Below are positions 1 to 64,000 of a stretch of 64,000 nucleotides of DNA, one piece after another. Location of the stretch: NCBI RefSeq assembly GCF_000337815.1, contig NZ_AOLN01000004.1:124001-188000 (forward strand), in the 5' to 3' direction. Numbering within the stretch: the first letter of the stretch is position 1; every line of letters begins with the position of its first letter. The notes beneath the pieces were generated by a model. It was not told the origin of the DNA. It made no database searches and saw only the letters and a program-made list of their open reading frames with translations. The DNA is from Haloferax mucosum ATCC BAA-1512. Lineage in GTDB: Archaea; Halobacteriota; Halobacteria; Halobacteriales; Haloferacaceae. The translations under genes and the position numbers were made by a program.

Positions 1-888
1 GTCCGTCCGCAGGACCGAAACATCGCCATGGTGTTTCAGTCGTACGCGCTGTACCCGCACATGACCGTGCGCGAGAACATGTCCTTCGGGCTTCGACTCG
101 CCGGCGAACCCGCCGCCGAAATCGAACCGCGCGTCGAGGACGCCGCGGAGATGTTGGAAATCTCGGAGCTTTTGGACGACCTGCCCAAGCAACTCTCGGG
201 CGGGCAACAACAGCGCGTCGCGCTCGGCCGCGCCATCGTCCGCGACCCCGAGGTCTTCCTGATGGACGAGCCGCTTTCGAACCTCGACGCCAAGTTGCGG
301 ACGCAGATGCGCACCGAAATCCAGCGTATCCAAGAGAACCTCGGCGTCACGACCGTCTACGTCACCCACGACCAGACGGAAGCGATGACGATGGCGGACC
401 GTATCGTCATCCTCAACGACGGCAAACTCCAGCAGGTTGACCCACCCGAGCGGTGCTACGACGAACCCAACAACAAGTTCGTCGCCGGGTTCATCGGGTC
501 GCCCTCGATGAACTTCTTCGAGGTCACCGTTACCGAGACCAACTCGGGGGCGACGTTCGAATCGCCGAGTTTCGAGTTCACGCTCGACGTAGACATTCCG
601 TCGGGAGAATACACGCTCGGCGTTCGCCCCGAAGACCTCACCCCCGACCGCGAAAGCGGCTACATCGACACGGTCGTCGATGTGGTCGAGCCGGTTGGCT
701 CGGACAATTTTCTCTACCTCAAGACGGCTCGCGGGTCGTCTGACGTCGTCGCGCGAGTCGAAAGCGAGTACCGCCCCGAGGTCAGAGACGAGATTACGCT
801 CGGATTCGAGACCGACGATATGCACCTGTTCGATACCGACGGCGCACGCGTCCCGGTGAACGAGCTACAGATCACGGATTCAGCATAA
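1..888 (+). CDS. ABC transporter ATP-binding protein, CUT1/MalK-UgpC type (5' partial)
   Basis: Cytoplasmic ATPase of a sugar-type ABC importer. The frame is open from base 1, so the N-terminus with Walker A lies outside the window. Visible are the Q-loop (MVFQSYALYP, from base 28), the ABC signature LSGGQQQRVALGRA (from base 193), Walker B VFLMDEPLSNLD and the switch His in VYVTHDQTEAMTMADR. A C-terminal beta-rich regulatory domain of about 120 residues (FIGSPSMNFF onward) is typical of MalK/UgpC ATPases that serve several sugar importers. It ends one base before the creatininase-like gene and is followed by a binding protein and two permeases, so it probably powers that importer, although the gene order is unusual. 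Family assignment is firm; the substrate is inferred only. Confidence 0.93.
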   Translation, partial: VRPQDRNIAMVFQSYALYPHMTVRENMSFGLRLAGEPAAEIEPRVEDAAEMLEISELLDDLPKQLSGGQQQRVALGRAIVRDPEVFLMDEPLSNLDAKLRTQMRTEIQRIQENLGVTTVYVTHDQTEAMTMADRIVILNDGKLQQVDPPERCYDEPNNKFVAGFIGSPSMNFFEVTVTETNSGATFESPSFEFTLDVDIPSGEYTLGVRPEDLTPDRESGYIDTVVDVVEPVGSDNFLYLKTARGSSDVVARVESEYRPEVRDEITLGFETDDMHLFDTDGARVPVNELQITDSA

Positions 889-889
889 C

Positions 890-1690
890 ATGATGTACGA
901 TACTATCGGGCGCGGCGAGCACGAATGGGCGGGAATGACGGCACCCGAAGTCCGAGCTATCGGCTCCGAGCCGGGGTCGATTCTGGTGATTCCTGTCGGG
1001 AGCATCGAGCAACACGGCAACCACCTCCCGGTGGTTACCGACTCGCTTCTCGTCGAGGCGATGGTCGATGCCGCGATGGAACGACTCGACGACGTACCAG
1101 TCGCGGTGTCGCCCACGGTCTGGAGCGGATTTTCGCCTCACCACCTCACGTTCGGCGGGACGCTTTCACTCGATTTCGAGCACTTACGCGCCATCTTGGA
1201 AGACATCGCAACCACTGGTCTCGAAAACGGATTCGACGCCGTCCTGTTCGTCAATGGCCACGGCGGTAACGGCCCGCTCATCGGCTCTGTCGTCAGCACC
1301 GTCGGTGTCGATACCGACGCCGAAGTGCTCGGAACGACGTACTTCGAACTGGCGGCCGACCGAATCGAGGCGCTCCGCGACAGCGAGACCGGCGGGATGG
1401 CCCACGGCGGAGAGTTCGAAACGTCGCTCATGCTTGCGGTCCGCCCTGACCTCGTCGGCGACCCCGACGAGCGCGATGGCGAACCGATGGACGAACAGTA
1501 CAGGTGGGCCGGACAGGACTTACTCGACGGCGGCTCTGTCGGCGTCTATCGGTCCTTCGACGCCTACTCCGAATCCGGCGCAATCGGGTCTCCTGGTGAG
1601 GCCAGCGCCGAGAAGGGGGACAGATTCCGGTCGATTATCGGCGACGAACTCGCATCCCTGTTGGCCGCGATTCACGAGCAGAACGCGTAA
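890..1690 (+). CDS. Creatininase-family amidohydrolase
   Basis: A metal-dependent hydrolase of the creatininase family, 266 residues, the usual length. The metal-site motif GSIEQHGNHLPVVTD is present, with Glu40, His42 and Asp51. NGHGGNG and AHGGEFETS, also typical of the family, follow. The start ATG comes one base after the stop of the ATPase gene; a second ATG follows directly, so the start could be one codon later. Members act on cyclic amides, formamides or lactone-like rings. Lying inside a sugar-acid cluster, this one may open a lactone or amide of the imported substrate, but that is inference. Creatinine itself is an unlikely substrate in this context. Confidence 0.88.
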   Translation: MMYDTIGRGEHEWAGMTAPEVRAIGSEPGSILVIPVGSIEQHGNHLPVVTDSLLVEAMVDAAMERLDDVPVAVSPTVWSGFSPHHLTFGGTLSLDFEHLRAILEDIATTGLENGFDAVLFVNGHGGNGPLIGSVVSTVGVDTDAEVLGTTYFELAADRIEALRDSETGGMAHGGEFETSLMLAVRPDLVGDPDERDGEPMDEQYRWAGQDLLDGGSVGVYRSFDAYSESGAIGSPGEASAEKGDRFRSIIGDELASLLAAIHEQNA

Positions 1691-1735
1691 CCGACGGCAC
1701 GACAAATGACAAACATAGAATATGAATATAAAAAA

Positions 1736-1743
1736 TTATATAC
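1736..1743 (+). promoter_or_regulatory. TATA box for the sugar-binding protein gene
   Basis: TTATATAC starts 27 bases before the ATG at 1763, the spacing expected for a leaderless haloarchaeal transcript. It lies in the very AT-rich 1717-1743 tract. It gives the transporter genes their own promoter, separate from the upstream ATPase and hydrolase genes. Confidence 0.7.
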
Positions 1744-1762
1744 ACGGCAGTAAGTGGTAGCA

Positions 1763-3142
1763 ATGATGAGAAAAGATACCAATGGGCAGTCTACTGAACA
1801 GACTCTGGACCGTCGCCGACTTCTACAGGCACTCGGTGCCGGTGGAACGATTGCTATCGCTGGCTGTACCGGCGGTGGGAACGGAAATGGCGGCAACACT
1901 GACACTGGGGACGACGACAGTAGCAGTGGGAGCGATGGCGGCAGTGACGGCGACGGTGGCCGGAGCATCCAACTCCTCACGATGGGCGTTGGCGACAACA
2001 TCAAGCAGTTCTTCGAAGAGAACAACGCCGCCTTCGAGGAGGAACACGGCGTCACGGTGGAATTCACGAGCGTCACGTGGGACAACGCACGCCAGACCGT
2101 GAACAACCGCGTTGACGGCGGACAGGCCCCCGACGTGAGCCGCTGGCCTGCACGTTGGATTCCGCAACTCGTCGGGAAGGACGCGCTCGAACCGGTAGAC
2201 GACCTGATGGACGGCGAATTCGGCGAGAAGTTCGCCGAGGGCGTCGCCAACGGGACGATGTACGACGGTTCCCACTACGGCGTTCCGTGGGCCGCATCGA
2301 ACAAGTGTCTCTACTACAACAAAGACGTCTTCGAGACCGCCGGACTCGACCCTGAAAACCCGTCGTTGGACACGTGGGACGACATGCTCGCGGCCGCACA
2401 GACGATCACCGACAGCGACGAGGTGAGCGTCCCCGCGCTCGGACTCGCCGGCGCGGACGCCATCGAAACCGGGTCGCAGTACTACCACTACCACTGGTCG
2501 CACGGCGCGGACTTGGTGGACGACGATGGGATGCCGGTCGTCAACGGCGACGGCGCGGCCGAAGCCCTCTCGTTTTATACCGACCTCCACCTCGAACACG
2601 GTGTCACGCAGGCTTCGCCGCTCTCTTCGACTCGTCAGGACATCCGCCAGTTGTTCGAAAACGGCGACCTCGGGATGGTCATCGGCCACGTCTACACGGG
2701 ACTCAACATCACCGAATCGCAGGAAAACGGCGACGTCGATTTCGACTACGGCATCGTGCAGGTTCCGCAGGGACCGGACGGACGATACAGTCTCTTTACC
2801 ATCGACACGCTCGGCATCCTGAGCCAAAGCGAGCACAAAGACCTCGCACGGGACCTGATTCGGTTCTACTTCGACGAGGAACGGCGATTCCAGTACTCGA
2901 AACAAAAAGGGTTCTTGCCCGTCGTCGAATCGGTCGGCGAACGAGCGTACTTCTCCGAGTCGAAAAACTGGGCACCGTTCGTCGAAGCGGGACAGTACGC
3001 CCGCGCACGGCCGAAGCTGAGTAACTTCAGCCAGTTCAACGACCGGATGGTACAGGCGATTCAGGAGGCGCTCGCCGACCAAAAGAGTCCGCAGAAAGCC
3101 TTGGACGACGCCCAGAGTGACCTCGAAGACGCGATGAACTGA
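1763..3142 (+). CDS. Extracellular sugar-binding lipoprotein of ABC importer (CUT1)
   Basis: Solute-binding protein anchored on the outer face of the cytoplasmic membrane. Residues 17-35 carry a twin-arginine signal (DRRRLLQALGAGG) ending in a lipobox with Cys35 (IAGC). A Gly/Asp/Ser-rich linker of about 40 residues follows, as in many halophilic lipoproteins, then a family 1 binding fold (RSIQLLTMGVGDN to the end). The start is set at 1763 by the TATA spacing; ATG 1766 is an alternative and a GTG at 1754 is less likely. Two permease genes follow immediately. The ligand is unknown, but the neighbouring sugar-acid enzymes make a sugar acid, lactone or oligosaccharide plausible. Confidence 0.92.
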   Translation: MMRKDTNGQSTEQTLDRRRLLQALGAGGTIAIAGCTGGGNGNGGNTDTGDDDSSSGSDGGSDGDGGRSIQLLTMGVGDNIKQFFEENNAAFEEEHGVTVEFTSVTWDNARQTVNNRVDGGQAPDVSRWPARWIPQLVGKDALEPVDDLMDGEFGEKFAEGVANGTMYDGSHYGVPWAASNKCLYYNKDVFETAGLDPENPSLDTWDDMLAAAQTITDSDEVSVPALGLAGADAIETGSQYYHYHWSHGADLVDDDGMPVVNGDGAAEALSFYTDLHLEHGVTQASPLSSTRQDIRQLFENGDLGMVIGHVYTGLNITESQENGDVDFDYGIVQVPQGPDGRYSLFTIDTLGILSQSEHKDLARDLIRFYFDEERRFQYSKQKGFLPVVESVGERAYFSESKNWAPFVEAGQYARARPKLSNFSQFNDRMVQAIQEALADQKSPQKALDDAQSDLEDAMN

Positions 3143-3154
3143 TGAGTGGTACAC

Positions 3155-4093
3155 ATGAGCCTCGCTGAAGAATACTCCACGACGGACGGGGAGTCACGCC
3201 TCTCGCAGTCCGTCACGCACCTCAAGCGGAACCGGCGCGCCTACCTCTTGATAGCGCCCGCCGCGGTGTTTCTGCTCGCCGTCGTCGGCTACCCGATACT
3301 GGAGACGTTCCGTCTGTCGTTGTACCGCTCACCGGCCGACTCGACTATCGAGACGTTCGTCGGCCTGCAACATTACGCCGAAATCGTCAACAGCGACATC
3401 TTCTACCGACTCCTCTGGCAGACCGGCCGCTGGGTGCTTGCCGGCGTCGCCGGGAAGACGCTTCTCGGGTTGCTCATCGCGGTTCACCTGAAAGGCGATA
3501 TCAAGGGCCGGAAGTTCTTCCGGACGGCGTTTCTCATCCCGTGGGGAATTCCGTACGCCATCTCTGCGGTCGTCTTCCGGTGGATAGAACACCCGCAGTT
3601 CGGCTACCTCAACGCGGTGTTGCTCAAACTCGGCGTGATAGAACAGGGTATCGGCATCCTCGGCAATCCCGACATCGCGTGGCTGGGCGTCGTCGTCGCC
3701 GATATCTGGATCGGAACGCCGTTCATGGCGATTATCTTCCTCGCCGGGCTTCAGTCGATTCCGCAGGACCTCTACGAGGCCGCCGCCATCGACGGAGCCG
3801 AGCGGTGGCATCAGTTCAGATACATCACGTTGCCGCAACTCAAGAGCGTCATCCTGATGGCGACGCTCCTCTCGACCATCTGGACGTTCGTCAGTTTCGA
3901 CGTCATCTGGACGATGACTGGAGGCGGGCCGATTAGCACCACCGCCACGCTCGTCATCCACATCTATCAGGTCGGCTTGCAGAACGGGAACCTCGGACTC
4001 GGTGCCGCCTACAGCGTCATCGGATTCTTGTTCCTCCTGTTGTTCGCAATCGTCTATCTGCGGGTGTACACTCGCGGGGGTGACGAACTATGA
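3155..4093 (+). CDS. ABC sugar permease, MalF/UgpA type
   Basis: Inner-membrane permease subunit of the importer, 312 residues with six hydrophobic segments, the first at YLLIAPAAVFLLAVVGYPIL. The EAA loop that docks with the ATPase reads EAAAIDGAERWHQFRYITLP. ATG 3155 is chosen, 12 bases after the binding-protein stop; a GTG at 3146 would add three residues. The gene overlaps the next permease by four bases (ATGA), so the two are translationally coupled. Confidence 0.93.
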   Translation: MSLAEEYSTTDGESRLSQSVTHLKRNRRAYLLIAPAAVFLLAVVGYPILETFRLSLYRSPADSTIETFVGLQHYAEIVNSDIFYRLLWQTGRWVLAGVAGKTLLGLLIAVHLKGDIKGRKFFRTAFLIPWGIPYAISAVVFRWIEHPQFGYLNAVLLKLGVIEQGIGILGNPDIAWLGVVVADIWIGTPFMAIIFLAGLQSIPQDLYEAAAIDGAERWHQFRYITLPQLKSVILMATLLSTIWTFVSFDVIWTMTGGGPISTTATLVIHIYQVGLQNGNLGLGAAYSVIGFLFLLLFAIVYLRVYTRGGDEL

Positions 4094-4935
4094 CGATGGC
4101 GGGCCACGGGCGGACTAGCCTTCGTCGGGTCAGAATCTACGGTGTTCTCATCGCACTGCTCGGGATTATGATGTTCCCGTTCTACGCGATGTTCTCCAGC
4201 ACGTTCAAACCGGAGTCCGAGATTTTCTCGGCCCCGGCGACGCTGGTGCCGTCGGACCCGTCTGTCGGCGCGTACCTCGACGTTTGGACGCAGACTGACG
4301 TCGTGCTGTGGGTCGCAAACAGCTTCGTCATCTCGCTGGGGACCGTCGTCTTGACGCTCCTCCTCGCAATTCCGGCCGCGTACTCGTGTGCGCGGAACGA
4401 CTTCGTGGGAAAGCGGACGTTCCTGCTCGCGGTCCTCGTCGTTCAGATGTTCGCACCAGTCGTGCTCATCGTCGGGTTATTCGACGTCATCACGCAGTTC
4501 GGGCTGTTCAACACCTACCTCGCTGTTATCATCCCCGCCGCGGCGTTCACCCTGCCGTTCAACATCTGGATGCTCTACGGCTACTTCAAGACGGTCCCAG
4601 TCGCACTGGAGGAGTCGGCCCGCATCGACGGAGCCAGCCAACTACAGGTGCTCACGAAGATCGTCCTTCCACTGACGAAGCCCGCGCTCGTCGCCAGCAT
4701 CACCTACACGTTCCTGTACGCGTGGAACCGTCTGCTGTTCGTGCTGACGTTCCTCACCGACAGCGGGAAGTACAACATTCCGCGTGGTGTCTTCTCGATG
4801 GTCGGGGCGCTCCAGACCGATTGGCGGATGATGCTCACCGTTTCGGTCATCGGCATCATTCCGCTTCTCATCCTGTTTGCCTTCCTCGAACAGTACATCG
4901 TCGCCGGGATGACCGCCGGCGCAGTCAAGGAGTAA
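4090..4935 (+). CDS. ABC sugar permease, MalG/UgpE type
   Basis: Second membrane subunit, 281 residues with six membrane segments. The EAA loop EESARIDGASQLQVLTKIVL lies near residue 177. Partner of the permease just upstream, overlapping it by four bases. It ends the transporter operon; the next 289 bases hold a tandem repeat and a new promoter. Confidence 0.93.
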   Translation: MTMAGHGRTSLRRVRIYGVLIALLGIMMFPFYAMFSSTFKPESEIFSAPATLVPSDPSVGAYLDVWTQTDVVLWVANSFVISLGTVVLTLLLAIPAAYSCARNDFVGKRTFLLAVLVVQMFAPVVLIVGLFDVITQFGLFNTYLAVIIPAAAFTLPFNIWMLYGYFKTVPVALEESARIDGASQLQVLTKIVLPLTKPALVASITYTFLYAWNRLLFVLTFLTDSGKYNIPRGVFSMVGALQTDWRMMLTVSVIGIIPLLILFAFLEQYIVAGMTAGAVKE

Positions 4936-5027
4936 CCCACTCCTTACACCTCGGCCGCGTTCACCGCCACCGGACTGACCATCCTCGGCACTCAGCACAC
5001 GAATCGAACCACGCCTCCTCCCTTCAC

Positions 5028-5166
5028 CGATTGCGTCACGCTCGTTGATTGTACTGCACTCGTTGACTGCACCGCGCTGGCTGATTGCACCACGCTGGCT
5101 GATTGCACCACGCTGGCTGATTGCACCACGCTGGCTGATTGCACCACGCTCGCTGACCGCTCCGCC
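5028..5166. repeat. 18-bp tandem repeat (minisatellite)
   Basis: The unit CTGGCTGATTGCACCACG occurs four times perfectly at 5077-5148. Diverged copies flank it at 5041-5058, 5059-5076 and 5149-5166, and a partial copy lies at 5028-5040. It sits between the permease stop and the promoter of the next gene, outside any likely coding region, since an in-frame extension from 5045 would add only repeated LIAPRW residues. The diverged edge copies suggest slippage-type growth at the centre. Confidence 0.95.
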
Positions 5167-5192
5167 GGGTGACCCGCTTTCGGCCGGCCTTC

Positions 5193-5202
5193 ATATTTAT
5201 TA
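5193..5202 (+). promoter_or_regulatory. TATA box for the TIM-barrel-like gene
   Basis: ATATTTATTA lies 23-32 bases before ATG 5225, framed by GGCCGG (5182-5187) and CCGGCC. This spacing supports a leaderless start at 5225 rather than the upstream in-frame ATG at 5045. Confidence 0.65.
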
Positions 5203-5224
5203 CCGGCCCAGGAGACGGATTCGT

Positions 5225-6376
5225 ATGGAATTCGCTCTCTGGGCGTACCCGTGGGACCTGTTAGACGAGGGTCCGACGCGGGTGATGAACCGACTCGGCG
5301 AGCTCGGTGTCAGTGAGATAACCCTCGCAACCAACTACCATACTGTGCAAGCGTTCGCGCCGCACAACCCCGAACGCCGGACGTTCTTCGCGCGTGCGAG
5401 TTCGTACTTCGACCCCGGTGAGGGCTACGGCCGTCTGGAACCGGTGCCGTTCGAGGGGATGACCGGTGACTGGGTTACCGACATCGCCGCCGAACTCGGC
5501 GACGTTCGGTTGAACTCGTGGACGGTCGGCTGTCACAACTCCCGGCTCGGCATGCAGAACCCGGACGTGACGCTAACGTCGGCCCACGGCGACGACTTGG
5601 TGTTTGGGCTCTGTCCGTCGCATCCGGACGTACAGGAGTACCTCGTCGCACTCGTCCGCGACCTCGCCGCCCGCGAGCAGTTCGACCGCATCGAACTGGA
5701 GACGTTCGACTACTTCTACGGCACCGGGTTCGGTTGGCACCACCAGAAGATTCACGCTGAACTCGGGACGCTCGGCGAGTTCCTCTTTGGACTGTGTTTC
5801 TGCGACCACTGTCGAGCGGCCGCCGCAGACGCTGGCGTCGACGTCGACGACGTTCGAACCACCGTCGCCGACGCGCTCGATTCTGTCATCGCCGGTTCGA
5901 CCCCGAACGACCTCGCACCAGAGTTGTGGCTCCGCGAACACGGTGCAGTCGCCGAGTACGTCGGCGTCCGAGCGGAGACGCTGGCGGACCTCTATGCGGA
6001 CTTCGCGGTGGCGAGCGGGCAGACGCCGCTCGGCTACTACGTCGGCGCACCCGAACCCGGACGGGAATGGATACTCGGCGCGGACCTCGAACGGTTGTCC
6101 GAGCACGTCGATTACTACTGTCTCCCGGCGTACGAATCGTCGAAAAACGCGGTGATGGATGCTTACCGAACCGTGGATGCACTGGCCCCAGATGTGCCGC
6201 TTCACGTCGGACTCCTGCCGGGCCACCCGGCGATACACGACGAAGAGACACTCGTCGAAATCGTAGACGCCCTCCGTGAGGCGGCTGTTCCCCGCGTTTC
6301 GTTCTACAACTACGGACTGTTACCGAAGCAGTCTCTCGACTGGATTGGGGCGGCGACGAGCAATGGCACGTTGTAA
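5225..6376 (+). CDS. Conserved hypothetical protein, probable TIM-barrel carbohydrate-related enzyme
   Basis: A 383-residue protein I do not recognise by name. It starts MEFALWAYPWDLLDEG and has alternating strand/helix segments such as GVSEITLATNYHTVQ, FDRIELETFDYFYGTGFGWHH, PLGYYVGAP, VDYYCLPAYESSKN and VPRVSFYNYGLLP. These resemble glycoside-hydrolase-like barrels (inference), with acidic residues at strand ends (IELETFD). A CFCDHC cluster near residue 195 could bind a metal. Its own promoter lies directly upstream, and the dehydratase gene follows 41 bases later. A hydrolase, isomerase or epimerase role on the imported sugar is possible but unproven. Confidence 0.8.
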   Translation: MEFALWAYPWDLLDEGPTRVMNRLGELGVSEITLATNYHTVQAFAPHNPERRTFFARASSYFDPGEGYGRLEPVPFEGMTGDWVTDIAAELGDVRLNSWTVGCHNSRLGMQNPDVTLTSAHGDDLVFGLCPSHPDVQEYLVALVRDLAAREQFDRIELETFDYFYGTGFGWHHQKIHAELGTLGEFLFGLCFCDHCRAAAADAGVDVDDVRTTVADALDSVIAGSTPNDLAPELWLREHGAVAEYVGVRAETLADLYADFAVASGQTPLGYYVGAPEPGREWILGADLERLSEHVDYYCLPAYESSKNAVMDAYRTVDALAPDVPLHVGLLPGHPAIHDEETLVEIVDALREAAVPRVSFYNYGLLPKQSLDWIGAATSNGTL

Positions 6377-6417
6377 CAAACGATACTTTCTTACTGTGCC
6401 CCAGTACAACCATTGGT

Positions 6418-7584
6418 ATGGAGATAACCGACGTGACAGCGGTTACTGTAGATGTTCCGCTGACCAGTCTCGACGAACCGTTGGGTATCGGCCCGTACAC
6501 GACGAACCACGGCGAACTCGACTCGATGGAGCGCGTCCTCGTTCGCGTCGATACCGATGAGGGAATCGCCGGATGGGGCGAAATGCGCGTCTTCCTCTCG
6601 CCGGCCGCGACGGAGTCAATTATCGAAGACGGCGTCGGACCGCTGATTGCCGGGCAGTCACCATTCGAAATCGAACGCCTCCGCCGGCAGGTGTTCGTCG
6701 AGTACACGAACGTCGATATGTTCTTTGCCGCCGTCGAGACGGCCTGTTGGGACATCGTCGGGAAGGCGCTCGACCGCCCCGTCTACGAACTGCTCGGCGG
6801 GTGGACCGCGCCCACACAGAGTACGCTTCGGCACCGGGAGAACGTGGCTGGCAGCGACCCGACACCGCAAGACGTACCGATTGCGTTCTGTCTCGGCATC
6901 CTCTCGCCTGAGGAATCTCGCGTCAAAGCGCGCGAGGCGCTGACCGCCGGCTTCGACGTGCTCAAGACGAAAGCCGGGAAGGACTGGCGACAAGACATCG
7001 CCCGAATCAAAGCGATGCACGACGAGACGGACGGGCAACTCGAATTCCGCCTCGACCCCAATCAGGGGTGGACGCTCGACCAAGCGGTCCGCGTCGGAGC
7101 GATGCTGGAAGACGAGGGTATCTACCTTCAGTACCTCGAACAGCCGATTCGCGTCGATTCCCACGCGTCGCTGGCCGCGTTGCGACAGCGCCTCCGGCAA
7201 CCCATCGCGCCGAACGAGGACACCTACATCTCACACAACATCTCGTCGCTCGTCGAGGCCGGTGCGATGGACGTCGGCGTCATCGACCTCACCCCGGCGG
7301 GCGGCATCAGCGGGATTCGTCAGCAAGCGGCGATTCTCGAAGACGCCGGCGTCCCGTTCACGCATCACTGCGCGTTCGACCTCGGGATTCGAACCGCCGC
7401 AATCCTCCACGCCGTCAGCGGTATTCCCGGCTTCTCGCTCCCACCGGATTCCACGTACTACGCGTGGGAAGACGACGTAATCGAAAATCCGTTCGAGGTC
7501 GTAGACGGCTGTCTCCCTGCCCCGAGTGGTCCGGGACTCGGTATCGACGTTGACCTCGACGCCATCGAAAAGTTCAGGATATAA
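6418..7584 (+). CDS. Mandelate racemase/muconate lactonizing enzyme-family sugar-acid dehydratase
   Basis: Enolase-superfamily enzyme of 388 residues. The active-site set is readable: Lys183 and Lys185 (KTKAG), metal ligands Asp213 (LDPNQGW), Glu241 (EQP) and Glu267 (NED), then Asp290 and His316/317 (THHCAFD) near the barrel end. These enzymes abstract a proton alpha to a carboxylate; many dehydrate aldonic or uronic acids to 2-keto-3-deoxy acids. The nearby keto-deoxy-sugar kinase and aldolase support a dehydratase role here. Some haloarchaeal homologues are labelled RspA-like. The exact acid cannot be read from sequence. Confidence 0.88.
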   Translation: MEITDVTAVTVDVPLTSLDEPLGIGPYTTNHGELDSMERVLVRVDTDEGIAGWGEMRVFLSPAATESIIEDGVGPLIAGQSPFEIERLRRQVFVEYTNVDMFFAAVETACWDIVGKALDRPVYELLGGWTAPTQSTLRHRENVAGSDPTPQDVPIAFCLGILSPEESRVKAREALTAGFDVLKTKAGKDWRQDIARIKAMHDETDGQLEFRLDPNQGWTLDQAVRVGAMLEDEGIYLQYLEQPIRVDSHASLAALRQRLRQPIAPNEDTYISHNISSLVEAGAMDVGVIDLTPAGGISGIRQQAAILEDAGVPFTHHCAFDLGIRTAAILHAVSGIPGFSLPPDSTYYAWEDDVIENPFEVVDGCLPAPSGPGLGIDVDLDAIEKFRI

Positions 7585-7635
7585 TGGGAAACCATGACAA
7601 GGTTGAAGGGATGCGACCGCATCGGTTCGTCCGCT

Positions 7636-8478
7636 ATGGTTGAGTTATCACTACGAGACCGTCCGGCAATCGTCACCGGCGCATCCCGCGGTATCGGCCG
7701 GGAAATCGCGGCGCGGTTCGCCGAGGCTGGCGGTGAAGTCGCTATCTGCTCGCGCTCCTACGAGGACGTCGCGCCGGTGGCCGAAGAACTGACTGCCGCC
7801 CACGACGGCCGAGTCGTCCCCGTCGCGTGTGACGTCACGGAACGAGACCAAATCCGGACCCTCGTCGATACCGCACTCGACGAGTTCGGCGAGATTCGAG
7901 TCTTGGTGAACAACGCGGGCGGTTCTGACGAGCCATCGAACACCATTCACCGGTGCGATGAAGAGACGTTCGACTGGATGGTCGATTTGAACCTCAAGAG
8001 CCAGTTCCTGATGAGCAAGGAAGTACTTCCGGCCATGGTCGCCGCTGGCGGCGGGTCGATGGTTCACATGGGGTCTGTCAACGGGTTGTTCGGTATCGGT
8101 CTCTCCGGGTACTCCGAAGCGAAAAGCGGTCTCCTCTCGATGTCGCGCAATATCGCGGCGCACCACGGCCAACACGGCGTTCGTTCGAACGTCATCTCTG
8201 CGGGGACGATAGAGACCGCAAATCGGCGCGACGAGATGGAAAACACCGAGGGCCGGACGGGTGGTTCGAGCGCCCGAAATCGTTGGCTCGACCAGTATCC
8301 GCTCGGCCGGTTCGGAACGCCGGGCGAAGTCGCGGATACGACGCTGTTTCTCGCCTCCGAGCTGTCCAGTTTCATCACCGGCGAGAACATCGTCCTCGAC
8401 GGCGGCCTCACGACGAGCCTTCCGACCTCGTTCATCAACGAGGTCTACCAGACCGACGACGTACCGACACGAGACTAA
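7636..8478 (+). CDS. Short-chain dehydrogenase/reductase (SDR)
   Basis: Classical SDR of 280 residues. The cofactor loop TGASRGIG is at residues 14-21, NNAG at 92-95 and the catalytic set Ser147, Tyr159, Lys163 (YSEAK). The C-terminal GGLTTSLPTSF follows the usual family end. The start is ATG 7636; an upstream ATG at 7594 would add 14 poorly family-like residues. In this cluster it most likely oxidises the sugar or a hydroxy-acid intermediate. The loop around residue 37 (CSRS) is compatible with NADP or NAD; I cannot decide. Confidence 0.9.
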   Translation: MVELSLRDRPAIVTGASRGIGREIAARFAEAGGEVAICSRSYEDVAPVAEELTAAHDGRVVPVACDVTERDQIRTLVDTALDEFGEIRVLVNNAGGSDEPSNTIHRCDEETFDWMVDLNLKSQFLMSKEVLPAMVAAGGGSMVHMGSVNGLFGIGLSGYSEAKSGLLSMSRNIAAHHGQHGVRSNVISAGTIETANRRDEMENTEGRTGGSSARNRWLDQYPLGRFGTPGEVADTTLFLASELSSFITGENIVLDGGLTTSLPTSFINEVYQTDDVPTRD

Positions 8479-8493
8479 CACGACAGACAACCA

Positions 8494-8868
8494 ATGAGAG
8501 AGCTCACTACCGACAATGCACCAGACAGTATCGGACCGTTTTCACAAGGCGTCGTCTCCGGAGACCGAATTTACGTCTCCGGACAGGGTCCCGTAGACCC
8601 CGAAACGGGCGACGTTATCCACGGCACGCCGGGCGAACAGACCGAACGGACGCTGAAAAACATCGAAGCCATCCTCGAAGCGGCCGACGCGTCGCTCGCG
8701 GACGTGGTGAAAGCGACCGTCTTCCTGAAAGACATGCGGTACTACGACGAAGTCAACGAGGTCTACGGAGAACATATGTCGTCGCCGTATCCCGCTCGGA
8801 GCGCGGTCGAAGTCGTGAAACTCCCCGTCGATATCGACGTCGAAATCGAGGTCGTCGCCGAGGCGTGA
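8494..8868 (+). CDS. ridA: RidA-family (YjgF/YER057c/UK114) protein
   Basis: A 124-residue single-domain protein, the family length. It has the N-terminal IGPFSQGV, YVSGQGP, and the conserved Arg102 in YPARSAVEV that binds the imino/enamine carboxylate, with Glu119 near the end as in deaminase-active RidA. Family members hydrolyse reactive 2-aminoacrylate-type enamines, and Rid paralogues often sit in catabolic operons. It lies 15 bases after the SDR gene, apparently in the same operon, so a pathway-specific role on an enol or enamine intermediate is possible. Confidence 0.92.
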   Translation: MRELTTDNAPDSIGPFSQGVVSGDRIYVSGQGPVDPETGDVIHGTPGEQTERTLKNIEAILEAADASLADVVKATVFLKDMRYYDEVNEVYGEHMSSPYPARSAVEVVKLPVDIDVEIEVVAEA

Positions 8869-9009
8869 ACTGTCGGTTTTCTCCGTCATCGTCGCAGTTA
8901 CGAGTCACGCGAGGCGGCGACCGACTCGGTGAATGACGAGTCGTTCGTAGTCGAACGAGCAATTCCCACCAGATGCGGCCACAGAGCCGGCCACGTCACT
9001 CTCTTTTAC

Positions 9010-9657
9010 TCAGGCGTCGCGGGCGGTGGCGACAGCCTCGACGAACGCGCGAGCGTTCTCGGTGAGAACGCCGTAGTCGCCGCGCCCGATGGCGTCGCCG
9101 TCAACCAGTGAACTACCGACACCGACGGCGGTCGCACCGGCGTCGATGAAGGCGCCGACGTTGTCGAGTGAAACGCCGCCGGTCGGCACGGTTGGGATGT
9201 GCCCGAGCGGGCCGTGGAGCGACGCGACGAATTCCGGGCCGAGCGACGACGCGGGGAACACTTTCACCATGTCGGCACCGGCGCTGTACGCGTCAACCGC
9301 TTCCGTCGGCGTGGCGACGCCGACGACGGTTGGGACGCCGTAGCGATTTGCGGTTTCGATGGTCTCGGGGTCGAACGACGGGGTGACCACGAACTCAGCA
9401 CCGGCGAGCATCGCCGCCCGAGTGGTCTCGCCGTCGAGAACTGTTCCGGCACCGACGGCAACCTCGTCGGGTGTGAACGTCGAAGAGACGTCTCGAATCA
9501 TGTCGAGGACGCCCTCGGTGTTCGCCGTGATTTCGACGACCGAGACGCCACCGCGCTGAAGCGCGTCTACGGTCTCGATTGCTGTTTCGGGGTCCGCCCC
9601 GCGAATAATTGCGACGATACCCGTCTCTACGATTCGCTGGGCGACAGTCGTAGCCAT
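9010..9657 (-). CDS. 2-dehydro-3-deoxy-phosphogluconate (KDPG) aldolase, Eda type
   Basis: Class I aldolase of 215 residues splitting KDPG (or KDPGal) into pyruvate and glyceraldehyde 3-phosphate. The Schiff-base lysine is Lys132 in MVKVFPAS, the general base Glu42 is in VEITANTEG, and the phosphate loop is PTGGVSLDN. The length and residue numbers match the bacterial Eda fold, unlike the DapA-like KDG aldolases also found in archaea. An AT-rich GAAAATTAAG about 26-35 bases upstream can serve as TATA. It is divergent from the kinase gene, with which it makes the last two steps of a semi-phosphorylated Entner-Doudoroff branch. Confidence 0.92.
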   Translation of the reverse strand: MATTVAQRIVETGIVAIIRGADPETAIETVDALQRGGVSVVEITANTEGVLDMIRDVSSTFTPDEVAVGAGTVLDGETTRAAMLAGAEFVVTPSFDPETIETANRYGVPTVVGVATPTEAVDAYSAGADMVKVFPASSLGPEFVASLHGPLGHIPTVPTGGVSLDNVGAFIDAGATAVGVGSSLVDGDAIGRGDYGVLTENARAFVEAVATARDA

Positions 9658-9814
9658 TACGTGGTACAGGATGACGGCCCTCTTAATTTTCAGGGTTCAG
9701 TTCCTCTCTGTCCTTGTTCTCCGCCACGACCGCCCCGTAGCAAACATCGTCGAGAACCGAGGAATTATTCCGCGACTCCACGAGGCTCGGGTATGGTAAC
9801 AGCCCCGCTGGAGT

Positions 9815-10780
9815 GTGACCGCTGTGACGACTGACCTCGTGACCTTCGGCGAGACGATGCTCCGTCTGTCGCCGCCCCGTGGGAACCGATTAGAGACCGC
9901 CGAGACGCTCCGATTCAGCACGGCCGGTGCGGAGTCGAACGTCGCAATCGCCGCGAGCAGACTCGGTGCCGACACTGTGTGGCTCTCGAAGCTTCCATCG
10001 ACGGCGCTCGGTCGCCGAGTCGTCACCGACGTTCGTCGCCACGGCGTCACCCCGGAAATCGTCTGGACGGACGCCAACCGTCAGGGCGCGTACTTTCTCG
10101 AACACGGCGGCGACCCGCGGGGAACGTCGGTCATTTACGACCGCCGCGACGCCGCGGTGACGACGGCGACGCCCGACGAACTCCCGACCGAAGCCGTCGA
10201 GGACGCGACGTACTACTACACGAGCGGTATCACGCCGGCGTTGTCGGACCAACTCCGTGAAACGTCTCGCGTCCTACTCGAATTCGCGCACTCAGCGGGC
10301 GTGACGACCGTTTTCGACGTGAACTACCGGTCGAAGCTCTGGACGCCCGACGAGGCGCGAACCGCCCTCGACTCACTGCTCCCGTACATCGACGTGCTCG
10401 TCGTCGCCGAACGAGATGCGCGAACCGTCTTCGGACTCGATGGCTCCGCGTCGTCGATTGCGAGGCAGTTGGACGAGACACACGGCTTCGAGACTGTGCT
10501 TGTGACTCGGGGCGACGACGGTGTCGTCGCGGTAGCCGACGGGACGGTGACCGAACAGGGAGCGTTCGAAACCGAGACGTTCGACCCGATTGGAACCGGT
10601 GACGCCTTCGTCGGCGGCTATCTGGCGTCGCGGATTCGCGGTGACGCACTCGAAGACGCGCTCGAACAAGGTGCGGCGACTGCGGCGCTCAAACGAACGC
10701 TGGACGGTGATTTGGCCGTCGTCACGCAACAGGAGGTAGACCGCGTTCGAGCGCAGTCTGACGGTGGCATTAATCGCTGA
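9815..10780 (+). CDS. PfkB-family sugar kinase, probable 2-keto-3-deoxygluconate kinase
   Basis: Ribokinase-fold kinase, 321 residues from GTG 9815; GTG 9824 (VTTDLVTFGE) is an equally good start and sits better relative to the upstream TATGGTAAC. FGETMLRLSP and the substrate-binding TAGAESNVAIAASRLG resemble KDG kinases. The C-terminal PfkB signature DPIGTGDAFVGGY holds the catalytic Asp263. It would phosphorylate 2-keto-3-deoxy acids made by the dehydratase at 6418 and hand them to the divergent aldolase. Membership of PfkB is certain; KDG specificity rests on sequence resemblance plus context. Confidence 0.9.
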   Translation: MTAVTTDLVTFGETMLRLSPPRGNRLETAETLRFSTAGAESNVAIAASRLGADTVWLSKLPSTALGRRVVTDVRRHGVTPEIVWTDANRQGAYFLEHGGDPRGTSVIYDRRDAAVTTATPDELPTEAVEDATYYYTSGITPALSDQLRETSRVLLEFAHSAGVTTVFDVNYRSKLWTPDEARTALDSLLPYIDVLVVAERDARTVFGLDGSASSIARQLDETHGFETVLVTRGDDGVVAVADGTVTEQGAFETETFDPIGTGDAFVGGYLASRIRGDALEDALEQGAATAALKRTLDGDLAVVTQQEVDRVRAQSDGGINR

Positions 10781-11286
10781 ACGGTCGGAATTCTGGTCGT
10801 CCGGAGTCCGTTTTCTATGGCCGGCTTCGATTCAGTGTCGATGTGGTGTCCCTGTTTAGGCTGTCGGTAAGCCGAGTGGCCATTTACTGGTGCAGTTAAT
10901 TGGGCTGGCCGAACGGGACTTATGCGGTGGTATATTTAAACGAATTGGTGATCCATATCTGATTATTTTCTTGTTAATTCGTTTTTCTATCGTCTGTCTG
11001 TGTTGCCAGATTAGATGTGGATTTGTATTTTTAATACCATACTATATTGTGGAATGTGATGGTCTCTATTCCGTCAAGGAACTCTTTTGATATGGTCCAA
11101 ATTCAAATATTTACGAGTAGTATTTGTAAACACTCCTCCAACCGCGTCACTTTCTTTGATACATTATTGTCGTATCTGTACAATTCTACTGTGCAACCGT
11201 TGATTCTGCTGAGCCGACCGACCAGCTCTCAAACCATGTAAGAATTTGAATAAATTGGTATGCGACGGACCGAGTCCGGTGTGGAA
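10781..11286. other. AT-rich gene-free gap between convergent genes
   Basis: About 500 bases between the kinase and the CARF-like gene. From about 10910 to 11265 the sequence is strikingly AT-rich compared with its GC-rich surroundings (runs such as TATTTAAACG, TATTTTTAATACC, CAAATATTTACG). Short open frames exist but lack haloarchaeal codon bias. No tRNA, terminal repeat or recognisable protein was seen. It could be a relic of foreign DNA or a transcription-termination zone. Confidence 0.6.
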
Positions 11287-12153
11287 TCACGACCGGTCTT
11301 CGATGAGCGTATCTACGGGGTTGTCGAGAATGAACTCGATGTCGTCTCCCGAGTTTCGGGTTCGATCTTCGAGGTCGGCGATGACGGATTCGGCCCGTTG
11401 ACGGAAGGCACGGAGCGTCTGTCTCCCTTCTTCGGTGAGTTCGAGATACTGGCGGGTCCCTCGTCTGTTGATGGCTATGTATCCTTTGTGTTCGAGCGTC
11501 GATGTGACACGGTTGTCGAGGACGTTGTAATCTCCGTTCGTCGGCTTGTACCCCTCGGGGTCGCCATCGACGCGACCGTTCATGAAGTCGAGCCCGTATC
11601 GCGCCGCTTCGGTGATGAGGGTCTTCTTTTTCGCGTGTTTCGACTCCGTGTCGTGCCCTTCGATGAGTGCGAGCGCGGCGACTTGGTCGGGTGTCGGCGA
11701 GTTTATCTGATAGGTCGTCAAGAGCGACGCCTCCTCGAACCCTTCGGTGGCCGGCGTTTCGAGACCGTGCGGCCGGGATTTCGGATCGACGACGTAGGGT
11801 TCGGCGTCGGTGTGTTCGTCCATACACGCCATCGTCGCACCGATTGCCGCCCGCTTCGTTCCGGCGGTCACGTTGACGCGAACGAGGTCGTTCGGGTGCC
11901 AATCGGAAATCGTCGTAATCGCGCCCATCACCTCGTACATGTCGAACAAATCGACGTATTCGACATCGGGCGAACTTCCGACGATGTCGGTGATTCGCTC
12001 GATGACTGTCTCGTGATACGCCGGCCGGTCAACCGTCGGGTCCTCGTGTTCGAGCAGATATACGTGGTCGGGGCGGTCGGCCTCGACTGGACCCACGATG
12101 CGGTCGTGCTCGCGCCAGAGGGGGACGACGTGGACGCGGAGGTGACGTTCCAT
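11287..12153 (-). CDS. CARF-like sensor with winged-helix domain (DUF6293 / HFX_2341-type regulator)
   Basis: A 288-residue cytoplasmic protein. The N-terminal half (about 1-135) is Rossmann-like, with ERHLRVHVVPLWREHDRI and a conserved VNVTAGTKRAAIGA loop near residue 90, matching the G-T-K ligand loop of CARF domains in CRISPR-linked Csa3/Csx proteins. The C-terminal half (about 165-270) is winged-helix, with KHAKKKTLITEA, TSTLEHKGYIAINRRG and YLELTEEGRQTLRAF. This fits the haloarchaeal HFX_2341 family. No CRISPR array or cas gene is in the window, so it is a stand-alone sensor/regulator; its ligand and targets are unknown. Confidence 0.8.
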   Translation of the reverse strand: MERHLRVHVVPLWREHDRIVGPVEADRPDHVYLLEHEDPTVDRPAYHETVIERITDIVGSSPDVEYVDLFDMYEVMGAITTISDWHPNDLVRVNVTAGTKRAAIGATMACMDEHTDAEPYVVDPKSRPHGLETPATEGFEEASLLTTYQINSPTPDQVAALALIEGHDTESKHAKKKTLITEAARYGLDFMNGRVDGDPEGYKPTNGDYNVLDNRVTSTLEHKGYIAINRRGTRQYLELTEEGRQTLRAFRQRAESVIADLEDRTRNSGDDIEFILDNPVDTLIEDRS

Positions 12154-12690
12154 TTGATAACACTACTTTCCTGTCTGGTCGAAAAGTCATTCGATTGTGG
12201 GAGCGCGGATAACTGGCGTCCACGGGAGGTGTCGTCGGGTGGTACTCTCGTCGATACCGGCCCTCCATATCACGGTTCTTATCACATTCATCTTATTCAC
12301 GTAAATCACCATAGTAGACGAGTAATCTCCAATTCATATCCCCGACTACGAATATTTGCCGTTGCCCCATGCGATGGGGGAACGGCCTGAAAGCCGGCCA
12401 TGGCGGCGCGATGGGGTGCCTCTCGACTCGCGCCGGCTCGGCCGGGACGCCGCCGGACTGTCTCGCCACAGTTCGCTGTGGGGTTCGGTGATGACGACGC
12501 GGTGTCGTCACGTCCGTCGGCGTTTGCCCTCCCCAACAGTGGTCCCTCTCTTCGGCCCTCCCCTTCGGACCTCCTGAGTACCGGTCCGTTTCGGTCCGCC
12601 ACTGGTCCTCCTGACCATCGGTCCTCCCCCCTTCCTTCACCTCGGTCCTCCGACCACTGTTCTCTGCTTCTGTCTCTGCGACACGAATTG
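12154..12690. other. Gene-free region with GC-rich, hairpin-rich core
   Basis: This divergent gap upstream of both the CARF-like gene and thrS is long. Up to about 12360 it is AT-rich and may hold promoters (CGAATATTTG at 12350). From 12365 to about 12640 it is GC-rich with self-complementary blocks: CCCCATGCGATGGGG at 12365, GGCCTGAAAGCCGGCC at 12384 and GACGACGCGGTGTCGTC at 12493. A pyrimidine-rich tract with repeated GGTCC/CCTCC follows (12540-12650). No convincing protein is seen. It may encode a structured RNA; I could not match it to RNase P RNA or SRP RNA. Confidence 0.45.
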
Positions 12691-12698
12691 TTATATAT
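12691..12698 (+). promoter_or_regulatory. TATA box for the thrS transcript
   Basis: TTATATAT, the best TATA element upstream of thrS. Its centre is about 28 bases before an ATG at 12722, not before the thrS start at 12828. The transcript should therefore begin at the short leader frame and carry about 106 bases before thrS, which is uncommon in haloarchaea. Confidence 0.7.
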
Positions 12699-12720
12699 CC
12701 TCGACAGATTATGTGATACT

Positions 12721-12827
12721 AATGACGGTAGGTGGCCGTTTTACACGGCGGGCGTTCGCCTTCTAACCATTCAGCTACTGTCATTGCCCGATTTGCTCTC
12801 GCTCCGACGCTGAGAGAGGTATCTCTA
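12721..12827 (+). promoter_or_regulatory. Structured thrS leader with possible Shine-Dalgarno switch
   Basis: AATGACGGTAG (12721-12731) pairs with CTACTGTCATT (12775-12785): eleven pairs, one a G-U. Nearer thrS, GAGAG (12812-12816) can pair either upstream with CTCTC (12796-12800) or, shifted by one base, as AGAGA (12813-12817) with TCTCT (12822-12826) around a GGTA loop. The two pairings exclude each other. GAGGT (12816-12820), complementary to the 16S anti-Shine-Dalgarno, lies inside this switch, seven bases before the thrS ATG. The pairings are read directly from sequence; a regulatory function is inferred. Confidence 0.55.
12722..12766 (+). CDS. Putative leader peptide of thrS (14 residues)
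   Basis: An ATG positioned where the TATA box would place the transcription start opens a frame reading [14 protein letters not shown] then stop. It has Thr at positions 2 (ACG) and 8 (ACA). Its first codons form the 5' arm of the 11-pair stem described at 12721-12785, so leaderless translation would open that stem. Two Thr in fourteen residues is modest enrichment. Leaderless initiation exactly at the predicted start site is the stronger argument. There is no experimental support in hand. Confidence 0.4.
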
Positions 12828-14774
12828 ATGTCACAGCAACATCCCCACGACGTAGTGGTAACGCTCCCAGATGGTTCCGAACTCGACGTTGCCCGCGGGA
12901 CCACCGTCGAGGAAGTCGCCTATCGAATCGGCGAGGGTCTCGGCCGCGACACGGTCGCCGGTCTCGTGGACAACGAACTCGTCGCCGCCGAAACGCCGAT
13001 TCTCGAAGATTGCGCTATCGAAATCGTCACCGAGCGCTCCGATTCGTATCTCGACGTCCTGCGCCACTCGGCCGCTCACGTCTTCGCCCAAGCGCTCCAA
13101 CGACTCCACCCCGAAGTGAAGCTGGCTATCGGTCCGGCGACCGACGACGGCTTCTACTACGATGTCGCCGGCGTGGACCTCCACGAAGACGACCTCGACG
13201 AAATTCAGGCCGAAGCCGAGGCTATCATCGACGCCGACTACGATATCGAACGCGTCGAATGCGACCGCGGGGAGGCACTCGAATACTACGCCGACAACCC
13301 GTTCAAGTACGATATTCTCGAAACCGAAGCGGCGGGCGACGACCCGGTTCGCTTCTATCAACAGGGGGAGTTCCGCGACCTCTGTGCGGGTCCGCACGTC
13401 TCTTCGACCGGACGCATCGGCGGGTTCGAACTGCTCAACATCTCCGCGGCGTACTGGCGCGGCGACGAAGCAAACGAGACGCTCACGCGCGTCTACGGAA
13501 CGGCCTTCGGAAGCGAACGCGAACTGGAGGAGTACCTCGAAATGCGCGCCGAAGCGGAATCGCGCGACCACCGAAAACTCGCCCGTGAACTTGACTTGTT
13601 CAGTATTCCGTCTCACTCGCCGGGGTGTGCCCATTATCACCCCAACGGGATGGCGATTCGGCGCGAACTCGAAACCTACGTCCGCGAGGTGAACGACGAA
13701 CTCGGGTACGAAGAGGTGCGGACGCCCGAATTGAACAAGGCGGACCTCTGGAAGCGGTCGGGTCATTACGAGAACTTCCGAGAGAACGGCGAGATGTTCG
13801 CGTGGACGCAGGACGACACCGAATACGGTCTCAAGCCGATGAACTGCGCGAACCACAGCCACATCTACGACACCTCGATGCGCTCGTATCGAGACCTGCC
13901 GATTCGGTTTAGCGAGTTCGGAAACGTCTACCGTAACGAACAATCGGGCGAACTCTCTGGACTCCTTCGCCTGCGCGGCCTGACCCAAGACGACGGCCAC
14001 GCCTACGTCCGCCCCGACCAGATTCACGAAGAGATTCTGAACATCCTCCACGCTATCGAGGACATCTACGACCACTTCGGTCTGGAAGTTCTCTACAAAC
14101 TGGAGACGCGCGGTGAAAACGCCATCGGCGGTGAAGAGCTCTGGCAACAGGCGACGGACGCGCTTCGTGACGCGCTCGGCGCGAAGAACCTCGACTTCGA
14201 CGTCGAAGCCGGCGAAGCCGCCTTTTACGGCCCGAAAATCGGAATCGACGCCCGCGACGCGCTCGGACGCGAGTGGACCATCGGAACCGTACAAGTCGAT
14301 TTCAACATCCCACGTCGTCTCGAACTGACCTACGTCGGCGAGGACAACGAAGAGCACTATCCGGTGATGATTCATCGCGCGCTCCTCGGCTCGTTCGAGC
14401 GGTTCATGGGCGTCATCATCGAGCACTTCGACGGCAAGTTCCCGACGTGGCTCGCCCCCGAGCAGATTCGAGTGCTCCCAATCTCTGACGACAACCTCGG
14501 ATACGCCCACGAAGTCGCCGCCGAACTCGGTGACGCCCGCGTCGAAGTCGAAGCCCGCTCGTGGACCATCGGAAAGAAAATCCAGACGGCTCACGAAGAC
14601 CGCGTTCCCTACATGCTCATCGTCGGCGACGACGAGGAGGAAGCCGGAACCATCTCCGTCCGCGACCGAGCCGAACGCGAGGCCAACAACGTCGAGCGCG
14701 ACGACTTCCGAGAACACGTCGAACGCGAAATCGAGCAAAAGCACCTCGAACCGACGTTCCTCGCGGGCAGATAG
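12828..14774 (+). CDS. thrS: Threonyl-tRNA synthetase, bacterial-type architecture
   Basis: Class II synthetase of 648 residues charging tRNA-Thr. Domains in order: TGS domain (1-65, [20 protein letters not shown]), an editing N2 domain with HSAAH and a [10 protein letters not shown] zinc-type motif, the catalytic core with [20 protein letters not shown] (zinc Cys and His), [20 protein letters not shown] (motif 2) and [19 protein letters not shown] (motif 3), and a C-terminal anticodon-binding domain. Having TGS and bacterial N2 editing domains marks it as bacterial-type, unlike archaeal ThrRS with the DTD-like editing domain. ATG 12828 is chosen because GAGGT lies seven bases upstream and the TGS domain begins there; an in-frame ATG at 12732 overlaps the leader. 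Confidence 0.97.
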
Positions 14775-14914
14775 CGACGGCGGTTGCCAGACGAAACTTT
14801 TCTACTGATATGTAGATAAACCGCCCGACTACTCGGTGACTCACTCTTCTCGGTTCGTTTTTCTTGGAACGACTGCCTGCATTTCGTTCGTCCCTCACTC
14901 GGTCCCGCGTCCGT

Positions 14915-15688
14915 TCACTCCTCGCTACGACCGTCCTCGTCGCGCGCAAAATACGACTGCATGACCGCCTCTGACCGTCGCTCGCGCGCCTTCCGTTCTT
15001 CGTGGGAAATCTCCTCGACGCCCGGTGGGACCGTCCGGTTCCACGATTCGTAGTATCCCTCTGGGACGACCCAATCGTTGTAGAACTCCGGTCTTTCGGC
15101 TTCGATTATCGTCCTCGCAGTGCGAGCGCCCGCTCCGGCGTTGACGATTGCTTGGTGTGGTTCCCGTGCGATACGGCCTGCCGCGTACAGTCCAGTGACG
15201 GTCGTCCGCCCGGCGTCGTCAGAGCACAACACCTCGATGTCGCCGTGGTCTTCGACAGTTGTCTCGACGTCGAAGCCTTCGAGATACTCGATGCGCGACC
15301 ACGACGTGATCAGCACGATATCCGTCCGAATCGTCGTGTCTTCCACTTCGACTGCGAATCGGGTGTCGTCGCCCGGGGAGACTGCCGTCACTGGCTTCTG
15401 GAGTCGGTCACATCCGCTCGTCGCGGTGTGATCCCGCATCATCGTCCGAAACACCGACGGGTTGACGCCGGCGGGGAACCCGAGATAGTTTTCGAGGTGC
15501 GCGCACTTTCTGAGTGTCGAGCGGCCGTCTTCGACGATGAGCGTCTCTAACTCCGCCCGTGCGGTGAAGACGCCGGCAGACGAGCCTGCTGGCCCGCCTC
15601 CGATGATGAGAACATCGTACCCGGGTTGGGCGTCGGACAATTCGATGGTCTGTTCTTCGGCCGTGGGTCGTGGGTCTGGGTACTCCAT
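14915..15688 (-). CDS. FAD-dependent pyridine nucleotide-disulfide oxidoreductase-like protein
   Basis: A 257-residue flavoprotein related to thioredoxin reductases. The FAD fingerprint YDVLIIGGGPAGSSAGV follows a short N-terminal tail, and TGLYAAGRIAREPHQAIVNA is the second FAD contact. The redox CxxC of true thioredoxin reductases is absent; only CAHLENYLGFPAG appears, and the protein is shorter than the usual 310-330 residues. It is therefore not a disulfide reductase of the standard kind. An ATG 42 bases upstream would add 14 residues; ATG 15688 is preferred. It is convergent with thrS. The substrate is unknown. Confidence 0.82.
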   Translation of the reverse strand: MEYPDPRPTAEEQTIELSDAQPGYDVLIIGGGPAGSSAGVFTARAELETLIVEDGRSTLRKCAHLENYLGFPAGVNPSVFRTMMRDHTATSGCDRLQKPVTAVSPGDDTRFAVEVEDTTIRTDIVLITSWSRIEYLEGFDVETTVEDHGDIEVLCSDDAGRTTVTGLYAAGRIAREPHQAIVNAGAGARTARTIIEAERPEFYNDWVVPEGYYESWNRTVPPGVEEISHEERKARERRSEAVMQSYFARDEDGRSEE

Positions 15689-15760
15689 CTGATACGTAGG
15701 GTGAACGGCTGTCTTCCGTGCTGTTCGCAATTTCTCGGCGAATCGACTGCTGTGACGTCG

Positions 15761-16660
15761 TTATATGTTCCTGCACACTCCCGAATCGGGGAGTCCGACC
15801 GTTTCGTTCGGATACAACGTTTTGGCGGTCAGTTCGCCACCGTTCGTGACGAGAATACTGAGCGCCCACCACGAGGGTTTGTTGGGGTCGGAAAGCGACC
15901 ACTCGTATTCGAGTCGTTTCTCGCTATCGAGCGAGACCGAAAGCGTGTACTCACCCGGTGTCTCGGTGACGCGTGTCTGTGCAGTCAGCGGCAACGAGGT
16001 TTGGTACTCGCGGTCGAGAACTGTTGCCCCACCGTCGTCGGTGACGGTCACATCGACCGTGTGGCCCCCTTCCTCTGGGTGGTCGTAGTCCGGTTCCGTA
16101 TCGAAATCGTATATCTGGAACCGCGCTGTGGGGGTGTTTCCGGCCTCTTTCTCGGATTGTTCGACGCCGGGCCGCGAACACTGATAGTAGTTGAACGGGA
16201 TTCGTCGGTGCGTGTCCGACCCGACGAAGTGGGCGATTGCCGATGCGTTCCGACTCGCACCGGAATTAGACCCATTGCGGTCGTAATATTCCGCCGAGCC
16301 AGTGCAGGACGACAGCAGATAGTACCCGCGGTCGGTGGTGTGTACGACGACGGCTTGCGCCGATTCGACGTCGATAGCTGTCGCCGCCCCGTTGCTTCCG
16401 AACCCGTGGACGAGTTCATTATACACGTACTGCTGTTCGTATCGCTCGACGAACGAGCGCGCGGCTTCGCGGTCCGAGACGCTGGCGGCGCTCGGCGTCG
16501 GGAGCGGTTCCGTCTCGGTGAAGACTGTCACGTTCGCTGGCGGTGTCGGTTCAGTCGTCCGTGTCCGCGTCGGTTCTTCCGCTGACTCGCGCTTGCCGAG
16601 ACACCCGGTCAGCATACTCACGCCGCCTGCGACGCCTGCGAGGATATCGCGCCGTTTCAT
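15761..16660 (-). CDS. Secreted lipoprotein of unknown function
   Basis: A 299-residue protein with a signal MKRRDILAGVAGGVSMLTGC, where Cys20 sits in a lipobox (LTGC). A Thr/Pro/Glu-rich linker follows (about 25-52). The mature part has a mixed alpha/beta region (SFVERYEQQYVYNELV), then a beta-rich domain from about 190 (HTVDVTVTDDGGATVL, EYTLSVSLDSEKRLEYEW). I recognise no enzyme motif. It is an exported, membrane-anchored surface protein in the same orientation as the flavoprotein gene, separated by 72 bases. Confidence 0.8.
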   Translation of the reverse strand: MKRRDILAGVAGGVSMLTGCLGKRESAEEPTRTRTTEPTPPANVTVFTETEPLPTPSAASVSDREAARSFVERYEQQYVYNELVHGFGSNGAATAIDVESAQAVVVHTTDRGYYLLSSCTGSAEYYDRNGSNSGASRNASAIAHFVGSDTHRRIPFNYYQCSRPGVEQSEKEAGNTPTARFQIYDFDTEPDYDHPEEGGHTVDVTVTDDGGATVLDREYQTSLPLTAQTRVTETPGEYTLSVSLDSEKRLEYEWSLSDPNKPSWWALSILVTNGGELTAKTLYPNETVGLPDSGVCRNI

Positions 16661-16890
16661 CGCTGTTCACCGCGACGGTGTCTGTGTTTGGCTCTGGACC
16701 ATCGAGCGGGCATAGATGTCGTCTAGTCGTTCGGTGGGTTATTCATATTCCACGATTTTATAGCATGTCTGATACGAAGAGAGCTAAGACAGCACCGCGA
16801 CCACGACTCGGGCGCGGAATATGCTCCTCGTTTTTCACTCTCTATCGAACAATACCAACCTATATCACCGATGAATTTCGTGTGTGACGT

Positions 16891-17208
16891 ATGACCGTCA
16901 CTGCGATGTTGAGCGTCTGTCCACTCGACGACCCGAGTGTCGATTTCGAAGCGGAAATCGCCAAGGCGATCGACGCGCTGGAGTCGTTCGACGTTCGATA
17001 CGAGACACACCCCATGGAGACGACAATCGAAGGCGAGGACCTCGACGAGGTTTTCGCGGCGGCACAGGCGGCGACGGAGGCCCTCGACGCGAATCGAACG
17101 CTGACGAATCTAAAAATCGACCACTTCCGCGACCAAACACTCGCTGTCGAAACGAAAGTCGAGATGGTCGAAGAACACCTCGGACGGGACGCGCGCGGCG
17201 GACAATAA
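16891..17208 (+). CDS. MTH1187-family thiamine-binding-like protein
   Basis: A small 105-residue ferredoxin-fold protein. The start TVTAMLSVCPLDDPS and the pattern IDALESFDVRYETHPMETTIEGE match the MTH1187/YkoF-like family (formerly DUF77), whose members bind thiamine or related ligands as dimers or tetramers. It is divergent from the lipoprotein gene, with a 230-base promoter region between. No thiamine genes are adjacent, so a carrier or sensor role is only suggested by family. Confidence 0.85.
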   Translation: MTVTAMLSVCPLDDPSVDFEAEIAKAIDALESFDVRYETHPMETTIEGEDLDEVFAAAQAATEALDANRTLTNLKIDHFRDQTLAVETKVEMVEEHLGRDARGGQ

Positions 17209-17359
17209 TCGGTCCGCAATCGATTCTCAACCGAATTCTCCGTGTCGTGCCTGCGTTCACATTCTCATTCTGGTTATCGGCGTCCTCGTCTCGTTTCTCG
17301 CCTCTTGTACTGTCTCGTCTCCTCTCGTTTGCGTTCGCTGGCGCACGAGTGTGACAGCA

Positions 17360-18028
17360 CTACTGGCGATACCGCGTTACCAGCCGTCTCATTATCGAAG
17401 ACTCCGCTTTCCTGAGTAGGTCGGAGGCGGTACTCTCCGCACACCCGAGCGCGTGTGACACCTCTTCTAGTGTTCCCTCACGGGGTACGTCGTAATAGCC
17501 GAGTTCGACGGCGGCACGAACCGCTTCGAACTGCCGTTCGGTACAGTCGGTAGCGACAGTTTCGTGACGGCGGTCGAACGTCCCGACAGAGTGGATGCTC
17601 ACGTCGATGCTCGGCGGGAGTCGCTCGATGAGTGTTCGGAGATCGGACCCCGCGCCGACGAGCGTCATCTCGAACGTCGCGTCGGCATCGTAGATAACCG
17701 GCGGGAGGACGACGAGATTGAGCGCGGTGTAAGCCTCGCGCCACGACCGGTCTTCGGGCCTGGCTTCCTGACAAATATAGACGTAAAATGACCCGTCGTC
17801 GATTGGCGTTATCTCGTACCACCGAATCGACTCCACCGATGCGAGCGCGTCTTCGTACGGTTCGCGCTCCGCCTCTACGTAAAAGAGTTCGTACTCTATC
17901 TCTCCGCCTGTCTCGACGTTCCACGACAGCAGTTCCTCGTATCGAACGATATCTTCCTCGCGGATGAATCGTTGCATCGGATGTAACATCCAATCCGGCT
18001 GATTGAGCGACGCCCGCAGATACTTCAT
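17360..18028 (-). CDS. Bat-type HTH_10 transcription regulator
   Basis: A 222-residue regulator of the bacterio-opsin activator family. The N-terminal 160 residues form the variable sensor-like domain (EEDIVRYEELLSWNVETGGEIEYELFYVE). The C-terminal HTH_10 domain runs AVRAAVELGYYDVPREGTLE then EVSHALGCAESTASDLLRKA. It is divergent from the methyltransferase gene at 18116 with only 87 bases between, so it could control that gene as well as itself. Its signal is unknown. Confidence 0.9.
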   Translation of the reverse strand: MKYLRASLNQPDWMLHPMQRFIREEDIVRYEELLSWNVETGGEIEYELFYVEAEREPYEDALASVESIRWYEITPIDDGSFYVYICQEARPEDRSWREAYTALNLVVLPPVIYDADATFEMTLVGAGSDLRTLIERLPPSIDVSIHSVGTFDRRHETVATDCTERQFEAVRAAVELGYYDVPREGTLEEVSHALGCAESTASDLLRKAESSIMRRLVTRYRQ

Positions 18029-18115
18029 GTCACTCGTTCGATTCCGACGTCACATTTAAACTAGCGAAGTGCGCCGCCGAAACGCCGAAACGAATTTCGC
18101 CTGTCTCACTAGCTG

Positions 18116-18721
18116 ATGACAGTGTCACTCAGTGAGGCGTTGCTTGGCGTCGGAGTCGCCGCCGGAATCGTCAACCTCGTCGGTATCTGGTCGAGTATTT
18201 CGGGAGTGACGTCGTACTACCCACTCGGAGAGAAGAACCGCTGGTTCCACGTCTTTTGGGGTCTCACGCACACGTTGAACGGAACCTTACTTGGTGTTGG
18301 AGTCCTCCAGTTCGGTACGCTCGAACTCCCCTCTTGGTTGTTCGCGTTCGGTGCCGCGGCCACTATCGTGGGCACCGTCGTCGTACTCATCTCGACGTTC
18401 GATCTCGGCATGGAGCAGACGCAGGGTTTGGAAGGTGAGCTACAGACGAATGGGTTGTATCGCTACTCGCGGAATCCGCAGTACGTCGGGTATATCCTCA
18501 CTACGGTCGGCTATGGGCTGATAGTCGGCTCGCCGTTTGCGATTCCGCTCTGCGGACTCTATCTGGCGTGGTGGTTCAGTTTTCCGCTCGCTGAGGAGCC
18601 GTGGTTACGAGAGCGGTACGGGGCTGATTACGAACGATATCTAAAGCGCGTCCCGCGGTTCGTCGGCGTTCGGACCGTGCAGACACTCCTGAATCAATGG
18701 GACGGCCGGTGGGCGAATTGA
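18116..18721 (+). CDS. Isoprenylcysteine carboxyl methyltransferase/phospholipid methyltransferase-like membrane protein
   Basis: A 201-residue integral membrane protein with about five hydrophobic segments. The SAM-binding motif GLYRYSRNPQYVGYIL, followed by EEPWLRERYGADYERYLKRV, is the C-terminal signature of the ICMT/PEMT-like family. Members methylate lipids, isoprenoid thiols or small hydrophobic molecules. The function here cannot be fixed. It is divergent from the Bat-type regulator and convergent with the binding-protein gene. Confidence 0.85.
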   Translation: MTVSLSEALLGVGVAAGIVNLVGIWSSISGVTSYYPLGEKNRWFHVFWGLTHTLNGTLLGVGVLQFGTLELPSWLFAFGAAATIVGTVVVLISTFDLGMEQTQGLEGELQTNGLYRYSRNPQYVGYILTTVGYGLIVGSPFAIPLCGLYLAWWFSFPLAEEPWLRERYGADYERYLKRVPRFVGVRTVQTLLNQWDGRWAN

Positions 18722-18769
18722 CCTTCGCTTCGTACGAGCCGGTGACGGCCGGTATTCTGGTCGTCCTCG

Positions 18770-19987
18770 TTAGAAGTCTCCGTTGATGATGTCGGCGACG
18801 CGCTGACGGTCGAAGAGTTGTTCGTCTTCCGGAATTTCCGGGTACGCCCCTTCGGTGTAGGTCGGCCATTCGCCGAACTGCTCGGGATAGAGTTGCTTCG
18901 CGGTCATTTCGAGTTGGAACAGGTTCATAAGCGGACCTTGGTTCCGCCCACCTTGGGTGTAGATACGTTCGTTTTGGACGGCTGAGAGCGTCCTCGTCGC
19001 TGGGTCGCCGCCGAGACGTTCTCGAACCTTCGTCACGTGTCTGTAGTCAGACATCCCAGCGAGACAGAGGATCGCGTCCGGGTCGGCCTCGATGAGCGCC
19101 TCGAAATCGACCGTCGATTCGGTCTGTACGTCGGCGAAGACGTCTATCGCGCCGAGCGGTCGGGTGTGGGCTGTTAAAAAGCCCGGGCCGTTCAGCGCGT
19201 ACACGTACATGCTGTCTTCCGACTGGGCGAGGATGACCATCGCTACCGTTGGTCGTTCGTCTTTTGGTGGCAGGTTCGACGAAATCGTCTGTACTAGGTC
19301 GTTGTGGACCGTTGCGAGCGCGTCGTAGCGCGCTTCGGCCTGAAAGACCTGTGCGACCTTCTCGAAGATTTGCCAGAGCGTGTAATACTCGTAGTCGTCT
19401 GCCCAGTCCGCCGGCGGCTCTTTGTTCGCGTTACTGAGCGTGTTTCCGAACCACGGGCCGACGTTTTCGCCGATCTCCTCGACGTCTTCGGTCCCCCACC
19501 CCTGCATCGTCGTCATGTACGCCGGGTCGGCGAGGTGAAGGTCGTTGTCGAGTTCGTAGAGGAGTTCCTTGCTCGGATTCCACGACCCGGGAAGACCGGT
19601 CCAGTCCGCGGACACGCCGTCGAGATGCGTGAGGAACTTGCTCCAAATTTCGCCGTTGTAGCCGGGACTGTACAGCATGGCCGACACGGCATCACCGTGA
19701 CCGGCCGCAATTGCCATATCTGCGTGGTGCGGGAGAATCGTGAGCACGCGTTCCGGTGGCTCTTCGAACTCGACGGTGCCGGCTGGCGACATCGTCACCG
19801 AGTACGACGTTTTCTCGGGCGTATCGGTCTCTGTCGGTGCCGTCGTCGTCTCTGTCGATGTCGAAGTCGGTTCCGAAGATTTGCCTTCCGTACAACCGGC
19901 GAAAAGCCCACCACCGACGGCCGCCCCACCGTACTTCACGTAGTCGCGTCTTGTCAATTCGTTCCCGTTGGCTGAGTCACGTTTCAC
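18770..19987 (-). CDS. Iron/siderophore-type ABC substrate-binding lipoprotein
   Basis: A 405-residue binding protein of the FepB/BtuF class. It has a Tat signal (TRRDYVKYGGAAVGG) with lipobox FAGC, a Ser/Thr-rich linker, then two lobes: FEEPPERVLTILPHHADMAIAAGHGD and DFEALIEADPDAILCLAGMSDYRH. The start is GTG 19987, placed by a TATA-like CTTTATTG about 28 bases upstream; the transcript would be leaderless. A perfect DtxR-like palindrome lies between TATA and start. No permease or ATPase gene is adjacent, so its partners must be elsewhere. Confidence 0.9.
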   Translation of the reverse strand: MKRDSANGNELTRRDYVKYGGAAVGGGLFAGCTEGKSSEPTSTSTETTTAPTETDTPEKTSYSVTMSPAGTVEFEEPPERVLTILPHHADMAIAAGHGDAVSAMLYSPGYNGEIWSKFLTHLDGVSADWTGLPGSWNPSKELLYELDNDLHLADPAYMTTMQGWGTEDVEEIGENVGPWFGNTLSNANKEPPADWADDYEYYTLWQIFEKVAQVFQAEARYDALATVHNDLVQTISSNLPPKDERPTVAMVILAQSEDSMYVYALNGPGFLTAHTRPLGAIDVFADVQTESTVDFEALIEADPDAILCLAGMSDYRHVTKVRERLGGDPATRTLSAVQNERIYTQGGRNQGPLMNLFQLEMTAKQLYPEQFGEWPTYTEGAYPEIPEDEQLFDRQRVADIINGDF

Positions 19988-19990
19988 AGG

Positions 19991-20006
19991 TTTAGGCTAG
20001 CCTAAA
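19991..20006. promoter_or_regulatory. DtxR/IdeR-type iron operator
   Basis: TTTAGGCTAGCCTAAA is a perfect 16-bp palindrome matching the DtxR/IdeR-type consensus TTAGGTTAGCCTAA. It occupies the space between the TATA element (20009-20016) and the GTG start at 19987 of the iron-binding protein gene. A repressor bound here would block RNA polymerase, so the gene should be repressed when iron is plentiful. Confidence 0.8.
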
Positions 20007-20173
20007 ACAATAAAGTCATTTCGATTAGTGTTCTGTGCAAAACGTGTCTTCAGCGGGTTAAAACCCGCCGTAGTGGTGTACTATCTCTCCGAATTGTTCA
20101 CGTACGGCGCGGGTACGTGCCGTCTTTCCCCTGTGACTACTGGGTCAACATCACTCCCTCCATTGGCTGTTTT

Positions 20174-20593
20174 TCACATCGATTCCAAGGCGGACTCTTT
20201 GATAATCCGCCTCTCGACGCGGTGAAGAACACCGCTGGCGGTGGATTTGTTGACGTCAAACGCCGCCGCCAACTTGTCGGCGAACTGTGAGAGTCGCTCG
20301 TGAGCGGCCGTTACTTCGGTGTGCAACCAGCCGTTTTGCAATTGAGCCGGAGCGTTCAGCGGCGTTCCGGACACTCGACTCGCGCGATAGCCCTCCGGAA
20401 CTGGTGTCAGTGCTCGAATCGACACTGACTGTGCGTCGCTGTGCTGGATATCGTGTGAACGCACTTCCGGTGCATCGTCGAACCGCCGAACGATAGCGTC
20501 CGGGTCTGTTCCTCGCGTCTCGACGATATCGAGCAAGCCGTCGTCGGTGGCTCCGGAATTGAGTTTCAGATGGACGCGGGGCATAATGTCCAT
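20174..20593 (-). CDS. Short Bat-type HTH_10 regulator
   Basis: A 139-residue protein that starts like a Bat-family regulator (MPRVHLKLNSG from the second Met) and ends in an HTH_10-like helix pair, LSQFADKLAAAFDVNKSTAS then GVLHRVERRIIKESA. Typical members run 210-230 residues; here most of the middle sensor domain is absent. The usual AYELGYFE-like stretch before the HTH reads NGWLHTEVTAAHERL. It may be a trimmed but working regulator or a decaying copy. ATG 20593 fits the AT element near 20615. It lies upstream of, and in the same orientation as, the iron-binding protein gene. Confidence 0.7.
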   Translation of the reverse strand: MDIMPRVHLKLNSGATDDGLLDIVETRGTDPDAIVRRFDDAPEVRSHDIQHSDAQSVSIRALTPVPEGYRASRVSGTPLNAPAQLQNGWLHTEVTAAHERLSQFADKLAAAFDVNKSTASGVLHRVERRIIKESALESM

Positions 20594-20749
20594 CTAGCGG
20601 TGGCCCCCAACTATGTATCGTGGTGAACATGTCTACGCCAAGCTCAGTTGTCGTGCCGACGAAAGTATGTTGTATGCCATCTGCGACACCGACGGCCGAA
20701 CCGAACGAATCGGCGCGCGTTCGAACCACTCGGCTGGTCAGCTACGGCG

Positions 20750-21712
20750 ATGAGCGGTGAGTCGCCCAGTCGGTCGCTCGTCATCGGGACCGACCGCGGC
20801 ATCTACCGTGCTCCGCTCGACGACATCGGCTACTCCCGGCAAGTCCTCGCACGCAACCGCGTCTTCCGAGTCCGTCGGTTCGGCGACGCACTCTTTGCGG
20901 CGACGCGTTCCGGTCTGTTTCGCTCGCGCGACAGCGGAAGGACGTGGACACCCCTCGGCATCCCGCGCTCTGCGGTCTATTCGGTCGTCCAGAGCCCCAC
21001 CGGCGAGCGTTTGTACGCCGGCACTCACCCGGCGCATCTGTACGTCTCGACTGACAACGGCGGTTCGTGGCGCGAACTGGAGGGCTTTCGGGACGTCCCT
21101 TCCCGCGAGACGTGGTATACACCCCGCTACCGTGACAAAGCCCACGTCAGGAGCCTCGCGGTCCATCCCGACTCGCCCGACCGAGTGATTGCCGGCGTCG
21201 AGGTCGGCGGTGTTCTCGTCAGCGACGATTGCGGTGTGTCGTGGACGGAGCACAGAGCGGGACTCGAAACTGAGCGACAGGATGGACTCCAGTACGATGT
21301 CCATCACGTCCTCGCACTGAGCGGTGACGCGTTCGTCGTCTCGTGTGGGGGCGGACTCTATCGAACGCGAGATGCGGGGCACTCGTGGACGCGTCTGCCC
21401 GATTCCGACCGGCCGTACTTCCGGGAGGCGTTCAGTCACGGCGGCCGGTTGTACGCGGCGGCGACGCGGGGACCGTGGGAAAGCGAGATGGACGCTGTGC
21501 TGTTCGAGTCTGACGATGAGGGCGAAACTCTCGAAGCCGTTCCGTACCCCGGTGTTGGCGACGAGTTCGTGCTCGCGTGGGCGGCCGCTGACGACGCCGA
21601 CAGTGCGGTGTTCGCAGGCACGCACACTGGCTCGGTTCTTCGCCGCGCCGACGATGCGTGGACGGCTCTCGGCTCCGTCCCGGCGAGGATTCGGTCACTT
21701 GCGGTGGTCTAA
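20750..21712 (+). CDS. BNR/sialidase-like beta-propeller repeat protein
   Basis: A 320-residue cytoplasmic protein built of BNR (Asp-box) repeats: FRSRDSGRTWTPL, YVSTDNGGSWREL, LVSDDCGVSWTEH, YRTRDAGHSWTRL and FESDDEGETLEAV, each followed by a predicted strand. This gives a six- or seven-bladed propeller (inference). No signal peptide is seen. ATG 20750 starts the first blade; the frame is open further upstream but without family-like sequence. Haloarchaeal relatives are usually annotated as glycosyl-hydrolase or photosystem assembly-like BNR proteins; the actual function is unknown. Confidence 0.85.
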   Translation: MSGESPSRSLVIGTDRGIYRAPLDDIGYSRQVLARNRVFRVRRFGDALFAATRSGLFRSRDSGRTWTPLGIPRSAVYSVVQSPTGERLYAGTHPAHLYVSTDNGGSWRELEGFRDVPSRETWYTPRYRDKAHVRSLAVHPDSPDRVIAGVEVGGVLVSDDCGVSWTEHRAGLETERQDGLQYDVHHVLALSGDAFVVSCGGGLYRTRDAGHSWTRLPDSDRPYFREAFSHGGRLYAAATRGPWESEMDAVLFESDDEGETLEAVPYPGVGDEFVLAWAAADDADSAVFAGTHTGSVLRRADDAWTALGSVPARIRSLAVV

Positions 21713-21782
21713 CACAGTCCAAAGCCGTGCACAGCCACGAAAATTCGCAAAATACGGAGGCCCCCCGCGAGCGAGCGGTGCG

Positions 21783-22922
21783 TTATACTCGCGGTTCGGT
21801 CTCTTCGCGTCCGTCCAGCGACCGGTTTTTCAACACCGTGCCCGACTCGGTGTCGAAGAGGTGAATTGCACTCTCAGGGAGGCGCGCGACCACAGGCTGG
21901 CCGGCGTCGAGACTTCGCATTCCGTCTATCGTCGCCACGAGGTCCGTCTCACCGTCGGCCTCGAACGAGAGGTAGACGTTGTTCTCGTTACCCATCGGTT
22001 CGACGACGTCAACGACGGCATTGAAATCGTGGTCGCCGGAGCCGTCCGCGACGATTTCGACGTCTTCGGGGCGGATGCCGAGGGTGACGTGAGTGACGTC
22101 GTTGACGGTCTCGCGTGCCTCCTCGGAGAGGCGGTAATCGAACAAGTCACCGCTCAACCGGTCGCCCTGTACTTCCATCTCGAAGAAGTTCATCGAGGGT
22201 TCGCCGATGAACCCCGCGACGAACAGGTTTGCTGGCTCGTGGTACGCTTCGAGCGGGGTGGCGACCTGCTGGAGTTCGCCGTCGTTGAGGATGGCGATGC
22301 GGTCGCCCATCGTCATCGCCTCGGTCTGGTCGTGGGTGACGTAGACAGTCGTGACACCGAGTTCCTCCTGAAGACGCTGGAGTTCCGTCCGCATCTGCGA
22401 GCGAAGCTTCGCGTCGAGGTTCGAAAGCGGCTCGTCCATCAAGAAAACCTTCGGGTCGCGGACGATAGCGCGACCGAGCGCGACGCGCTGTTGTTGCCCC
22501 CCAGAGAGTTCGCCGGGCTTGCGGTTGAGCAGTTCCGCGATATCGAGCATTTCGGCGGTGTCGCCGACGCGAGACGCTATTTCGCTGTCGGGCATGTCCG
22601 TTGACTCTTCCAGTCCGAACGACATGTTCCCCTCGACGGTCATGTGGGGATACAGCGCATACGACTGGAACACCATCGCAATGTCTCTGTCTTGTGATTT
22701 GACGTTGTTAATCACCTGCCCATCCAGTCGGATGACACCGTCGGTGATCGATTCCAGTCCGGCGACCATCCGGAGCATCGTCGATTTCCCACAGCCAGAT
22801 GGTCCGACGACGACGAGAAACTCTCCGTCATCGATGGACAGTGAGATGCCATCGACCGCGACGATTCGGTCGTCGCTTTCTTGATACACCTTCGTTACAG
22901 TGTCGAGTTCGAGTGTTGCCAT
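21783..22922 (-). CDS. ABC transporter ATP-binding protein, CUT1/MalK-UgpC type
   Basis: Complete 379-residue ATPase. Walker A is GPSGCGKST, the signature LSGGQQQRVALGRA, Walker B VFLMDEPLSNLD and the switch region VTHDQTEAMTMGDR. The C-terminal regulatory domain (FIGEPSMNFFEMEV onward) is of MalK type. It is closely similar across the core to the partial ATPase at 1-888, so the two importers use paralogous ATPases. It is the last gene of a four-gene importer operon that reads right to left. Confidence 0.96.
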   Translation of the reverse strand: MATLELDTVTKVYQESDDRIVAVDGISLSIDDGEFLVVVGPSGCGKSTMLRMVAGLESITDGVIRLDGQVINNVKSQDRDIAMVFQSYALYPHMTVEGNMSFGLEESTDMPDSEIASRVGDTAEMLDIAELLNRKPGELSGGQQQRVALGRAIVRDPKVFLMDEPLSNLDAKLRSQMRTELQRLQEELGVTTVYVTHDQTEAMTMGDRIAILNDGELQQVATPLEAYHEPANLFVAGFIGEPSMNFFEMEVQGDRLSGDLFDYRLSEEARETVNDVTHVTLGIRPEDVEIVADGSGDHDFNAVVDVVEPMGNENNVYLSFEADGETDLVATIDGMRSLDAGQPVVARLPESAIHLFDTESGTVLKNRSLDGREETEPRV

Positions 22923-23060
22923 CTTGGTATCACAGTCGTTGGAGCGGTCGGTGTGGCCGTCTATTCATCAGGTCAGTTCGTTGTCTGCTGGCTCCGCGTT
23001 TCGGCTCCCGAGACGTACTCCGTGGGCGCCTGAAGACCAGGACGCTGTCGGTGGACGCCA

Positions 23061-24026
23061 TTACGTCGTCACCCCCTCGGCGAACTCTTCGCCGAAGGCG
23101 ATATACACCGCCAGAGTCGGCAAAGCCGTAAAGAACGCCCCGGCCATTCGGAGTGGGAAGTCCGTCCCTTCCATGCCCGTTCCGAGTCCTGCCAGAATCA
23201 ACACGACCGGTGCCGCTGGGCTCGATTCCGTGGCGACGAGCACCAGCGTAAACAGCAGGTCGTTCCAGATTTGGGTGAACTGGTAAATCAACACCACAGC
23301 GAACATCGGCGTCGAGAGCGGGAGGACGATTCGTCGGTACACGCGCCGGAGCGAGGCGCCGTCGAGCCGCGCCGACTCTATCATCTCCGTCGAGAGCGTC
23401 TTGTAGTACGACCGGAAGAGAATCGTACAGATGGGGATGCCGTAGGCGACGTGGGTGGTGACCAACTCGATGATTCCCGCGTAGTCGTTATCGATGCCGA
23501 GCGCCCAGACGAAGCCCAAGTTCTGTCCCAACTGGACGTACTGCCCCCAGAACTGCGAGAGAGGGACGAGGACCGCCTGATACGGGATGAAGATACCGGC
23601 GACGAACAGCGCGAGCAGTGGCGCTTTGTAGCGCTTGCTCCAGTCTGCGACCGTCAGGCCGTAGGCGGCTAGACTACCGAAGAACGCGGAGATAGCGGTC
23701 GCGGGAACCGCATACAGCATGCTGTTTCCCATCCCACGGAGCAACTGGTCGATGGCCGTCTGCCACTTCTCTAGCGTGAACCCCGAAGGGCCGGGCGGGG
23801 CGTAGGGGGCCGTCTCGATGACCGCCTGATTCGTCTTGAGCGACGTCACGAGTCCGGTTTCTATCGGCGTGAGGTAGAATCCGACCATCGCTAACAGCGC
23901 GAGGTACAACCCGACCCGACCGCGGTCGAGGCTTCGGAGTCGGGAGACGAACCCGCCGCTTCCGATAGTGTCGCGGTTCGACGCGTCGTCTGGCTGGTCT
24001 TTCGTGTCGTCCGGCTGGTCTTTCAT
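23061..24026 (-). CDS. ABC sugar permease, MalG type
   Basis: A 321-residue membrane subunit with six hydrophobic segments (VGLYLALLAMVGFYL first) and an EAA loop, IESARLDGASLRRVYRRIVL. The N-terminus carries a tandem DDTKDQPDD-like repeat before the first membrane segment. It overlaps the preceding permease gene by four bases, indicating coupled translation. It belongs to the second importer. Confidence 0.94.
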   Translation of the reverse strand: MKDQPDDTKDQPDDASNRDTIGSGGFVSRLRSLDRGRVGLYLALLAMVGFYLTPIETGLVTSLKTNQAVIETAPYAPPGPSGFTLEKWQTAIDQLLRGMGNSMLYAVPATAISAFFGSLAAYGLTVADWSKRYKAPLLALFVAGIFIPYQAVLVPLSQFWGQYVQLGQNLGFVWALGIDNDYAGIIELVTTHVAYGIPICTILFRSYYKTLSTEMIESARLDGASLRRVYRRIVLPLSTPMFAVVLIYQFTQIWNDLLFTLVLVATESSPAAPVVLILAGLGTGMEGTDFPLRMAGAFFTALPTLAVYIAFGEEFAEGVTT

Positions 24027-25012
24027 AGGTACCCTCGCTGGTATTCATAGTAGAGGTAGGGTCCGATGACGGCCAAGGCCAACGCGAAGAGGATGATGGC
24101 GATGGCGGCCCCGTAGGACCAGTTGAGATTCGCGTACGCTTCGCGGACCATCTTCGTCGCCAGAATGTCCGCGCCGTTCGGCGGTCGGTAGCCCGACACC
24201 AACGAGTAGAGAAAGTCGAACGCCTTGAGCGCGAACACCATGAGAACGACGGCCGCGCTAATCGTCGCTCCCTTGAGTTGGGGAATGATGACACGCCAGT
24301 ACATTCGAACCGTAGATGCCCCGTCAACTTGTGCGGCCTCGTAATGCTCGGTCGGGATGGCCCGCAGTCCGGCGAGGTAGACGACCATCGCGTAGCCGGA
24401 GAACTGCCACATCAACGCGAATATCACCGCCCAGAGCACGAGCGCTTGGTTGCCGATGTAGTCGTACGGTCCGAGCCCAATCGAGCCAACCAACCGGTTT
24501 GCGATGCCGTTGTTGAAGTTGTACATCCAGAGCCAAAACTGGGCGGTGACGACGAACGAGAGGCTCATCGGAAGGAGATAGATCACTCGAAACGTGTTCT
24601 CGAAGCGGATACCGCGGTCGATGAGAATCGCCAGTAGCAACCCGACGATGAGCGTCGCGGCCGTAAACGCCACGAGCAGGATGAGCGTGTTGATTGCCGC
24701 CTCGCGGAACCCCGGGTCCGAAAACGCCTGAGTGTACATCTCGAAGTCGAGATTCGAGTAATCGGGTGAGCCGGCGAACCCGGTGTAGTCGGTCAGCGAA
24801 ATCATCAAGTTCCAGATGATTGCCCCGTAGACGAACAGCGCCATCAACAGGAACGGGGGGAGCCAGAAGGGCGACGACTCGAAGAAATCGCTCCCGAAGC
24901 GACGGTCGAGCGGGACCGAAAGCCGACGCAGGAACCCCTCTCGGACCGGCCCCTCTTCGGTGACCGACCCGCCGTCGGAGCGGGCCGACCGGTCTCCACG
25001 CGACTCAGTCAT
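24023..25012 (-). CDS. ABC sugar permease, MalF type
   Basis: A 329-residue membrane subunit. ATG 25012 (MTESRGDRSARSDGG) is chosen; an ATG 39 bases upstream adds residues that do not look conserved. It has six or more membrane segments (FLLMALFVYGAIIWNLMISL first) and an EAA loop, YEAAQVDGASTVRMYWRVII. It is paired with the MalG-type gene by a four-base overlap, and lies 49 bases downstream of the binding-protein gene. Confidence 0.93.
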   Translation of the reverse strand: MTESRGDRSARSDGGSVTEEGPVREGFLRRLSVPLDRRFGSDFFESSPFWLPPFLLMALFVYGAIIWNLMISLTDYTGFAGSPDYSNLDFEMYTQAFSDPGFREAAINTLILLVAFTAATLIVGLLLAILIDRGIRFENTFRVIYLLPMSLSFVVTAQFWLWMYNFNNGIANRLVGSIGLGPYDYIGNQALVLWAVIFALMWQFSGYAMVVYLAGLRAIPTEHYEAAQVDGASTVRMYWRVIIPQLKGATISAAVVLMVFALKAFDFLYSLVSGYRPPNGADILATKMVREAYANLNWSYGAAIAIILFALALAVIGPYLYYEYQRGYL

Positions 25013-25061
25013 TCCGGATGTGGGTGGTTGTGCGTTCGTGAACCATCTCACCCTCCATTGC

Positions 25062-26441
25062 TCAGCTCATGTTCGGGACCGCATCGAGGAAGCCTTGCGT
25101 GGCGGCGTCAACGTTGTACGGTCCAGTGAACTCCGTGGAGATGACTTCGTTCAGTTGCGTCATCACCGACGACTCGACAGCGAGTCCGTGCTGGAGCGTC
25201 GGCGGCCGGTTTTCGGCGTTAGCGAAGTCTTCTGCGGTCTCTTGGAGATACGGCCCGAACTGGTCCATGCTGACGTCGGTTCGGGTCGGAATCGACCCCT
25301 TGAACTGGTTGAACGCGATTTGGGCCTCCGGACTGCCAACGAACGCCTCCCAGACTTTCGAGGCCTCCGGAGTCGGGTTGTCCGCCGGGTAGAGAAACGA
25401 GTCGAAGTGGAGCGTGTACATACCCTCCGTCCCGGGGAACGTCTTGAATCCCCAGTCTTCGTTGTAGTCGAAGTTCTCCGCGTTGCGGAACGCCCCGGCC
25501 GCCCAATTCCCTTGATGGATGAACGCCGCGTTGCCGTTGATGATGTTCTGGTTCGAGGCGGTGAGGTCGAGTGACGACGCGTCGTCGCTGATGTAGTTCT
25601 CGTGAATCGTCGCCAGCGACTCGAACGCGCTTCGGACGTCACCTTCGGAGCCGTTGCCCTGAATGAAGTCCATATAGGACTGATAGCCGTTTTCTCCGAG
25701 CATCACGGCGGCCCAGAGCTGTGTAATCGTCCACGTTCCCGACATCGCCTGCGTCATCGGAATCGCGTCGGTTTCGGTGCTCACGGTGTCGAGCGCGTCC
25801 AGAAGTGCTGAAACGCTGGTGAGCGACTCGACATCGACCCCCGCTTCTTCGACAACGGAGACGTTGTAGAACAGGCAGTTCAGCCGGTGGGAACCGAGCG
25901 GAACCGCTCGAAAACTCCCGTTCATCTGGTGGAGGTCGATTGCCTCTTCGACCATCGCGTCTTGGAAATCGTTCTCGTCCCAGACGTCGTCGACGTTGCC
26001 GAGTACGCCCTCGTATCTGCGGAGATTCGGACCGGGCCAGTTGGCGAACGACCCGGGTGGGTCGTTGCTCTGGAGTCGGTTTGCGACGACTGCGTCGAGG
26101 TTCTGATTCCCCCCACCGCCGATGGGGTTCATCTCGACTTCGACATCGGTGTCGGCCTCGGAGAACGCCGTCTCCAGCGCCCCGGCGGCTCGCGCGCCGT
26201 CACCGCCGGTCCAGCCGTGCAGAACCTCGACCGTTCCGCTTGGACCACCACCTCCGTCAGTCATCTCTCCGTCGTCGGTGTCGTCGGTCATGTCACCATC
26301 GCCGCCGTCTGTGGTGGTTTCACCGTCGCCGTTGCCGCCGGCACATCCCGCGACCATCACTGCGAGGCCTGTTGCGGGAATCGCCTTGACGAGATGGCGA
26401 CGGGTCCTATCGATGTCGGGTTCGTTGTCTAACTCACTCAT
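25062..26441 (-). CDS. Sugar-binding lipoprotein of second CUT1 importer
   Basis: A 459-residue solute-binding protein. It has a Tat-type signal (RTRRHLVKAIPATGLAVMVAGC) with lipobox AGC and a Gly/Asp/Thr-rich acidic linker to about residue 68. The mature fold (GTVEVLHGWTGGDGARAAGA) resembles glucose/mannose-type binding proteins of thermophiles and halophiles. It leads the importer operon; its promoter lies in the AT-rich stretch 26442-26480. The ligand is not readable from sequence; a monosaccharide is the best guess. Confidence 0.92.
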   Translation of the reverse strand: MSELDNEPDIDRTRRHLVKAIPATGLAVMVAGCAGGNGDGETTTDGGDGDMTDDTDDGEMTDGGGGPSGTVEVLHGWTGGDGARAAGALETAFSEADTDVEVEMNPIGGGGNQNLDAVVANRLQSNDPPGSFANWPGPNLRRYEGVLGNVDDVWDENDFQDAMVEEAIDLHQMNGSFRAVPLGSHRLNCLFYNVSVVEEAGVDVESLTSVSALLDALDTVSTETDAIPMTQAMSGTWTITQLWAAVMLGENGYQSYMDFIQGNGSEGDVRSAFESLATIHENYISDDASSLDLTASNQNIINGNAAFIHQGNWAAGAFRNAENFDYNEDWGFKTFPGTEGMYTLHFDSFLYPADNPTPEASKVWEAFVGSPEAQIAFNQFKGSIPTRTDVSMDQFGPYLQETAEDFANAENRPPTLQHGLAVESSVMTQLNEVISTEFTGPYNVDAATQGFLDAVPNMS

Positions 26442-26704
26442 GAGTTATTCACGCTTCCATCATTATAGATGATTAACTACCATGATAAGTGTTGGCACGG
26501 GGGTTGATTGCGTTCGCCATCGTTGGTCGTAAGTCTCGCGTGATAGCCGAACGTAATCCCGGAGACGACGCTCGGACGGGTTACTGCTACTCTGATTGTG
26601 ACGTTGCGTTCCGTACTATCGAAATGCTTGTTAACATGCACCACAAATCATTGCGGTCCGTGCGACTCTCACTAAACTGTTGACCGGCTGTCCTCTGTGC
26701 GGTT

Positions 26705-27397
26705 TTACTCGGCGGATTCAGCCGACTGCGACGCGGTGGGCGTGGCTACGGTGGAGCCGGCCAGTCCCAACCCGATGAGTCGCGCCGCAACCAGGAGGGC
26801 GTATGCGGCGACGAGTGTTCCGACCACTGCTCGGATAGCGGAGTCGCCTCCGAGCCACGCGGCCGCTAGGACCCCGACGTCGAGGACGACGATACCGGCG
26901 AGCCAGCCCATGAGATACCGGCCGGAACGTGCTCCGAGTCGGAGTCGAGAGCGGTCGAATGCGGCCCGGATATCTGTGGACGACGCGTAGCTTACCAGAG
27001 CAACGGGGAGGAGGTAAGCCGAGACCAGAACCATGATTCCACCGACGGTCGCGGCGACGAGAACTAACAGTGAGCTTTCGGCCGCTCCGCCCGCCGCCGA
27101 GACGACCCGGAGTACGACCAGCAGATACGCGATGGGTGGGCCGGTGTACGCCAGCGCGACGATTCCGGCCTCCACACTCTGTCGGAGGAGTCCAGTCACG
27201 TCGCGGACGACTGACGGTGGACCGTCGCTTCCGTCGGCACTCGCCGCGAGGACCCGAACGAGTATGCCGACGACGGTTACGAGGGGAACGAACGGAAGAA
27301 TGCCGTGGGCCAGTAGAAGCGCCCACACGGCCGCGAGCGCATCAGCCCGGTGACCGCCGCGGAGCGGATACGAGGCAATTTCGAGCGTACGGGTCAC
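26705..27397 (-). CDS. DUF4013-type multi-pass membrane protein
   Basis: About 230 residues from GTG 27397 (VTRTLEIASYPLRGGHRAD). Long hydrophobic segments occur at AVWALLLAHGILPFVPLVTV, VALAYTGPPIAYLLVVL, LLVLVAATVGGIMVLVSAYL, YLMGWLAGIVVLDVGVLAAA and AVVGTLVAAYALLVAARLIG. The organisation, with an ASSTDIRAAFDRSRLR loop between segments, fits haloarchaeal DUF4013 proteins. The function is unknown. The longer open frame to 27535 is rich in Arg/Ser and not family-like, so I reject that start. Confidence 0.75.
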   Translation of the reverse strand: MTRTLEIASYPLRGGHRADALAAVWALLLAHGILPFVPLVTVVGILVRVLAASADGSDGPPSVVRDVTGLLRQSVEAGIVALAYTGPPIAYLLVVLRVVSAAGGAAESSLLVLVAATVGGIMVLVSAYLLPVALVSYASSTDIRAAFDRSRLRLGARSGRYLMGWLAGIVVLDVGVLAAAWLGGDSAIRAVVGTLVAAYALLVAARLIGLGLAGSTVATPTASQSAESAE

Positions 27398-27839
27398 GCT
27401 CTGGTCCCCACAGCGAGACGAGACCGGATGTGTGACGTCGAGCGGGCGGCTCTGGGAGTCACGTGCTCTCCTCCACAACCACGCGAAAGTGGTGGCACGC
27501 AGTGGACCGCGGGCGGTGCGCGACGACACAGCCACCGCCTCGCCTTGTGTTGGTCATGCATGCCGTTGGTTCGGGTTGGGGGATTAATCATCGGGGTCGA
27601 TTCGGTGTCCATGACTCCCTCGTGTTAGTCTCGTTCGTCGCCACGGGACCATCCCAATGGTGCGGCCGACTCGTAGCTGTGACCTTCGGAGTGCCTCTGG
27701 TAGCGGTATCTCTTCTCGGTACTAGAACTGCGCAACACTAGCTCTATGCACTCAAACAACAAAAATGTAACATACCATTTCTAAAACTCGGCAAACGGTA
27801 GCGTCATTTTGTAGCATGCCGAATCCACCATGAATTGTT
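27398..27839. other. Gene-free divergent region
   Basis: It separates the DUF4013 gene from the halocyanin gene. It is GC-rich to about 27700, then AT-rich (AACAACAAAAATGTAACATACC near 27755) and probably holds the halocyanin promoter. No convincing short gene or RNA was found. Confidence 0.5.
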
Positions 27840-28712
27840 ATGAAGCCAACAAGAAGGCGGACGGTGCTACGCGGCATCGCAGTTACAGGTCTCGGTGGGC
27901 TTGCCGGCTATACGGGGTCGGTAACCGCGAGCGACTCAGACTCGAAACCCGATGGGACATCCACCGACACGACCACCAACCAAACGACTGAAAAAGCGGA
28001 CGAGTCGTTAGATGCTTGGCGTCGTGCCGCGAACGACTCGTACCCGGTTCAACTCCGAGACTACCGGTTCGATGACCCTTCGACGGTTCGCGTCGGTCAC
28101 TTGGGTACCAATTCGTTTTGGCCGGCCGCGATGAAGATTCTGCCCGGTACGACGATCACTTGGGCATGGGACCGCGAAGAGACGGCGTACAACGTCGTCG
28201 CTACGGACGGAACGTTCGACAGCGGTGAACCGGTCGTAAACAGGGACTCGGCGTTCCAGTACACGTTCGAGGAGGAAGGAAACTACCGGTACGTCTCCGA
28301 ACCTCACGCCGAGATTGGAATGAAAGGCCTCGTCGTCGTCGAGTCTATTGCACGAAGTGAGTACCCGAAAGTAGACAGATGGTTAGCTGACACCAGTAAC
28401 TACGACGGGTCAGTGCTCGACCACACGGCTTCGAGTTCGGTTGACGTCACTGTCGGTGCGAGAGGAAACGCTTCGGACCTCGCATTCGACCCGGCCGCTA
28501 TCAAAATTTCGCCGGGGACCACTGTCAACTGGACGTGGAGTGGAAACGGTGGGCCACACAGTATCCGCTTCAAAGATGCGGACTTCGGCGTAGACCCAAA
28601 GTCTGATCCCGGCAAACACTTCGTACACACGTTTACCGAAACCGGAATCTACCGATATGAGTGTGGCCCGCACTCGTCGCTCGGTGGACGCGGTGCAATT
28701 GTCGTAGAGTAG
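27840..28712 (+). CDS. Halocyanin-like protein with two degenerate blue-copper domains
   Basis: A 290-residue exported protein. The Tat signal MKPTRRRTVLRGIAVTGLGG lacks a lipobox Cys (GLAGYTG has Tyr where Cys is usual). Two plastocyanin-like domains follow. Domain 1 (about 70-165) has TAYNVV where HNVV is expected and SEPHAEIGM where the Cys ligand is expected, so it keeps the second His and Met but loses the first His and Cys. Domain 2 (about 195-290) keeps PHSIR and ECGPHSSLGG, so it has His, Cys and His but lacks the Met. Halocyanins carry electrons at the membrane surface. Here only domain 2 looks able to bind copper, with an altered axial site. Confidence 0.88.
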   Translation: MKPTRRRTVLRGIAVTGLGGLAGYTGSVTASDSDSKPDGTSTDTTTNQTTEKADESLDAWRRAANDSYPVQLRDYRFDDPSTVRVGHLGTNSFWPAAMKILPGTTITWAWDREETAYNVVATDGTFDSGEPVVNRDSAFQYTFEEEGNYRYVSEPHAEIGMKGLVVVESIARSEYPKVDRWLADTSNYDGSVLDHTASSSVDVTVGARGNASDLAFDPAAIKISPGTTVNWTWSGNGGPHSIRFKDADFGVDPKSDPGKHFVHTFTETGIYRYECGPHSSLGGRGAIVVE

Positions 28713-28813
28713 GTCCCCTGCGAAACGTTTCGGTCCGCCACCTGTTTCGACACCAGACGCTTTTTTCGATCCGAAGGTTCGACACCCATCTGTCGCGTTT
28801 TCCCCCAATTTCA

Positions 28814-29110
28814 CTACTTTTGTGGGGTGATACTGGGCGGGTAGCGACCGCGTTCGAGTTTGAGGTCCGACTGCGGCCGAGCCATACAGGTCAAGGCGTA
28901 CTCCTCTGTCTCTTCTTCTGTAAGGCTACGTGCAGCAGGTTGCGTGACCTCTCCTTCGATGATTTTCGCAGAACACGCGAGACACATCCCGACTCGACAC
29001 GAAAACTCTTGGTAGATTCCGTCGCGGATGCACGCTTGTAGAATCGTTTCTGTGTCCGATACGGTAACGGTGGCTCCCAGATCGACAAATTCGACTTCGT
29101 GCGTGGGCAT
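28814..29110 (-). CDS. Plant-type [2Fe-2S] ferredoxin
   Basis: A 98-residue ferredoxin. The cluster ligands are in SCRVGMCLACSAK (Cys-x4-Cys-x2-Cys), with a fourth Cys in LTCMARPQSDL. It lacks the acidic N-terminal insertion of the main haloarchaeal ferredoxin, so it is probably a specialised electron carrier. It lies 50 bases downstream of the geranylgeranyl-reductase-like gene in the same orientation. Such reductases need electron donors, so the two may work together. Confidence 0.93.
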   Translation of the reverse strand: MPTHEVEFVDLGATVTVSDTETILQACIRDGIYQEFSCRVGMCLACSAKIIEGEVTQPAARSLTEEETEEYALTCMARPQSDLKLERGRYPPSITPQK

Positions 29111-29160
29111 GAGTGGAGAATCCTCTGTGTTAATTTTTTGAATGGTTCGCTGGCAACTCT

Positions 29161-30555
29161 CTAATACTTCGACTCGGCCTCACACACCGAGTAAAAGTCG
29201 TCCATGATCGAGTCCCGTTCCGTCTGCCACTCCTCGAAAGCCGACCGGTCCGTTGGATAGGTCTCGTACTGTGCCGATAACTCGTGGGCCAGTTTTCGAA
29301 CCCGGTAGAGTTCTCGGAGCTCTGCCCAGTGGCCAACTGTCGAAATGAGCGTCTTCAGTTTTAGCCACAGTCCCATCGATGGTGTCCCAGACCCACTAAT
29401 CGCGTCAGCGAGTTGTTGTCCCGGGAACGAGGCGACGAGTTCAGCTAGCGTTTCAACATCGTATCCGGTTGCCCAGATGTTGTACAAATCGATTGCGGCG
29501 AATCGTTTGCCAAAGTCGGTCATCACTCTGTGATTGTACTCCCAAAACGCGTCCTCGCCGACGTCGCCATCGGAGATTGCGTCGATAGCCTGTTCGGCCG
29601 CCCAGTAGCCTGCACTTGCCGCCCCCGTGATTCCACCGCCGGTCGAGGGGTTCACGTGCCCGGCCGCGTCACCGACTGCGATGTATCCCGGTGCCACGGC
29701 CGAATCGTACGGCCGCCGCGTCGGTAGTGCCGCGCCAAGCTTATTTTTCACCACTGCTCCATCAAAGATGGACTGTGACCGAAGCTCTCGGTTCAGCACA
29801 TCGACGAGGTTCATCGGCGGCTCGGTCATCTGGAATCCCAACCCGACGTTGATCTCCGTCGGCGACCGCGGGAAATACCAGAGATATCCTAATTCTTCGG
29901 TCGGTTTGAAGACGATTGCATCGTCCCACTCGACGGGCTCTGGTACTTCGATAACCTCCCGATAGGCGGAACAGAACTGTGAGTATTGGACGTTGGTGTC
30001 GAACGTGGTTCCGGTGAAGTCGGCCTTGTCTTGGAGGATAGAAAGCGTACCCGCCGCATCAATCGTCACGTCTGCTGTGTAGGTAATCGGTTCGTCTGCC
30101 TGTTTCCCGCGCACACCCGTAATTTGGCTCCCCTCTTGGAGAACATCCGACACGACGGTGTTATACTCGATTGTCGCGCCCGCCCGCTCGGCCTCTTCGA
30201 GAAGAACCTCTCCAAACCGTTTCCTGTCGAGGACGGTCCCGTTGCTGTCAAACGTAACTTCGAGTTCTTGGGCTTCGAGTGGGTTCCGAAAGAGTGCTCG
30301 CTGGATGTTCTGATTGGTGAATGATTCCTCTTTGAGATATTCGAGGTCGATTACATTGGGAAACGAGGTTTTTCCCTTGATGGCATCCCCGCACGCGATT
30401 TGGCCTGCCTCCGCCTTGGACTTCCGTTCGAGCAGGACAACGTCGAGTCCGGCGTCGGCGGCCGTTGCAGCCGCGAACGCGCCTGCCGTCCCGCCACCGA
30501 CGACGACCAACTCAGCGCGTTCCGTTGCGGTGGATGATTTGGTGCTCGTATTCAT
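29161..30555 (-). CDS. Geranylgeranyl reductase-family flavoprotein
   Basis: A 464-residue FAD enzyme. The dinucleotide fingerprint ELVVVGGGTAGAFAAATAAD is at residues 16-35. The second FAD motif VAPGYIAVGDAAGHVNPSTG, with GGGITGAASAGYWAA, is the hallmark of the family that saturates isoprenoid chains of archaeal lipids and quinones. ACGDAIKG matches the family CxGD-like active-site region. ATG 30555 is preferred to one three codons upstream. The ferredoxin gene just downstream is a plausible electron donor. Substrate (lipid, menaquinone or other) is not determined. Confidence 0.9.
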   Translation of the reverse strand: MNTSTKSSTATERAELVVVGGGTAGAFAAATAADAGLDVVLLERKSKAEAGQIACGDAIKGKTSFPNVIDLEYLKEESFTNQNIQRALFRNPLEAQELEVTFDSNGTVLDRKRFGEVLLEEAERAGATIEYNTVVSDVLQEGSQITGVRGKQADEPITYTADVTIDAAGTLSILQDKADFTGTTFDTNVQYSQFCSAYREVIEVPEPVEWDDAIVFKPTEELGYLWYFPRSPTEINVGLGFQMTEPPMNLVDVLNRELRSQSIFDGAVVKNKLGAALPTRRPYDSAVAPGYIAVGDAAGHVNPSTGGGITGAASAGYWAAEQAIDAISDGDVGEDAFWEYNHRVMTDFGKRFAAIDLYNIWATGYDVETLAELVASFPGQQLADAISGSGTPSMGLWLKLKTLISTVGHWAELRELYRVRKLAHELSAQYETYPTDRSAFEEWQTERDSIMDDFYSVCEAESKY

Positions 30556-30977
30556 GTACAGCACCGCGTAGATGCGTACTCAGAATATACGTGCTGGAAC
30601 ACCCCACCACTTCTTGTTTGTTTCTGTAGTAGTCGTAATGGCAAAACGACGCACCGTCTCTCGGGTCGTACAGACGGGTCGTTGTCATCCGAGGGATGTA
30701 ACGAATGTACCTTTTGAGGTCATATACGTCGGAATCCGTTGGGATAGCCTCTCACGCTATGACACACTCAAAGGAATTACAGTGAGGACTCGATTGACGA
30801 TTGGGCGGTACTGAATTATCCGTTGAAATCGTTTATGTCTCTCATCTTTGCGTATGTCCTCGCGGTTTAGGGATAATCTCCGGCTTGGACTACATTGATG
30901 CGAAAACTCGATTCAATACGACTTCTGGTGCTCTACAGGGACTTCCACATCTGCTGGGGAACTTCTAGCGAGAAGGG
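30556..30977. other. Gene-free region
   Basis: About 420 bases between the flavoprotein gene and the frameshifted gene, at the left edge of the AT-richer island. Short frames are present (for example 30572-30814 on the plus strand) but lack family features. A stretch at about 30890-30970 resembles coding relic sequence, but I could not identify it. Confidence 0.4.
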
Positions 30978-31737
30978 TCACCCTGTGGGCAGTACCGCCA
31001 GCCCCAGTAGCAACGCCCCAGTAAAGAAGATCACATAGTAGAGAGCACGACGCAGGAGATTGCTCCGAACGTCGTGGATATCGCAATTCGCAATCAAAAA
31101 GGGAGTATCGTCAGTGCCCCTGACCGTCGGCGTTCCCTCGTCGATCGAGAGTTCGCCGACTACCAGTAACAGCGCATCCTCCGGGATAGCCTTGGACTCG
31201 AATCTGTCCATATACGGATAGAAATCCAACTCGGCTTCGATTACGTCGAATCCCGCGAACGGTATCCGCATCGCCTCGTGAACGATGTGAACGTACGGCG
31301 ACGTATAAAGATGGACGCGGTATGGGGGAATCAAGACGTTGCTATCCTTCTGCACGTTGGGGAGCATCGGGGCATCATCGTGAGCTTCGCGGAGCCAACT
31401 GGGATCAACCTTTACTTCGCCGCTGTTAGTGTCGATACCGAAGGATTCGAACTCCACGCCCGAAGCCACCGTCTCCTCGTCATGTAGTATCCGCCAGACG
31501 TACACGGCGATTGGCGACACGTAGTCATCAGTAGCGACGTCGCTGTGTGGTGCTTCTTCGTTAACCGTCAGGGCCCCTGGATGGCCACCGAGTTACCCGC
31601 GACCAGGTCGGGTGAGTCCGTGGGGTGACACCGAACAGCATGTGATACAGTCGGAGGGTATTCGTCAACCGGTAGACGGCGTACAGGCAAAGCAGTGAAA
31701 AGAAGACGACCCCCAAGAAATCCCTAACGCTAAGCAT
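30978..31737 (-). pseudogene. Frameshifted GIDE-like membrane protein gene
   Basis: An ATG at 31737, placed about 28 bases after a TATA tract (TTTAAATTAAAT on the minus strand), opens a 58-codon frame. It begins MLSVRDFLGVVFFSLLCLYA, with one membrane segment, and stops at 31561. A second frame, open from 31592, continues LGGHPGALTVNEEAPHSDV, then SPIAVYVWRILHDE, GIDTNSGEVKVDPS and a C-terminal membrane segment. The joined product matches the layout of haloarchaeal GIDE/E3-ligase-like (MUL1-related) membrane proteins. The shift lies at 31561-31595. It may be a true lesion or a sequencing error. Family call is moderate. Confidence 0.6.
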
Positions 31738-31940
31738 ACGTTTGCGTACTTGTAATTTAATTTAAATTCGGCGGAGTAGAACTGCCAGTATACGGTCGGT
31801 CTGGCCTGCTCCTTACGGGATGATACTCTCTTCGTCAGCCGGTATTTGTGGTGTCTATGAATCGGTTGGTAAGTGATTCCAGACGTTGTGTGACTGTCAC
31901 CAGTATGTTCCTAACAGAAAGTCTGTATTTGGAGAGAGTT

Positions 31941-32150
31941 TCAGAAATATGCCTCTCTGACTATAAGCAGTAGCCAGACTACCGGTACAAGAGCAAGTAT
32001 CAAGCCTAATATGCCGATCGTATAGTTCCCTTCCACGAGTCCCCGCGCCCACCCCCTTCCGAGGTAAAAAATGAACAGGGCAAGGACGACTAAAATCGCA
32101 TTGCGGAGCGAAACGTCCAACCCTTCCGTATTGGAATCAGGTGACGACAT
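31941..32150 (-). CDS. Small two-pass membrane protein
   Basis: 69 residues with two hydrophobic segments (NAILVVLALFIFYLGRGW and IGILGLILALVPVVWLLLIV) and no recognised family. Its start overlaps the end of the 94-residue gene upstream by 14 bases, so the two are probably co-transcribed. Confidence 0.6.
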   Translation of the reverse strand: MSSPDSNTEGLDVSLRNAILVVLALFIFYLGRGWARGLVEGNYTIGILGLILALVPVVWLLLIVREAYF

Positions 32151-32421
32151 TTCGTAATACTCCTTCTTGTCTTTCTATAAGCATTCTCCCGCTACGTTCG
32201 CGGGCTTTGTTAAAACGACGTAGTATTTCGATGCCAGTCCGCGCGAGAATCACCGTAGTTTCGTTGCGGGAGAAGGTGTTTCGCAAGACTTCGACGAAAT
32301 CGGGCTTCTCGTCGTACTGGGTGAGGAAGTGGACACTCCCGTTGTGAGTCTCGTCGTTGACGGTGAACGTGAAGTACCTGTCGTGGTCGAATGGGGATTC
32401 AGTAGGTTGAGCGACCAACAC
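32137..32421 (-). CDS. Hypothetical 94-residue protein
   Basis: A soluble protein (MLVAQPTESPFDHDRYFTFT...), unrecognised. The middle EVLRNTFSRNETTVILARTG and following basic helix GIEILRRFNKARERSGR look ordered. It overlaps the small membrane protein gene downstream and lies 48 bases after the trpS stop, so the three may form one transcript starting at the trpS leader promoter. Confidence 0.55.
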   Translation of the reverse strand: MLVAQPTESPFDHDRYFTFTVNDETHNGSVHFLTQYDEKPDFVEVLRNTFSRNETTVILARTGIEILRRFNKARERSGRMLIERQEGVLRNVVT

Positions 32422-32469
32422 TACTGGTTAGCACGAGATATGGATTCTATCGATATAATATTGGAAATT

Positions 32470-33678
32470 TTAGAGGTGGGTGGCTCCTGTGAGTTCGTCT
32501 ATTGCTGAACCAGAGAATTGTCGGGGTATCCTGCCCGTCGCCGCGCATCCTGTCGCTCTCTCTGTCAGGCGGTACTGTTCCAACTCTTCTTCGAGCGGGC
32601 CGAGTGCCCGCCGACGTTCTTGGTGTGCTTCGAGGAAGTTCGCAATATTTTCTGCCGCCATCTCTTTGAGTTCACCACTCAGGAGCGACCCTTGTTGATA
32701 CTCGCGTGCAAGCCGTTCCACCTGCTCATCACTTTCTTCAAAGAAGTAATACAAGAACTGATACGAGACATCCACCTCGGGGTTTCCTCCTTTTTTTCGA
32801 TGTTCTTCGAGACTAGTCTGTCCACCAGAGTAAGCGTGAGTACGGATTTTGTCGAAGACCGTCTCCCGGTCATCTGAAAGGAGGATGCTCGGTACGTCGT
32901 CGGACGAACTCATCTTCCCCGGTCCTTCGAGGCTCGGGAGGAATTTCGAGAGCAAGGCACCGGGCTTGGTCACGTCGTACCGCCGTTTGGCCGCGATGTC
33001 ACGGCAGACTCGAACGTGAGGGTCTTGGTCAACTGCAATCGGCACGAGCGTCGAGTGGCGACCCTCCACAAGTTGTGGTAGGAGGAGGTGTGTGGCTTGG
33101 ACAGCAGGGTAGAACGAGAGACCGATGTTCTCGGGTTCTCCATATGTTGCGTCCACGGTCGATTGGGTCACTTCCTTGGCAAACGCACTCGCTAACGGAT
33201 ACACTACGTCAGCATCAGCCGTGTCTACGATGATTCGGGTTCGGTCGGGGTCAAACCCGACCGCGAGAAGGTCGAGAAGGTTCTCGCGGGTGTAGTCGCT
33301 AATCTCGTCAAGCGACTTGTCTTTGAGGAAGTACTTCTCGTCGTCGGAGAAAGGGATGTAGACGAGGGTTCCCATCTGGTCTTGAAGGTACTTGGCGAAG
33401 TAGAACGGGAAGATGTGGCCGATGTGCATCGGCCCTGAGGGGCCACGTCCCGTCACGATGGAGTGCAGTTTACCTTCGTTGGCGGCCTCAAGGAAAGGGT
33501 CTACGTCTCGCTCTGCATAGAAAACGTCACGACGAACGAGCGGATGACCGGGGTCAGAGAATTTCGCCTTCTGCTCGGCAGTGAGGGCGTCAGCCCCGAA
33601 CTTATCGAGGAGTCGGTCGTAGTTGATGTCGCCTTCAACGGCGTATGGCGTTACGGTGAAGTCGTCTTCTGCTGGCAT
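32470..33678 (-). CDS. trpS: Tryptophanyl-tRNA synthetase, probable second (accessory) copy
   Basis: Class I synthetase of 402 residues. It has the HIGH motif (SGPMHIGHIF, about residue 82-91) and KMSSS (GPGKMSSSDDVPS, about 255), plus AVDQDPHVRVCRDIA, conserved in archaeal/eukaryotic-type TrpRS. It sits in an accessory island, and haloarchaea often carry two TrpRS genes, so this is likely an accessory enzyme; the other copy is not in the window. The start ATG has no TATA or Shine-Dalgarno of its own within 40 bases. The nearest promoter is at 33869, upstream of a Trp-containing leader frame. A second short frame (33651-33737, minus) overlaps its start. Confidence 0.95.
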   Translation of the reverse strand: MPAEDDFTVTPYAVEGDINYDRLLDKFGADALTAEQKAKFSDPGHPLVRRDVFYAERDVDPFLEAANEGKLHSIVTGRGPSGPMHIGHIFPFYFAKYLQDQMGTLVYIPFSDDEKYFLKDKSLDEISDYTRENLLDLLAVGFDPDRTRIIVDTADADVVYPLASAFAKEVTQSTVDATYGEPENIGLSFYPAVQATHLLLPQLVEGRHSTLVPIAVDQDPHVRVCRDIAAKRRYDVTKPGALLSKFLPSLEGPGKMSSSDDVPSILLSDDRETVFDKIRTHAYSGGQTSLEEHRKKGGNPEVDVSYQFLYYFFEESDEQVERLAREYQQGSLLSGELKEMAAENIANFLEAHQERRRALGPLEEELEQYRLTERATGCAATGRIPRQFSGSAIDELTGATHL

Positions 33679-33772
33679 GTGTGTTTGATGGTTGTTGTCA
33701 CTTTGGAGACGATACGGTTGAGAAAGCGAGTGAGCATCGCGGTCGAATCTGCCGGGTTACGCCCGTCTGACC

Positions 33773-33844
33773 CTAAACCGCGATACTGTCCACTTCCCGA
33801 GACACGTGCCAACGCCAGCAATTGGCGTGGGAAGTGGACACCAT
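33773..33844 (-). CDS. Putative Trp-containing leader peptide of trpS (23 residues)
   Basis: ATG 33844 lies exactly where the TATA element at 33869-33874 would start a leaderless RNA. The frame runs 23 codons to TAG at 33773-33775 and encodes Cys9-Trp10-Arg11-Trp12-His13 (TGG CGT TGG). Two Trp in 23 residues, when Trp is the rarest amino acid, immediately upstream of a Trp-tRNA synthetase gene, is what attenuation leaders look like. The whole frame lies over a strong hairpin. The reading is direct; the regulatory role is inference. Confidence 0.55.
   Translation of the reverse strand: MVSTSHANCWRWHVSREVDSIAV
33787..33840 (-). promoter_or_regulatory. Long hairpin over the trpS leader frame
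   Basis: TGTCCACTTCCC and GGGAAGTGGACA form a perfect 12-bp stem (33787-33798 with 33829-33840). Inside, CGCCA/TGGCG form a five-bp stem (33813-33817 with 33823-33827). The first Trp codon (33815-33817) is part of that inner stem and the second (33809-33811) is in the loop, so a ribosome paused at Trp would hold the structure open. A weak CGGG/CCCG hairpin follows at 33753-33766. No clear T-rich terminator is seen. Confidence 0.6.
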
Positions 33845-33868
33845 ACTGATATCGACGAGATTGCTCCG

Positions 33869-33874
33869 CTTATA
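33869..33874 (-). promoter_or_regulatory. TATA box for the trpS leader transcript
   Basis: TATAAG on the minus strand, 25-30 bases before ATG 33844, the standard leaderless spacing. It is the only good TATA element between trpS and the transposase gene. Confidence 0.65.
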
Positions 33875-34147
33875 GGTTCTGTTCCTCTATTCGCCTTGCA
33901 ATTGGAGAACAATCCACCCGATTATTTCTAACGTGCCTGACTTCAGAAAGACGGCGTTTGACTGATTAACAAACGAAAACGCGGGTCAGTAGACTTCTCT
34001 CAGAGCTGATTCGATGGTGACCTACTGGTCGTGGCTCTCGTCACGAAATTCGTGTTTAGAATCAGATAAAAGAACGGCTAATACACTTTCCCGGGGCAGT
34101 TTCGCCACTCGGCTGCGAGGATGAACAAGTGGAATAAACGTACTCAG
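33875..34147. other. Gene-free region downstream of transposase
   Basis: AT-rich spacer between the trpS promoter and the transposase stop. CCCGGGG at 34090-34096 may be one end of the insertion element: CCCCGGG at 36017-36023 is its inverted counterpart, but flanking similarity is weak and no target duplication is visible. Confidence 0.35.
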
Positions 34148-35887
34148 TTAGCCAATTCCAGAACCGAGGCAGAGCGCGAGGACTTCGGTTATCTCGCCTG
34201 CCGGGACTGGTGGCTTCTCACCGAGGTCCACATCGAACCACGTTCGCAACAAGAGGTTCGTCAGTCGCCACACGTTGTACACCAGTACGGCGGCGACGAA
34301 GTAGAACAGTCGAACCCGATAATCGGAGGAACTTGTAGTCGGCAGGAAGTGTTCTTTGATGCTCTTGTACTCGTTCTCAATCATCCACCGGTCCTTGTAC
34401 TGGGCTTTCAAGCCCGCTGCTCGTTCAACGGGAACGTCCGTGTTCGTGAGTAGAATGGCGTACGTTTCAGACTCCTCGTTCGGCGGGAAGTAGATGAAAT
34501 CCACTTCGTGTGTCCTGCCATCGACCGTTAACGGAACATCGTGTTTCACGGCGATGTCGGCGGTCGGATGTTCTTTGATGTTCTCAATATCCTCGATGTC
34601 CTGCGCGGCACTGACGCGTTTCGGGATGAGGTACGTCATCCCCTTCCGGTCAATCACATCGCGGACAGCGTGCCCATCGAACTCACGGTCGGCCATCACT
34701 TTGTGAATGTCCACATACTCCTGTGCCTTCGACAGGAGTCGGTCAACGACTTCCGCCTTCGACATGCTCACCGCACCATCGCCTTCCCAATTCGACTTCT
34801 CCTTCACAGGCTCCATCGCCAGCACAATCGGCGTGTCTTCCCCAATCACTGTGAGTGTGGCAAACTTGTACCCGCGCTCATAGTCAGAAGCAGGGTCGTC
34901 TTCGGAGGGACCTGAATAGCCACTTACCATCTTGGGGAAATCTTCCTTCACGATGCCGAGGTCGCGGTTCTTCCACGGTGATGGGTAAAACCGCCACGGC
35001 GTCACGTCGATAGCGACATTCACTGGCTCGCGTAGATTGTCCTCGAAATCGGTCTCTTTGATGAGATTCTCGATGGCTCTGTCGAACGGGTCGAGCAACG
35101 TCTTCCGAATCCGCTTCCACTTTCTCAATCCTGTTGGGTCGGTAAACTCCGGTAACTTCGTCTGTGGGTCGGGGGCACCCATCTTCTTGATGGCCCGCGT
35201 GTGCGTATCACCGTGCGGCATCTCGGGGCGCTGGCTCAACCGGCTCGCTCGGCGTTTCGTTTCCCGTTTTCCGTGTGCTGTCATTGAGAGATACGATTGG
35301 AGTTCCCAATACACCTCGTCCTCGTACTTCGCGTTCGCTGCGCGTCCCGTAGCGAACTCTGTGAACACGCGGTCGCGGGCAATCCGAACAGCCCGCAATA
35401 TCTCATCATCAGTCAACCCCTTCTCTCCACGTTCCTCGGGCTGAATTGGAGGTCCTTCATCCGGGGCGCTCAGCAAATCATGCTCAGCGGCAACCTCTCG
35501 AATCCCTTCAGCAACAGTCGTCAAGGTCTGTCGGTCCTGAATCGACAGTCGGTTCCGGTACGTGTACGAGAGTGCCTGTTGAGTCGGTGCGCGGTTTAGT
35601 CCGAATCGAATCTGGAGGTACGCCCACCGCCGGAGCCGACTGTAGACTTCCCGCTGGCTGAACCCGCAGGCATTCTGGTAGAGTAACGTCCGCACAACAG
35701 CCTCGAAATCTAACTCGTCGGGGTACGCCTTCGTGTATTGGTCTGTGAAGGTATCTTCGGGAATTTCGAGATTTGCGATAACACGAGTGATGTGGTCGTG
35801 GACGTGACAGAGCCGTTCCGCCTGCTTGATGAGTGCCGTCGCTCTCCTAGACGGCGGTCCAGACGACGACTCGCCAGCGCCTCTCAT
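34148..35887 (-). CDS. IS4-family DDE transposase
   Basis: A 579-residue transposase. The acidic triad is Asp294 (VAIDVTPWRF), Asp400 (VMADREFDG) and Glu504 in the IS4 signature Y-x2-R-x3-E-x6-K (Tyr497, Arg500, Glu504, Lys511). The N-terminal 200 residues include an HTH-like region (NACGFSQREVYSRLRRW) typical of these long haloarchaeal transposases. The frame is intact, so the element may be active. Its promoter region holds a palindrome also found before the wHTH gene at 36095. Element ends are uncertain. Confidence 0.92.
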   Translation of the reverse strand: MRGAGESSSGPPSRRATALIKQAERLCHVHDHITRVIANLEIPEDTFTDQYTKAYPDELDFEAVVRTLLYQNACGFSQREVYSRLRRWAYLQIRFGLNRAPTQQALSYTYRNRLSIQDRQTLTTVAEGIREVAAEHDLLSAPDEGPPIQPEERGEKGLTDDEILRAVRIARDRVFTEFATGRAANAKYEDEVYWELQSYLSMTAHGKRETKRRASRLSQRPEMPHGDTHTRAIKKMGAPDPQTKLPEFTDPTGLRKWKRIRKTLLDPFDRAIENLIKETDFEDNLREPVNVAIDVTPWRFYPSPWKNRDLGIVKEDFPKMVSGYSGPSEDDPASDYERGYKFATLTVIGEDTPIVLAMEPVKEKSNWEGDGAVSMSKAEVVDRLLSKAQEYVDIHKVMADREFDGHAVRDVIDRKGMTYLIPKRVSAAQDIEDIENIKEHPTADIAVKHDVPLTVDGRTHEVDFIYFPPNEESETYAILLTNTDVPVERAAGLKAQYKDRWMIENEYKSIKEHFLPTTSSSDYRVRLFYFVAAVLVYNVWRLTNLLLRTWFDVDLGEKPPVPAGEITEVLALCLGSGIG

Positions 35888-35903
35888 TGAGTGGGTTGAA
35901 GTG

Positions 35904-35924
35904 TTTAGTTAGAATTTAACTAAA
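35904..35924. promoter_or_regulatory. Palindrome in the transposase promoter
   Basis: Arms TTTAGTTA and TAACTAAA flank GAATT, a perfect inverted repeat of eight bases per arm, 17-37 bases before the transposase start and over its likely TATA region. Its core AGTTAGAATTTAACTA differs at only two positions from the site at 36040-36055. Confidence 0.6.
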
Positions 35925-36032
35925 TCTCGGCGTGTGACTTCCACTTCTTCCAATTCCTGTACGTGCGCCTCATGGCTTATTCTATCAGTCAAGCCGTTGA
36001 AAGCGTAGTGCAAGTCCCCGGGTAAGATTCCA

Positions 36033-36059
36033 ACTCAAGTTAAAATTTAACCAGAGTTA
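36033..36059. promoter_or_regulatory. Extended palindromic operator before the wHTH gene
   Basis: A nested inverted repeat: outer arms AACTC and GAGTT, inner arms GTTAAA and TTTAAC around one A. It ends just before the TATA-like GATATTATAC (36062-36071), which lies about 28 bases before ATG 36095. It is probably the binding site of the regulator encoded there, or of a regulator shared with the transposase promoter. Confidence 0.6.
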
Positions 36060-36094
36060 AGATATTATACGGGCTGACTTCGAGACTTGAGTGT

Positions 36095-36541
36095 ATGCCT
36101 CTCTCGACTAGAGCGTATCTTTCTAGAAAGGGAACTCTCGAACTCCTCTGCGAGATTAACCCTGCTGGCTCTCGATTTGATGACTTGGTAGATGAACTCT
36201 CAATCAGCCGTCCGACGCTCGCAACACGAATAACCGAGGGGAGTGAGTTATCACTCATCGAGCAAAAAGCCGTCTCAGGAGAACGCGGGACAACCCATAA
36301 GCACGTGTTGACACCGCGAGGAGCCACACTCCGTGTCCGTATGTTTGAGGAAGGCCTCGTACTGTCCTATCGGCAATACAAGAACGCACGCAAGCAGTTC
36401 GAGGAGAATAGCGAGCGGTTCACTGATTCGATATTTGAGAATCCGCCTAACTTGAGCGACGAGAAACGGAATCAAGAGAATCTGCAAACAATCCTTCAGC
36501 GAAGCAGGCTGTCCCATCTGATTGAAGATGAAGATGGTTAG
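36095..36541 (+). CDS. Winged-helix DNA-binding regulator (HxlR/MarR-like)
   Basis: A 148-residue cytoplasmic regulator. Residues 1-90 form a wHTH: RKGTLELLCEINPAGSRFDD, recognition helix region ISRPTLATRITEGSE, wing GERGTTHKHVLTPRG. The C-terminal 60 residues are helical and charged (YRQYKNARKQFEENSERF), likely for dimerisation. A TATA element sits about 28 bases upstream (leaderless), with a nested palindrome before it, which suggests autoregulation. It overlaps the tail of the convergent exonuclease-like gene by four bases. Confidence 0.8.
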   Translation: MPLSTRAYLSRKGTLELLCEINPAGSRFDDLVDELSISRPTLATRITEGSELSLIEQKAVSGERGTTHKHVLTPRGATLRVRMFEEGLVLSYRQYKNARKQFEENSERFTDSIFENPPNLSDEKRNQENLQTILQRSRLSHLIEDEDG

Positions 36542-37185
36542 GTGTCTGGCGGACTGAGGTTCTTCATCCTGAAGTCCGATTTTGGAACGTACCGTCCTGC
36601 GAGAACGGCGAGTTCCCTCGTGCGTTCGATGTCTGCGAGATTATGCAGTAACAGTGGGACCCATTCGCCGTTCTCGTGACTGTCCACTGCGCTTGCGCTG
36701 TCATCGAACGGGTCGCAGTCGTCTCCGCCGATGAGCGTGTCGTAGACGCCAACGAGGTCGTTGTGGTCTCCTGTATCGAACCGGTTCACAATTGACATCA
36801 CATCCGCGTACGCGACTGAGGGGAACGGCCACTCCACGTCTTGTCGAACACACGCGCTCCGTAGGAATGGAAGGTCGAAGCCCGAGTTCCACGTTTCACC
36901 GTTGTACGCAGTGAGATAGTGCCGGTCGTCATCAATGTGGTTCGTGGCGAACTCTGAAAGGCCAATGAGGAGGTCTTCTTCGCTCTGGTACACAGCCAGT
37001 CGGATATTCGACCCGGATTCGTGTTCCACAGCGGTGGTGAGCCGAGTACTGTCCGCAAGACGGCCTGTCGTATTTAGTCCAATCCATGAACCCATATCCA
37101 TTGTGACACCAGCGACCGTGATGATTGCACTCGGGTCCAACCCCGAGGTCTCGATGTCAAACGCGACGGGACTCAAATCACCCAT
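36538..37185 (-). CDS. DEDD-type 3'-5' exonuclease-like protein
   Basis: A 215-residue RNase H-fold protein. Exo I is VAFDIETSGLDP (Asp and Glu), an Exo II-like segment is YNGETWNSGFDLPFLR, and an Exo III-like Asp lies in HNLADIERTRELA. The spacing resembles PolB-type exonuclease or ribonuclease H-like proteins rather than DnaQ proper. It is a stand-alone nuclease with no polymerase domain. It lies next to the HEPN-like gene in the same orientation, in a mobile island, so a role in replicon maintenance or defence is possible. Confidence 0.7.
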   Translation of the reverse strand: MGDLSPVAFDIETSGLDPSAIITVAGVTMDMGSWIGLNTTGRLADSTRLTTAVEHESGSNIRLAVYQSEEDLLIGLSEFATNHIDDDRHYLTAYNGETWNSGFDLPFLRSACVRQDVEWPFPSVAYADVMSIVNRFDTGDHNDLVGVYDTLIGGDDCDPFDDSASAVDSHENGEWVPLLLHNLADIERTRELAVLAGRYVPKSDFRMKNLSPPDT

Positions 37186-37251
37186 GTCTGTTTACGAGAG
37201 TACTGGCTTCGTAAGCGTCGGCGTGTCGTTTCCAAAAGTTCCGATACCTAT

Positions 37252-37965
37252 CTAGAGTGAATCGGTCCGCGACCGCTCACACCACGTTTCAATGTCGGTC
37301 TCAAAATCGTTGAATAGGTCGTGGAATTCACAGATGTATGTAAGAAGATATTGTCGGTCTTTTTGGTCAGAATGTCGAAGGTAGTCTCCTGACCTGTCCA
37401 GCCCGCCGACTGGTCTTGGCTCGAAGCCATGTTTCGTGAATTTGGCCTGATAATATTCTCGACCGTCCTCGTCCTCATCAACTTTGTTTACACTCAGACA
37501 ATGGTACTCCCCATGCTGGATGTCGTTTCGTAGTCCGTGGAGGAAGGTGTAGGACTTGATGTACTCTGGTATCTCTCGGTCAGGAGTATCTCGCCCCGGA
37601 AGGAGGTCGCCTTTGTTGTACTGGCGGTTGTGTGTTTTCTCGTTTATATGCTCAAGAACCTGCAGATTGTACGAATAGAGCGAAGCCACATAATTATGGA
37701 TACATCTCAGGACTTCTCCCTTCTTTTGGTACTCTTTGAACCCACCGTTCCCGTTATTTACATCGAACCGAGCCATCCCGTCTCCCGGTACGCTCGGCCC
37801 TAGTTTCGCTATCTGGTAGTAGTTACCGTGAACAAACCACGCAGATTTACGGATTCGGTCGATTTCAGCGTCACTCGTAGGTTCATGAGGCGTCCCATCA
37901 GTACCTACAAACTCATCAACGATATTCTCGCTCTCCCCGCTATCTGCTTCTGCTGAACCTCCCAT
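37252..37965 (-). CDS. HEPN-like protein with R-x4-H motif
   Basis: A 237-residue protein I cannot name. ATG 37965 (MGGSAEADSGESENIV) follows an AT element CTTATTTTTA and lies 13 bases after the stop of a 46-residue frame. The centre is helical, and LHGLRNDIQHGEYH contains Arg146-x4-His151, the RNase motif of HEPN toxins. The helix before it, IPEYIKSYTFLHG, fits the HEPN fold. HEPN proteins in accessory islands are often RNase toxins or abortive-infection effectors. The assignment rests on the motif and helix pattern only. Confidence 0.5.
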   Translation of the reverse strand: MGGSAEADSGESENIVDEFVGTDGTPHEPTSDAEIDRIRKSAWFVHGNYYQIAKLGPSVPGDGMARFDVNNGNGGFKEYQKKGEVLRCIHNYVASLYSYNLQVLEHINEKTHNRQYNKGDLLPGRDTPDREIPEYIKSYTFLHGLRNDIQHGEYHCLSVNKVDEDEDGREYYQAKFTKHGFEPRPVGGLDRSGDYLRHSDQKDRQYLLTYICEFHDLFNDFETDIETWCERSRTDSL

Positions 37966-37978
37966 GTAAAAATAAGAA

Positions 37979-38119
37979 TCAGTCGTCTGCGGCGAGTCCT
38001 GACGTTCCCGACTCCTGCACGCGTGGCTCTGCGGCTGCCCGCGCATCCCGGCGGAGTTGCTCTATATCCTGCCCTGTGACCTCGGCAAGTTCTTCCAAGG
38101 TCGGGAGGTCGGCTGTCAT
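37979..38119 (-). CDS. 46-residue protein upstream of the HEPN-like gene
   Basis: ATG 38119 opens a 46-codon frame, MTADLPTLEELAEVTGQ then DIEQLRRDARAAAEPRVQE, ending at 37979. It is helical and highly charged and ends 13 bases before the HEPN-like start, in the same orientation. Its size, charge and position suit an antitoxin or accessory subunit. No family is recognised. Confidence 0.5.
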   Translation of the reverse strand: MTADLPTLEELAEVTGQDIEQLRRDARAAAEPRVQESGTSGLAADD

Positions 38120-38198
38120 CGTATGAATAAGTAGGTCGCTCCACTGGCAAAAAGATTATGGAGCATAGTGTCGCTCTATCACTTTCCCGGATACGCGT

Positions 38199-38225
38199 GA
38201 ATTGGAAGAATTGGAAGAATTGGAA
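38199..38225. repeat. Three tandem 9-bp iterons beside Orc1/Cdc6 gene
   Basis: GAATTGGAA repeats three times without interruption, followed by ATCACCCCCTTCCA. A further copy in reverse orientation is at 35948-35956. It sits 46 bases before the Orc1/Cdc6 start. Short repeats plus a C/G-string beside an orc gene are features of haloarchaeal origins, although this is not a clear match to the canonical ORB element. Confidence 0.6.
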
Positions 38226-38270
38226 ATCACCCCCTTCCACTTATTGTATTAGGAAACGAACCACTTGGGC

Positions 38271-39275
38271 ATGATACGCGATGCGCGTGTCCTCCAGCCG
38301 GAGTTCGTCCCAAGAGACATCGTGCATCGAACCCACGAAGTCAACACACTAACCGCCGCGCTCGAACCCGTCACCAACGACATCCAAGGTGAAACAACTC
38401 TCCTGTACGGTCCATCCGGCACGGGGAAGACCTGCATCGCCCGGTACGTAACCGAGCAACTCCACGAAGGCGTCCTCGACCTCAACTCCCAGTACGTGAA
38501 CTGCTGGGAGGACTACTCCCGCTTCAAAACCCTGTACCGGCTCCTCGAAGGCATCAACCGGACGATGAACGTCCACCGCCAGTCCACTCCAAAAGACGAA
38601 CTCCTCGAACGCCTTCGAGACTACGAGGGCGCACCGTACGTCGTTATCCTTGACGAAGTGGACCAATTGGAAGACAAGCGAGTCCTCTACGAACTGAATC
38701 GAACGAAAGACCTCACGCTGATTCTCATCGCTAACGAGGAGCAAGAACTATTCGAACCACTCCAGCCTCGATTAACGAGTCGGCTTCAAACGGCCACGCG
38801 CATCGAATTCGACCGATACACCACTGACGAACTCGTAGAAATCCTCAAACCCCGCGTTCGGTGGGGGCTGCCCGAAGACGCAATCAGGGTTACCCAATTG
38901 GAACTGATTTCGGAAGCGGTTGCCGGTGACGCCCGAGTAGGGCTGGAAGTGTTGCGAGTCGGTGCTCGCCGTGCGAGCCAACGAGGTCTGGAAACCATAT
39001 CAGATGAGATAATCTACGATGCAGCACCGAAGGCGAAAGCGGAAATCCGGCAGCGAAATGTGGAAATCCTCACCACAGACCAACGAATCCTCTACGACAT
39101 CATCACCGAACACGGTAAAATCCCACCGAGCGACCTCTACAAGGAGTACCGAGACCGTACTGACGACCCGAAATCAGACCGCATGGTCCGAAACTATCTC
39201 AGTAAAATGGAACGATACAACCTAGTCCGGACAGAAGGGGAGAATCGCGGTCGTACATACCACTCAGTATCATAA
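38271..39275 (+). CDS. Orc1/Cdc6-family replication initiator-like AAA+ protein
   Basis: A 334-residue AAA+ ATPase. Walker A is GPSGTGKT (47-54), Walker B VVILDEVDQL (Asp128-Glu129), sensor-1 LILIANEEQELFE and an arginine-containing RLTSRLQTATRIEF. The C-terminal winged helix (TTDQRILYDIITEHGKIPP onward) binds DNA. ATG 38271 is leaderless relative to TTATTGTATTAGG; a TTG at 38265 is rejected. It is shorter than chromosomal Orc proteins (about 400 or more residues), as in plasmid or provirus copies. The PLD-like gene starts 26 bases downstream, likely in the same operon. Confidence 0.92.
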   Translation: MIRDARVLQPEFVPRDIVHRTHEVNTLTAALEPVTNDIQGETTLLYGPSGTGKTCIARYVTEQLHEGVLDLNSQYVNCWEDYSRFKTLYRLLEGINRTMNVHRQSTPKDELLERLRDYEGAPYVVILDEVDQLEDKRVLYELNRTKDLTLILIANEEQELFEPLQPRLTSRLQTATRIEFDRYTTDELVEILKPRVRWGLPEDAIRVTQLELISEAVAGDARVGLEVLRVGARRASQRGLETISDEIIYDAAPKAKAEIRQRNVEILTTDQRILYDIITEHGKIPPSDLYKEYRDRTDDPKSDRMVRNYLSKMERYNLVRTEGENRGRTYHSVS

Positions 39276-39301
39276 CCGTAGAGCGAGGAGATGCACAGAA
39301 C

Positions 39302-40453
39302 ATGAGTCACCTCGTGTACCATCAACGGGACAATGAGGGCCAGTCTGAATCGCCGTTTGATACGACACTCCGAGGTATTATCGACTCAGATGGCCCAACA
39401 CGCATCGCCTGTCCGTACCTTGGCCTCTCGTACGTTGAAGCCCTCGTTACTGAAGCAGACTCGTGGGAGTTGCTGACTGACGTTGAAGCGTGGATGGGAC
39501 TGTATCGAGGGGAGAAGCGGACAGAAGTGCAGGAGTTCATCGAGAACCATCATTCGAAGATTCACCACATCAAAGGCCTCCATGCAAAGGTGGTGATGAA
39601 TCCAGAACAAGCCCTCGTGGGCTCCGCTAACCTCACTCAGACTGGCGTAGCCCGGCGAGACGAGATGGGGATTCTAATCGATGACTGTATCCTCGTTTCC
39701 GAAGCCCACGAGTGGTTTGAAACACTCTGGGATGAGAGCGACCTAATCGATACAGGAGAACTGGAAACGTTAGTGGAAACTGACTCCCCCTCTCGACTCC
39801 AGTCTGATTCACGTTCGTCTTCTATCTCGTCGTCAGCCCCCCGATTGAGCGCCGAGATTCCGACTCTCGAATCAGAAGCCCCTGCGCGACCTGAAGCGGA
39901 ACCAAAAGTATCGGAAATGGATGAGGATTTGATTGAGCGGATGGCGAAAGCACCAGATAGAGCGTGGATAAACGCGTATTTCGATTTGATGGCGAATCTT
40001 CTGTCCACCCTAGACTTGCCCGAGTCTGACCCTCGGTTGCTCACCACGATGAAGCAGTCCAATCGGTTTGCGGTAACTGTGAACCAACGATACGTCCTCG
40101 GGGCGTTCTTTCTCAATCAGCCCCGAGTGGGGTTTCTTCTCCCGGATAGCATGGAGGGGCTGGAGGAGACAATCCGGAACTCGTACGAGGAGGAGCATTT
40201 CCAATTCAAGCCCTTGGTGTGGGAAGATGAAACCGCATCACGACCGCATTGGATTGAATTCGAGGAACGTCCCGAAGACATCCTGAGTGACAATCTACGA
40301 CGGAACTGGATGAGTGCCGCAATCGAAGAAACCGACCGCGCCTCTCAGTCGTCGTTCTCGTCTCACGACCCTCGTGTCTACCGGCTCGCAATGGATACTG
40401 AGTATCGAGAGAGACACATTGAGGCGGCGTTCGGCAGCCAGTCAAACGAGTAG
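39302..40453 (+). CDS. Phospholipase D-like (PLDc) domain protein
   Basis: A 383-residue protein with one PLD-like half-site: His94-Ala-Lys96 followed by ALVGSANLTQTGV. The Asp of the HxK(x)4D motif is not at its usual place. Catalysis normally needs two such motifs, so it would act as a dimer, as in PLD-type nucleases. The middle (about 160-205) is a Ser/Pro/Glu-rich linker. The C-terminal domain (DRAWINAYFDLMANLLSTLD onward) is unrecognised. Its place after orc suggests a plasmid-borne nuclease or DNA-processing role; a defence role is possible. Confidence 0.75.
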   Translation: MSHLVYHQRDNEGQSESPFDTTLRGIIDSDGPTRIACPYLGLSYVEALVTEADSWELLTDVEAWMGLYRGEKRTEVQEFIENHHSKIHHIKGLHAKVVMNPEQALVGSANLTQTGVARRDEMGILIDDCILVSEAHEWFETLWDESDLIDTGELETLVETDSPSRLQSDSRSSSISSSAPRLSAEIPTLESEAPARPEAEPKVSEMDEDLIERMAKAPDRAWINAYFDLMANLLSTLDLPESDPRLLTTMKQSNRFAVTVNQRYVLGAFFLNQPRVGFLLPDSMEGLEETIRNSYEEEHFQFKPLVWEDETASRPHWIEFEERPEDILSDNLRRNWMSAAIEETDRASQSSFSSHDPRVYRLAMDTEYRERHIEAAFGSQSNE

Positions 40454-40499
40454 TCGGTCGTGGACGTGATGGTCTTCGTGTGTTTCTTTCAGAACCGCG

Positions 40500-40515
40500 T
40501 ACACATGGGTGTGTA
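40500..40515. promoter_or_regulatory. Inverted repeat before the small RHH-like gene
   Basis: TACACA-TGGG-TGTGTA lies just upstream of GTTTTATCGG, a TATA-like element about 28 bases before ATG 40553. Position and symmetry fit an operator for the small regulator it precedes. Confidence 0.5.
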
Positions 40516-40552
40516 TTGATGTTTTATCGGGGAAGGAATCGGAATAGTAGGT

Positions 40553-40750
40553 ATGGGGAAGAAACAGCGACGGAACATCAGTATTGACCACGAATTGGAT
40601 GAGTGGTTAGATGAGGACGTGGAGAACGCGAGCCAACTCATCTCAGACCTCTTGATGGCGTACAGGGCGTACGGTGGAGATGAGATGGAAACAGTCCGTT
40701 ATACCCTTGAGAAACGAGTTCACGATACTGCAGACCAGTTATCTGATTAA
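40553..40750 (+). CDS. Small ribbon-helix-helix-like protein
   Basis: 65 residues, starting MGKKQRRNISIDHELDEWLD. A basic N-terminal strand (RRNISID) precedes two helices (HELDEWLDEDVE, ASQLISDLLMAYRAY), the order of CopG/Arc-type RHH repressors. The rest is a short helical tail. It sits behind a TATA element and a 16-bp inverted repeat. It is probably an autoregulated DNA-binding protein, perhaps a plasmid copy-control or antitoxin-type factor. It is convergent with the 67-residue gene. Confidence 0.65.
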   Translation: MGKKQRRNISIDHELDEWLDEDVENASQLISDLLMAYRAYGGDEMETVRYTLEKRVHDTADQLSD

Positions 40751-40771
40751 AACTGGGGACGGGATGATTTC

Positions 40772-40975
40772 CTATTGGGACGCTCGTTCTTTGGCGGCTT
40801 CGACCACTTCATCAATGGGTCCGATGTCAGTGAAGTGGTCCTCGAACGAGTGGTCTGTTGCGTGTTCTTCGAGGAGGTCTGCGTAGAAACTGGCCTCCTC
40901 GTCACTCTCGACCTCACGGAGGAGTTCAGCGATACGCTGTGCGTCGGAAACAGGGAGAAGGATTTGCTCGGCCAT
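40772..40975 (-). CDS. Small acidic helical protein
   Basis: 67 residues (MAEQILLPVSDAQRIAELLR...), strongly acidic, with two predicted helices. No family is recognised; it resembles haloarchaeal small acidic proteins or antitoxins only in general character. ACTATCGATAGAG just upstream contains a 10-bp palindrome. Convergent with the RHH-like gene. Confidence 0.6.
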   Translation of the reverse strand: MAEQILLPVSDAQRIAELLREVESDEEASFYADLLEEHATDHSFEDHFTDIGPIDEVVEAAKERASQ

Positions 40976-41048
40976 ACACTATCGATAGAGAGTTCGCACT
41001 AAATGCTTTCTGCGAGATGAAGGAACTTCGTACACTCTGGACTGCAGG

Positions 41049-42176
41049 CTATTCGATTCTGTATCGCGCTCTGATTACTTGTTCGATACTTTCAGACGCC
41101 ATTTCTGGGTCCACCAAGGCTGTGACCGACCCTTGGTAGTGGTCTTCAAGACCAATCACTGGTTCCCCAGTTTCCACTCGGCAGAGGAGTTTCAGACGGC
41201 ACATTCCCGTGTCGGCCTTCCATACCCGTACCCAGTTCTCGTCTGACCGCATCCCGACTTGTCGTGCCGCCCAATCTTTCCGCTGCTCGTCATCCCACGT
41301 TGCGAGCATTTTCGAAATGCGGCGGAGTTCACGAGTACGGCGAAACAGATTCGGGTCTTCCTCTTGCTCCACGTTGTTGCCTCGAACCTTTCGGAGGAAC
41401 ACTCTGGGTCTCCCCATTCCGTTCACCGCCAACCCAATCTCACTTCGCGTTCGGCCACTGTCGTAGAGTGGGGCACTGAATACAGAAGACCAGCCGTCAT
41501 CTTCCGTGTGTGCATTGTACAGCCCCTCCACCCAGAGTAACGCATTATCCTCAGAGAACAGGGCATCTGGAAACGGGACTTCGAGTTCAACGGTTGGATT
41601 CAGGGGCTGTCGAAGCCATTTGACGATGTTGTGATAGCCCGTCCACTCCTGTGCGTCAGGAACCTGTGCAGCCCACCACGCTGCGAGAGTCCCAGCACTC
41701 AGGTCCACGTCCCGTTCATTGAAATGGTCTGCGTCAAGCCACAGTACGCTGTACCCGTGAGAGCGGAACTCTGCTTGCACCGCGTCTCGGTCTTTGGACT
41801 CGTGTTTATACTGCACCTCGATGGCGATGCCCCTCCCGAGACGGTCTTGTGGACGCGCAAATTCAACGAGGACATCTACTCGGCGGTCACCAACCTCCTT
41901 CTCGATGGAGACCGTCGAATCAGCGAATACTGAGTCGGCTTTGGAGGCGGCGATAGATTTCATCCGCCTGTGTTCTGCCGATTCACCGCCCGGGCCGGAA
42001 CATCCGTCAGGTGGTGTTGTGGGATGCCAGAAATGCCGGGCCACGAACGAGCCGTTCCGTCGATGGGACTCGCGGATTCCAAGCCTATTGCCGCAAGCCG
42101 GACACGTCGTTGTGTCGTCTTCCGTGGCTTGGTGTGGGGCGGTTAGTTCCCCATCGATAATCGCTGTGAACGGCAT
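41049..42176 (-). CDS. CoiA-like nuclease-domain protein with zinc ribbon
   Basis: A 375-residue protein. An N-terminal CPACGN motif (Cys25, Cys28) with downstream His/Cys suggests a zinc-binding head. The middle has the restriction-like core RRVDVLVEFARPQDRLGRG followed by IAIEVQYKHESKDRDAVQAE. The Asp and the Glu-x-Gln (EVQ) fit the CoiA/PD-(D/E)xK-like active site. CoiA takes part in DNA uptake and recombination in bacteria, and distant haloarchaeal homologues lie in mobile regions. The C-terminal 200 residues are unrecognised. The neighbour is the recombinase gene. Confidence 0.7.
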   Translation of the reverse strand: MPFTAIIDGELTAPHQATEDDTTTCPACGNRLGIRESHRRNGSFVARHFWHPTTPPDGCSGPGGESAEHRRMKSIAASKADSVFADSTVSIEKEVGDRRVDVLVEFARPQDRLGRGIAIEVQYKHESKDRDAVQAEFRSHGYSVLWLDADHFNERDVDLSAGTLAAWWAAQVPDAQEWTGYHNIVKWLRQPLNPTVELEVPFPDALFSEDNALLWVEGLYNAHTEDDGWSSVFSAPLYDSGRTRSEIGLAVNGMGRPRVFLRKVRGNNVEQEEDPNLFRRTRELRRISKMLATWDDEQRKDWAARQVGMRSDENWVRVWKADTGMCRLKLLCRVETGEPVIGLEDHYQGSVTALVDPEMASESIEQVIRARYRIE

Positions 42177-42292
42177 TTTCGATGGGGGAAGTTAGTCCCC
42201 CAGTGTATTCATGATTATGGGCTTATGGTTTGTCAAAACTCATCCTCCGTTTTTCTGCTGACTTCAGCGCCCACTGGTATATATCGCAATAT

Positions 42293-43546
42293 TCAGTTTA
42301 TCATCGCCTGTTCGGCTCCACTCTCAGTCCCGTCTGTCCCCGATTCGAACACCGCCGCCAGCTTTTCTCGCATCGCTTGTCTGCGGAACGACCGACGACG
42401 CTCCTCGGAGAGGTAGTTCGACATGACGACACTGGCGCTTTTCGACCCTTGGTCGGCGGCGACGCCCTCTAACTGCGCCAGCATGGCATCGACGGCCTCC
42501 TGATAGGCTGTATACCAGAATCGACGGCAGAGCTTTGCGGTCGGGACCTCGCCATCGACGGTCACGCCCGCGTCGCTTGCGAGGCGCTTGAACCGGCGGT
42601 TGACGGTTTCACGGGCGATGTGTCCCGTCGAGGAACGCGACGAGGGAAAGAGCGCGCCGTTCCAGTCGTCGCTGGAGAGCGCATCGATTCGCGCCGCCAC
42701 GGCATCGACGCCGTAGAGCAGTGCAACCGTCCCGGGGCCGTTTTTTCGCTCTTCAAACGCGATGTGCGGGTCGTCGCCAGTGAGAACCAGTTGCGACGCG
42801 TCGAGCGAGGCGAGTTCGTTTGGGCGAAGGCCCCACCCGGCGAGTCCGAGGACGAGCAAGCGTTCTTCGAGGTCGTCGGCGACGGCGTACACCCTGCCGA
42901 CCTGTTCGGCCGTCATAGTCCGGTTGTCCGGTTGACCCTGTTCCCAGCGGAACTGCTTTGCGGCGTTTTCGACGGGGTTGTACCGCGCGCGGCGGAAATC
43001 GACGAGGTATTCGTAGAACGCGCGGACCGTCTGGAGATATTTGAGCTTCGTCCCGTCGGTTGCGAGTTCGTCGTCGAACTCGTCTAACACACTGAGACAG
43101 CGGTTTATTTCGTCGGGTTCGGCGTCTCTGTCGTCCAGTCGGGAGAGCAGGTCGGCAGTCCCGTGGAGGTCACGGTAGATACGAGCGAACCGCGCGAGGT
43201 GCGTCCGGCGCGTCGGAAGCGTCGAAGCGGCGAGACCGCGACGCGATTCGAGCATATCGAGGTAGGATTCGAACGCCGCGACGGTCTGCTCATCGTCGAT
43301 GTGCCAGTTGTATCCCGCGTCGGGGTCGTCGTCGTCGAGACCGACGACATCGACGAAGAATTCGCGCGGCGTCAGGTCGTGTTTCTCGCGGAGCGCGTAG
43401 GCGATGCCCGACCATCCGCGGTCGGTGAGCCATTCGTACGTCGGGACGTCGCGCGTGGGGTCCATCCCGTCGCGGTCCATCGCGGGCGCGATAGTGTCCC
43501 AGTAGAACGCTTCGAGTTCATCGAGCGACTTCCGAGACCAGTTCAC
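42293..43546 (-). CDS. Tyrosine recombinase/integrase (XerC/D-like)
   Basis: A 417-residue recombinase. An N-terminal SAM-like core-binding domain (about 85-180, TVAAFESYLDMLESRRGL) precedes the catalytic domain. Arg241 (GWGLRPNELASLD), Lys268 (EERKNGPGT), a K-x2-R variant of H-x2-R at 338-341 and the nucleophile Tyr378 (VVMSNYLS) are present. An extra 80-residue N-terminal domain (SRKSLDELEAFYWDTIAPAMD) is typical of haloarchaeal homologues. Its base composition is GC-rich like the chromosome rather than the island, so it may be a resident XerC-like enzyme, not the element's own integrase. Confidence 0.9.
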   Translation of the reverse strand: MNWSRKSLDELEAFYWDTIAPAMDRDGMDPTRDVPTYEWLTDRGWSGIAYALREKHDLTPREFFVDVVGLDDDDPDAGYNWHIDDEQTVAAFESYLDMLESRRGLAASTLPTRRTHLARFARIYRDLHGTADLLSRLDDRDAEPDEINRCLSVLDEFDDELATDGTKLKYLQTVRAFYEYLVDFRRARYNPVENAAKQFRWEQGQPDNRTMTAEQVGRVYAVADDLEERLLVLGLAGWGLRPNELASLDASQLVLTGDDPHIAFEERKNGPGTVALLYGVDAVAARIDALSSDDWNGALFPSSRSSTGHIARETVNRRFKRLASDAGVTVDGEVPTAKLCRRFWYTAYQEAVDAMLAQLEGVAADQGSKSASVVMSNYLSEERRRSFRRQAMREKLAAVFESGTDGTESGAEQAMIN

Positions 43547-43723
43547 TGCGGCTCACCTCGCCGGCAGGCATCGCCGTGTCGCGTTCCGAGCGCCATCGTT
43601 CTGGTTTCAGAGCATATCGCAGACGGATTAACGTTTTCTCTCGACGCGCTCGCCAAGCCGTCATTCCCCCGCCATATGATGGGCTATAGATATATTGGGG
43701 CGACGAATCAATAGTACGGTAGT

Positions 43724-45199
43724 ATGACCGATGGGAGTAATGGCGGCCCGACGGACCCGGTGGGTGAGCGTACGCCCGACGGCGACGCACTCGTCTCGTC
43801 CGACCCGTCCGTGGACGTTGGTGCCGCGTCCGACGAGGTCACCGTCCTCGAAAGTGGAACCGAGTTAGAACGAACGATTGGACTCCATGGCGGCCTCGCT
43901 ATCGGTATCGGGACGATGGTCGGAGCCGGTATCTTCGTCTTCCCCGGTCTCGCCGCGGGCGAAGCCGGACCTGCGGCCGCCGTGTCGTTCGCTATCGGCG
44001 CGTTCATCGCGTTACTCGTCGCCCTGCCGACGTCCGAGTTGGCTACGGCGATGCCGAAAAGCGGCGGCGCGTACTACTTCATCTCGCGCGGTATGGGGTC
44101 GGCTTTCGGTGCCGTCGTCGGCATCGGTCTCTGGTTGGGACTCGTCTTCGCCTCGGCGTTTTATCTCGTTGGATTCGCACAGTACGCGATTGCGGTCCTC
44201 GCGGAACTCGGAGCCTCGGCACTGTTCGCGGATGGACTTCCGCTCGTACCGATTCTCGGCGTCAGTTTCGGTCTCGTGTTGACCGCGCTCAGCATGTTCG
44301 GGACGGAGAACGCGACGAAGCTACAGAACGCTATCGTGAGTCTTCTCTTGGGGATTCTCCTCATCTTTCTCGTCTACGGCTCGCTCGACACACTGGGCCT
44401 GTTCGGTCGTCAGACCGTTCCGGAAGAGTTCATCCCCTACGGAACGCTGAACATCTTCACGACGGCCGCCCTCGTCTTCACCTCGTATCTCGGATTCGCA
44501 CAGGTTGCGACCGTCGCGGGCGAAATCACGAAACCGGGGCGAAATCTCCCGCTTGCGATGGTCGGGTCGGTGCTCGTCGTCGGCGTGCTGTACGTCGTGA
44601 CGATACTGGTCTCGACGGGCGCGTTCGGTAGCGCGCGACTCGCAACGTTCGGCGAGACGGCAATCGTCGAGGTCGCTCGCTCGTACCTCGGGTTTCCCGG
44701 CGCGGTCGCCATCCTCATCGCCGGACTCTTTGCGACAGTTTCGAGCGCTAACGCATCCATCTTGAGTTCGTCTCGTGCGTTGTACGCACTGAGCAGAGAC
44801 GCGCTCGTTCCACCGGAACTCGCCCGAATCAACCTCCGGTACGGGACGCCGCACCTCGCGCTTGCATTGGTCGGCGGCCCGACCGTCGTCCTCGTCGCTA
44901 CCGGTAGAACCGAAGTACTCGCAGAGGTTGCGTCGTTCTTGCACCTCATCACCTACGGGTTGATTTGCGTGGCGCTCCTCGTCATCCGCCGTTCTGACCC
45001 CGAGTGGTACAATCCGACGTTCCGTGTTCCGGGCTACCCGGTGGTTCCGATTCTCGGCGCGATTGCGAGTTTCGGTCTCGTCGGGTTCATGGAACGCCTC
45101 TCGCAAGCAATCGGCGTGGTCGTCGCTCTCGCGGCGATGGCGTGGTACTTCATCTATGCACGCGACATCAGTCTGAAAGGGGTGCAAACCGATGCGTGA
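43724..45199 (+). CDS. APC-superfamily amino acid permease
   Basis: A 491-residue transporter with about 12 membrane segments after a 45-residue acidic cytoplasmic tail. The first helix [20 protein letters not shown] carries the APC signature GxG(I/A). [20 protein letters not shown] matches transmembrane segment 6-7 of the family. A TATA-like CTATAGATATATT is about 30-40 bases upstream. It overlaps the universal-stress-type gene by eight bases, a pairing common in haloarchaea, where the UspA domain may regulate the permease. The substrate is unknown. Confidence 0.93.
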
Positions 45200-45938
45200 C
45201 CCTGACGACATCCGGGTACTCGTCCCCGTTGCCGTCCTCGAAGGACAGGTCATTCCGGACCAGATGATACGTCTACTCTCGCAATCGACGGTCGTCCTCT
45301 TGGCGTACCACGAGATACCCGAACAGACCGCGCCGGAGCAGGCCCGCGAACAGTTCGAGTCGAAGGCCCGTATCGAACTCGAAGACCTCGTCGAAGCGTT
45401 CGAAGCGACCGGGGCCGCAGTCGAGACGCACCTCGTGTTCACTCACGACGCCGACCAGACAATCGAGCGAATTGCGATGGATGCGGACTGCGACGCGGTG
45501 TTACTCCCGAACCCCGCCCCAACCATCGACCGCATTATCGTACCGGTGAAAGAAGACATCAACATCGAGACGATTAGCAAAGTCGTGGCGGGTATCGGCC
45601 GCGACCAGGACGTCGAAATCACGCTCTTTCACGCCGTCGAAAACGACGACGCTGTCCCGGGCGGCGAGACGCTCCTCGATTCGCTCGTCGGCAAACTCAC
45701 CACGCTTGGACTCGACCAGAAGAAACTGTCCCGCTCCGTTGTCGTCGCACAAAAGCCGCTACAGGCGCTTATCGACGGCGCGGCGGACCACGACGTCGTC
45801 GTGATGGGGGAAGAAGAACCGACGATTCGCGGGCGACTCTTCGGCGAAACCTCGGAGCGAGTCGCCGAGCAAACTGTCGGTCCAGTGCTCGTCGTCCGGC
45901 GGACGCTCCGGTCCGAGGAGGAATCCGAATCGAACTGA
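45192..45938 (+). CDS. Universal stress protein (UspA-like), permease partner
   Basis: A 248-residue cytoplasmic protein. The N-terminal half begins [20 protein letters not shown]; the second part has [20 protein letters not shown] and ends with [12 protein letters not shown] and [20 protein letters not shown], the C-terminal Usp nucleotide-binding segment. It is translationally coupled to the permease by an eight-base overlap and probably acts as its soluble regulator. Confidence 0.88.
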
Positions 45939-46441
45939 GTGGTGTACAGACAGCGAACTAATGCACCCGATAAAATAACGACCAGAAGAAAGTACGCGAC
46001 GTAGCGGCGTTATACTCGCCACCTTCCGGACTAACCGTTTTATCAGGTCTTGCAGTAGTTCAGAACCGGACATTACACCGGGCGACACGCCGATATCATC
46101 GCTCCATCCTGCAGTCACGAACAGTTTACAATTTCTAAAATTTTTAGACTGTTCAACGAACACTTTTTGAGAATGATTTCGTTTGCCTGTTCTGTTACCC
46201 CTTCCCATCTTGGTGGTCCGCCGTCAGTCGGTCGCGGGTTCACACCAGTTGTGGACTCTCGTCAGGTAGTCTCACACCAGTTATAGTCTCACGTCGGTCG
46301 TAGGCCCACGTCAGCCACGGTCTCGCAGGCTTCACACGAGATGTCGCCTCACCAGTTGCCGTCCACCCGAGCCTCGTCGAACCACCTGCCATCTCGGTAG
46401 CCCCCGCAGAATCGTATTCGGCTGTTGTCTGCCTCGCTGAC
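45939..46441. other. Gene-free region with weak repeats
   Basis: The convergent gap between the Usp gene and rdfA. The left part is AT-rich around 46130-46180 (AAATTTTTAGACTG), a likely termination zone. From 46233 a diverged motif with TCACACCAGTT recurs (46238, 46270, a shorter copy near 46350). No convincing gene is seen. Confidence 0.45.
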
Positions 46442-47038
46442 CTACTCCGCGCAGTCACAGCCGCCGCGTTCGACGAGTTCGTCGAACGTGTATTGGCTTC
46501 CGCAGTCGGCACAGAAGACCTGCACGTCAACGAGCACTTCCGGCGAACCGACATCGAACTCGTCGTGGTTCGACGCCGAGTCGAGTGCGCTCTCGGTGAC
46601 GGCGGCGAGCCGCCCGCGGAGTCGTTGGACTCGTTCTGTCGGGTCGCTTCGTTTGCGTTCCTTGGTCGCTCCCCGGTAGGTCGTCAAGTAGGTGTGAACC
46701 GCTTGGTGCGAAACGAAGTCCTGCTGGAGGTCCTCAACGTCGATACCGGCGCGTTCGAGCCGTCCGCGTGCTCGCGTCCGCTCGGCACCTGTCGCGTCGT
46801 CTTCGGTCAGGGCATCGTACAGTGACTCGATTTCGCCGTCGAGCGGGTCGAGTCCGGCGTCCACCGCCGCAACTTTGAGCAGTTCGTGATTGAACACGTC
46901 GGCGAGGGTTCGGAGACTGTCTGCGTTCTCGTCAGCCGTCCACCGTGCTTCGAGTTCTTCGCCGAGTCCCGCTAACTCGTACGATTCGATGAGGCGGCCG
47001 ACCTTGGAGTTAGTCGGATTCGGTCGGTTGGCAGGCAT
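46442..47038 (-). CDS. rdfA: Rod-determining factor RdfA-family protein
   Basis: A 198-residue protein. Its N-terminus NSKVGRLIESYELAGLGEEL and the following SLRTLADVFNHELLKVAAVD are diagnostic of the RdfA family, which in Haloferax is needed for rod-shaped cells. A C-terminal zinc ribbon-like set, Cys176, Cys179, Cys194 and Cys196 (FCADCG, GCDC), may bind metal or DNA. It is divergent from an SMC-like gene, the same pairing known for rdfA and sph genes. AACCATTATGG, about 28 bases upstream, is the likely TATA region. Confidence 0.9.
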   Translation of the reverse strand: MPANRPNPTNSKVGRLIESYELAGLGEELEARWTADENADSLRTLADVFNHELLKVAAVDAGLDPLDGEIESLYDALTEDDATGAERTRARGRLERAGIDVEDLQQDFVSHQAVHTYLTTYRGATKERKRSDPTERVQRLRGRLAAVTESALDSASNHDEFDVGSPEVLVDVQVFCADCGSQYTFDELVERGGCDCAE

Positions 47039-47063
47039 ATATCGACACGAAAGCGGACGGCGT

Positions 47064-47117
47064 CCATAATGGTTTCCATTACACCACTACGGGTGTAATC
47101 GAATCCGAACCATTATC
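47064..47117. promoter_or_regulatory. Shared rdfA/sph promoter region with 22-bp inverted repeat
   Basis: ATTACACC (47078-47085) and GGTGTAAT (47092-47099) form a perfect inverted repeat with a six-base gap. The same box AACCATTAT lies on each side: minus strand 47064-47072, about 28 bases before rdfA, and plus strand 47109-47117, about 28 bases before ATG 47142. One bound factor could control both genes. GGTGTAAT recurs at 49137-49144, after the SMC-like gene. Confidence 0.6.
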
Positions 47118-47141
47118 TGAACCGGATTATTGTATCACGCT

Positions 47142-49058
47142 ATGACTGTCACGAGTCGCGCTACCGGCGTCACCGTCGAGGCGCGAAACATCGGCGGCAT
47201 CGAAGACACGCACGTGGAATTCGAACCCGGAATCACGATTCTCGTCGGTCGAAACGCGACCAACCGAACGTCGTTTTTGCAGGCGCTCATGGCCGCGCTC
47301 GGAAGCGACACAGCGTCGCTGAAGGCGGACGCAGACGAAGGCGAGGTCAGTCTGACTCTCGGCGACGAAACGTACACTCGCGTCCTCAAGCGGCAAGGTT
47401 CGAACGTCGTCACGAGCGGGTCTCCATATCTCTCTGACCCGGAACTCGCCGACCTCTTCGCGTTCTTGCTCGAATCGAACGAGGCCCGCCGCGCGGTCGA
47501 ACGCGGTGACGACCTGCGCGAACTCATCATGCGCCCCGTCGATACGACCGCCATCGAAGCGAAAATCACGCAGTTGGAGGCCGAGCGGCGGAAGATCGAG
47601 ACGAAACTGCGCGAAAGCGACGACATCGAACAGACGATTGCGACGCTGGAGCAACGCGAGGCGGAACTCGACAACAAAATCGACAGCGCGCGCGAGCGAC
47701 TCGAAGACCTCGAAGACGAAATCGAGACCGCAGAGCGGTCCGACGACGGCGACGACGAACTGCTCGACCGGCTCAACGACCTTCGTTCGACGCTCGAAAA
47801 CGTCCGGTTCCGTCTCGAAACCGAGCGACAGAGCCTCGAAGCGCTCCGCGACGACGAAGACGACATCCGCGAGGCGCTCGACGAACTGCCGGACGAGACG
47901 ACCGACTCACCGGAAGAACTCGAATCTCGATTGAACGCGCGCCGCGAACGCGTCCGTGAACTCGAATCACAGATGAACGAGATTCAAAATATAGTCCGCG
48001 CCAACGAGTCGATGCTCTCGGGAAGTAATCGCGGCGTGACGAGCGCGTTGCGTGACGGCGACGACGGCGACATCACGGACAAACTTCTCGGCGACGACCA
48101 GACGGTCTGTTGGACCTGTGGCTCCGAGGTCTCGGAGGGGACGATCGAATCGACCGTCGAACACCTTCAGGAGTACCGGGCGACACTCGCCGCAGAGCGG
48201 CGGTCGGCCCGCGAGGAGATTGACGACCTCTCGTCCCGCGTCGATTCCATTGAAGACCGCCGCTCCCGTCGCCGAGAACTGTCGTCAAGACTCGAACAGA
48301 CGATTGCCGAGCGCGAGGAGACCGCAGAGCGAATCGAAGACCTCGAATCGCGGCAGGAAGAACTCCGCGAGGAGGTCGCAACCGTCGAAGCCGAGGCCGA
48401 GGAGGTAGACGACGAGACGGACGAACTGGTCGAACTACACTCGAAAGCGAACCGGGCGGAACTCGAACGCGACCGCCTCGAATCGGAGCGACAACGGGTT
48501 CGTGACCGCCTCGACGACGCTCGGTCCCGACGGGAAGAACTCACCAAGTTCGAGGCTCGAACCGAAGAGATCGGCGACGAAATCCGGGAACTCCGCGGTC
48601 GAATCGACCGAATCGAAGGCGAAGCGGTGGACGCTTTCAACGACCACATGGAACGCGTGCTCGACATCCTCCAATACGAAAATATCGAGCGAGTGTGGAT
48701 CGAACGCATCCATCAAGAAGAGTCCGGACGCGGAACGTCCCGCGACCGCAGAGCGTTTGAACTCCACATCGTTAGACAGACCGAATCTGGCTCCGTCTAC
48801 GAGGATACGGTTGACCATCTGAGCGAGAGTGAACGCGAAGTTATCGGTCTCGTGTTCGGTCTCGCCGGCTACCTCGTCCACGACGTGGCCGAGCAACTCC
48901 CGTTTATGCTTCTGGACTCGCTCGAAGCAATCGACTCCGAACGTATCGCGGCACTCGTGGAGTACGTCCACGAACACGCCGAATACGTCGTCGTCGCGCT
49001 CCTGCCCGAAGACGCCTCGGCGCTCGACGACGGCCACGAGCGAATCACGGAAATTTAG
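47142..49058 (+). CDS. Archaea-specific SMC-related protein (Sph family)
   Basis: A 638-residue coiled-coil ATPase. The head begins with the degenerate Walker A GRNATNRTS (36-44), with Arg and Thr where Lys is usual, as is typical of this haloarchaeal family. A long coiled coil (about 130-520) is interrupted by a CxxC hook, Cys323 and Cys326 (VCWTCGS), like the Rad50 zinc hook. The C-terminal head has LSESEREVIGLVFGLAGY (signature) and FMLLDSLEAID (Walker B). ATG 47142 is chosen from the TATA spacing. It is divergent from rdfA, and a joint role in cell shape or chromosome organisation is known for the Haloferax pair. Confidence 0.92.
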   Translation: MTVTSRATGVTVEARNIGGIEDTHVEFEPGITILVGRNATNRTSFLQALMAALGSDTASLKADADEGEVSLTLGDETYTRVLKRQGSNVVTSGSPYLSDPELADLFAFLLESNEARRAVERGDDLRELIMRPVDTTAIEAKITQLEAERRKIETKLRESDDIEQTIATLEQREAELDNKIDSARERLEDLEDEIETAERSDDGDDELLDRLNDLRSTLENVRFRLETERQSLEALRDDEDDIREALDELPDETTDSPEELESRLNARRERVRELESQMNEIQNIVRANESMLSGSNRGVTSALRDGDDGDITDKLLGDDQTVCWTCGSEVSEGTIESTVEHLQEYRATLAAERRSAREEIDDLSSRVDSIEDRRSRRRELSSRLEQTIAEREETAERIEDLESRQEELREEVATVEAEAEEVDDETDELVELHSKANRAELERDRLESERQRVRDRLDDARSRREELTKFEARTEEIGDEIRELRGRIDRIEGEAVDAFNDHMERVLDILQYENIERVWIERIHQEESGRGTSRDRRAFELHIVRQTESGSVYEDTVDHLSESEREVIGLVFGLAGYLVHDVAEQLPFMLLDSLEAIDSERIAALVEYVHEHAEYVVVALLPEDASALDDGHERITEI

Positions 49059-49492
49059 CCCGAGGAACCGCTTTTACAGCGGAATTGCGTCTCTCTTCTC
49101 ATTCGTGTCGGTGACTGCGACCGTTACAGGTGTATTGGTGTAATATAATTATCAGAGTGTGAGAATATATACCGTCTCGTCAGCGAAGAGATAGTCGTGC
49201 AGTCAGGCGTCAGCTATCGTCTGAAACGCTGACATTCGACGCCATAATAAACTGGTATGTACTTCTGGTTGAGGGCACGCAGTCTGTTGGTTCGCTTTGA
49301 GATTATCGCCCTCGAGTATCTATCAAACTCACCAATACCAGCTTGTATTGATATGTTTGTTAGTTTTTATATTGGTTTCTGCTTTCTAATGAAAGAATCA
49401 AATGTATCTATTATTCATTTTGCATTCTAGTAAATATATCTGTGGCTGGCCACTCTTCAACACTTATGTGGTCGCGCGCCGAAGATGCCATT
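49059..49492. other. AT-rich gene-free region
   Basis: It holds two GGTGTA motifs (49129 and 49137) just after the SMC-like gene, then a markedly AT-rich stretch (49140-49440, for example TTTGTTAGTTTTTATATTGG) with no convincing gene. It is probably a terminator for the SMC-like gene and the promoter of the small membrane protein. Confidence 0.5.
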
Positions 49493-49687
49493 ATGAGGGT
49501 AGATATCGGCCGGGCCGGCATTGCGATTCTCCTCACGTTGTTCGTTATCCTCGGTATCGAAGACGCATACATCTGGGCCGCCTCGGGTGTCGTCCCCGGT
49601 ATCGAATTCTTCGTTGCGCTCGTGTTCGTTCTCGTCATCGCCGTCGTTGCAATCCGCGAGGCGCGGGCACACCCCCCAAGTCGGTAG
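49493..49687 (+). CDS. Small two-pass membrane protein
   Basis: 64 residues from ATG 49493 (MRVDIGRAGIAILLTLFVIL). Two membrane segments are present (AGIAILLTLFVILGI and FFVALVFVLVIAVVAI) and a short basic tail. Upstream in-frame ATGs at 49442 and 49469 would add residues. It is convergent with the SprT-like gene, with 26 bases between the two stops. No known family. Confidence 0.6.
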   Translation: MRVDIGRAGIAILLTLFVILGIEDAYIWAASGVVPGIEFFVALVFVLVIAVVAIREARAHPPSR

Positions 49688-49713
49688 CCGATTTCAGTCC
49701 CGTCCGCGTTTCG

Positions 49714-50319
49714 TCACCGTGGATTCGTCTTCTCGTCGTTCGTGCGACAGTCCAGTGACGCCTCACAGCACGCCGACCGGTAGGCGGACGACTCTCGAAC
49801 CAGTTTGCAATCTCGATACCGGTAGGCGATATCGCTTCCGCAGTCGGCGCAAGTGAGGATATACTTCGGTTCGGCGAACCGACGAACGCGAACGGGCGCA
49901 TTCACAGCGTCGGCACGCCGTTTGAACGCCGACCCGTGGTCAGTCGCTCCGAACGCCTGAAACTGCTCGACGTGAACGAGTTCGTGGCGAAGTATCGAAG
50001 TCCACTCGTCTCGGTCGAACGCTTCGAACGCCCGCCACGAAAGCGACATAGTACACGGCGGTGCCGTCGCGTCGTCTCCGACGGACCGAGACGCCCAATC
50101 GACCCGCTTGCCGACAGTCGTCCCATCGACGGTCGGAGTCTTCACCGCCGCCGCCCTCCGCTTTGCGCGGGTCGAAACGTCCCACCGAACGAGGCGAAGA
50201 CTGACAGCGAAATCGTACGACGACACGGCACGCGAACAGTACGCCCGAGACCAGCGAATCAACTCTTCGTGTGTCTGGATGGTCTCGAACTCCTGTGTGT
50301 TCTCGTCGTCGTGTGCCAC
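49714..50319 (-). CDS. SprT-like zinc metalloprotease-domain protein
   Basis: A 201-residue protein. The zinc-protease motif His112-Glu-Leu-Val-His116 (ILRHELVHVEQF), followed by GATDHGSAFKRRADAV with the third ligand, fits the SprT/Spartan fold. A C-terminal four-Cys zinc ribbon follows (TCADCGS, then CCEASLDC). Eukaryotic Spartan cleaves DNA-protein crosslinks; haloarchaeal SprT-like proteins may do the same, but this is inferred from family. Confidence 0.88.
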   Translation of the reverse strand: MAHDDENTQEFETIQTHEELIRWSRAYCSRAVSSYDFAVSLRLVRWDVSTRAKRRAAAVKTPTVDGTTVGKRVDWASRSVGDDATAPPCTMSLSWRAFEAFDRDEWTSILRHELVHVEQFQAFGATDHGSAFKRRADAVNAPVRVRRFAEPKYILTCADCGSDIAYRYRDCKLVRESSAYRSACCEASLDCRTNDEKTNPR

Positions 50320-50580
50320 GTTCTACTCCGTGGTTCGGAGTTCGGTGTGATGGATGTTTTGTTCGTTAACCTCGATTTCCGAGTTCGTCGATTTCGGTTC
50401 TCCGATTCCTGCACGCGCCCCGACCAAAATTCCGAGGCGTCTCCGACTTACCAACTATCTAAGTTGTGTTCCCTGCCGTCCGATGGGATAGCTGAACCGT
50501 TTCTATCGCGTTTTCAACGCTCAGTCTCCGCTCTAACTTATTCGACCGATAATAACGTCTCTCGGACCCGGTGTGTCTTT

Positions 50581-51279
50581 ATGAGCAGTGTTGCCACCAT
50601 TCGCATTCCTGCGTCCGCGTTCGTTCTCGACGACGCGCTTTCTCGAACGCCTGCGCTCGAAGTTCGGCCGCTTCAGTCGGTCCAGCTCGACCGCGGGAGC
50701 CTCGAACCGCTGTTGTGGATTCGAGGTGCTGACGGTCCCACAGTCGAGTCGTGGTTGCGTGACGACCCGAGTATCTCCGCCCTATCGCGTCTATTTTTGC
50801 TCTCAGAGACGAGTCCCGGGGAGACCGCATCCGCCCGCGGTGGTGTCTATCGCGCCCGACTTTCCCCGGCCGTGGACGCGGTTATGCGCGTCTTCGCTGA
50901 CAACAGAGTGTGTGTCCGTCGTGTACACGGACAGGACGGGTCGTGGACGCTCCGCGTGCTTTCGGAAGACCGTGGTGCACTCGGGTCGGTGGTGGATGCG
51001 TGGCAACGCGCCGGCCTCTCACACACTATCGAACGCCACGTGGACTGTGCTTCTCTCCCCCGTTCCACGCGCTTCGGTCTCACCGATTCGCAGTATCACA
51101 CGCTCGTCACCGCGTATAAATCGGGCTACTACGATATCCCGCGCGAGACGGATATCACGTCGCTCGCCGAGCGGTTCGGAATCTCCCATCAAGCGACGTC
51201 TCAGCGCCTCCGCAGAAGCCACCGCACGCTCGTTCGGCAAACACTCATTGACCGTGCGACCCCGGAACTGCCGTTTTGA
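50581..51279 (+). CDS. Bat-type HTH_10 transcription regulator
   Basis: 232 residues from ATG 50581 (MSSVATIRIPASAFVLDDAL). The sensor-like N-terminal region (about 1-165) is of the Bat family. The HTH_10 domain runs LTDSQYHTLVTAYKSGYYDI then DITSLAERFGISHQATSQRL. The frame is open far upstream but the extra sequence is shadow of the SprT-like gene. It is the first of five regulators in a row (50.6-55.8 kb). Confidence 0.88.
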   Translation: MSSVATIRIPASAFVLDDALSRTPALEVRPLQSVQLDRGSLEPLLWIRGADGPTVESWLRDDPSISALSRLFLLSETSPGETASARGGVYRARLSPAVDAVMRVFADNRVCVRRVHGQDGSWTLRVLSEDRGALGSVVDAWQRAGLSHTIERHVDCASLPRSTRFGLTDSQYHTLVTAYKSGYYDIPRETDITSLAERFGISHQATSQRLRRSHRTLVRQTLIDRATPELPF

Positions 51280-51630
51280 CGCCTTGCAACTGCAACCAAC
51301 AGTAACATTTCAATCGAACGAGAGAACTCCAGGGGAGCGACCCTTCTCTTGTCACACTTGATTACACGATTTTGGGGTGTGGCGGTGTCTGTTGGTATCC
51401 GATTGGCTGTCGTCTCCGGACGTTGCTAGTCGTCGCCACCGACCGTCATCGCCGGTTGTCGCCGCTAGTTGCCACCACTAATCGCTGCCATCGAACCGCC
51501 CGTATCACGACTCTGCTCGACCTCTCGAAGCACGACCGACACGTTAAGGTACGATGACAAATGGTAGTTACGTACCACCCGCTGAACGCCGTTGGGACCC
51601 ACCAACGTTACGAACGAGAGACGCCACTCC
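51280..51630. other. Gene-free spacer
   Basis: Spacer between two regulator genes. It contains GC-rich runs and no TATA close to 51631; I see no gene in it. Confidence 0.4.
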
Positions 51631-52179
51631 ATGAGCAACCGAAGCAACAAGGACACACGCCCTTCCACGCCATCACTCGTCAGAACCGGGGTCGAAAGCG
51701 GTATCGTCAACTATCGTCGAACAGTTTTGTATCCGCTTCTCGCGTACTGTAAGCGCGTCTTTGGCGATCTCGCCGCGTCCATTCGGAGACGACTCGGTCA
51801 GGGGGTCGCCGGCGCGTCCGCTATCGACTTGTCGGCTCGCGGGACAGTGGGCGACACCCTCACGAACACAGATACCACCACGACCCATTTGGATGACGAC
51901 CCTTCCCACTCAAAACAGCGTTCCGAATCTGACGGATCGGGCATCGAAAATACACTTCCCGACGTGGACCCCGAACTGCTCGACCCCGAGCGTCGAATTT
52001 TCCAACTGCTCATCATCGAAGGCGGCCGCCTCTCGCAGGCGACGTTGGTCGAGCGGACGCGGTGGTCTGACTCGACGATTAGCCGGACGCTCTGTCAGAT
52101 GGAGTCGCAGGGTCGTATCGACCGGTATCGACTCGGCACTGGCAAGTGTGTCGTTCTTCCACAACGCCGCGAGAAGTAG
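51631..52179 (+). CDS. Winged-helix (MarR-like) regulator
   Basis: 182 residues from ATG 51631 (MSNRSNKDTRPSTPSLVRTG). The N-terminal 100 residues are basic then Thr/Asp-rich and probably disordered. The C-terminal domain, DPERRIFQLLIIEGGRLSQA then LVERTRWSDSTISRTLCQME, is a wHTH closely alike in layout to the cytoplasmic domain of the surface protein at 54607. An in-frame ATG at 51592 is the alternative start. Target genes are unknown. Confidence 0.75.
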   Translation: MSNRSNKDTRPSTPSLVRTGVESGIVNYRRTVLYPLLAYCKRVFGDLAASIRRRLGQGVAGASAIDLSARGTVGDTLTNTDTTTTHLDDDPSHSKQRSESDGSGIENTLPDVDPELLDPERRIFQLLIIEGGRLSQATLVERTRWSDSTISRTLCQMESQGRIDRYRLGTGKCVVLPQRREK

Positions 52180-52567
52180 TCTCGATGCGTCGTTGCGACC
52201 GCGTTCGGTCGCCCGCTCAGAGTGCGAGCGCTATCGTCCCACAACATAAAAACAGACAGACGAACCGACGTGCTTGTACCGGTGATGGACCGACCTGGCT
52301 CAGGTGTCCGATTGCCGACGTTCCCAGTGCGAGTCCGATGAAAACGGCACTCACTGTTGTGAATCGTCCCGTGAACATTGGTCTACTTTCGTCGCCTGCC
52401 TTTCGTTAGTGACTGCTCAGTACGCTCGCGTTCTATGCCGACATTCATGGTTTTTGATTACTGTGTTGGCTCTTCGCTATCGGGGTCGTAAGATCGTATT
52501 ACCGGCGTGATAAGCGCTGAAACTGTCGTGGAATGTTACTCGCACCGTCAGTACGACGTCTACGTAC
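52180..52567. other. Gene-free convergent region
   Basis: Between the wHTH gene and the DUF7344-type gene, which converge. Several short frames exist without family features; ACATAAAAACAGACAG near 52246 is the only AT-rich spot. I see nothing I can name. Confidence 0.4.
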
Positions 52568-53191
52568 CTACTCGGTCGCACCGCGATAGCCGAAAAAGCA
52601 GACGACGAGCGCGACAGGGCCGAATGCGTGTACCCGGTCGGCCGGTCCCGGGCCAAACGCGCCGATGACGAGACCCGCGATACCGAGACACACCACGGCT
52701 ACGTTCAGTAGCCCCGTCGCTGGCAGTTCACCGGTGCTCGTATCCGGTGTACTCGTGGTCGCTCCGTTCGGCTCTGTGTGTCGCTTCCGAGCTTTGACCG
52801 CCTCGGGTCTCCGGTCGAGCCGAGGAGGTCCACCTTCGAATGCCTCTCGACTCGGGTCGTCGCCATTGATTGGCTGTATCACGCCCGTCGCCGGGTCGTA
52901 TACGATTTCGCCGGCCGCATCGAGATACGGGAGGTCGAAATCGTAGAGCGTCCTGTGTATCTCCTCGTCGGTCGGAACCACCCCGTCGGTCTCCGCTCGG
53001 AACCACGCCGCGAGTTCGACGGCGAGTTCACCGATGGTGTACCGTGACCGGGGACGGTCGTTGACCAACGAAACGATGGTGTTGCGGCGCCGCGCCTCGG
53101 TGACGCCGCCGAGACGGGGTCTGTCGTCGAGCATCGGGCTAGCGTTTGTTTCGCCGCCGTCTGGGCGACGCGGTGCCCGCGATGGTACCAT
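52568..53191 (-). CDS. DUF7344-type wHTH membrane protein
   Basis: 207 residues from ATG 53191, about 25 bases after a TATA-like TTTTTATAGG. The N-terminal part TEARRRNTIVSLVNDRPRSR then YTIGELAVELAAW, with LYDFDLPYLDAAGEIVYDPA, has the pattern of the haloarchaeal DUF7344 wHTH. Two C-terminal membrane segments (LLNVAVVCLGIAGLVIGAF and VHAFGPVALVVCFFGY) anchor it. It is a membrane-bound one-component regulator candidate, related in design to the protein at 53702. Confidence 0.8.
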   Translation of the reverse strand: MVPSRAPRRPDGGETNASPMLDDRPRLGGVTEARRRNTIVSLVNDRPRSRYTIGELAVELAAWFRAETDGVVPTDEEIHRTLYDFDLPYLDAAGEIVYDPATGVIQPINGDDPSREAFEGGPPRLDRRPEAVKARKRHTEPNGATTSTPDTSTGELPATGLLNVAVVCLGIAGLVIGAFGPGPADRVHAFGPVALVVCFFGYRGATE

Positions 53192-53233
53192 TGACACGCG
53201 GCGGTACTCCACCTATAAAAATAAAACCCGGGT

Positions 53234-53251
53234 GTCTCCTCTCTAGGAGAC
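53234..53251. promoter_or_regulatory. Perfect inverted repeat upstream of the DUF7344-type gene
   Basis: GTCTCCT-CTCT-AGGAGAC, seven bases per arm, sits directly upstream of the TATA element of the gene starting at 53191. It is placed where an activator or repressor would contact the pre-initiation complex. Confidence 0.5.
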
Positions 53252-53574
53252 CCCGAAAACATCCGTGTTCGCGTTTGAAACCGTTTATCTGTCGTATAGC
53301 AATTCGGTGAGGGTTCCTTCGTTCTCACGGTAGCGTCCGAACCGTTCGACCACCACGAGACACCGGACCGATTCACGCATGTTGCGACCGCGGTTTTGGT
53401 CGCCCGGATTTCTGTGATACGGTGGGCGACTGATAACCGTTGGTCACCGATTCGAGCGCTGTCCAAGCCGAGATTCACGACGACTTATCGTTGTACTCGT
53501 CGCCGGCGAACGTGAATGGCTTAAAATTGTTGGATAATTGATGGTGTCGCAGTATGGCGATTACGTGTGGTTAA

Positions 53575-53645
53575 ACGAACTGAAACAGTTGATAAACTGA
53601 ATGGATTGCCTTAGCAGTGGACTAAACAGTTCACAACAGTTCGGA
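53575..53645. promoter_or_regulatory. Cluster of AACAGTT/AACTG half-sites
   Basis: AACTG-AAA-CAGTT (53578-53590) is a palindrome. AACAGTTC then occurs twice as a direct repeat exactly ten bases apart (53625-53632 and 53635-53642), one helical turn, and AAACTGAA is at 53594. The cluster ends about 25 bases before the TATA-like TTTATTT (53668-53674) of the gene at 53702. The rest of 53252-53574 is gene-free. Confidence 0.5.
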
Positions 53646-53701
53646 CTCACCAGAACGAAGTCCGCGATTTATTTGGGGTCGAAATAACGGTTGGAGCGAG
53701 A

Positions 53702-54301
53702 ATGTCAACCCAGGTAAACAGTCATGACAACTCACTCATCGACCAGCAGGTAGCCGCCGACGGGCAGGCCGACGAACTCGGTAAAGACGAAATCTACCAT
53801 CTCCTCCAGAACGAACGACGACGAAACGTACTTCGCTACTTACGCGACCGGGACGGTTCGGTTCAAATGCGCGATATCGCAGAGCAGGTCGCCGCGTGGG
53901 AACACGATACGACGGTGCAGGCGCTCATGTCCGACGAGCGACAGCGCGTCTACATCGCCTTGTATCAAGCACACCTCCCCAAGTTAGACGAACAGGGCGT
54001 CATCGACTACAACCAGAGTCGCGGTATCGTCGAAAAGAACCCCCGGGCGGCGGAACTCATCGACTACCTCGACCGACCGGACGACGAGGCTGACAACGCC
54101 ACCCCTAGCCGACCGTGGGGAACGTATTATCTCGTTGTCTCAGGATTGAGCGCAGTTCTCATCGGCGGTTCCGGTCTCAATCTCCCACTTATCGGGTCGA
54201 TACCGCACTTGTTCGTCGCTCTTGCGATTATGAGTGTCTACACGGTCCTCACTTTCTGGCAAGTCTTAGACGACCTCGAAATGGCCGACGGAAACGGGTA
54301 A
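53702..54301 (+). CDS. DUF7344-type wHTH membrane protein
   Basis: 199 residues. The N-terminal wHTH, LGKDEIYHLLQNERRRNVLR then MRDIAEQVAAWEHDT, with LPKLDEQGVIDYNQSRGIVE, is the DUF7344 hallmark. Two C-terminal membrane segments follow (YYLVVSGLSAVLIGGSGL and PHLFVALAIMSVYTVLTFW). It is leaderless from ATG 53702 (TATA at 53668). A cluster of repeated half-sites precedes the promoter. It is probably a membrane-tethered transcription regulator; its signal is unknown. Confidence 0.85.
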   Translation: MSTQVNSHDNSLIDQQVAADGQADELGKDEIYHLLQNERRRNVLRYLRDRDGSVQMRDIAEQVAAWEHDTTVQALMSDERQRVYIALYQAHLPKLDEQGVIDYNQSRGIVEKNPRAAELIDYLDRPDDEADNATPSRPWGTYYLVVSGLSAVLIGGSGLNLPLIGSIPHLFVALAIMSVYTVLTFWQVLDDLEMADGNG

Positions 54302-54606
54302 TTTCTCTGACACGCGGTCTCGCGCTTAGACCTATCTGTCCAGTGCTGACTCCCCGCGAGGGAACTGGACGTTCGCTTCGGCTCCCGAGACCGGACCGTC
54401 ACAGTCGTCTGTGTCCGTTTCTGCCGTGAGATTGATATTGTTGAAGCGAGGTTTGTCAAACCAGACACAACTGCTCGCCATGTGTACAGCCGTGTGTGCC
54501 CCGCCCTCCCGAGAGACAGACGTATTCGTCCCCAAGCGACCGCGAGCGACGCATCTCGGAACTCGGTTCGGCGGCGACACACAGCTACCACGCCGCGTTT
54601 GTGATA
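54302..54606. other. Gene-free spacer
   Basis: About 305 bases between the DUF7344-type gene and the Ca-repeat surface protein. I found no clear TATA at the right distance from 54607 and no RNA gene. Confidence 0.4.
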
Positions 54607-55788
54607 ATGTCCCGAAATAATACCTTGCTTCTACTTACTGTGTTCGTCGTCGTTGCGGCTATCGCCTCTGCTCCCGCGGCAGGGTCGAGAAACGTCACCG
54701 ACTTCGAAATACCCGTCGAAGGACAGTTCACCGACACCGTCCCGGTCAAACAGACCGGCGCGTCAACGTTCCTGTGGGAGTCGGAATCGAATACGCTCGC
54801 CGTGGAGTTCACTGCCGCGAACGAGTCCGAACGCTACGAGGTGTGCATCCGAAACGAGACCGGTGAGCGACTCGCCTGCCAGTACGAGCGGTCCGCCTCT
54901 CGCAACCGAGTCGTGAGATTCGAGTACGACAACCTCTCTTCGTTCTCGGAGTCGAACAACGTTACCGTGGTTCTGCGGACCGACACGTTGAGAAATCCAA
55001 AGACAATCGGTTCCGATACCATCGACATCACCGTTATTCGGCAGGCCGCCGACATCGACGGTGACGGACTCACGAACACGAACGAGGTGACGAATAATTC
55101 GTCGATGTTCCTCATCGACACGGACAGGGACGGTCTCAGCGACGGCGCTGAAGTAACAATCTACGGCACGTCCCCGACAAACACTGATACGGACTCGGAT
55201 AACCTGACAGACGCCACGGAGTTGTCGAAATCGCTGGACCCGACTGACCCCGACACCGACGGTGACGGCCTGAACGACGAACTCGAAACGAGACTGGGGA
55301 CGGAACCGGACGACGAAAATACGACGCCGATGCTCCTGTTCGCTGGCGGGACGTTCTGTGGTTTCCTCGCGGTCAGTAGTCGATGGGTTATTTGTTCGTC
55401 TCAGCGTCGCTTGACCGGCTTCTTGTCGTCGGTTCGCTCGTCGGCCGAGGCTCTCCGCTCGGACACTGCGGACGACCCGGGGCCGACCAACTCGCCTCGC
55501 ACTTCTATCTCTCGTACCCGGTCGCGCGACCGACACGTCCCGAAACAGTCCGCGCCACAGATCTCGCCCGCCGAGGCCGAGGTCCTTCAACTCCTCCGCG
55601 AAAACGAAGGCTGGGTGTATCAAAGCCGCGTCGTCGAACGCACTAACTGGTCGAAATCGAAGGTCAGCCGCCTGCTCTCGAAGATGAACGACAAGGGGAT
55701 GGTCGAAAAGGTCAGTGTCGGGCGGCAGAACATCATCGCCGAAGCGGGGTCGATGCCGGAGGCCGCGAAATCGACCTTCGACGAGTGA
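54607..55788 (+). CDS. Surface protein with thrombospondin type 3-like Ca repeats and cytoplasmic wHTH
   Basis: A 393-residue single-pass protein. Residues 1-25 are a signal peptide (NNTLLLLTVFVVVAAIASAP). An ectodomain of about 120 residues follows, with Asn-rich glycosylation-like sites. Four Ca-binding Asp-rich repeats come at 149-161 (DIDGDGLTNTNEV), 171-183 (DTDRDGLSDGAEV), about 194-206 (DTDSDNLTDATEL) and 216-228 (DTDGDGLNDELET). A membrane segment lies near 241-262. A cytoplasmic linker leads to a wHTH at about 319-385 (SPAEAEVLQLLRENEGWVYQ then NWSKSKVSRLLSKMNDKG). The layout is a one-piece transmembrane sensor-regulator. Confidence 0.85.
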   Translation: MSRNNTLLLLTVFVVVAAIASAPAAGSRNVTDFEIPVEGQFTDTVPVKQTGASTFLWESESNTLAVEFTAANESERYEVCIRNETGERLACQYERSASRNRVVRFEYDNLSSFSESNNVTVVLRTDTLRNPKTIGSDTIDITVIRQAADIDGDGLTNTNEVTNNSSMFLIDTDRDGLSDGAEVTIYGTSPTNTDTDSDNLTDATELSKSLDPTDPDTDGDGLNDELETRLGTEPDDENTTPMLLFAGGTFCGFLAVSSRWVICSSQRRLTGFLSSVRSSAEALRSDTADDPGPTNSPRTSISRTRSRDRHVPKQSAPQISPAEAEVLQLLRENEGWVYQSRVVERTNWSKSKVSRLLSKMNDKGMVEKVSVGRQNIIAEAGSMPEAAKSTFDE

Positions 55789-55827
55789 CTGTCTTGGCGA
55801 CTTACTCTCCGACGATGCGCGTGTGAT

Positions 55828-56742
55828 TTACGCCGTGTACTGGGTTTGAAGCCCCACGTAGACGTTGTAGCACAGGCCGGGAAGTTGCCGAAGATCGGGA
55901 GTCAACCCGGAACGGAGATACGCGAGTCCGCGGTCGAACCGCCCCTCTTGCAGGTAGAGCGACGCGAGCGTGTAGTGGTGCGTGCCGGTGATGTCGTAGC
56001 CGCGGGTTTCCAGTTCCACGACGTCTTCTGCAAACGTTCTGAGATAGTGCGTGTTCGCCTGTCGGACTGCGTCCGCACTCGGGCCGCCCGAGGGATATCG
56101 CCGCAAGAGCGGTTCGTCAACGTAGGCGAGTTTTCCCCGTTTGAGGACGCGAATGAGGAACTCGGTGTCCTGATACCGGTCGAACGATTCGTCGAACCCG
56201 TCGATTCGCTCGACGACGTCAGATTCGACGACGAGCGTTGACCCGGCGCTCGTGTGGAGGTCCTCCATGAGGATGTCTCTGATGAGTTTCTCGCCGCCTT
56301 CTTTCCCCTCGGTCGTGCCGTGGCGACCGACGAACGACTTGAGTCGTTCCCACGTGCGACTGGCTTCCCCGTCGTCGATGAGGGTCGTCCCGCAGTAGGC
56401 GGCGACCCACTCGTCACCCCGGCGCTCTATGGTTTCGACCTGCCGTTCCAGTTTGGTCGGTGCCCACTCGTCGTCGGAGTCGAGAAGCGCGATGTATTCC
56501 CCGGTCGCAACCTCGATTCCGGTGTTTCGGGCGGCGCTTCCGCCTCGGTTCGTCTCGTGGGCGAGGTACGTCACTCGCGGGTCGTCGTAGGACTCGACCA
56601 CGGCGTCGGTTTCGTCTCCGGAGGCGTCGTCGATGACGATCACTTCGACGTCCGACAGCGTTTGGTCGAGAGCGCTGTCGATAGCGCGCGAGAGGACATC
56701 TGCTCGGTTGTACGTGGGGATGATGACGCTCACTGTCGGCAT
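55828..56742 (-). CDS. Glycosyltransferase family 2
   Basis: A 304-residue GT-A fold enzyme. The nucleotide-binding start is VSVIIPTYNRADVLSRAIDS, VIVIDDASGDETDAVV follows, and the metal-binding region is EYIALLDSDDEW. The C-terminal part is variable. It would add a sugar from a nucleotide donor to a lipid-linked glycan on the inner membrane face. It opens the surface-glycan locus. Confidence 0.93.
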   Translation of the reverse strand: MPTVSVIIPTYNRADVLSRAIDSALDQTLSDVEVIVIDDASGDETDAVVESYDDPRVTYLAHETNRGGSAARNTGIEVATGEYIALLDSDDEWAPTKLERQVETIERRGDEWVAAYCGTTLIDDGEASRTWERLKSFVGRHGTTEGKEGGEKLIRDILMEDLHTSAGSTLVVESDVVERIDGFDESFDRYQDTEFLIRVLKRGKLAYVDEPLLRRYPSGGPSADAVRQANTHYLRTFAEDVVELETRGYDITGTHHYTLASLYLQEGRFDRGLAYLRSGLTPDLRQLPGLCYNVYVGLQTQYTA

Positions 56743-57202
56743 CGGGTATCGACTGCCACTCCGTGGCGGGGGTGCTTTATTATCACTCGGGTAATGGCCG
56801 TTGCGACCGCCGTTGTCCCGTTGACGACGAACAATCCGTCCCGCAACTGTCTCGTCTTCTTGCGGACACAGTCGTATTGCCGTCGGTCGGTTCGCTTATC
56901 GGAGCGATAAGTCAGGGCTACGGGCACGATAATAACGGGGGGCGGCTACGATTGCCGAGTCGGATACACGATGACGTTCGAACTACGGACAGGCAGAGAT
57001 GTGCGTGCTACAACTCTCGTTCCGGCGGCGAGTCGCCTCGGGTTAGCAGTGAGTGAATTCACTCCGGCGGCGTCAACCGCCGCGACGTCTAACCGGCGAC
57101 CGACCGGGCGCTAATGTGTCGCCGAATCACGCCCGAACAGGAGGACAGACGACCTCCCGGAGCGCGGCTCCGACGGTCTGCTGTTGATGGGGTGAGACGC
57201 CG
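56743..57202. other. Gene-free divergent region with palindrome and hairpin
   Basis: The intergenic region between GT2 and flippase genes. GAGTGAATTCACTC (57051-57064) is a perfect 14-bp palindrome, followed without a gap by CGGCGG-CGTCAA-CCGCCG (57065-57082), a perfect six-bp hairpin. No TATA stands out near 57203. The hairpin lies about 120 bases before the flippase start, so that gene may carry a long leader. Confidence 0.5.
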
Positions 57203-59116
57203 ATGAAACGGAACATGGTCACCGCGTTTTTCTCTATCGTCGGCGGACGTCTCTTCATCGTCCTGTCGTCGGTCGTGTTGACGCCGCTTCTCATCACGAC
57301 TCTCGGATTCGAACTCTATGGGCGGTACAGCACTCTCACAGCCGTCTTCGGTATCTCCACGATTCTCATGAGTTCGGGCATCAACAGCGGCGCTCGAAAA
57401 TACCTCGCCGAGGAACGGTCGTTCCGCGACTGGAAAAGCAACGTGTTCGGTTACTACCTCCGTCTCGGAACTGTCCTCGCCGTGCTGACGGCCATCGCGT
57501 TCGTCGTCGCGGCCCGGTTCGGTCTCGTCGCTACGTATCTCGGTCCCGAGTACGTGGTCGGATTCTACGGGCTGGCAGGACTCACCATCGCAACGCAGTT
57601 CCGCGAGTACGCCCGTCGGTCCCTGATGGGCCTCAAACAGGAACACCGCTCGGAGCCGTTGCGCGTGCTCACCAAAGTCGGGAGTCGCCTCACGCTCATC
57701 GGCATCGCCTTTCTCGGCTTCGAAATCGGCGGCCTGCTCGTCGGTCTCATCGTCGTCAATTCGCTCGTCGCGGTGCTCGCGCTGTGGTGGCTCCGCGAAA
57801 GCGTCTCGCTTCGCGGCGCGTTGACCGGGCCGCCAGACGGCTTTCCGACCGGAGAGCTGTTCAATTTCAACCATCTGTCGGTCGTCTACATGCTGTTTCT
57901 CACGTCGCTGTATCACGTTGACGTGCTGATGCTCGCATCTACGGTTACGGAGACGCAGGTCGGCTACTACAAGTCCGCGCTGGTCATAAATCAGTTCCTC
58001 TGGGTGATTCCGCGCTCGATTCAGTCCATGCTCATCCAGTCCGTCTCGGACCTGTGGGCCGACGACCGAATCGAGCAGATCAACGAAATCGCCTCGCGCG
58101 TCACGCGTTACGGGATGCTCGTCGTGCTCCTGTTGTCGCTCGGATTGGGCGCGCTTGCGAGCGATTTCGTGCCGATGTATCTCGGTTCGGGGTCGATGCC
58201 GGTTGTCACCCCGCTTCTCATTCTCTTGCCCGGGACTGTCGGTTTTGCCGTCGTCAGGCCCGTGCTGGCGATTAGCCACGCGAAAGGAGACCTGAAACCA
58301 CTCATCGCCGCCACCGGTGCCGCGGCACTGTTGAACCTCGGACTGAACGCGTCTTTGATTCCACACTACGGGATTCCCGGCGCGGCAATCGCTACGACCA
58401 TCGGCTACAGTTCGCTCCCCGTCTTCAACCTCGTAAGCGCCCGTCACCTCGGGTTCAAACCGTTTGTCGGCGCCAGATTGGGACGCGTGGGTGCGACCGC
58501 GGCCCTCTCTTCTGTGCCTATCTTCCTCCTGTCGAACGCCATCCAAAACAGCCTCGTCGCTCTCCTTTTCGTTCCGCCGGTCGGGCTGTTCGTCTTCGTC
58601 GCGGTCGCGTTCGCCATCGGCGCGGTCGATATCGGTGAGGTGCTGGACGTGATAGAATCGCTTCCGGACCCCGTCGGTTCGTACGCCGCCGCTGTGAACG
58701 AACGCCGCGGCGGATTGAGAGCAAGTCGCATTCAGCCGACGGACCGCGAGCCGTGGACCGAACGACACAAACATACGCTCCATCGCGTGCTTCTCATCAT
58801 TGGCGTCCTCCTTTCGATTTTAGGCGTCGCGCTCGCGGTCGGCGTTCCCGGAACCAACATCGGCGCATCTCCGGATAGTCACACTGGCGCTTCACAGGTA
58901 CCCACCACGGGACCGACCGCGGAGACGGTGGCCGCACCGGTGACCGAACCGGTGGCGACGACCAACGTGAGCACTAACACGGCTACCGTAGTCACATCCG
59001 AGCGGGCGTCCTCGTCGGCGACGACTACTGGACCGCCGCGAGCGTCCGTTTTCGAGTCGCTTCCAGAACGTCAACGTAGAGGTCCGCTATCTCTTCACAG
59101 ACGTATTCCCACGTGA
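57203..59116 (+). CDS. Polysaccharide flippase (Wzx/MOP-superfamily, RfbX-like)
   Basis: A 637-residue membrane protein with about 14 hydrophobic segments in the first 490 residues (FFSIVGGRLFIVLSSVVLTP first). It fits the MOP flippases that move lipid-linked glycans across the membrane. After a further membrane segment (LLIIGVLLSILGVALAVGV, near 530) the C-terminus is a Thr/Ser-rich tail of about 80 residues (TTGPTAETVAAPVTEPVATT), unusual for flippases and perhaps an extracellular glycosylated stalk. Its last 92 bases overlap the convergent GT4 gene, so the tail end may be less reliable. Confidence 0.88.
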   Translation: MKRNMVTAFFSIVGGRLFIVLSSVVLTPLLITTLGFELYGRYSTLTAVFGISTILMSSGINSGARKYLAEERSFRDWKSNVFGYYLRLGTVLAVLTAIAFVVAARFGLVATYLGPEYVVGFYGLAGLTIATQFREYARRSLMGLKQEHRSEPLRVLTKVGSRLTLIGIAFLGFEIGGLLVGLIVVNSLVAVLALWWLRESVSLRGALTGPPDGFPTGELFNFNHLSVVYMLFLTSLYHVDVLMLASTVTETQVGYYKSALVINQFLWVIPRSIQSMLIQSVSDLWADDRIEQINEIASRVTRYGMLVVLLLSLGLGALASDFVPMYLGSGSMPVVTPLLILLPGTVGFAVVRPVLAISHAKGDLKPLIAATGAAALLNLGLNASLIPHYGIPGAAIATTIGYSSLPVFNLVSARHLGFKPFVGARLGRVGATAALSSVPIFLLSNAIQNSLVALLFVPPVGLFVFVAVAFAIGAVDIGEVLDVIESLPDPVGSYAAAVNERRGGLRASRIQPTDREPWTERHKHTLHRVLLIIGVLLSILGVALAVGVPGTNIGASPDSHTGASQVPTTGPTAETVAAPVTEPVATTNVSTNTATVVTSERASSSATTTGPPRASVFESLPERQRRGPLSLHRRIPT

Positions 59117-60242
59117 ATTTGTTGGCGTAAGATTCGATGGCGTCGGCGTCCCAGTCTCGACGGAGTGCCGTGACCACGGCGTCGCCGAGTTCGTCGTGGG
59201 CCTCCGGTCCATCGACGAGGAGTCCGTACTCCTCGCTTGCGATGACCTCTTCGCTTCCGCCGTTTTCGGTGGCGACGACGGGCGTTCCGCAGGCCATCGC
59301 TTCCAGTTGGACGACACCGAAGCTCTCGCTGTAACTTGGCAGGACGAACACGTCTGCGGCGTTCATCCAGTCGTTCAGCGTCTCCGATTCGACGTATCCG
59401 AGGAGGTCGGTTCGGTCGGCGATACCGAGGCTCTCGGCGAGCGATTCGAGTTCGTCACGCACCCGTCCCTGTCCGCCGATGACGAGCCGCGCGTCCGGCT
59501 CGGACTCGTGGACGCGGGTCATCGCGTGCATGAGGTGTTGGAACCCCTTTCTCGGCTTCAGTGTCCCGAGCGCGAACACGAGGGGTGTGTCGGCGTCGAT
59601 ACCGAGTCGGTCGCACGCGTCGTCGGAGTCGAGTCGTTCGAACACGTCCGTATCGTAGCCGTTGGAGATGTGGACGACGTCGTCGTTGTAGGCTTCGAGT
59701 TTCGAGCGGTCGCGGCGGTTGACGCGGATGAGTCGGTCCGCGTTGGTCCACGCTTCGCGCAGGCGCTCGTTTTCGGACTGGAGTTGCGTCTCGAACCAGT
59801 CGCGGTTCGCGTGGACGGTCAGGACATAGGGGATGTCGAGTGCCGCTTTCAGTCGCGCGCCGACATAGCCCGCGGTCCACGACATGTGACAGTGAATCAG
59901 GTCGAACGAGACGGGATACGATTCGAGTTGGTTTTCGACCTTTCTGGCGTGTTGTCGTCCGAGCAGGTGCTCGCGCTGAACGTCCCACGGGAGATACCAC
60001 AGGGGCGTCCCGATGACGCGGACGTTGTCCGGAGCCTCCGAGTCGATTTTCGCGTCTTTTCCGAACCCCGTCGCGCCGTCTATCGGCAGACGCGACGCCA
60101 CGTCTGCGAACCCGTTGTACCTGACACAGACGTGAACGGTGTTGAAATACTCCGCGAGAATATCGACTTGCGACTTGACGAAGTGTTTGTATCCGTGTGA
60201 AATGACGAGGAGGTTCTTATCGGCTAATCGGTTGTGGTCCAT
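59025..60242 (-). CDS. Glycosyltransferase family 4 (GT-B fold)
   Basis: A 405-residue enzyme. The N-lobe has KNLLVISHGYKHFVKSQVD and FDLIHCHMSWTAG. The donor-binding C-lobe has FALGTLKPRKGFQHLMHAM, DARLVIGGQGRVRDELESLA, DVFVLPSYSESFGVVQLEAM and the E-x7-E motif (ESFGVVQLE). It is a retaining transferase for surface glycan assembly. The stop lies inside the convergent flippase frame. Confidence 0.93.
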   Translation of the reverse strand: MDHNRLADKNLLVISHGYKHFVKSQVDILAEYFNTVHVCVRYNGFADVASRLPIDGATGFGKDAKIDSEAPDNVRVIGTPLWYLPWDVQREHLLGRQHARKVENQLESYPVSFDLIHCHMSWTAGYVGARLKAALDIPYVLTVHANRDWFETQLQSENERLREAWTNADRLIRVNRRDRSKLEAYNDDVVHISNGYDTDVFERLDSDDACDRLGIDADTPLVFALGTLKPRKGFQHLMHAMTRVHESEPDARLVIGGQGRVRDELESLAESLGIADRTDLLGYVESETLNDWMNAADVFVLPSYSESFGVVQLEAMACGTPVVATENGGSEEVIASEEYGLLVDGPEAHDELGDAVVTALRRDWDADAIESYANKFTWEYVCEEIADLYVDVLEATRKRTLAAVQ

Positions 60243-60487
60243 GCGTTGCGGGCCGTTCGAAGTCGGACCTCAAGATTATCCGGTGGGTAAACCGGGCTTC
60301 GTCAGGCCGGAGGCACTTCGGTGTTGTCCACGACGAATCCCCCGGCCCGAAGCGGGATTTGGTGGTGACGCTTCGGAACGTCGTGTCGTCGGCGTCGTTG
60401 ACGGTTTGACATCAGTCGTGTATACATTGGACCAAACCACCGTACAGTCGTCGCTCAGAATATTGATGCCTGAAGCGGTAGTCGCGT

Positions 60488-60869
60488 TCAGTCTGTCTGA
60501 TATCGAGTCGGTCGAACTGCAGTTGCCACGCTTGGTGTGGACGGCGTAGAATCCCGTTGAAAAACCGCTGAGTCGGTCGATTTCGGTCTGCTTGGGGGCG
60601 TCGGAATCGCTCGGTCTTTCGATGTGGACGCCTGCCCGGGCGTGTCGAACTCGATTTCGATGGTCAGTACACCGACGGAACTAGACTTGGGTAAGATAGT
60701 AACGTCTCTCGTCGGTACATCGCCTTCGCCGACGACACGAGCGTCCTGAATCCACGACCGCGCCAGCGAGCGAAAGCGTTTCGAACGCGCCACCGATGCG
60801 TTTCAGTGCTCGCCGACGCGAGACGCCGCTGTACTGTTCGTCCGCGCTCGTGTTACGCATCGGATGCAT
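60488..60869 (-). pseudogene. Possible frameshifted Tat-exported protein gene
   Basis: A frame starting at 60869 gives a Tat-like signal (SRRRALKRIGGAFETLSLAG) and then loses sense into Arg-rich shadow. The next frame, from about 60745, continues IQDARVVGEGDVPTRDVTIL, then SSSVGVLTIEIEFDTPGQAS, to a stop at 60488. Joining them gives a small exported protein of about 125 residues. The lesion lies near 60745. It may be a decayed gene. The gap 60243-60487 holds nothing I recognise. Confidence 0.4.
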
Positions 60870-60915
60870 CTCGTGGTCGGTCTCCTTTGAACTTTTTTGG
60901 CGTTATTCATGTATT

Positions 60916-61485
60916 CTAACTACTAGCTCGGTCGGCGAGCCGACGGACCCACCGAACGCCGGGTGTTCCGTCGAGCATCCAGAGGATGCCGCCGAGTGCG
61001 AAGATGGACGCGTATCCGAGTACCAACGCGACGTTCTCCGGACTCGTCATTCGAACGAGGAATATTCCGACGTACCGTCCGACCCGCTCGACGAAACTGA
61101 GATCGTGTTCGTACGGCGGCCACGAGACGAGCGGCCAGAGCAGTCGCCCGACTCCGAAGACGAACTCGCGTGCGCGGAGCACGTCGCCGACGAGGTGCGA
61201 AGCGTACCCGACGAGTACCGCGACGGAAACGGCCTTATTGCGCACCCGCGCCGCGCCAGCGAGCAGTACTACCGCGGGGACCCCGACGAACACCGAGTGC
61301 GCAGGTCCGTACCCCGTCGTGACGACGCCGAGAGTCCACGAGAGCGGCTTGTCTACGAGGTCCGGTGCTTGCGTCGCCACCGCGACGACGACCGCTTCCG
61401 CGTCGTTCGGCGGCCGACCGCGGAGAGAACGGCTCACCCCTGACAACACCACGTAGCCGAACAGCAGGTGCTCCCACGGCAACAT
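60916..61485 (-). CDS. YdjM-type membrane-bound metal-dependent hydrolase
   Basis: 189 residues from ATG 61485 (MLPWEHLLFGYVVLSGVSRS). His6, QAPDLVDKPLSW, GPAHSVFVG, YASHLVGDVL and YEHDLSF supply the His/Asp set of the LexA-regulated, membrane-bound metal-dependent hydrolase family (YdjM). About four membrane segments are seen. The substrate is unknown for the family. An in-frame ATG at 61626 would add Arg-rich shadow sequence. Confidence 0.85.
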   Translation of the reverse strand: MLPWEHLLFGYVVLSGVSRSLRGRPPNDAEAVVVAVATQAPDLVDKPLSWTLGVVTTGYGPAHSVFVGVPAVVLLAGAARVRNKAVSVAVLVGYASHLVGDVLRAREFVFGVGRLLWPLVSWPPYEHDLSFVERVGRYVGIFLVRMTSPENVALVLGYASIFALGGILWMLDGTPGVRWVRRLADRASS

Positions 61486-61917
61486 CAGATTCTCTCCTCC
61501 TCGTTCGACTCCTCTCGTGGCGGTTGTGCGCCAGTTTCGTTGTCGATGGCGGCGACGAGGAGTGAATCGAGCATCCAGCGACAGGAGGGCGACTGCATCG
61601 CTTGTGGGTTGACGGGCCGCACTCAAAAATGGGCGCGACCGTTCATATCCGACCCCGGCACCGAATGCGGCTTAGCGGTCCGGTAAGGCGTCTTTGAGCC
61701 GTTCTCGCGTCCGCAATCGGTGCGTGGCGGTTTCCCCAGTGAATCCCGGTCGTTGCTTCGGTTGCGTCGAATCTAGTGATGGCACAAGCGACGGCCCCGG
61801 ACGAGACAACTCACACCCGTTTTGGTGACCGTTTGCTTACCTGCCCGATAATAATGGCCGTCTCGCGTGACCTCTGGTTCGACTCGCGGGCCGTTGCGGT
61901 CCGCGGCGTGATCACAT
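61486..61917. other. Gene-free divergent region
   Basis: Upstream of the hydrolase gene and of the small-gene/dehydrogenase operon. GCCCGATAATAATGG at about 61841 is the only AT-rich element that could drive the operon at 61918. Nothing else was identified. Confidence 0.4.
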
Positions 61918-62043
61918 ATGCGAACCAGAACGAAACTCATCGCGGCACTCACAGTACTGTTCGTCATCGTCAGCGCCGTCCGCTCGCTCGGCGGCCCGTC
62001 GCTCCCGGAGTACGAGATGGCTTCCGACGGGTATTCGGAATGA
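61918..62043 (+). CDS. 41-residue single-pass or exported peptide
   Basis: ATG 61918 opens MRTRTKLIAALTVLFVIVSA followed by VRSLGGPSLPEYEMASDGYS, a basic start, one hydrophobic segment and a short polar tail. Its stop overlaps the next start (ATGA at 62040-62043), so it looks translationally coupled to the following small frame and to the dehydrogenase. Unknown function. Confidence 0.5.
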   Translation: MRTRTKLIAALTVLFVIVSAVRSLGGPSLPEYEMASDGYSE

Positions 62044-62159
62044 CGGACGCCGACGCGAGAACCGGCTATCTGAGCGACGGTGCCGTCGCGGGCGACGACC
62101 CGAGACGGCTCGCCGTCGGTGACGACAGCCTCGACAGGGAGAGCGGAATCCGTGTCTGA
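62040..62159 (+). CDS. 39-residue acidic peptide
   Basis: ATG 62040 overlaps the previous stop by four bases. The product (MTDADARTGYLSDGAVAGDD then DSLDRESGIRV) is acidic like haloarchaeal proteins. Its end overlaps the GTG start of the dehydrogenase by eight bases. It could be a true small protein or simply a coupling frame. Confidence 0.45.
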   Translation: MTDADARTGYLSDGAVAGDDPRRLAVGDDSLDRESGIRV

Positions 62160-63438
62160 AACGGTCTGTGTCGTCGGGTTGGGCTACGTCGGACTCCCGC
62201 TCGCACTCGAATTCGACCGCGTCGGAAAGTCGGTCATCGGCTACGACGTGGACCCCGAAACGGTCTCCGCGCTCGCCGACGGAATCGACCCCACGGGCGA
62301 CGTGACAGACGAGCGCGTTGCGTCCGCTGACGCGTTGTTCACGACCGACCCGGCGCATCTCTCGGACGCGGATTTCGTCATCGTCACCGTCCCGACGCCG
62401 GTCGATAGCATGGAGAACCCCGACCTTCGGTTCGTCGAATCGGCGGCCGAGACAATCGGCGCGCACATCTCGCCGGGGACGACCGTCGTCCTCGAATCGA
62501 CGGTCTACCCGGGTGCGACCGAGTCCGTCCTCGTGCCCGCGCTCGAATCCGACTCGGCGCACACCGTCGGCGAAGACGTCTTCGTCGGCTACTCGCCCGA
62601 ACGTGCCTCACCCGGTGAGACGGGTCGCGGCGTCCGCGACGTCGTGAAGGTCGTCGGCGCGAACAGCGAGCGCGTCCGCGACGAGCTCGCTGAACTCTAC
62701 GGGAGCATCGTCGATGCCGGTATCCATCGAGCGCCCGACATCGAGACGGCGGAGGCGTCGAAAGTCATCGAAAACGTCCAGCGCGACATGAATATCGCGC
62801 TCGTCAACGAACTGGCCATCGCCTGCGACCACATGGGGCTGACGACCGACGATGTCCTCGAAGCCGCAGGCACGAAATGGAACTTCCACGACGGCTACTC
62901 GCCGGGGTTCGTCGGCGGCCACTGCATCCCCGTAGACCCGTTTTATCTCACCTACCGGTCCAAACGCGAGGGCTTCTCGCCGAAACTCGTCCTCCAAGCA
63001 CGCGAGATTAACGAGTACGTTCCGGTTCACGCCGCCCGAAAGACGGTTAAGACTATCAACGACGCCGGGCGTGTGCTCCGCGACACGCGGCTGTTAGTCC
63101 TCGGACTCGCGTACAAACCCGGCGTCGGCGACATCAGAAGTTCCGAAGTCGGAACGATGCTGGAGAAACTCGACGAGTTCGACATCGACTTCGTGGGGTA
63201 CGACCCGCACGCCGACCCGGAAACGTCCCGCGACGAGTTCGATATCGACGTGACCGAGTCGGTCGAGTTCGAGGCGTACGACGGTGTCGTCGTTGCAACC
63301 GCCCACGACGAGTTCGCCGCGTACGACCTCGAAGCGATGGCGACAAGTCTCGGGTCGAACCCGGTCATGATCGACGTGGCCGACGTGTTCGACGCCGACG
63401 AAGCGGCCAGTCAGGGCTTCCACTACGCCCAGTTGTGA
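62152..63438 (+). CDS. UDP-sugar (nucleotide sugar) dehydrogenase, WecC/UgdH type
   Basis: A 428-residue enzyme from GTG 62152 (SETVCVVGLGYVGLPLALEF). The NAD motif is GLGYVG (9-14), EASKVIENVQRDMNIALVNE is the central helix and the catalytic Cys lies in GFVGGHCIPVDPFYLTYRSK. It oxidises the C6 hydroxyl of a UDP-sugar to a uronic acid in two NAD-linked steps. The IPVDP version of the Cys motif leans to UDP-ManNAc/GlcNAc-type enzymes rather than UDP-glucose, but this is not decisive. It supplies a uronate for surface glycans (S-layer glycoprotein or exopolysaccharide). Confidence 0.92.
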   Translation: MSETVCVVGLGYVGLPLALEFDRVGKSVIGYDVDPETVSALADGIDPTGDVTDERVASADALFTTDPAHLSDADFVIVTVPTPVDSMENPDLRFVESAAETIGAHISPGTTVVLESTVYPGATESVLVPALESDSAHTVGEDVFVGYSPERASPGETGRGVRDVVKVVGANSERVRDELAELYGSIVDAGIHRAPDIETAEASKVIENVQRDMNIALVNELAIACDHMGLTTDDVLEAAGTKWNFHDGYSPGFVGGHCIPVDPFYLTYRSKREGFSPKLVLQAREINEYVPVHAARKTVKTINDAGRVLRDTRLLVLGLAYKPGVGDIRSSEVGTMLEKLDEFDIDFVGYDPHADPETSRDEFDIDVTESVEFEAYDGVVVATAHDEFAAYDLEAMATSLGSNPVMIDVADVFDADEAASQGFHYAQL

Positions 63439-63447
63439 GGTGTGTCC

Positions 63448-64000
63448 ATGGATATCCTCATCACGATTCAGCATCCCGCACACGTTCACTTCTTCAAGCA
63501 CGCAATCGACGAGTTCGAGGCCCGCGGCCACGATGTCCACGTCCGCGCGCTCGACAAGGACGTCGCGCTCTCGTTGCTCGACGCGTACGACATCGACTAC
63601 AAAGTCCTCGGCTCTCGTGACGGGTCGGTCACCCGCGCCGCGCTGGCAACGCTCGCAATCGAGTGTCGCCTCTACCGCGAGGCGAAACGAATCCAACCGG
63701 ACGTGATGACCGCCATCGGCGGCGTCGGCGCGTCTCACGTCGCCCAACTCGTCGGTGCGAAGTGCGTCGTGTTCACCGACACGGAACACGCGACGCTCTC
63801 GAACGCGATTACGTTCCCTTTCGCTGACGAGGTTGCGACGCCGGGGTGTTACCGCGACGACGCGGGGGCGAAGCAGTACCGCTATCCGAGTTATCACGAA
63901 CTCGCGTATCTCCATCCGGACCGGTTCGACCCCGACCCGTCGGCGCTCGACGGTCTCCCGGTCGAGGCGGACGACACGTACGCGGTCCTCAGACTCGTCA
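63448..64000 (+). CDS. DUF354-family protein (3' partial), glycosyltransferase/epimerase-like
   Basis: ATG 63448 starts MDILITIQHPAHVHFFKHAI, with ARGHDVHVRALDKD and TAIGGVGASHVAQLVGAKCV, the signature of DUF354, a family with a GT-B/UDP-GlcNAc 2-epimerase-like fold. The gene runs off the window at base 64000 after 184 codons; family members are about 340-370 residues. It follows the nucleotide-sugar dehydrogenase by nine bases, in the same operon, and so probably acts in glycan assembly. Confidence 0.9.
   Translation, partial: MDILITIQHPAHVHFFKHAIDEFEARGHDVHVRALDKDVALSLLDAYDIDYKVLGSRDGSVTRAALATLAIECRLYREAKRIQPDVMTAIGGVGASHVAQLVGAKCVVFTDTEHATLSNAITFPFADEVATPGCYRDDAGAKQYRYPSYHELAYLHPDRFDPDPSALDGLPVEADDTYAVLRLV

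Follow-up and report, generated by a model that had tools for sequence, protein, structure and literature searches.

The window analysed here, a stretch of 64,000 nucleotides from Haloferax mucosum ATCC BAA-1512, carries on its minus strand a trpS gene preceded by a short leader frame, two RNA stems and a pyrimidine-rich tract. In the order in which they would be transcribed, the features are the following:

33869..33882, minus strand: BRE/TATA promoter element (..gaacctataag), 25-38 nt 5' of the leader ATG, recognized by its sequence and by the positional information across leaders
33773..33844, minus strand: leader ORF of 23 codons plus TAG, encoding MVSTSHANCWRWHVSREVDSIAV, recognized by its sequence and by the comparison of leaders
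33787..33840, minus strand: stem 1, enclosing the Trp codons; 33840-33829 paired with 33798-33787 (12 bp) and, inside, 33828-33823 with 33817-33812 (6 bp); supported by folding and compensatory changes
33809..33817, minus strand: Trp-Arg-Trp codons TGG CGT TGG (codons 10-12), at which ribosomes are inferred to stall
33733..33787, minus strand: stem 2; 33787-33776 paired with 33744-33733, extended by 33773-33769/33749-33745 and 33765-33762/33756-33753; supported by folding and by a conserved and covarying stem base
33720..33732, minus strand: pyrimidine-rich tract CACTCGCTTTCTC, immediately 3' of stem 2, its sequence complementary to that of the stem 1 3' arm; candidate element for termination/antitermination
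32470..33678, minus strand: trpS, accessory haloarchaeal tryptophanyl-tRNA synthetase TrpS2, 402 aa, above the cut-off of NCBIfam NF008927, with relatives of solved structure

The encoded TrpS2 scores 563.6 bits against NF008927 (haloarchaeal TrpRS, PRK12285.1-4), whose curated cut-off is 478, and is about 32% identical to the second tryptophanyl-tRNA synthetase (TrpRS) of the same genome. It is present in 134 of the 391 genomes of the class and plasmid-borne in several, the nearest plasmid match being to pHME505 of Haloferax mediterranei (93%), on which the trpS copy (L376) is flanked by integrase and transposase genes. At the H. mucosum locus, a transposase gene (34148-35887 of the window, minus strand) adjoins the trpS unit and the local GC content is lower; the low GC and the transposase neighbour suggest a mobile, acquired, accessory trpS island. 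A viral spread of TrpS2 was rejected, as no viral contig encodes a relative.

Upstream of trpS, the TATAAG sequence (33874-33869) stands 30 to 25 nt ahead of the ATG at 33844, which opens the frame 33844-33773, with Trp as codons 10 and 12, and 94 nt separate the leader stop codon from the trpS start. A first-pass annotation of this DNA had described the same arrangement, that is TATAAG 25-30 bases before a 23-codon ATG frame with Trp-Arg-Trp at positions 10-12, followed after about 95 bases by a trpS start devoid of any TATA or Shine-Dalgarno (SD) motif of its own. The comparison of upstream regions is in full agreement with the latter point: position-specific information across leaders peaks at -38 to -26 from the leader ATG, in the haloarchaeal BRE/TATA form, no comparable promoter signal is detected at the trpS ATG in the same comparison, and an SD-like motif is found at 0 of 138 trpS starts. 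The trpS start region is T-poor and A/C-rich, and the ATG-to-ATG spacing between leader and trpS varies from 124 to 255 nt. A leaderless start is predicted for the leader transcript.

Published data from Haloferax volcanii are relevant here. In their dRNA-seq study, Babski et al. (2016; PMC4983044) reported a 23-aa ORF in the long 5'-UTR of HVO_A0127, a tryptophan--tRNA ligase gene with no additional transcription start site (TSS) at the gene itself, a 26-aa ORF in the 5'-UTR of HVO_2948 (pheS), and leaderless transcripts for 72% of protein-coding transcripts. These ORFs of 23 and 26 aa resemble the present leaders in having a TSS upstream and no second start at the synthetase gene but, in the section of the study concerned, are listed merely as small 5'-UTR ORFs, without codon content, structure, conservation or regulatory role. 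They are very likely the same leaders as those considered here, which is not shown, the sequences not having been compared; a mass of 2743 Da is listed for the H. volcanii peptide and fits none of the seven 23-aa leader peptides computed. A TSS mapped just before trpS would have refuted the first-pass interpretation, and the lack of an extra one in H. volcanii (PMC4983044) answers this objection only in part.

The conservation of the Trp-codon frame was evaluated in the 600 nt upstream of 142 TrpS2 homologues. A leader with one or more Trp codons in frame is present in 138 of these regions, and Trp-x-Trp or Trp-Trp in 129, as exemplified by MQSAPTGWRWRAPGADSLAAAA and MTSALEWSWRWQTPSRADSVVVAGDVA; in Halobacterium salinarum, with TrpS2 at locus L254, the matching leader (L166) reads MQSAPCGWRWRVRGADSFAAAA. 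All leaders found (138/138) have an in-frame Trp in their first 60 nt, with a mean of 2.3 Trp and only a few retaining a single Trp codon, while the control open ATG frames of the same regions contain any Trp in 53 of 323 cases and a Trp pair in 3 of 323. Conserved TGG codons in a short frame of relatives, which had been put forward as a check of the initial proposal, are thus observed. The four regions without the frame comprise three without any leader (L046, L073, L084) and one that directly abuts another coding region (L173).

The codon between the two Trp codons is of eleven kinds, including CGC, CGT, CGG, CGA, CAG, CAC, CCG, TGC and TCG, and this variation indicates that the Trp codons themselves are conserved, not merely one RNA string. 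In addition, the 3' arm of stem 1 occurs in different phases with respect to the ATG and certain frames have already terminated ahead of it, yet the Trp codons are always in frame, as would be predicted for selection acting on Trp decoding rather than on an RNA string. The last Trp codon and the 3' arm are separated by a median of 11 nt. The position of the leader stop varies widely, so that steps needing a ribosome at the stop are not conserved. Natural variants were also encountered: a leader in which one TGG has become TGA, truncating the frame inside stem 1 (L103, G286), an intact Trp-Arg-Trp leader ahead of a truncated trpS copy (L312, G312:C6:266822), and an orphan, decayed leader without trpS downstream on plasmid unnamed3 of Haladaptatus halobius (L375:3001-3127).

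The conserved Trp-Arg-Trp core, together with an ..ADS.. segment conserved in many leaders, could also be taken as a sign that the 23-aa peptide has a function of its own in trans, as a small protein. Nevertheless, the peptides range from 12 to 37 aa, neither their C-terminus nor the frame past the Trp codons is conserved, and the ADS segment is the RNA stem read in frame, which leaves very little room for such a function.

With regard to the RNA, the arms of stem 1, TGTCCACTTCCC and GGGAAGTGGACA, form a perfect helix of 12 bp; the 64-kb window has no other perfect inverted repeat of 12 bp whose loop is at most 45 nt. This helix over the frame had been correctly identified by the first-pass annotation; the inner stem that it placed on the first Trp codon exists as well, with a length of 6 bp (ACGCCA/TGGCGT) instead of the 5 bp given. 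It had missed both stem 2, which is as strong as stem 1, adjoins it and holds the last codons of the leader, and the pyrimidine tract. The folding energy of the leader RNA is -71.5 kcal/mol vs -53.8 kcal/mol for dinucleotide shuffles (z -4.4, 0/200). In an alignment of 75 sequences, 90.8% of the cells of stem 1 and of the base of stem 2 are paired, as compared to 36-49% in controls slid by 1-3 columns, and double-change cells amount to 121 against 44 after shuffling (0/500); a broader sample of 41 leaders, those ahead of other genes among them, gives 93.1% paired cells and 11 covarying pairs. The compensatory stem changes expected in relatives under the initial proposal are hence seen in both alignments. 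That the hairpin might be the inverted repeat of a mobile element, or a chance structure with an accidental ORF, could be argued from the transposase ORF next door (34148-35887) and the lower local GC, but such an origin is refuted by the conservation of the leader in many haloarchaeal genera and its linkage to trpS, and can practically be dismissed.

The pyrimidine tract after stem 2 is also conserved across leaders. Two partners are possible for the 3' arm of stem 1, namely its 5' arm and this tract, and the 3' arms pair best with the tracts of their own sequence type. Support for the alternative helix is weak, however: 81.8% of cells are paired vs 58-75% in slid controls, with weak covariation. 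Besides, the tract past stem 2 contains short T runs but no long U run, which makes for a weaker signal than that of a classical terminator.

With a covariance model, the same leader is also detected ahead of TrpS1, in several genera; in the 14 tested genomes with the leader on TrpS1, this enzyme is the sole TrpRS. Out of 48 TrpS2 genomes tested, 45 also possess TrpS1, and all 45 have the leader on TrpS2, while the three with TrpS2 only are exactly those without a leader (L046, L073, L084). The probability of such a match by chance is about 6e-5 in a simple hypergeometric calculation, uncorrected for relatedness; two of the three genomes belong to one genus, in which further members carry both enzymes as well as the leader. 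Whether the leader was lost from these three genomes or never present, either is possible. Weak matches of the model (E 1e-5 to 0.05) lay mostly inside unrelated coding regions and were discarded.

The same two stems also occur ahead of genes that do not code for a TrpRS:

L313, L335: leader copies ahead of an ABC transporter gene, in two genomes of one genus (..LGPVLWHGS..)
L301, L314, L320, L322: leader copies ahead of GNAT acetyltransferase genes, those of three genomes with peptides without Trp (MSAPNASAGRSRERTVRSAA, MSALSTFAVTSRERTVRSAA, MRVASHPNMCGRHTEKRPVSR) and one ahead of a further acetyltransferase gene (MVALSGWRRRVPGRATSVVSSR)

Since three of these six leaders lack Trp codons, the conservation of the latter depends on the downstream gene. 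The two-stem platform may serve other stall signals ahead of the acetyltransferase and ABC transporter genes.

A leader with a different codon content precedes pheS:

L372:712-798 (G000:C11); L348-L351, L353-L368, L370, L371, L374: Phe-codon leaders ahead of pheS, with their own BRE/TATA-like element and a two-stem RNA

In 24 of 30 pheS loci of relatives, the leader ends with a Phe cluster (GFGFFFLTA, GFDFFFAA, GFGFFFPA) and has no Trp; three or more Phe are found in none of the trpS leaders. The BRE/TATA-like element lies at the proper distance, one stem directly follows the ATG and another the stop, and no Rfam match was obtained for the pheS loci. In a scan of 464 kb (the window itself and 400 kb from its chromosome contig), which looked ahead of long ORFs for short frames with a cluster of amino acids and a BRE/TATA box and did not cover trp biosynthesis genes located elsewhere, the trpS and pheS leaders were the sole clean cases, the remaining hits being mostly GTG frames, distant from their ORF, or within coding sequence.

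These comparisons make it possible to ask whether the RNA alone could be the sensor, through T-box-like tRNA binding, a riboswitch or a protein site, the Trp codons being a by-product of the conserved TGGCGCTGG motif. The near invariance of the 3' arm of stem 1, GAGCGGACAGT, and of the base of stem 2 would be in line with this idea. It is hardly compatible with Trp codons that remain in frame with the ATG despite the changing arm phase, with the variable middle codon, with the three acetyltransferase leaders that keep the stems without an in-frame TGG, or with the matching Phe codons that the pheS leader has instead. In addition, the trp leader has no Rfam match at the gathering score and no relevant one at a relaxed E-value. 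An RNA-only sensor is accordingly considered improbable. By contrast, the sensing of ribosome position on the Trp codons appears highly probable, on comparative evidence and without experiment. The archaeal ribosome-mediated sensing leader proposed by the first-pass annotation is to that extent supported by comparison, the sensing of charged tRNA-Trp and the switch itself remaining inferences.

The putative mechanism can be outlined as follows. Transcription would begin at or a few bases from the leader ATG, as inferred from the promoter position and from the start reported for H. volcanii upstream of an equally long frame (PMC4983044), and would run through stem 1, stem 2 and the tract into trpS, the leader being presumably translated from a leaderless 5' end. 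When charged tRNA-Trp is scarce, or TrpRS inhibited, a ribosome would stall on the Trp codons within stem 1; judging from the geometry (the median of 11 nt), it would mask the 5' arm and free the 3' arm, which could then sequester the pyrimidine tract by pairing with it, allowing transcription to proceed into trpS. With tRNA-Trp in its charged form, stem 1 would re-form, leaving the tract past stem 2 exposed and leading to an early end of transcription. Stem 2 and the tract would thus constitute a termination site, at which the U-tract-dependent factor aCPSF1 perhaps assists and whose use would be prevented by the pairing of 3' arm and tract. The terminators described for H. volcanii include T stretches with TC as well as hairpins; in a reporter, 59% of transcripts were terminated by a hairpin located upstream (PMC7237163). 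aCPSF1 is reported to work with U tracts in archaea (PMC8716108).

Taken as a whole, the interpretation as a leader-peptide regulator of trpS is regarded as probable, in the absence of expression, ribosome-profiling or 3'-end data for trpS. Other points that weigh against it are the short T runs of the tract, the weak support for the alternative helix, the variable leader stop, the natural TGG-to-TGA variant, the few leaders with a single Trp codon and the mismatch in the H. volcanii peptide mass. That its output is transcription attenuation, and not the control of translation or mRNA stability, is inferred with less than even confidence. Many SD-less messages are translated in haloarchaea, and it is a serious, if tentative, possibility that the same sensor has another output, the position of the leader ribosome altering the folding and thereby controlling trpS translation or mRNA stability. 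The absence of a long U tract past stem 2, the T-poor trpS start region without SD-like motif and the haloarchaeal translation of SD-less messages all speak in its favour, but the leader-to-trpS spacing is variable, no conserved pairing with the trpS start is seen, and the conserved block finishes at the pyrimidine tract.

Beyond trpS, it seems reasonably likely that haloarchaea possess general, modular leader-peptide sensors, in which a two-stem platform bears Trp codons before either TrpRS gene and other peptides before acetyltransferase or ABC transporter genes, with a parallel Phe leader before pheS. If true, Archaea would thereby have their first case of amino-acid-specific regulation by leader peptides, acting on leaderless messages and with a eukaryote-like RNA polymerase. 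Control by the position of a ribosome on a leader peptide is a textbook case of bacterial regulation and depends on the coupling of transcription to translation; its presence in archaea, with codons matched to two amino acids and under a eukaryote-like transcription, would mean that the principle re-arose or is older than thought. Such a system would also allow transcription-translation coupling and regulated termination to be tested directly in archaea, and provide a ready-made Trp- or Phe-responsive switch in genetically tractable haloarchaea.

When compared with known systems, the trpS leaders satisfy two criteria of bacterial attenuators, namely clustered codons in a short leader ORF and a downstream gene, TrpS2 or TrpS1, that charges the same amino acid. 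As for two further hallmarks of such attenuators, the evidence for RNA structures that exclude each other by sharing one arm is weak on the side of the second pairing, and in place of a GC-rich hairpin with a U run there is stem 2 with its tract of short T runs. They fail the criterion of the T-box RNA family, for want of an Rfam match. The T-box riboswitches of Firmicutes likewise regulate aminoacyl-tRNA synthetase genes by tRNA charging but bind the tRNA itself and can do without a translated leader. An auxiliary TrpRS of Streptomyces has reportedly been studied by experiment. Attenuators were predicted ahead of trpS (trpS2) in this genus (PMC1262725). These similarly combine a short leader frame with Trp codons 5' of an accessory TrpRS gene and alternative RNA structures, the latter being weakly supported in the haloarchaeal case; they are, however, bacterial, with a GC-rich terminator and a poly-U, whereas the haloarchaeal leader has a predicted leaderless start, no poly-U and an unrelated RNA. 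No description of archaeal leader-peptide attenuation was found in the literature, of which only open-access text was covered; as far as could be found, predicted attenuators before trpS are known in bacteria and the archaeal case is apparently undescribed. In E. coli, the pheST leader (pheM) carries, like the bacterial trp operon leaders, runs of cognate codons ahead of the matching synthetase or pathway gene. The haloarchaeal pheS leader is closely analogous to pheM in its design, although the E. coli pheM and trp leaders differ in domain, promoter type, translation start and termination machinery, and have no known sequence relation to the leaders described here.

Follow-up and report, generated by a model that had tools for sequence, protein, structure and literature searches.

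A putative haloarchaeal membrane-bound one-component regulator with TSP3-type repeats and a C-terminal DUF7343 winged helix, paired with DUF7344 in surface-glycan loci

The bacterial regulators ToxR and CadC link the outside of the cell to transcription without a kinase: a single membrane span joins an external sensor to a cytoplasmic winged helix, which in both is of the OmpR type and N-terminal. Such kinase-free surface-to-gene signalling is little known in archaea, where ArnR is the main citable example; to our knowledge ArnR has no TSP3 repeats. ArnR and ArnR1 of Sulfolobus acidocaldarius are membrane-bound one-component regulators that act on cell-surface structures (PMC6396743, PMC13286277) and bear their HTH in the N-terminal region (PMC13286277). 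A literature search, with most subscription journals outside its reach, found no paper on DUF7343, on DUF7344, on TSP3 in haloarchaea or on the DNA motif described below. Here we describe a gene in the 64,000-nucleotide stretch of Haloferax mucosum DNA that was analysed (the window). Comparative sequence analysis makes it fairly probable that its product is a haloarchaeal membrane-bound one-component regulator that reads the cell surface, binds a direct repeat and tunes surface glycans. The gene and the parts of its product are as follows.

54607..55788, + strand: the TSP3-DUF7343 membrane regulator, 393 aa, internal stops absent
54607..54681, + strand: N-terminal hydrophobic segment and predicted signal peptide, residues 1-25 (hydropathy)
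54688..55047, + strand: ectodomain of an unnamed family, residues 28-147, with conserved Cys80 and Cys91
55051..55311, + strand: four TSP3-type DxDxD repeats, about residues 149-235 (TSP3_bac match, shuffle test)
55324..55392, + strand: membrane segment, about residues 240-262 (hydropathy 1.38, alignment to the stronger segments of relatives)
55393..55560, + strand: variable cytoplasmic linker, unconserved in the alignment of relatives
55561..55740, + strand: DUF7343 winged helix with the WSKSKVSRLLS region (Pfam)

A first-pass annotation had read a signal peptide, an ectodomain, four repeats, one membrane segment and a winged helix in one chain, and Pfam, hydropathy, the single ORF and the relatives all agree with that reading. 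The window protein matches TSP3_bac (PF18884) with an E-value of 1.6e-7 and 31.5 bits, above the curated cut-off of 25, and DUF7343 (PF24034) at residues 323-378 with an E-value of 5.6e-22 and 77.8 bits, where the curated cut-off is 27.6. By score it belongs to these two families and not to the DUF7345 class; PF24036 (DUF7345) was not found in the window protein, and the 16 families listed for 75 relatives do not include it. The repeats start at residues 149, 171, 194 and 216, and the pattern D.D.D[GNS]hxD has four matches where 0.0018 would be expected from 20,000 shuffles of the protein. Hydropathy peaks at 2.47 over residues 7-25. The second hydrophobic segment is weak (residues 240-258, same peak as listed above) and aligns with more hydrophobic segments of relatives (1.5-3.2); beyond residue 300 hydropathy never exceeds 0.22. 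Within the winged helix W348, S349, S351, K352, V353, S354 and R355 are invariant in 24 relatives, as is the Cys pair of the ectodomain. No Pfam family covers residues 28-147. A PDB sequence search with the ectodomain profile gave a best E-value of 0.42 (a flagellin), and with the whole protein gave no match; AlphaFold models of the full protein (pLDDT 42) and of the ectodomain plus repeats with a Haladaptatus relative (pLDDT 37) were unusable. Ectodomain, membrane segment and DNA-binding domain are thus found in a single chain, the composition that defines a one-component regulator.

Such a chain could in principle be an artefact, a frame error near 55340 having fused a surface protein with a separate regulator, and the first-pass annotation had named this as the observation that would undo it. 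Codon-position GC is indeed atypical in the linker (55357-55506), but on either side of it the sequence is conserved in the main frame, and the protein aligns end to end with single ORFs of relatives. Because both alternative frames reach a stop close to 55340 and 74 of 75 relatives bear the same fusion, the error is refuted, an artefactual fusion is virtually impossible, and repeats and winged helix lie in a single protein. The survey of this domain order across haloarchaea that had been suggested recovered 76 ectodomain ORFs, one of which (L067) was dropped as a duplicate; TSP3_bac is matched in all 75 distinct ORFs and DUF7343 in 74. The sole gene without DUF7343 in the same chain (L050, 9030-10600) is split into two overlapping ORFs, its winged helix being encoded by the next ORF. 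Part of the survey loci were picked by whole-protein matches and 42 others by the ectodomain profile alone; all 42 of the latter carry both domains.

The family is widespread. Searched with the whole protein, 131 of 148 genomes from the same family gave a match, mostly to the C-terminal end only, and the ectodomain-only profile (A2) found matches in 61 of 391 Halobacteria genomes and 25 of 86 genera. A contig scan with the whole-protein alignment (A1) was dominated by bacterial TSP3 proteins, and the Haladaptatus litoreus protein (L072) is the sole full-length named relative used from it. Viral contigs searched for relatives of the regulator yielded none. A divergent member of 624 aa (L063, 8478-10352) has TSP3 repeats and DUF7343, its ectodomain falls below the profile threshold, and a DUF7344 gene adjoins it.

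Topology was examined statistically in 74 proteins, with sequon expectations taken from shuffles. N-glycosylation sequons show an approximately threefold excess in the ectodomain (374 seen, 118 expected), number 106 in the repeats (84 expected) and are not enriched past the membrane segment (32 seen, 41 expected). Around the membrane segment, K/R is more abundant on the inside in 53 of the 74 and equal in 8. These two statistics support the earlier proposal that the repeats lie outside and the winged helix inside, and it is from sequon and charge counts that the one-component arrangement, ectodomain outside and winged helix inside, is predicted.

The regulator had been noted to lie beside a surface-glycan locus, and this holds: genes for GT2, a flippase, GT4 and a UDP-sugar dehydrogenase are all in the window, together with further genes of regulator-like families.

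51592..52179, + strand: small DUF7343 gene without predicted membrane segment (PF24034, E 1.4e-14)
52568..53212, - strand: second DUF7344 gene (PF24035, E 1.4e-8)
53702..54301, + strand: DUF7344 gene, the upstream partner, with a winged helix and two C-terminal hydrophobic segments (PF24035, E 1.4e-30)
55828..56742, - strand: glycosyltransferase family 2 (GT2; PF00535)
57203..59116, + strand: polysaccharide flippase (PF13440)
59025..60242, - strand: glycosyltransferase group 1 (GT4; PF00534)
62080..63438, + strand: UDP-glucose/GDP-mannose dehydrogenase (PF03721, PF00984, PF03720)

This setting recurs. When 37 representatives (60% identity clusters) were compared with 40 regions drawn at random from the same contigs at a radius of 10 kb, a glycan-type gene was present near 22 of the 37 versus 7 of the 40 (Fisher p 1.7e-4), and DUF7344 near 24 of the 37 versus 2 of the 40 (Fisher p 1.9e-8). 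Across all 75 loci, 39 have both glycan genes and DUF7344, 4 DUF7344 only, 3 glycan genes only and 29 neither; surface-glycan loci house about half of the ectodomain-family genes. In 34 of the 75 a DUF7344 gene lies within 1 kb upstream of the regulator on the same strand. On a tree of 74 members the glycan label requires 9 changes and DUF7344 8; a test for association between the two beyond descent had only 5 usable independent pairs and gave no significance. DUF7344 itself is apparently a large, unstudied regulator-like family: each of ten genomes examined has between 2 and 39 matches.

The window's gene order is largely retained on plasmids of Haloferax mediterranei, H. gibbonsii and H. larsenii. 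The ortholog in H. mediterranei ATCC 33500 (plasmid pHME505, E6P09_RS17105, WP_231512969.1) aligns over 94% of the query at 51% identity and stands in the same order with GT2, flippase and GT genes, its annotation being merely that of a helix-turn-helix protein. It differs in having six DxDxD repeats rather than four, and in that locus DegT aminotransferase and Gfo/Idh genes lie upstream; these two genes occur in the loci of Haloferax relatives and are absent from the window. The operator region described next is flanked by two DUF7344 genes, and in Haloferax relatives the DegT and Gfo/Idh genes lie between them. In their accessible parts, the papers on H. mediterranei exopolysaccharide (PMC6759562, PMC8387396, PMC9943897) do not place this locus. 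The conserved neighbourhood suggests that the regulator may control the adjoining glycan genes.

In a footprint of 14 orthologs, TGAAACAGT recurs as direct repeats ahead of the DUF7344 gene, a TATA-like element comes next, and a separate conserved box lies further downstream, ahead of the regulator itself.

53571..53640, + strand: predicted operator with two tandem-repeat sites, 53571-53589 and 53622-53640 (footprint, matrix)
53668..53676, + strand: conserved TATA-like TTTATTTGG ahead of the DUF7344 start (footprint, sequence)
54425..54440, + strand: conserved box CGTGAGATTnATATTG upstream of the regulator (footprint of 14 orthologs)
54480..54620, + strand: possible upstream ORF of 46 codons that overlaps the regulator start (ortholog comparison)

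The box is the only match to its sequence in the window, 0.9 being expected at 3 mismatches. An ATG follows it by 48-52 bp in 11 of the 14 orthologs (52 bp in the window), and in 11 of the 14 the ORF opened by that ATG terminates at or just beyond the regulator start; in L040 this upstream ATG shares the reading frame of the regulator.

The motif of the predicted operator is the direct repeat TGAAACRGTnTGMAACRGT, with a 10-bp period, and AACAGTTC occurs in the window at 53625 and 53635. A tandem arrangement spaced by one helical turn is reminiscent of the sites bound by OmpR/PhoB-type winged helices. The motif stands before the DUF7344 gene or, in some lineages where DUF7344 is absent, before the regulator itself. 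The window sites were found by matrix, the consensus itself having no match in the organism's own genome even with 3 mismatches allowed; the 64-kb window has no other site of at least 19.5 bits, and none before GT2 or the flippase. A held-out matrix was built solely on Haloferax-type clade sites, with the 15 loci of that clade left out of scoring. At 18 bits or more it detected sites in (i) 9 of 32 DUF7344 promoters, the other 23 falling below; (ii) 4 of 31 promoters of regulators without a local DUF7344 (L188, L222, L205, L038), the other 27 falling below; (iii) 2 of 29 promoters of regulators with a local DUF7344; (iv) 12 of 757 other promoters of the same loci and 1 of 641 control promoters. 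A broad matrix from 11 seed sites of several lineages, which is partly circular for the window, promoter and permutation scores, gave 56 matches in 1137 promoter regions versus 3 in 644 control regions, while 30 permuted matrices averaged 1.7 and gave at most 5; with the regulators' own promoters excluded it gave 23 matches versus a permuted mean of 1.2 (at most 4), divergent genes being counted twice.

Genome-wide, with one mismatch allowed, 70 sites occur in 39 of 59 regulator-bearing genomes (reversed pattern, 1), and 11 sites in 9 of 46 genomes taken as regulator-less, that is, not among the 61 ectodomain-profile matches (reversed pattern, 0). DUF7343 is present in 7 of 66 windows around motif sites, DUF7344 in 21 and either in 28; controls gave 0 and 1 of 120. 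Sites also lie near phosphoglucomutase genes (two lineages), a nucleotide-sugar epimerase gene, a GT4 gene and UbiA. The motif is found as well beside HSP20-type genes of one haloarchaeal genus (L355, L361), a hint at additional targets or a different binder, and some sites adjoin other unrelated genes. A second TSP3-DUF7343 protein of the same genome (L038, G000:C12:34380-35933) lies beside a MacB/FtsX-type ABC transporter, and its 18-bit motif site is 217 bp upstream. We read the direct repeat as the putative operator of a circuit formed by the regulator and DUF7344.

We propose that the ectodomain would be held off the membrane by a TSP3 stalk, stiffened by calcium and varying in length, which may bridge the space beneath the S-layer, and would read the state of the surface, whether a matrix sugar, the S-layer or a partner protein. 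The signal would then pass to the cytoplasmic DUF7343 domain, which would bind the TGAAACRGTnTGMAACRGT repeats, above all in the promoter of the DUF7344 pair to which it belongs, as feedback, and, in some lineages, also near sugar-metabolism genes. Surface-glycan output would thereby be tuned from the membrane, with no kinase. Sensing, transmission through the membrane, DNA binding and feedback are steps that we infer from domain order, conservation, topology signals, the pairing with DUF7344 in glycan loci and the repeat before the pair, all of them sequence observations.

TSP3 repeats bind calcium, and the first-pass annotation had the protein couple extracellular Ca, Mg or salt state, or surface contact, to DNA binding. 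Were the repeats themselves the sensor, folding on Ca (or Mg) binding and relaying their state to the winged helix, the invariance of the Asp positions of three repeats in 24 relatives and the universal TSP3_bac match (75/75) would be expected. The DxDxD count, however, lies anywhere between 0 (in four proteins, by the strict pattern) and 11 and differs even between relatives of about 50% identity (4 in the window protein, 6 in most orthologs), and besides the repeats there is always an ectodomain with a conserved Cys pair. The variable repeat number is explained by a calcium-stiffened stalk no less readily than by a sensor, and it favours a stalk with the ectodomain as reader; a sensor made of the repeats is rather unlikely. 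The part of the earlier claim that concerned Ca, Mg or salt sensing by the TSP3 repeats is not supported, and ion sensing of some kind is possible. At the opposite extreme the protein would be a surface stalk, its winged helix having lost the ability to bind DNA. Surface proteins often have TSP3 stalks, and many TSP3 proteins were matched in the contig scan, but the winged-helix region is among the best-conserved parts and the DNA motif tracks the regulator gene, which makes this very unlikely; the divergent L063, considered as an example of a TSP3 protein without a winged helix, was rejected on finding DUF7343 in it, and this reading loses its example. Regulated proteolysis, in which the membrane segment is cut and linker and winged helix are freed to reach DNA, would suit the weak membrane segment and the long, variable linker. 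Protease families are nevertheless absent among the annotated neighbour clusters, and we consider this route improbable.

Who binds the repeat can also be viewed differently: DUF7344 would be the binder and the TSP3 protein a partner controlling it at the membrane. The repeat mostly stands before DUF7344, and eight motif windows hold DUF7344 with no TSP3 ectodomain within 1.5 kb (L314, L315, L318, L321, L330, L343, L365, L367), so DUF7344 may be the binder. Against this, with the clade matrix all six DUF7344 promoters next to a regulator reach at least 19.4 bits versus 0 of 32 elsewhere reaching 15, these 38 being the best-scoring of many DUF7344 genes in ten genomes and the six including two of the matrix training clade (L267, L290). 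The repeat also precedes the four regulators without a local DUF7344 listed above, and in three regulator-less genomes of one genus it precedes a DUF7343 membrane protein, of the DUF7345 type where scanned (L342). A motif site is found with three of 21 DUF7343 membrane-protein entries and with none of the other 18, in a set that includes TSP3-type proteins (L063, L211 and the split half L020) and short ones (L041, L074). Binding by DUF7344 is, on balance, possible but doubtful. Both proteins might instead act together, TSP3-DUF7343 and DUF7344, each with a winged helix at the membrane, forming a two-part transmembrane switch that uses a calcium stalk of tuned length to read the S-layer or matrix and acts back on surface-polysaccharide synthesis through the 10-bp-period repeats; we put this forward tentatively, as a somewhat unlikely elaboration. 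If true, it would be a kinase-free surface-to-gene circuit across several haloarchaeal families.

The one-component regulator that we prefer has numerous relatives, a predicted operator, a likely partner protein and an ortholog in a cultured species, so haloarchaeal surface-glycan regulation becomes testable, with this protein as a candidate for a direct control link from cell surface to gene. Like ArnR and ArnR1, it is archaeal and membrane-bound with its DNA-binding part in the same chain. It falls outside the ArnR type in that its winged helix is C-terminal, whereas ArnR bears its HTH in the N-terminal region, and its proposed targets are glycans, whereas those of ArnR are the archaellum and pili. 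Like ToxR and CadC, it would have one span, a sensor outside, a winged helix inside and no kinase; unlike them, it ends in a C-terminal DUF7343 domain with MarR/IclR-like matches, and Trans_reg_C, the OmpR-type domain of ToxR and CadC, is absent among its Pfam matches at E<=0.1. The haloarchaeal DUF7345-DUF7343 membrane proteins (PF24036 plus PF24034) share with it an ectodomain, hydrophobic segments and a C-terminal DUF7343, but their ectodomain is DUF7345 and a TSP3 match was found in none of five scanned. Set beside these systems, what appears to be new here is the unnamed ectodomain family, the pairing with DUF7344 and the predicted operator.
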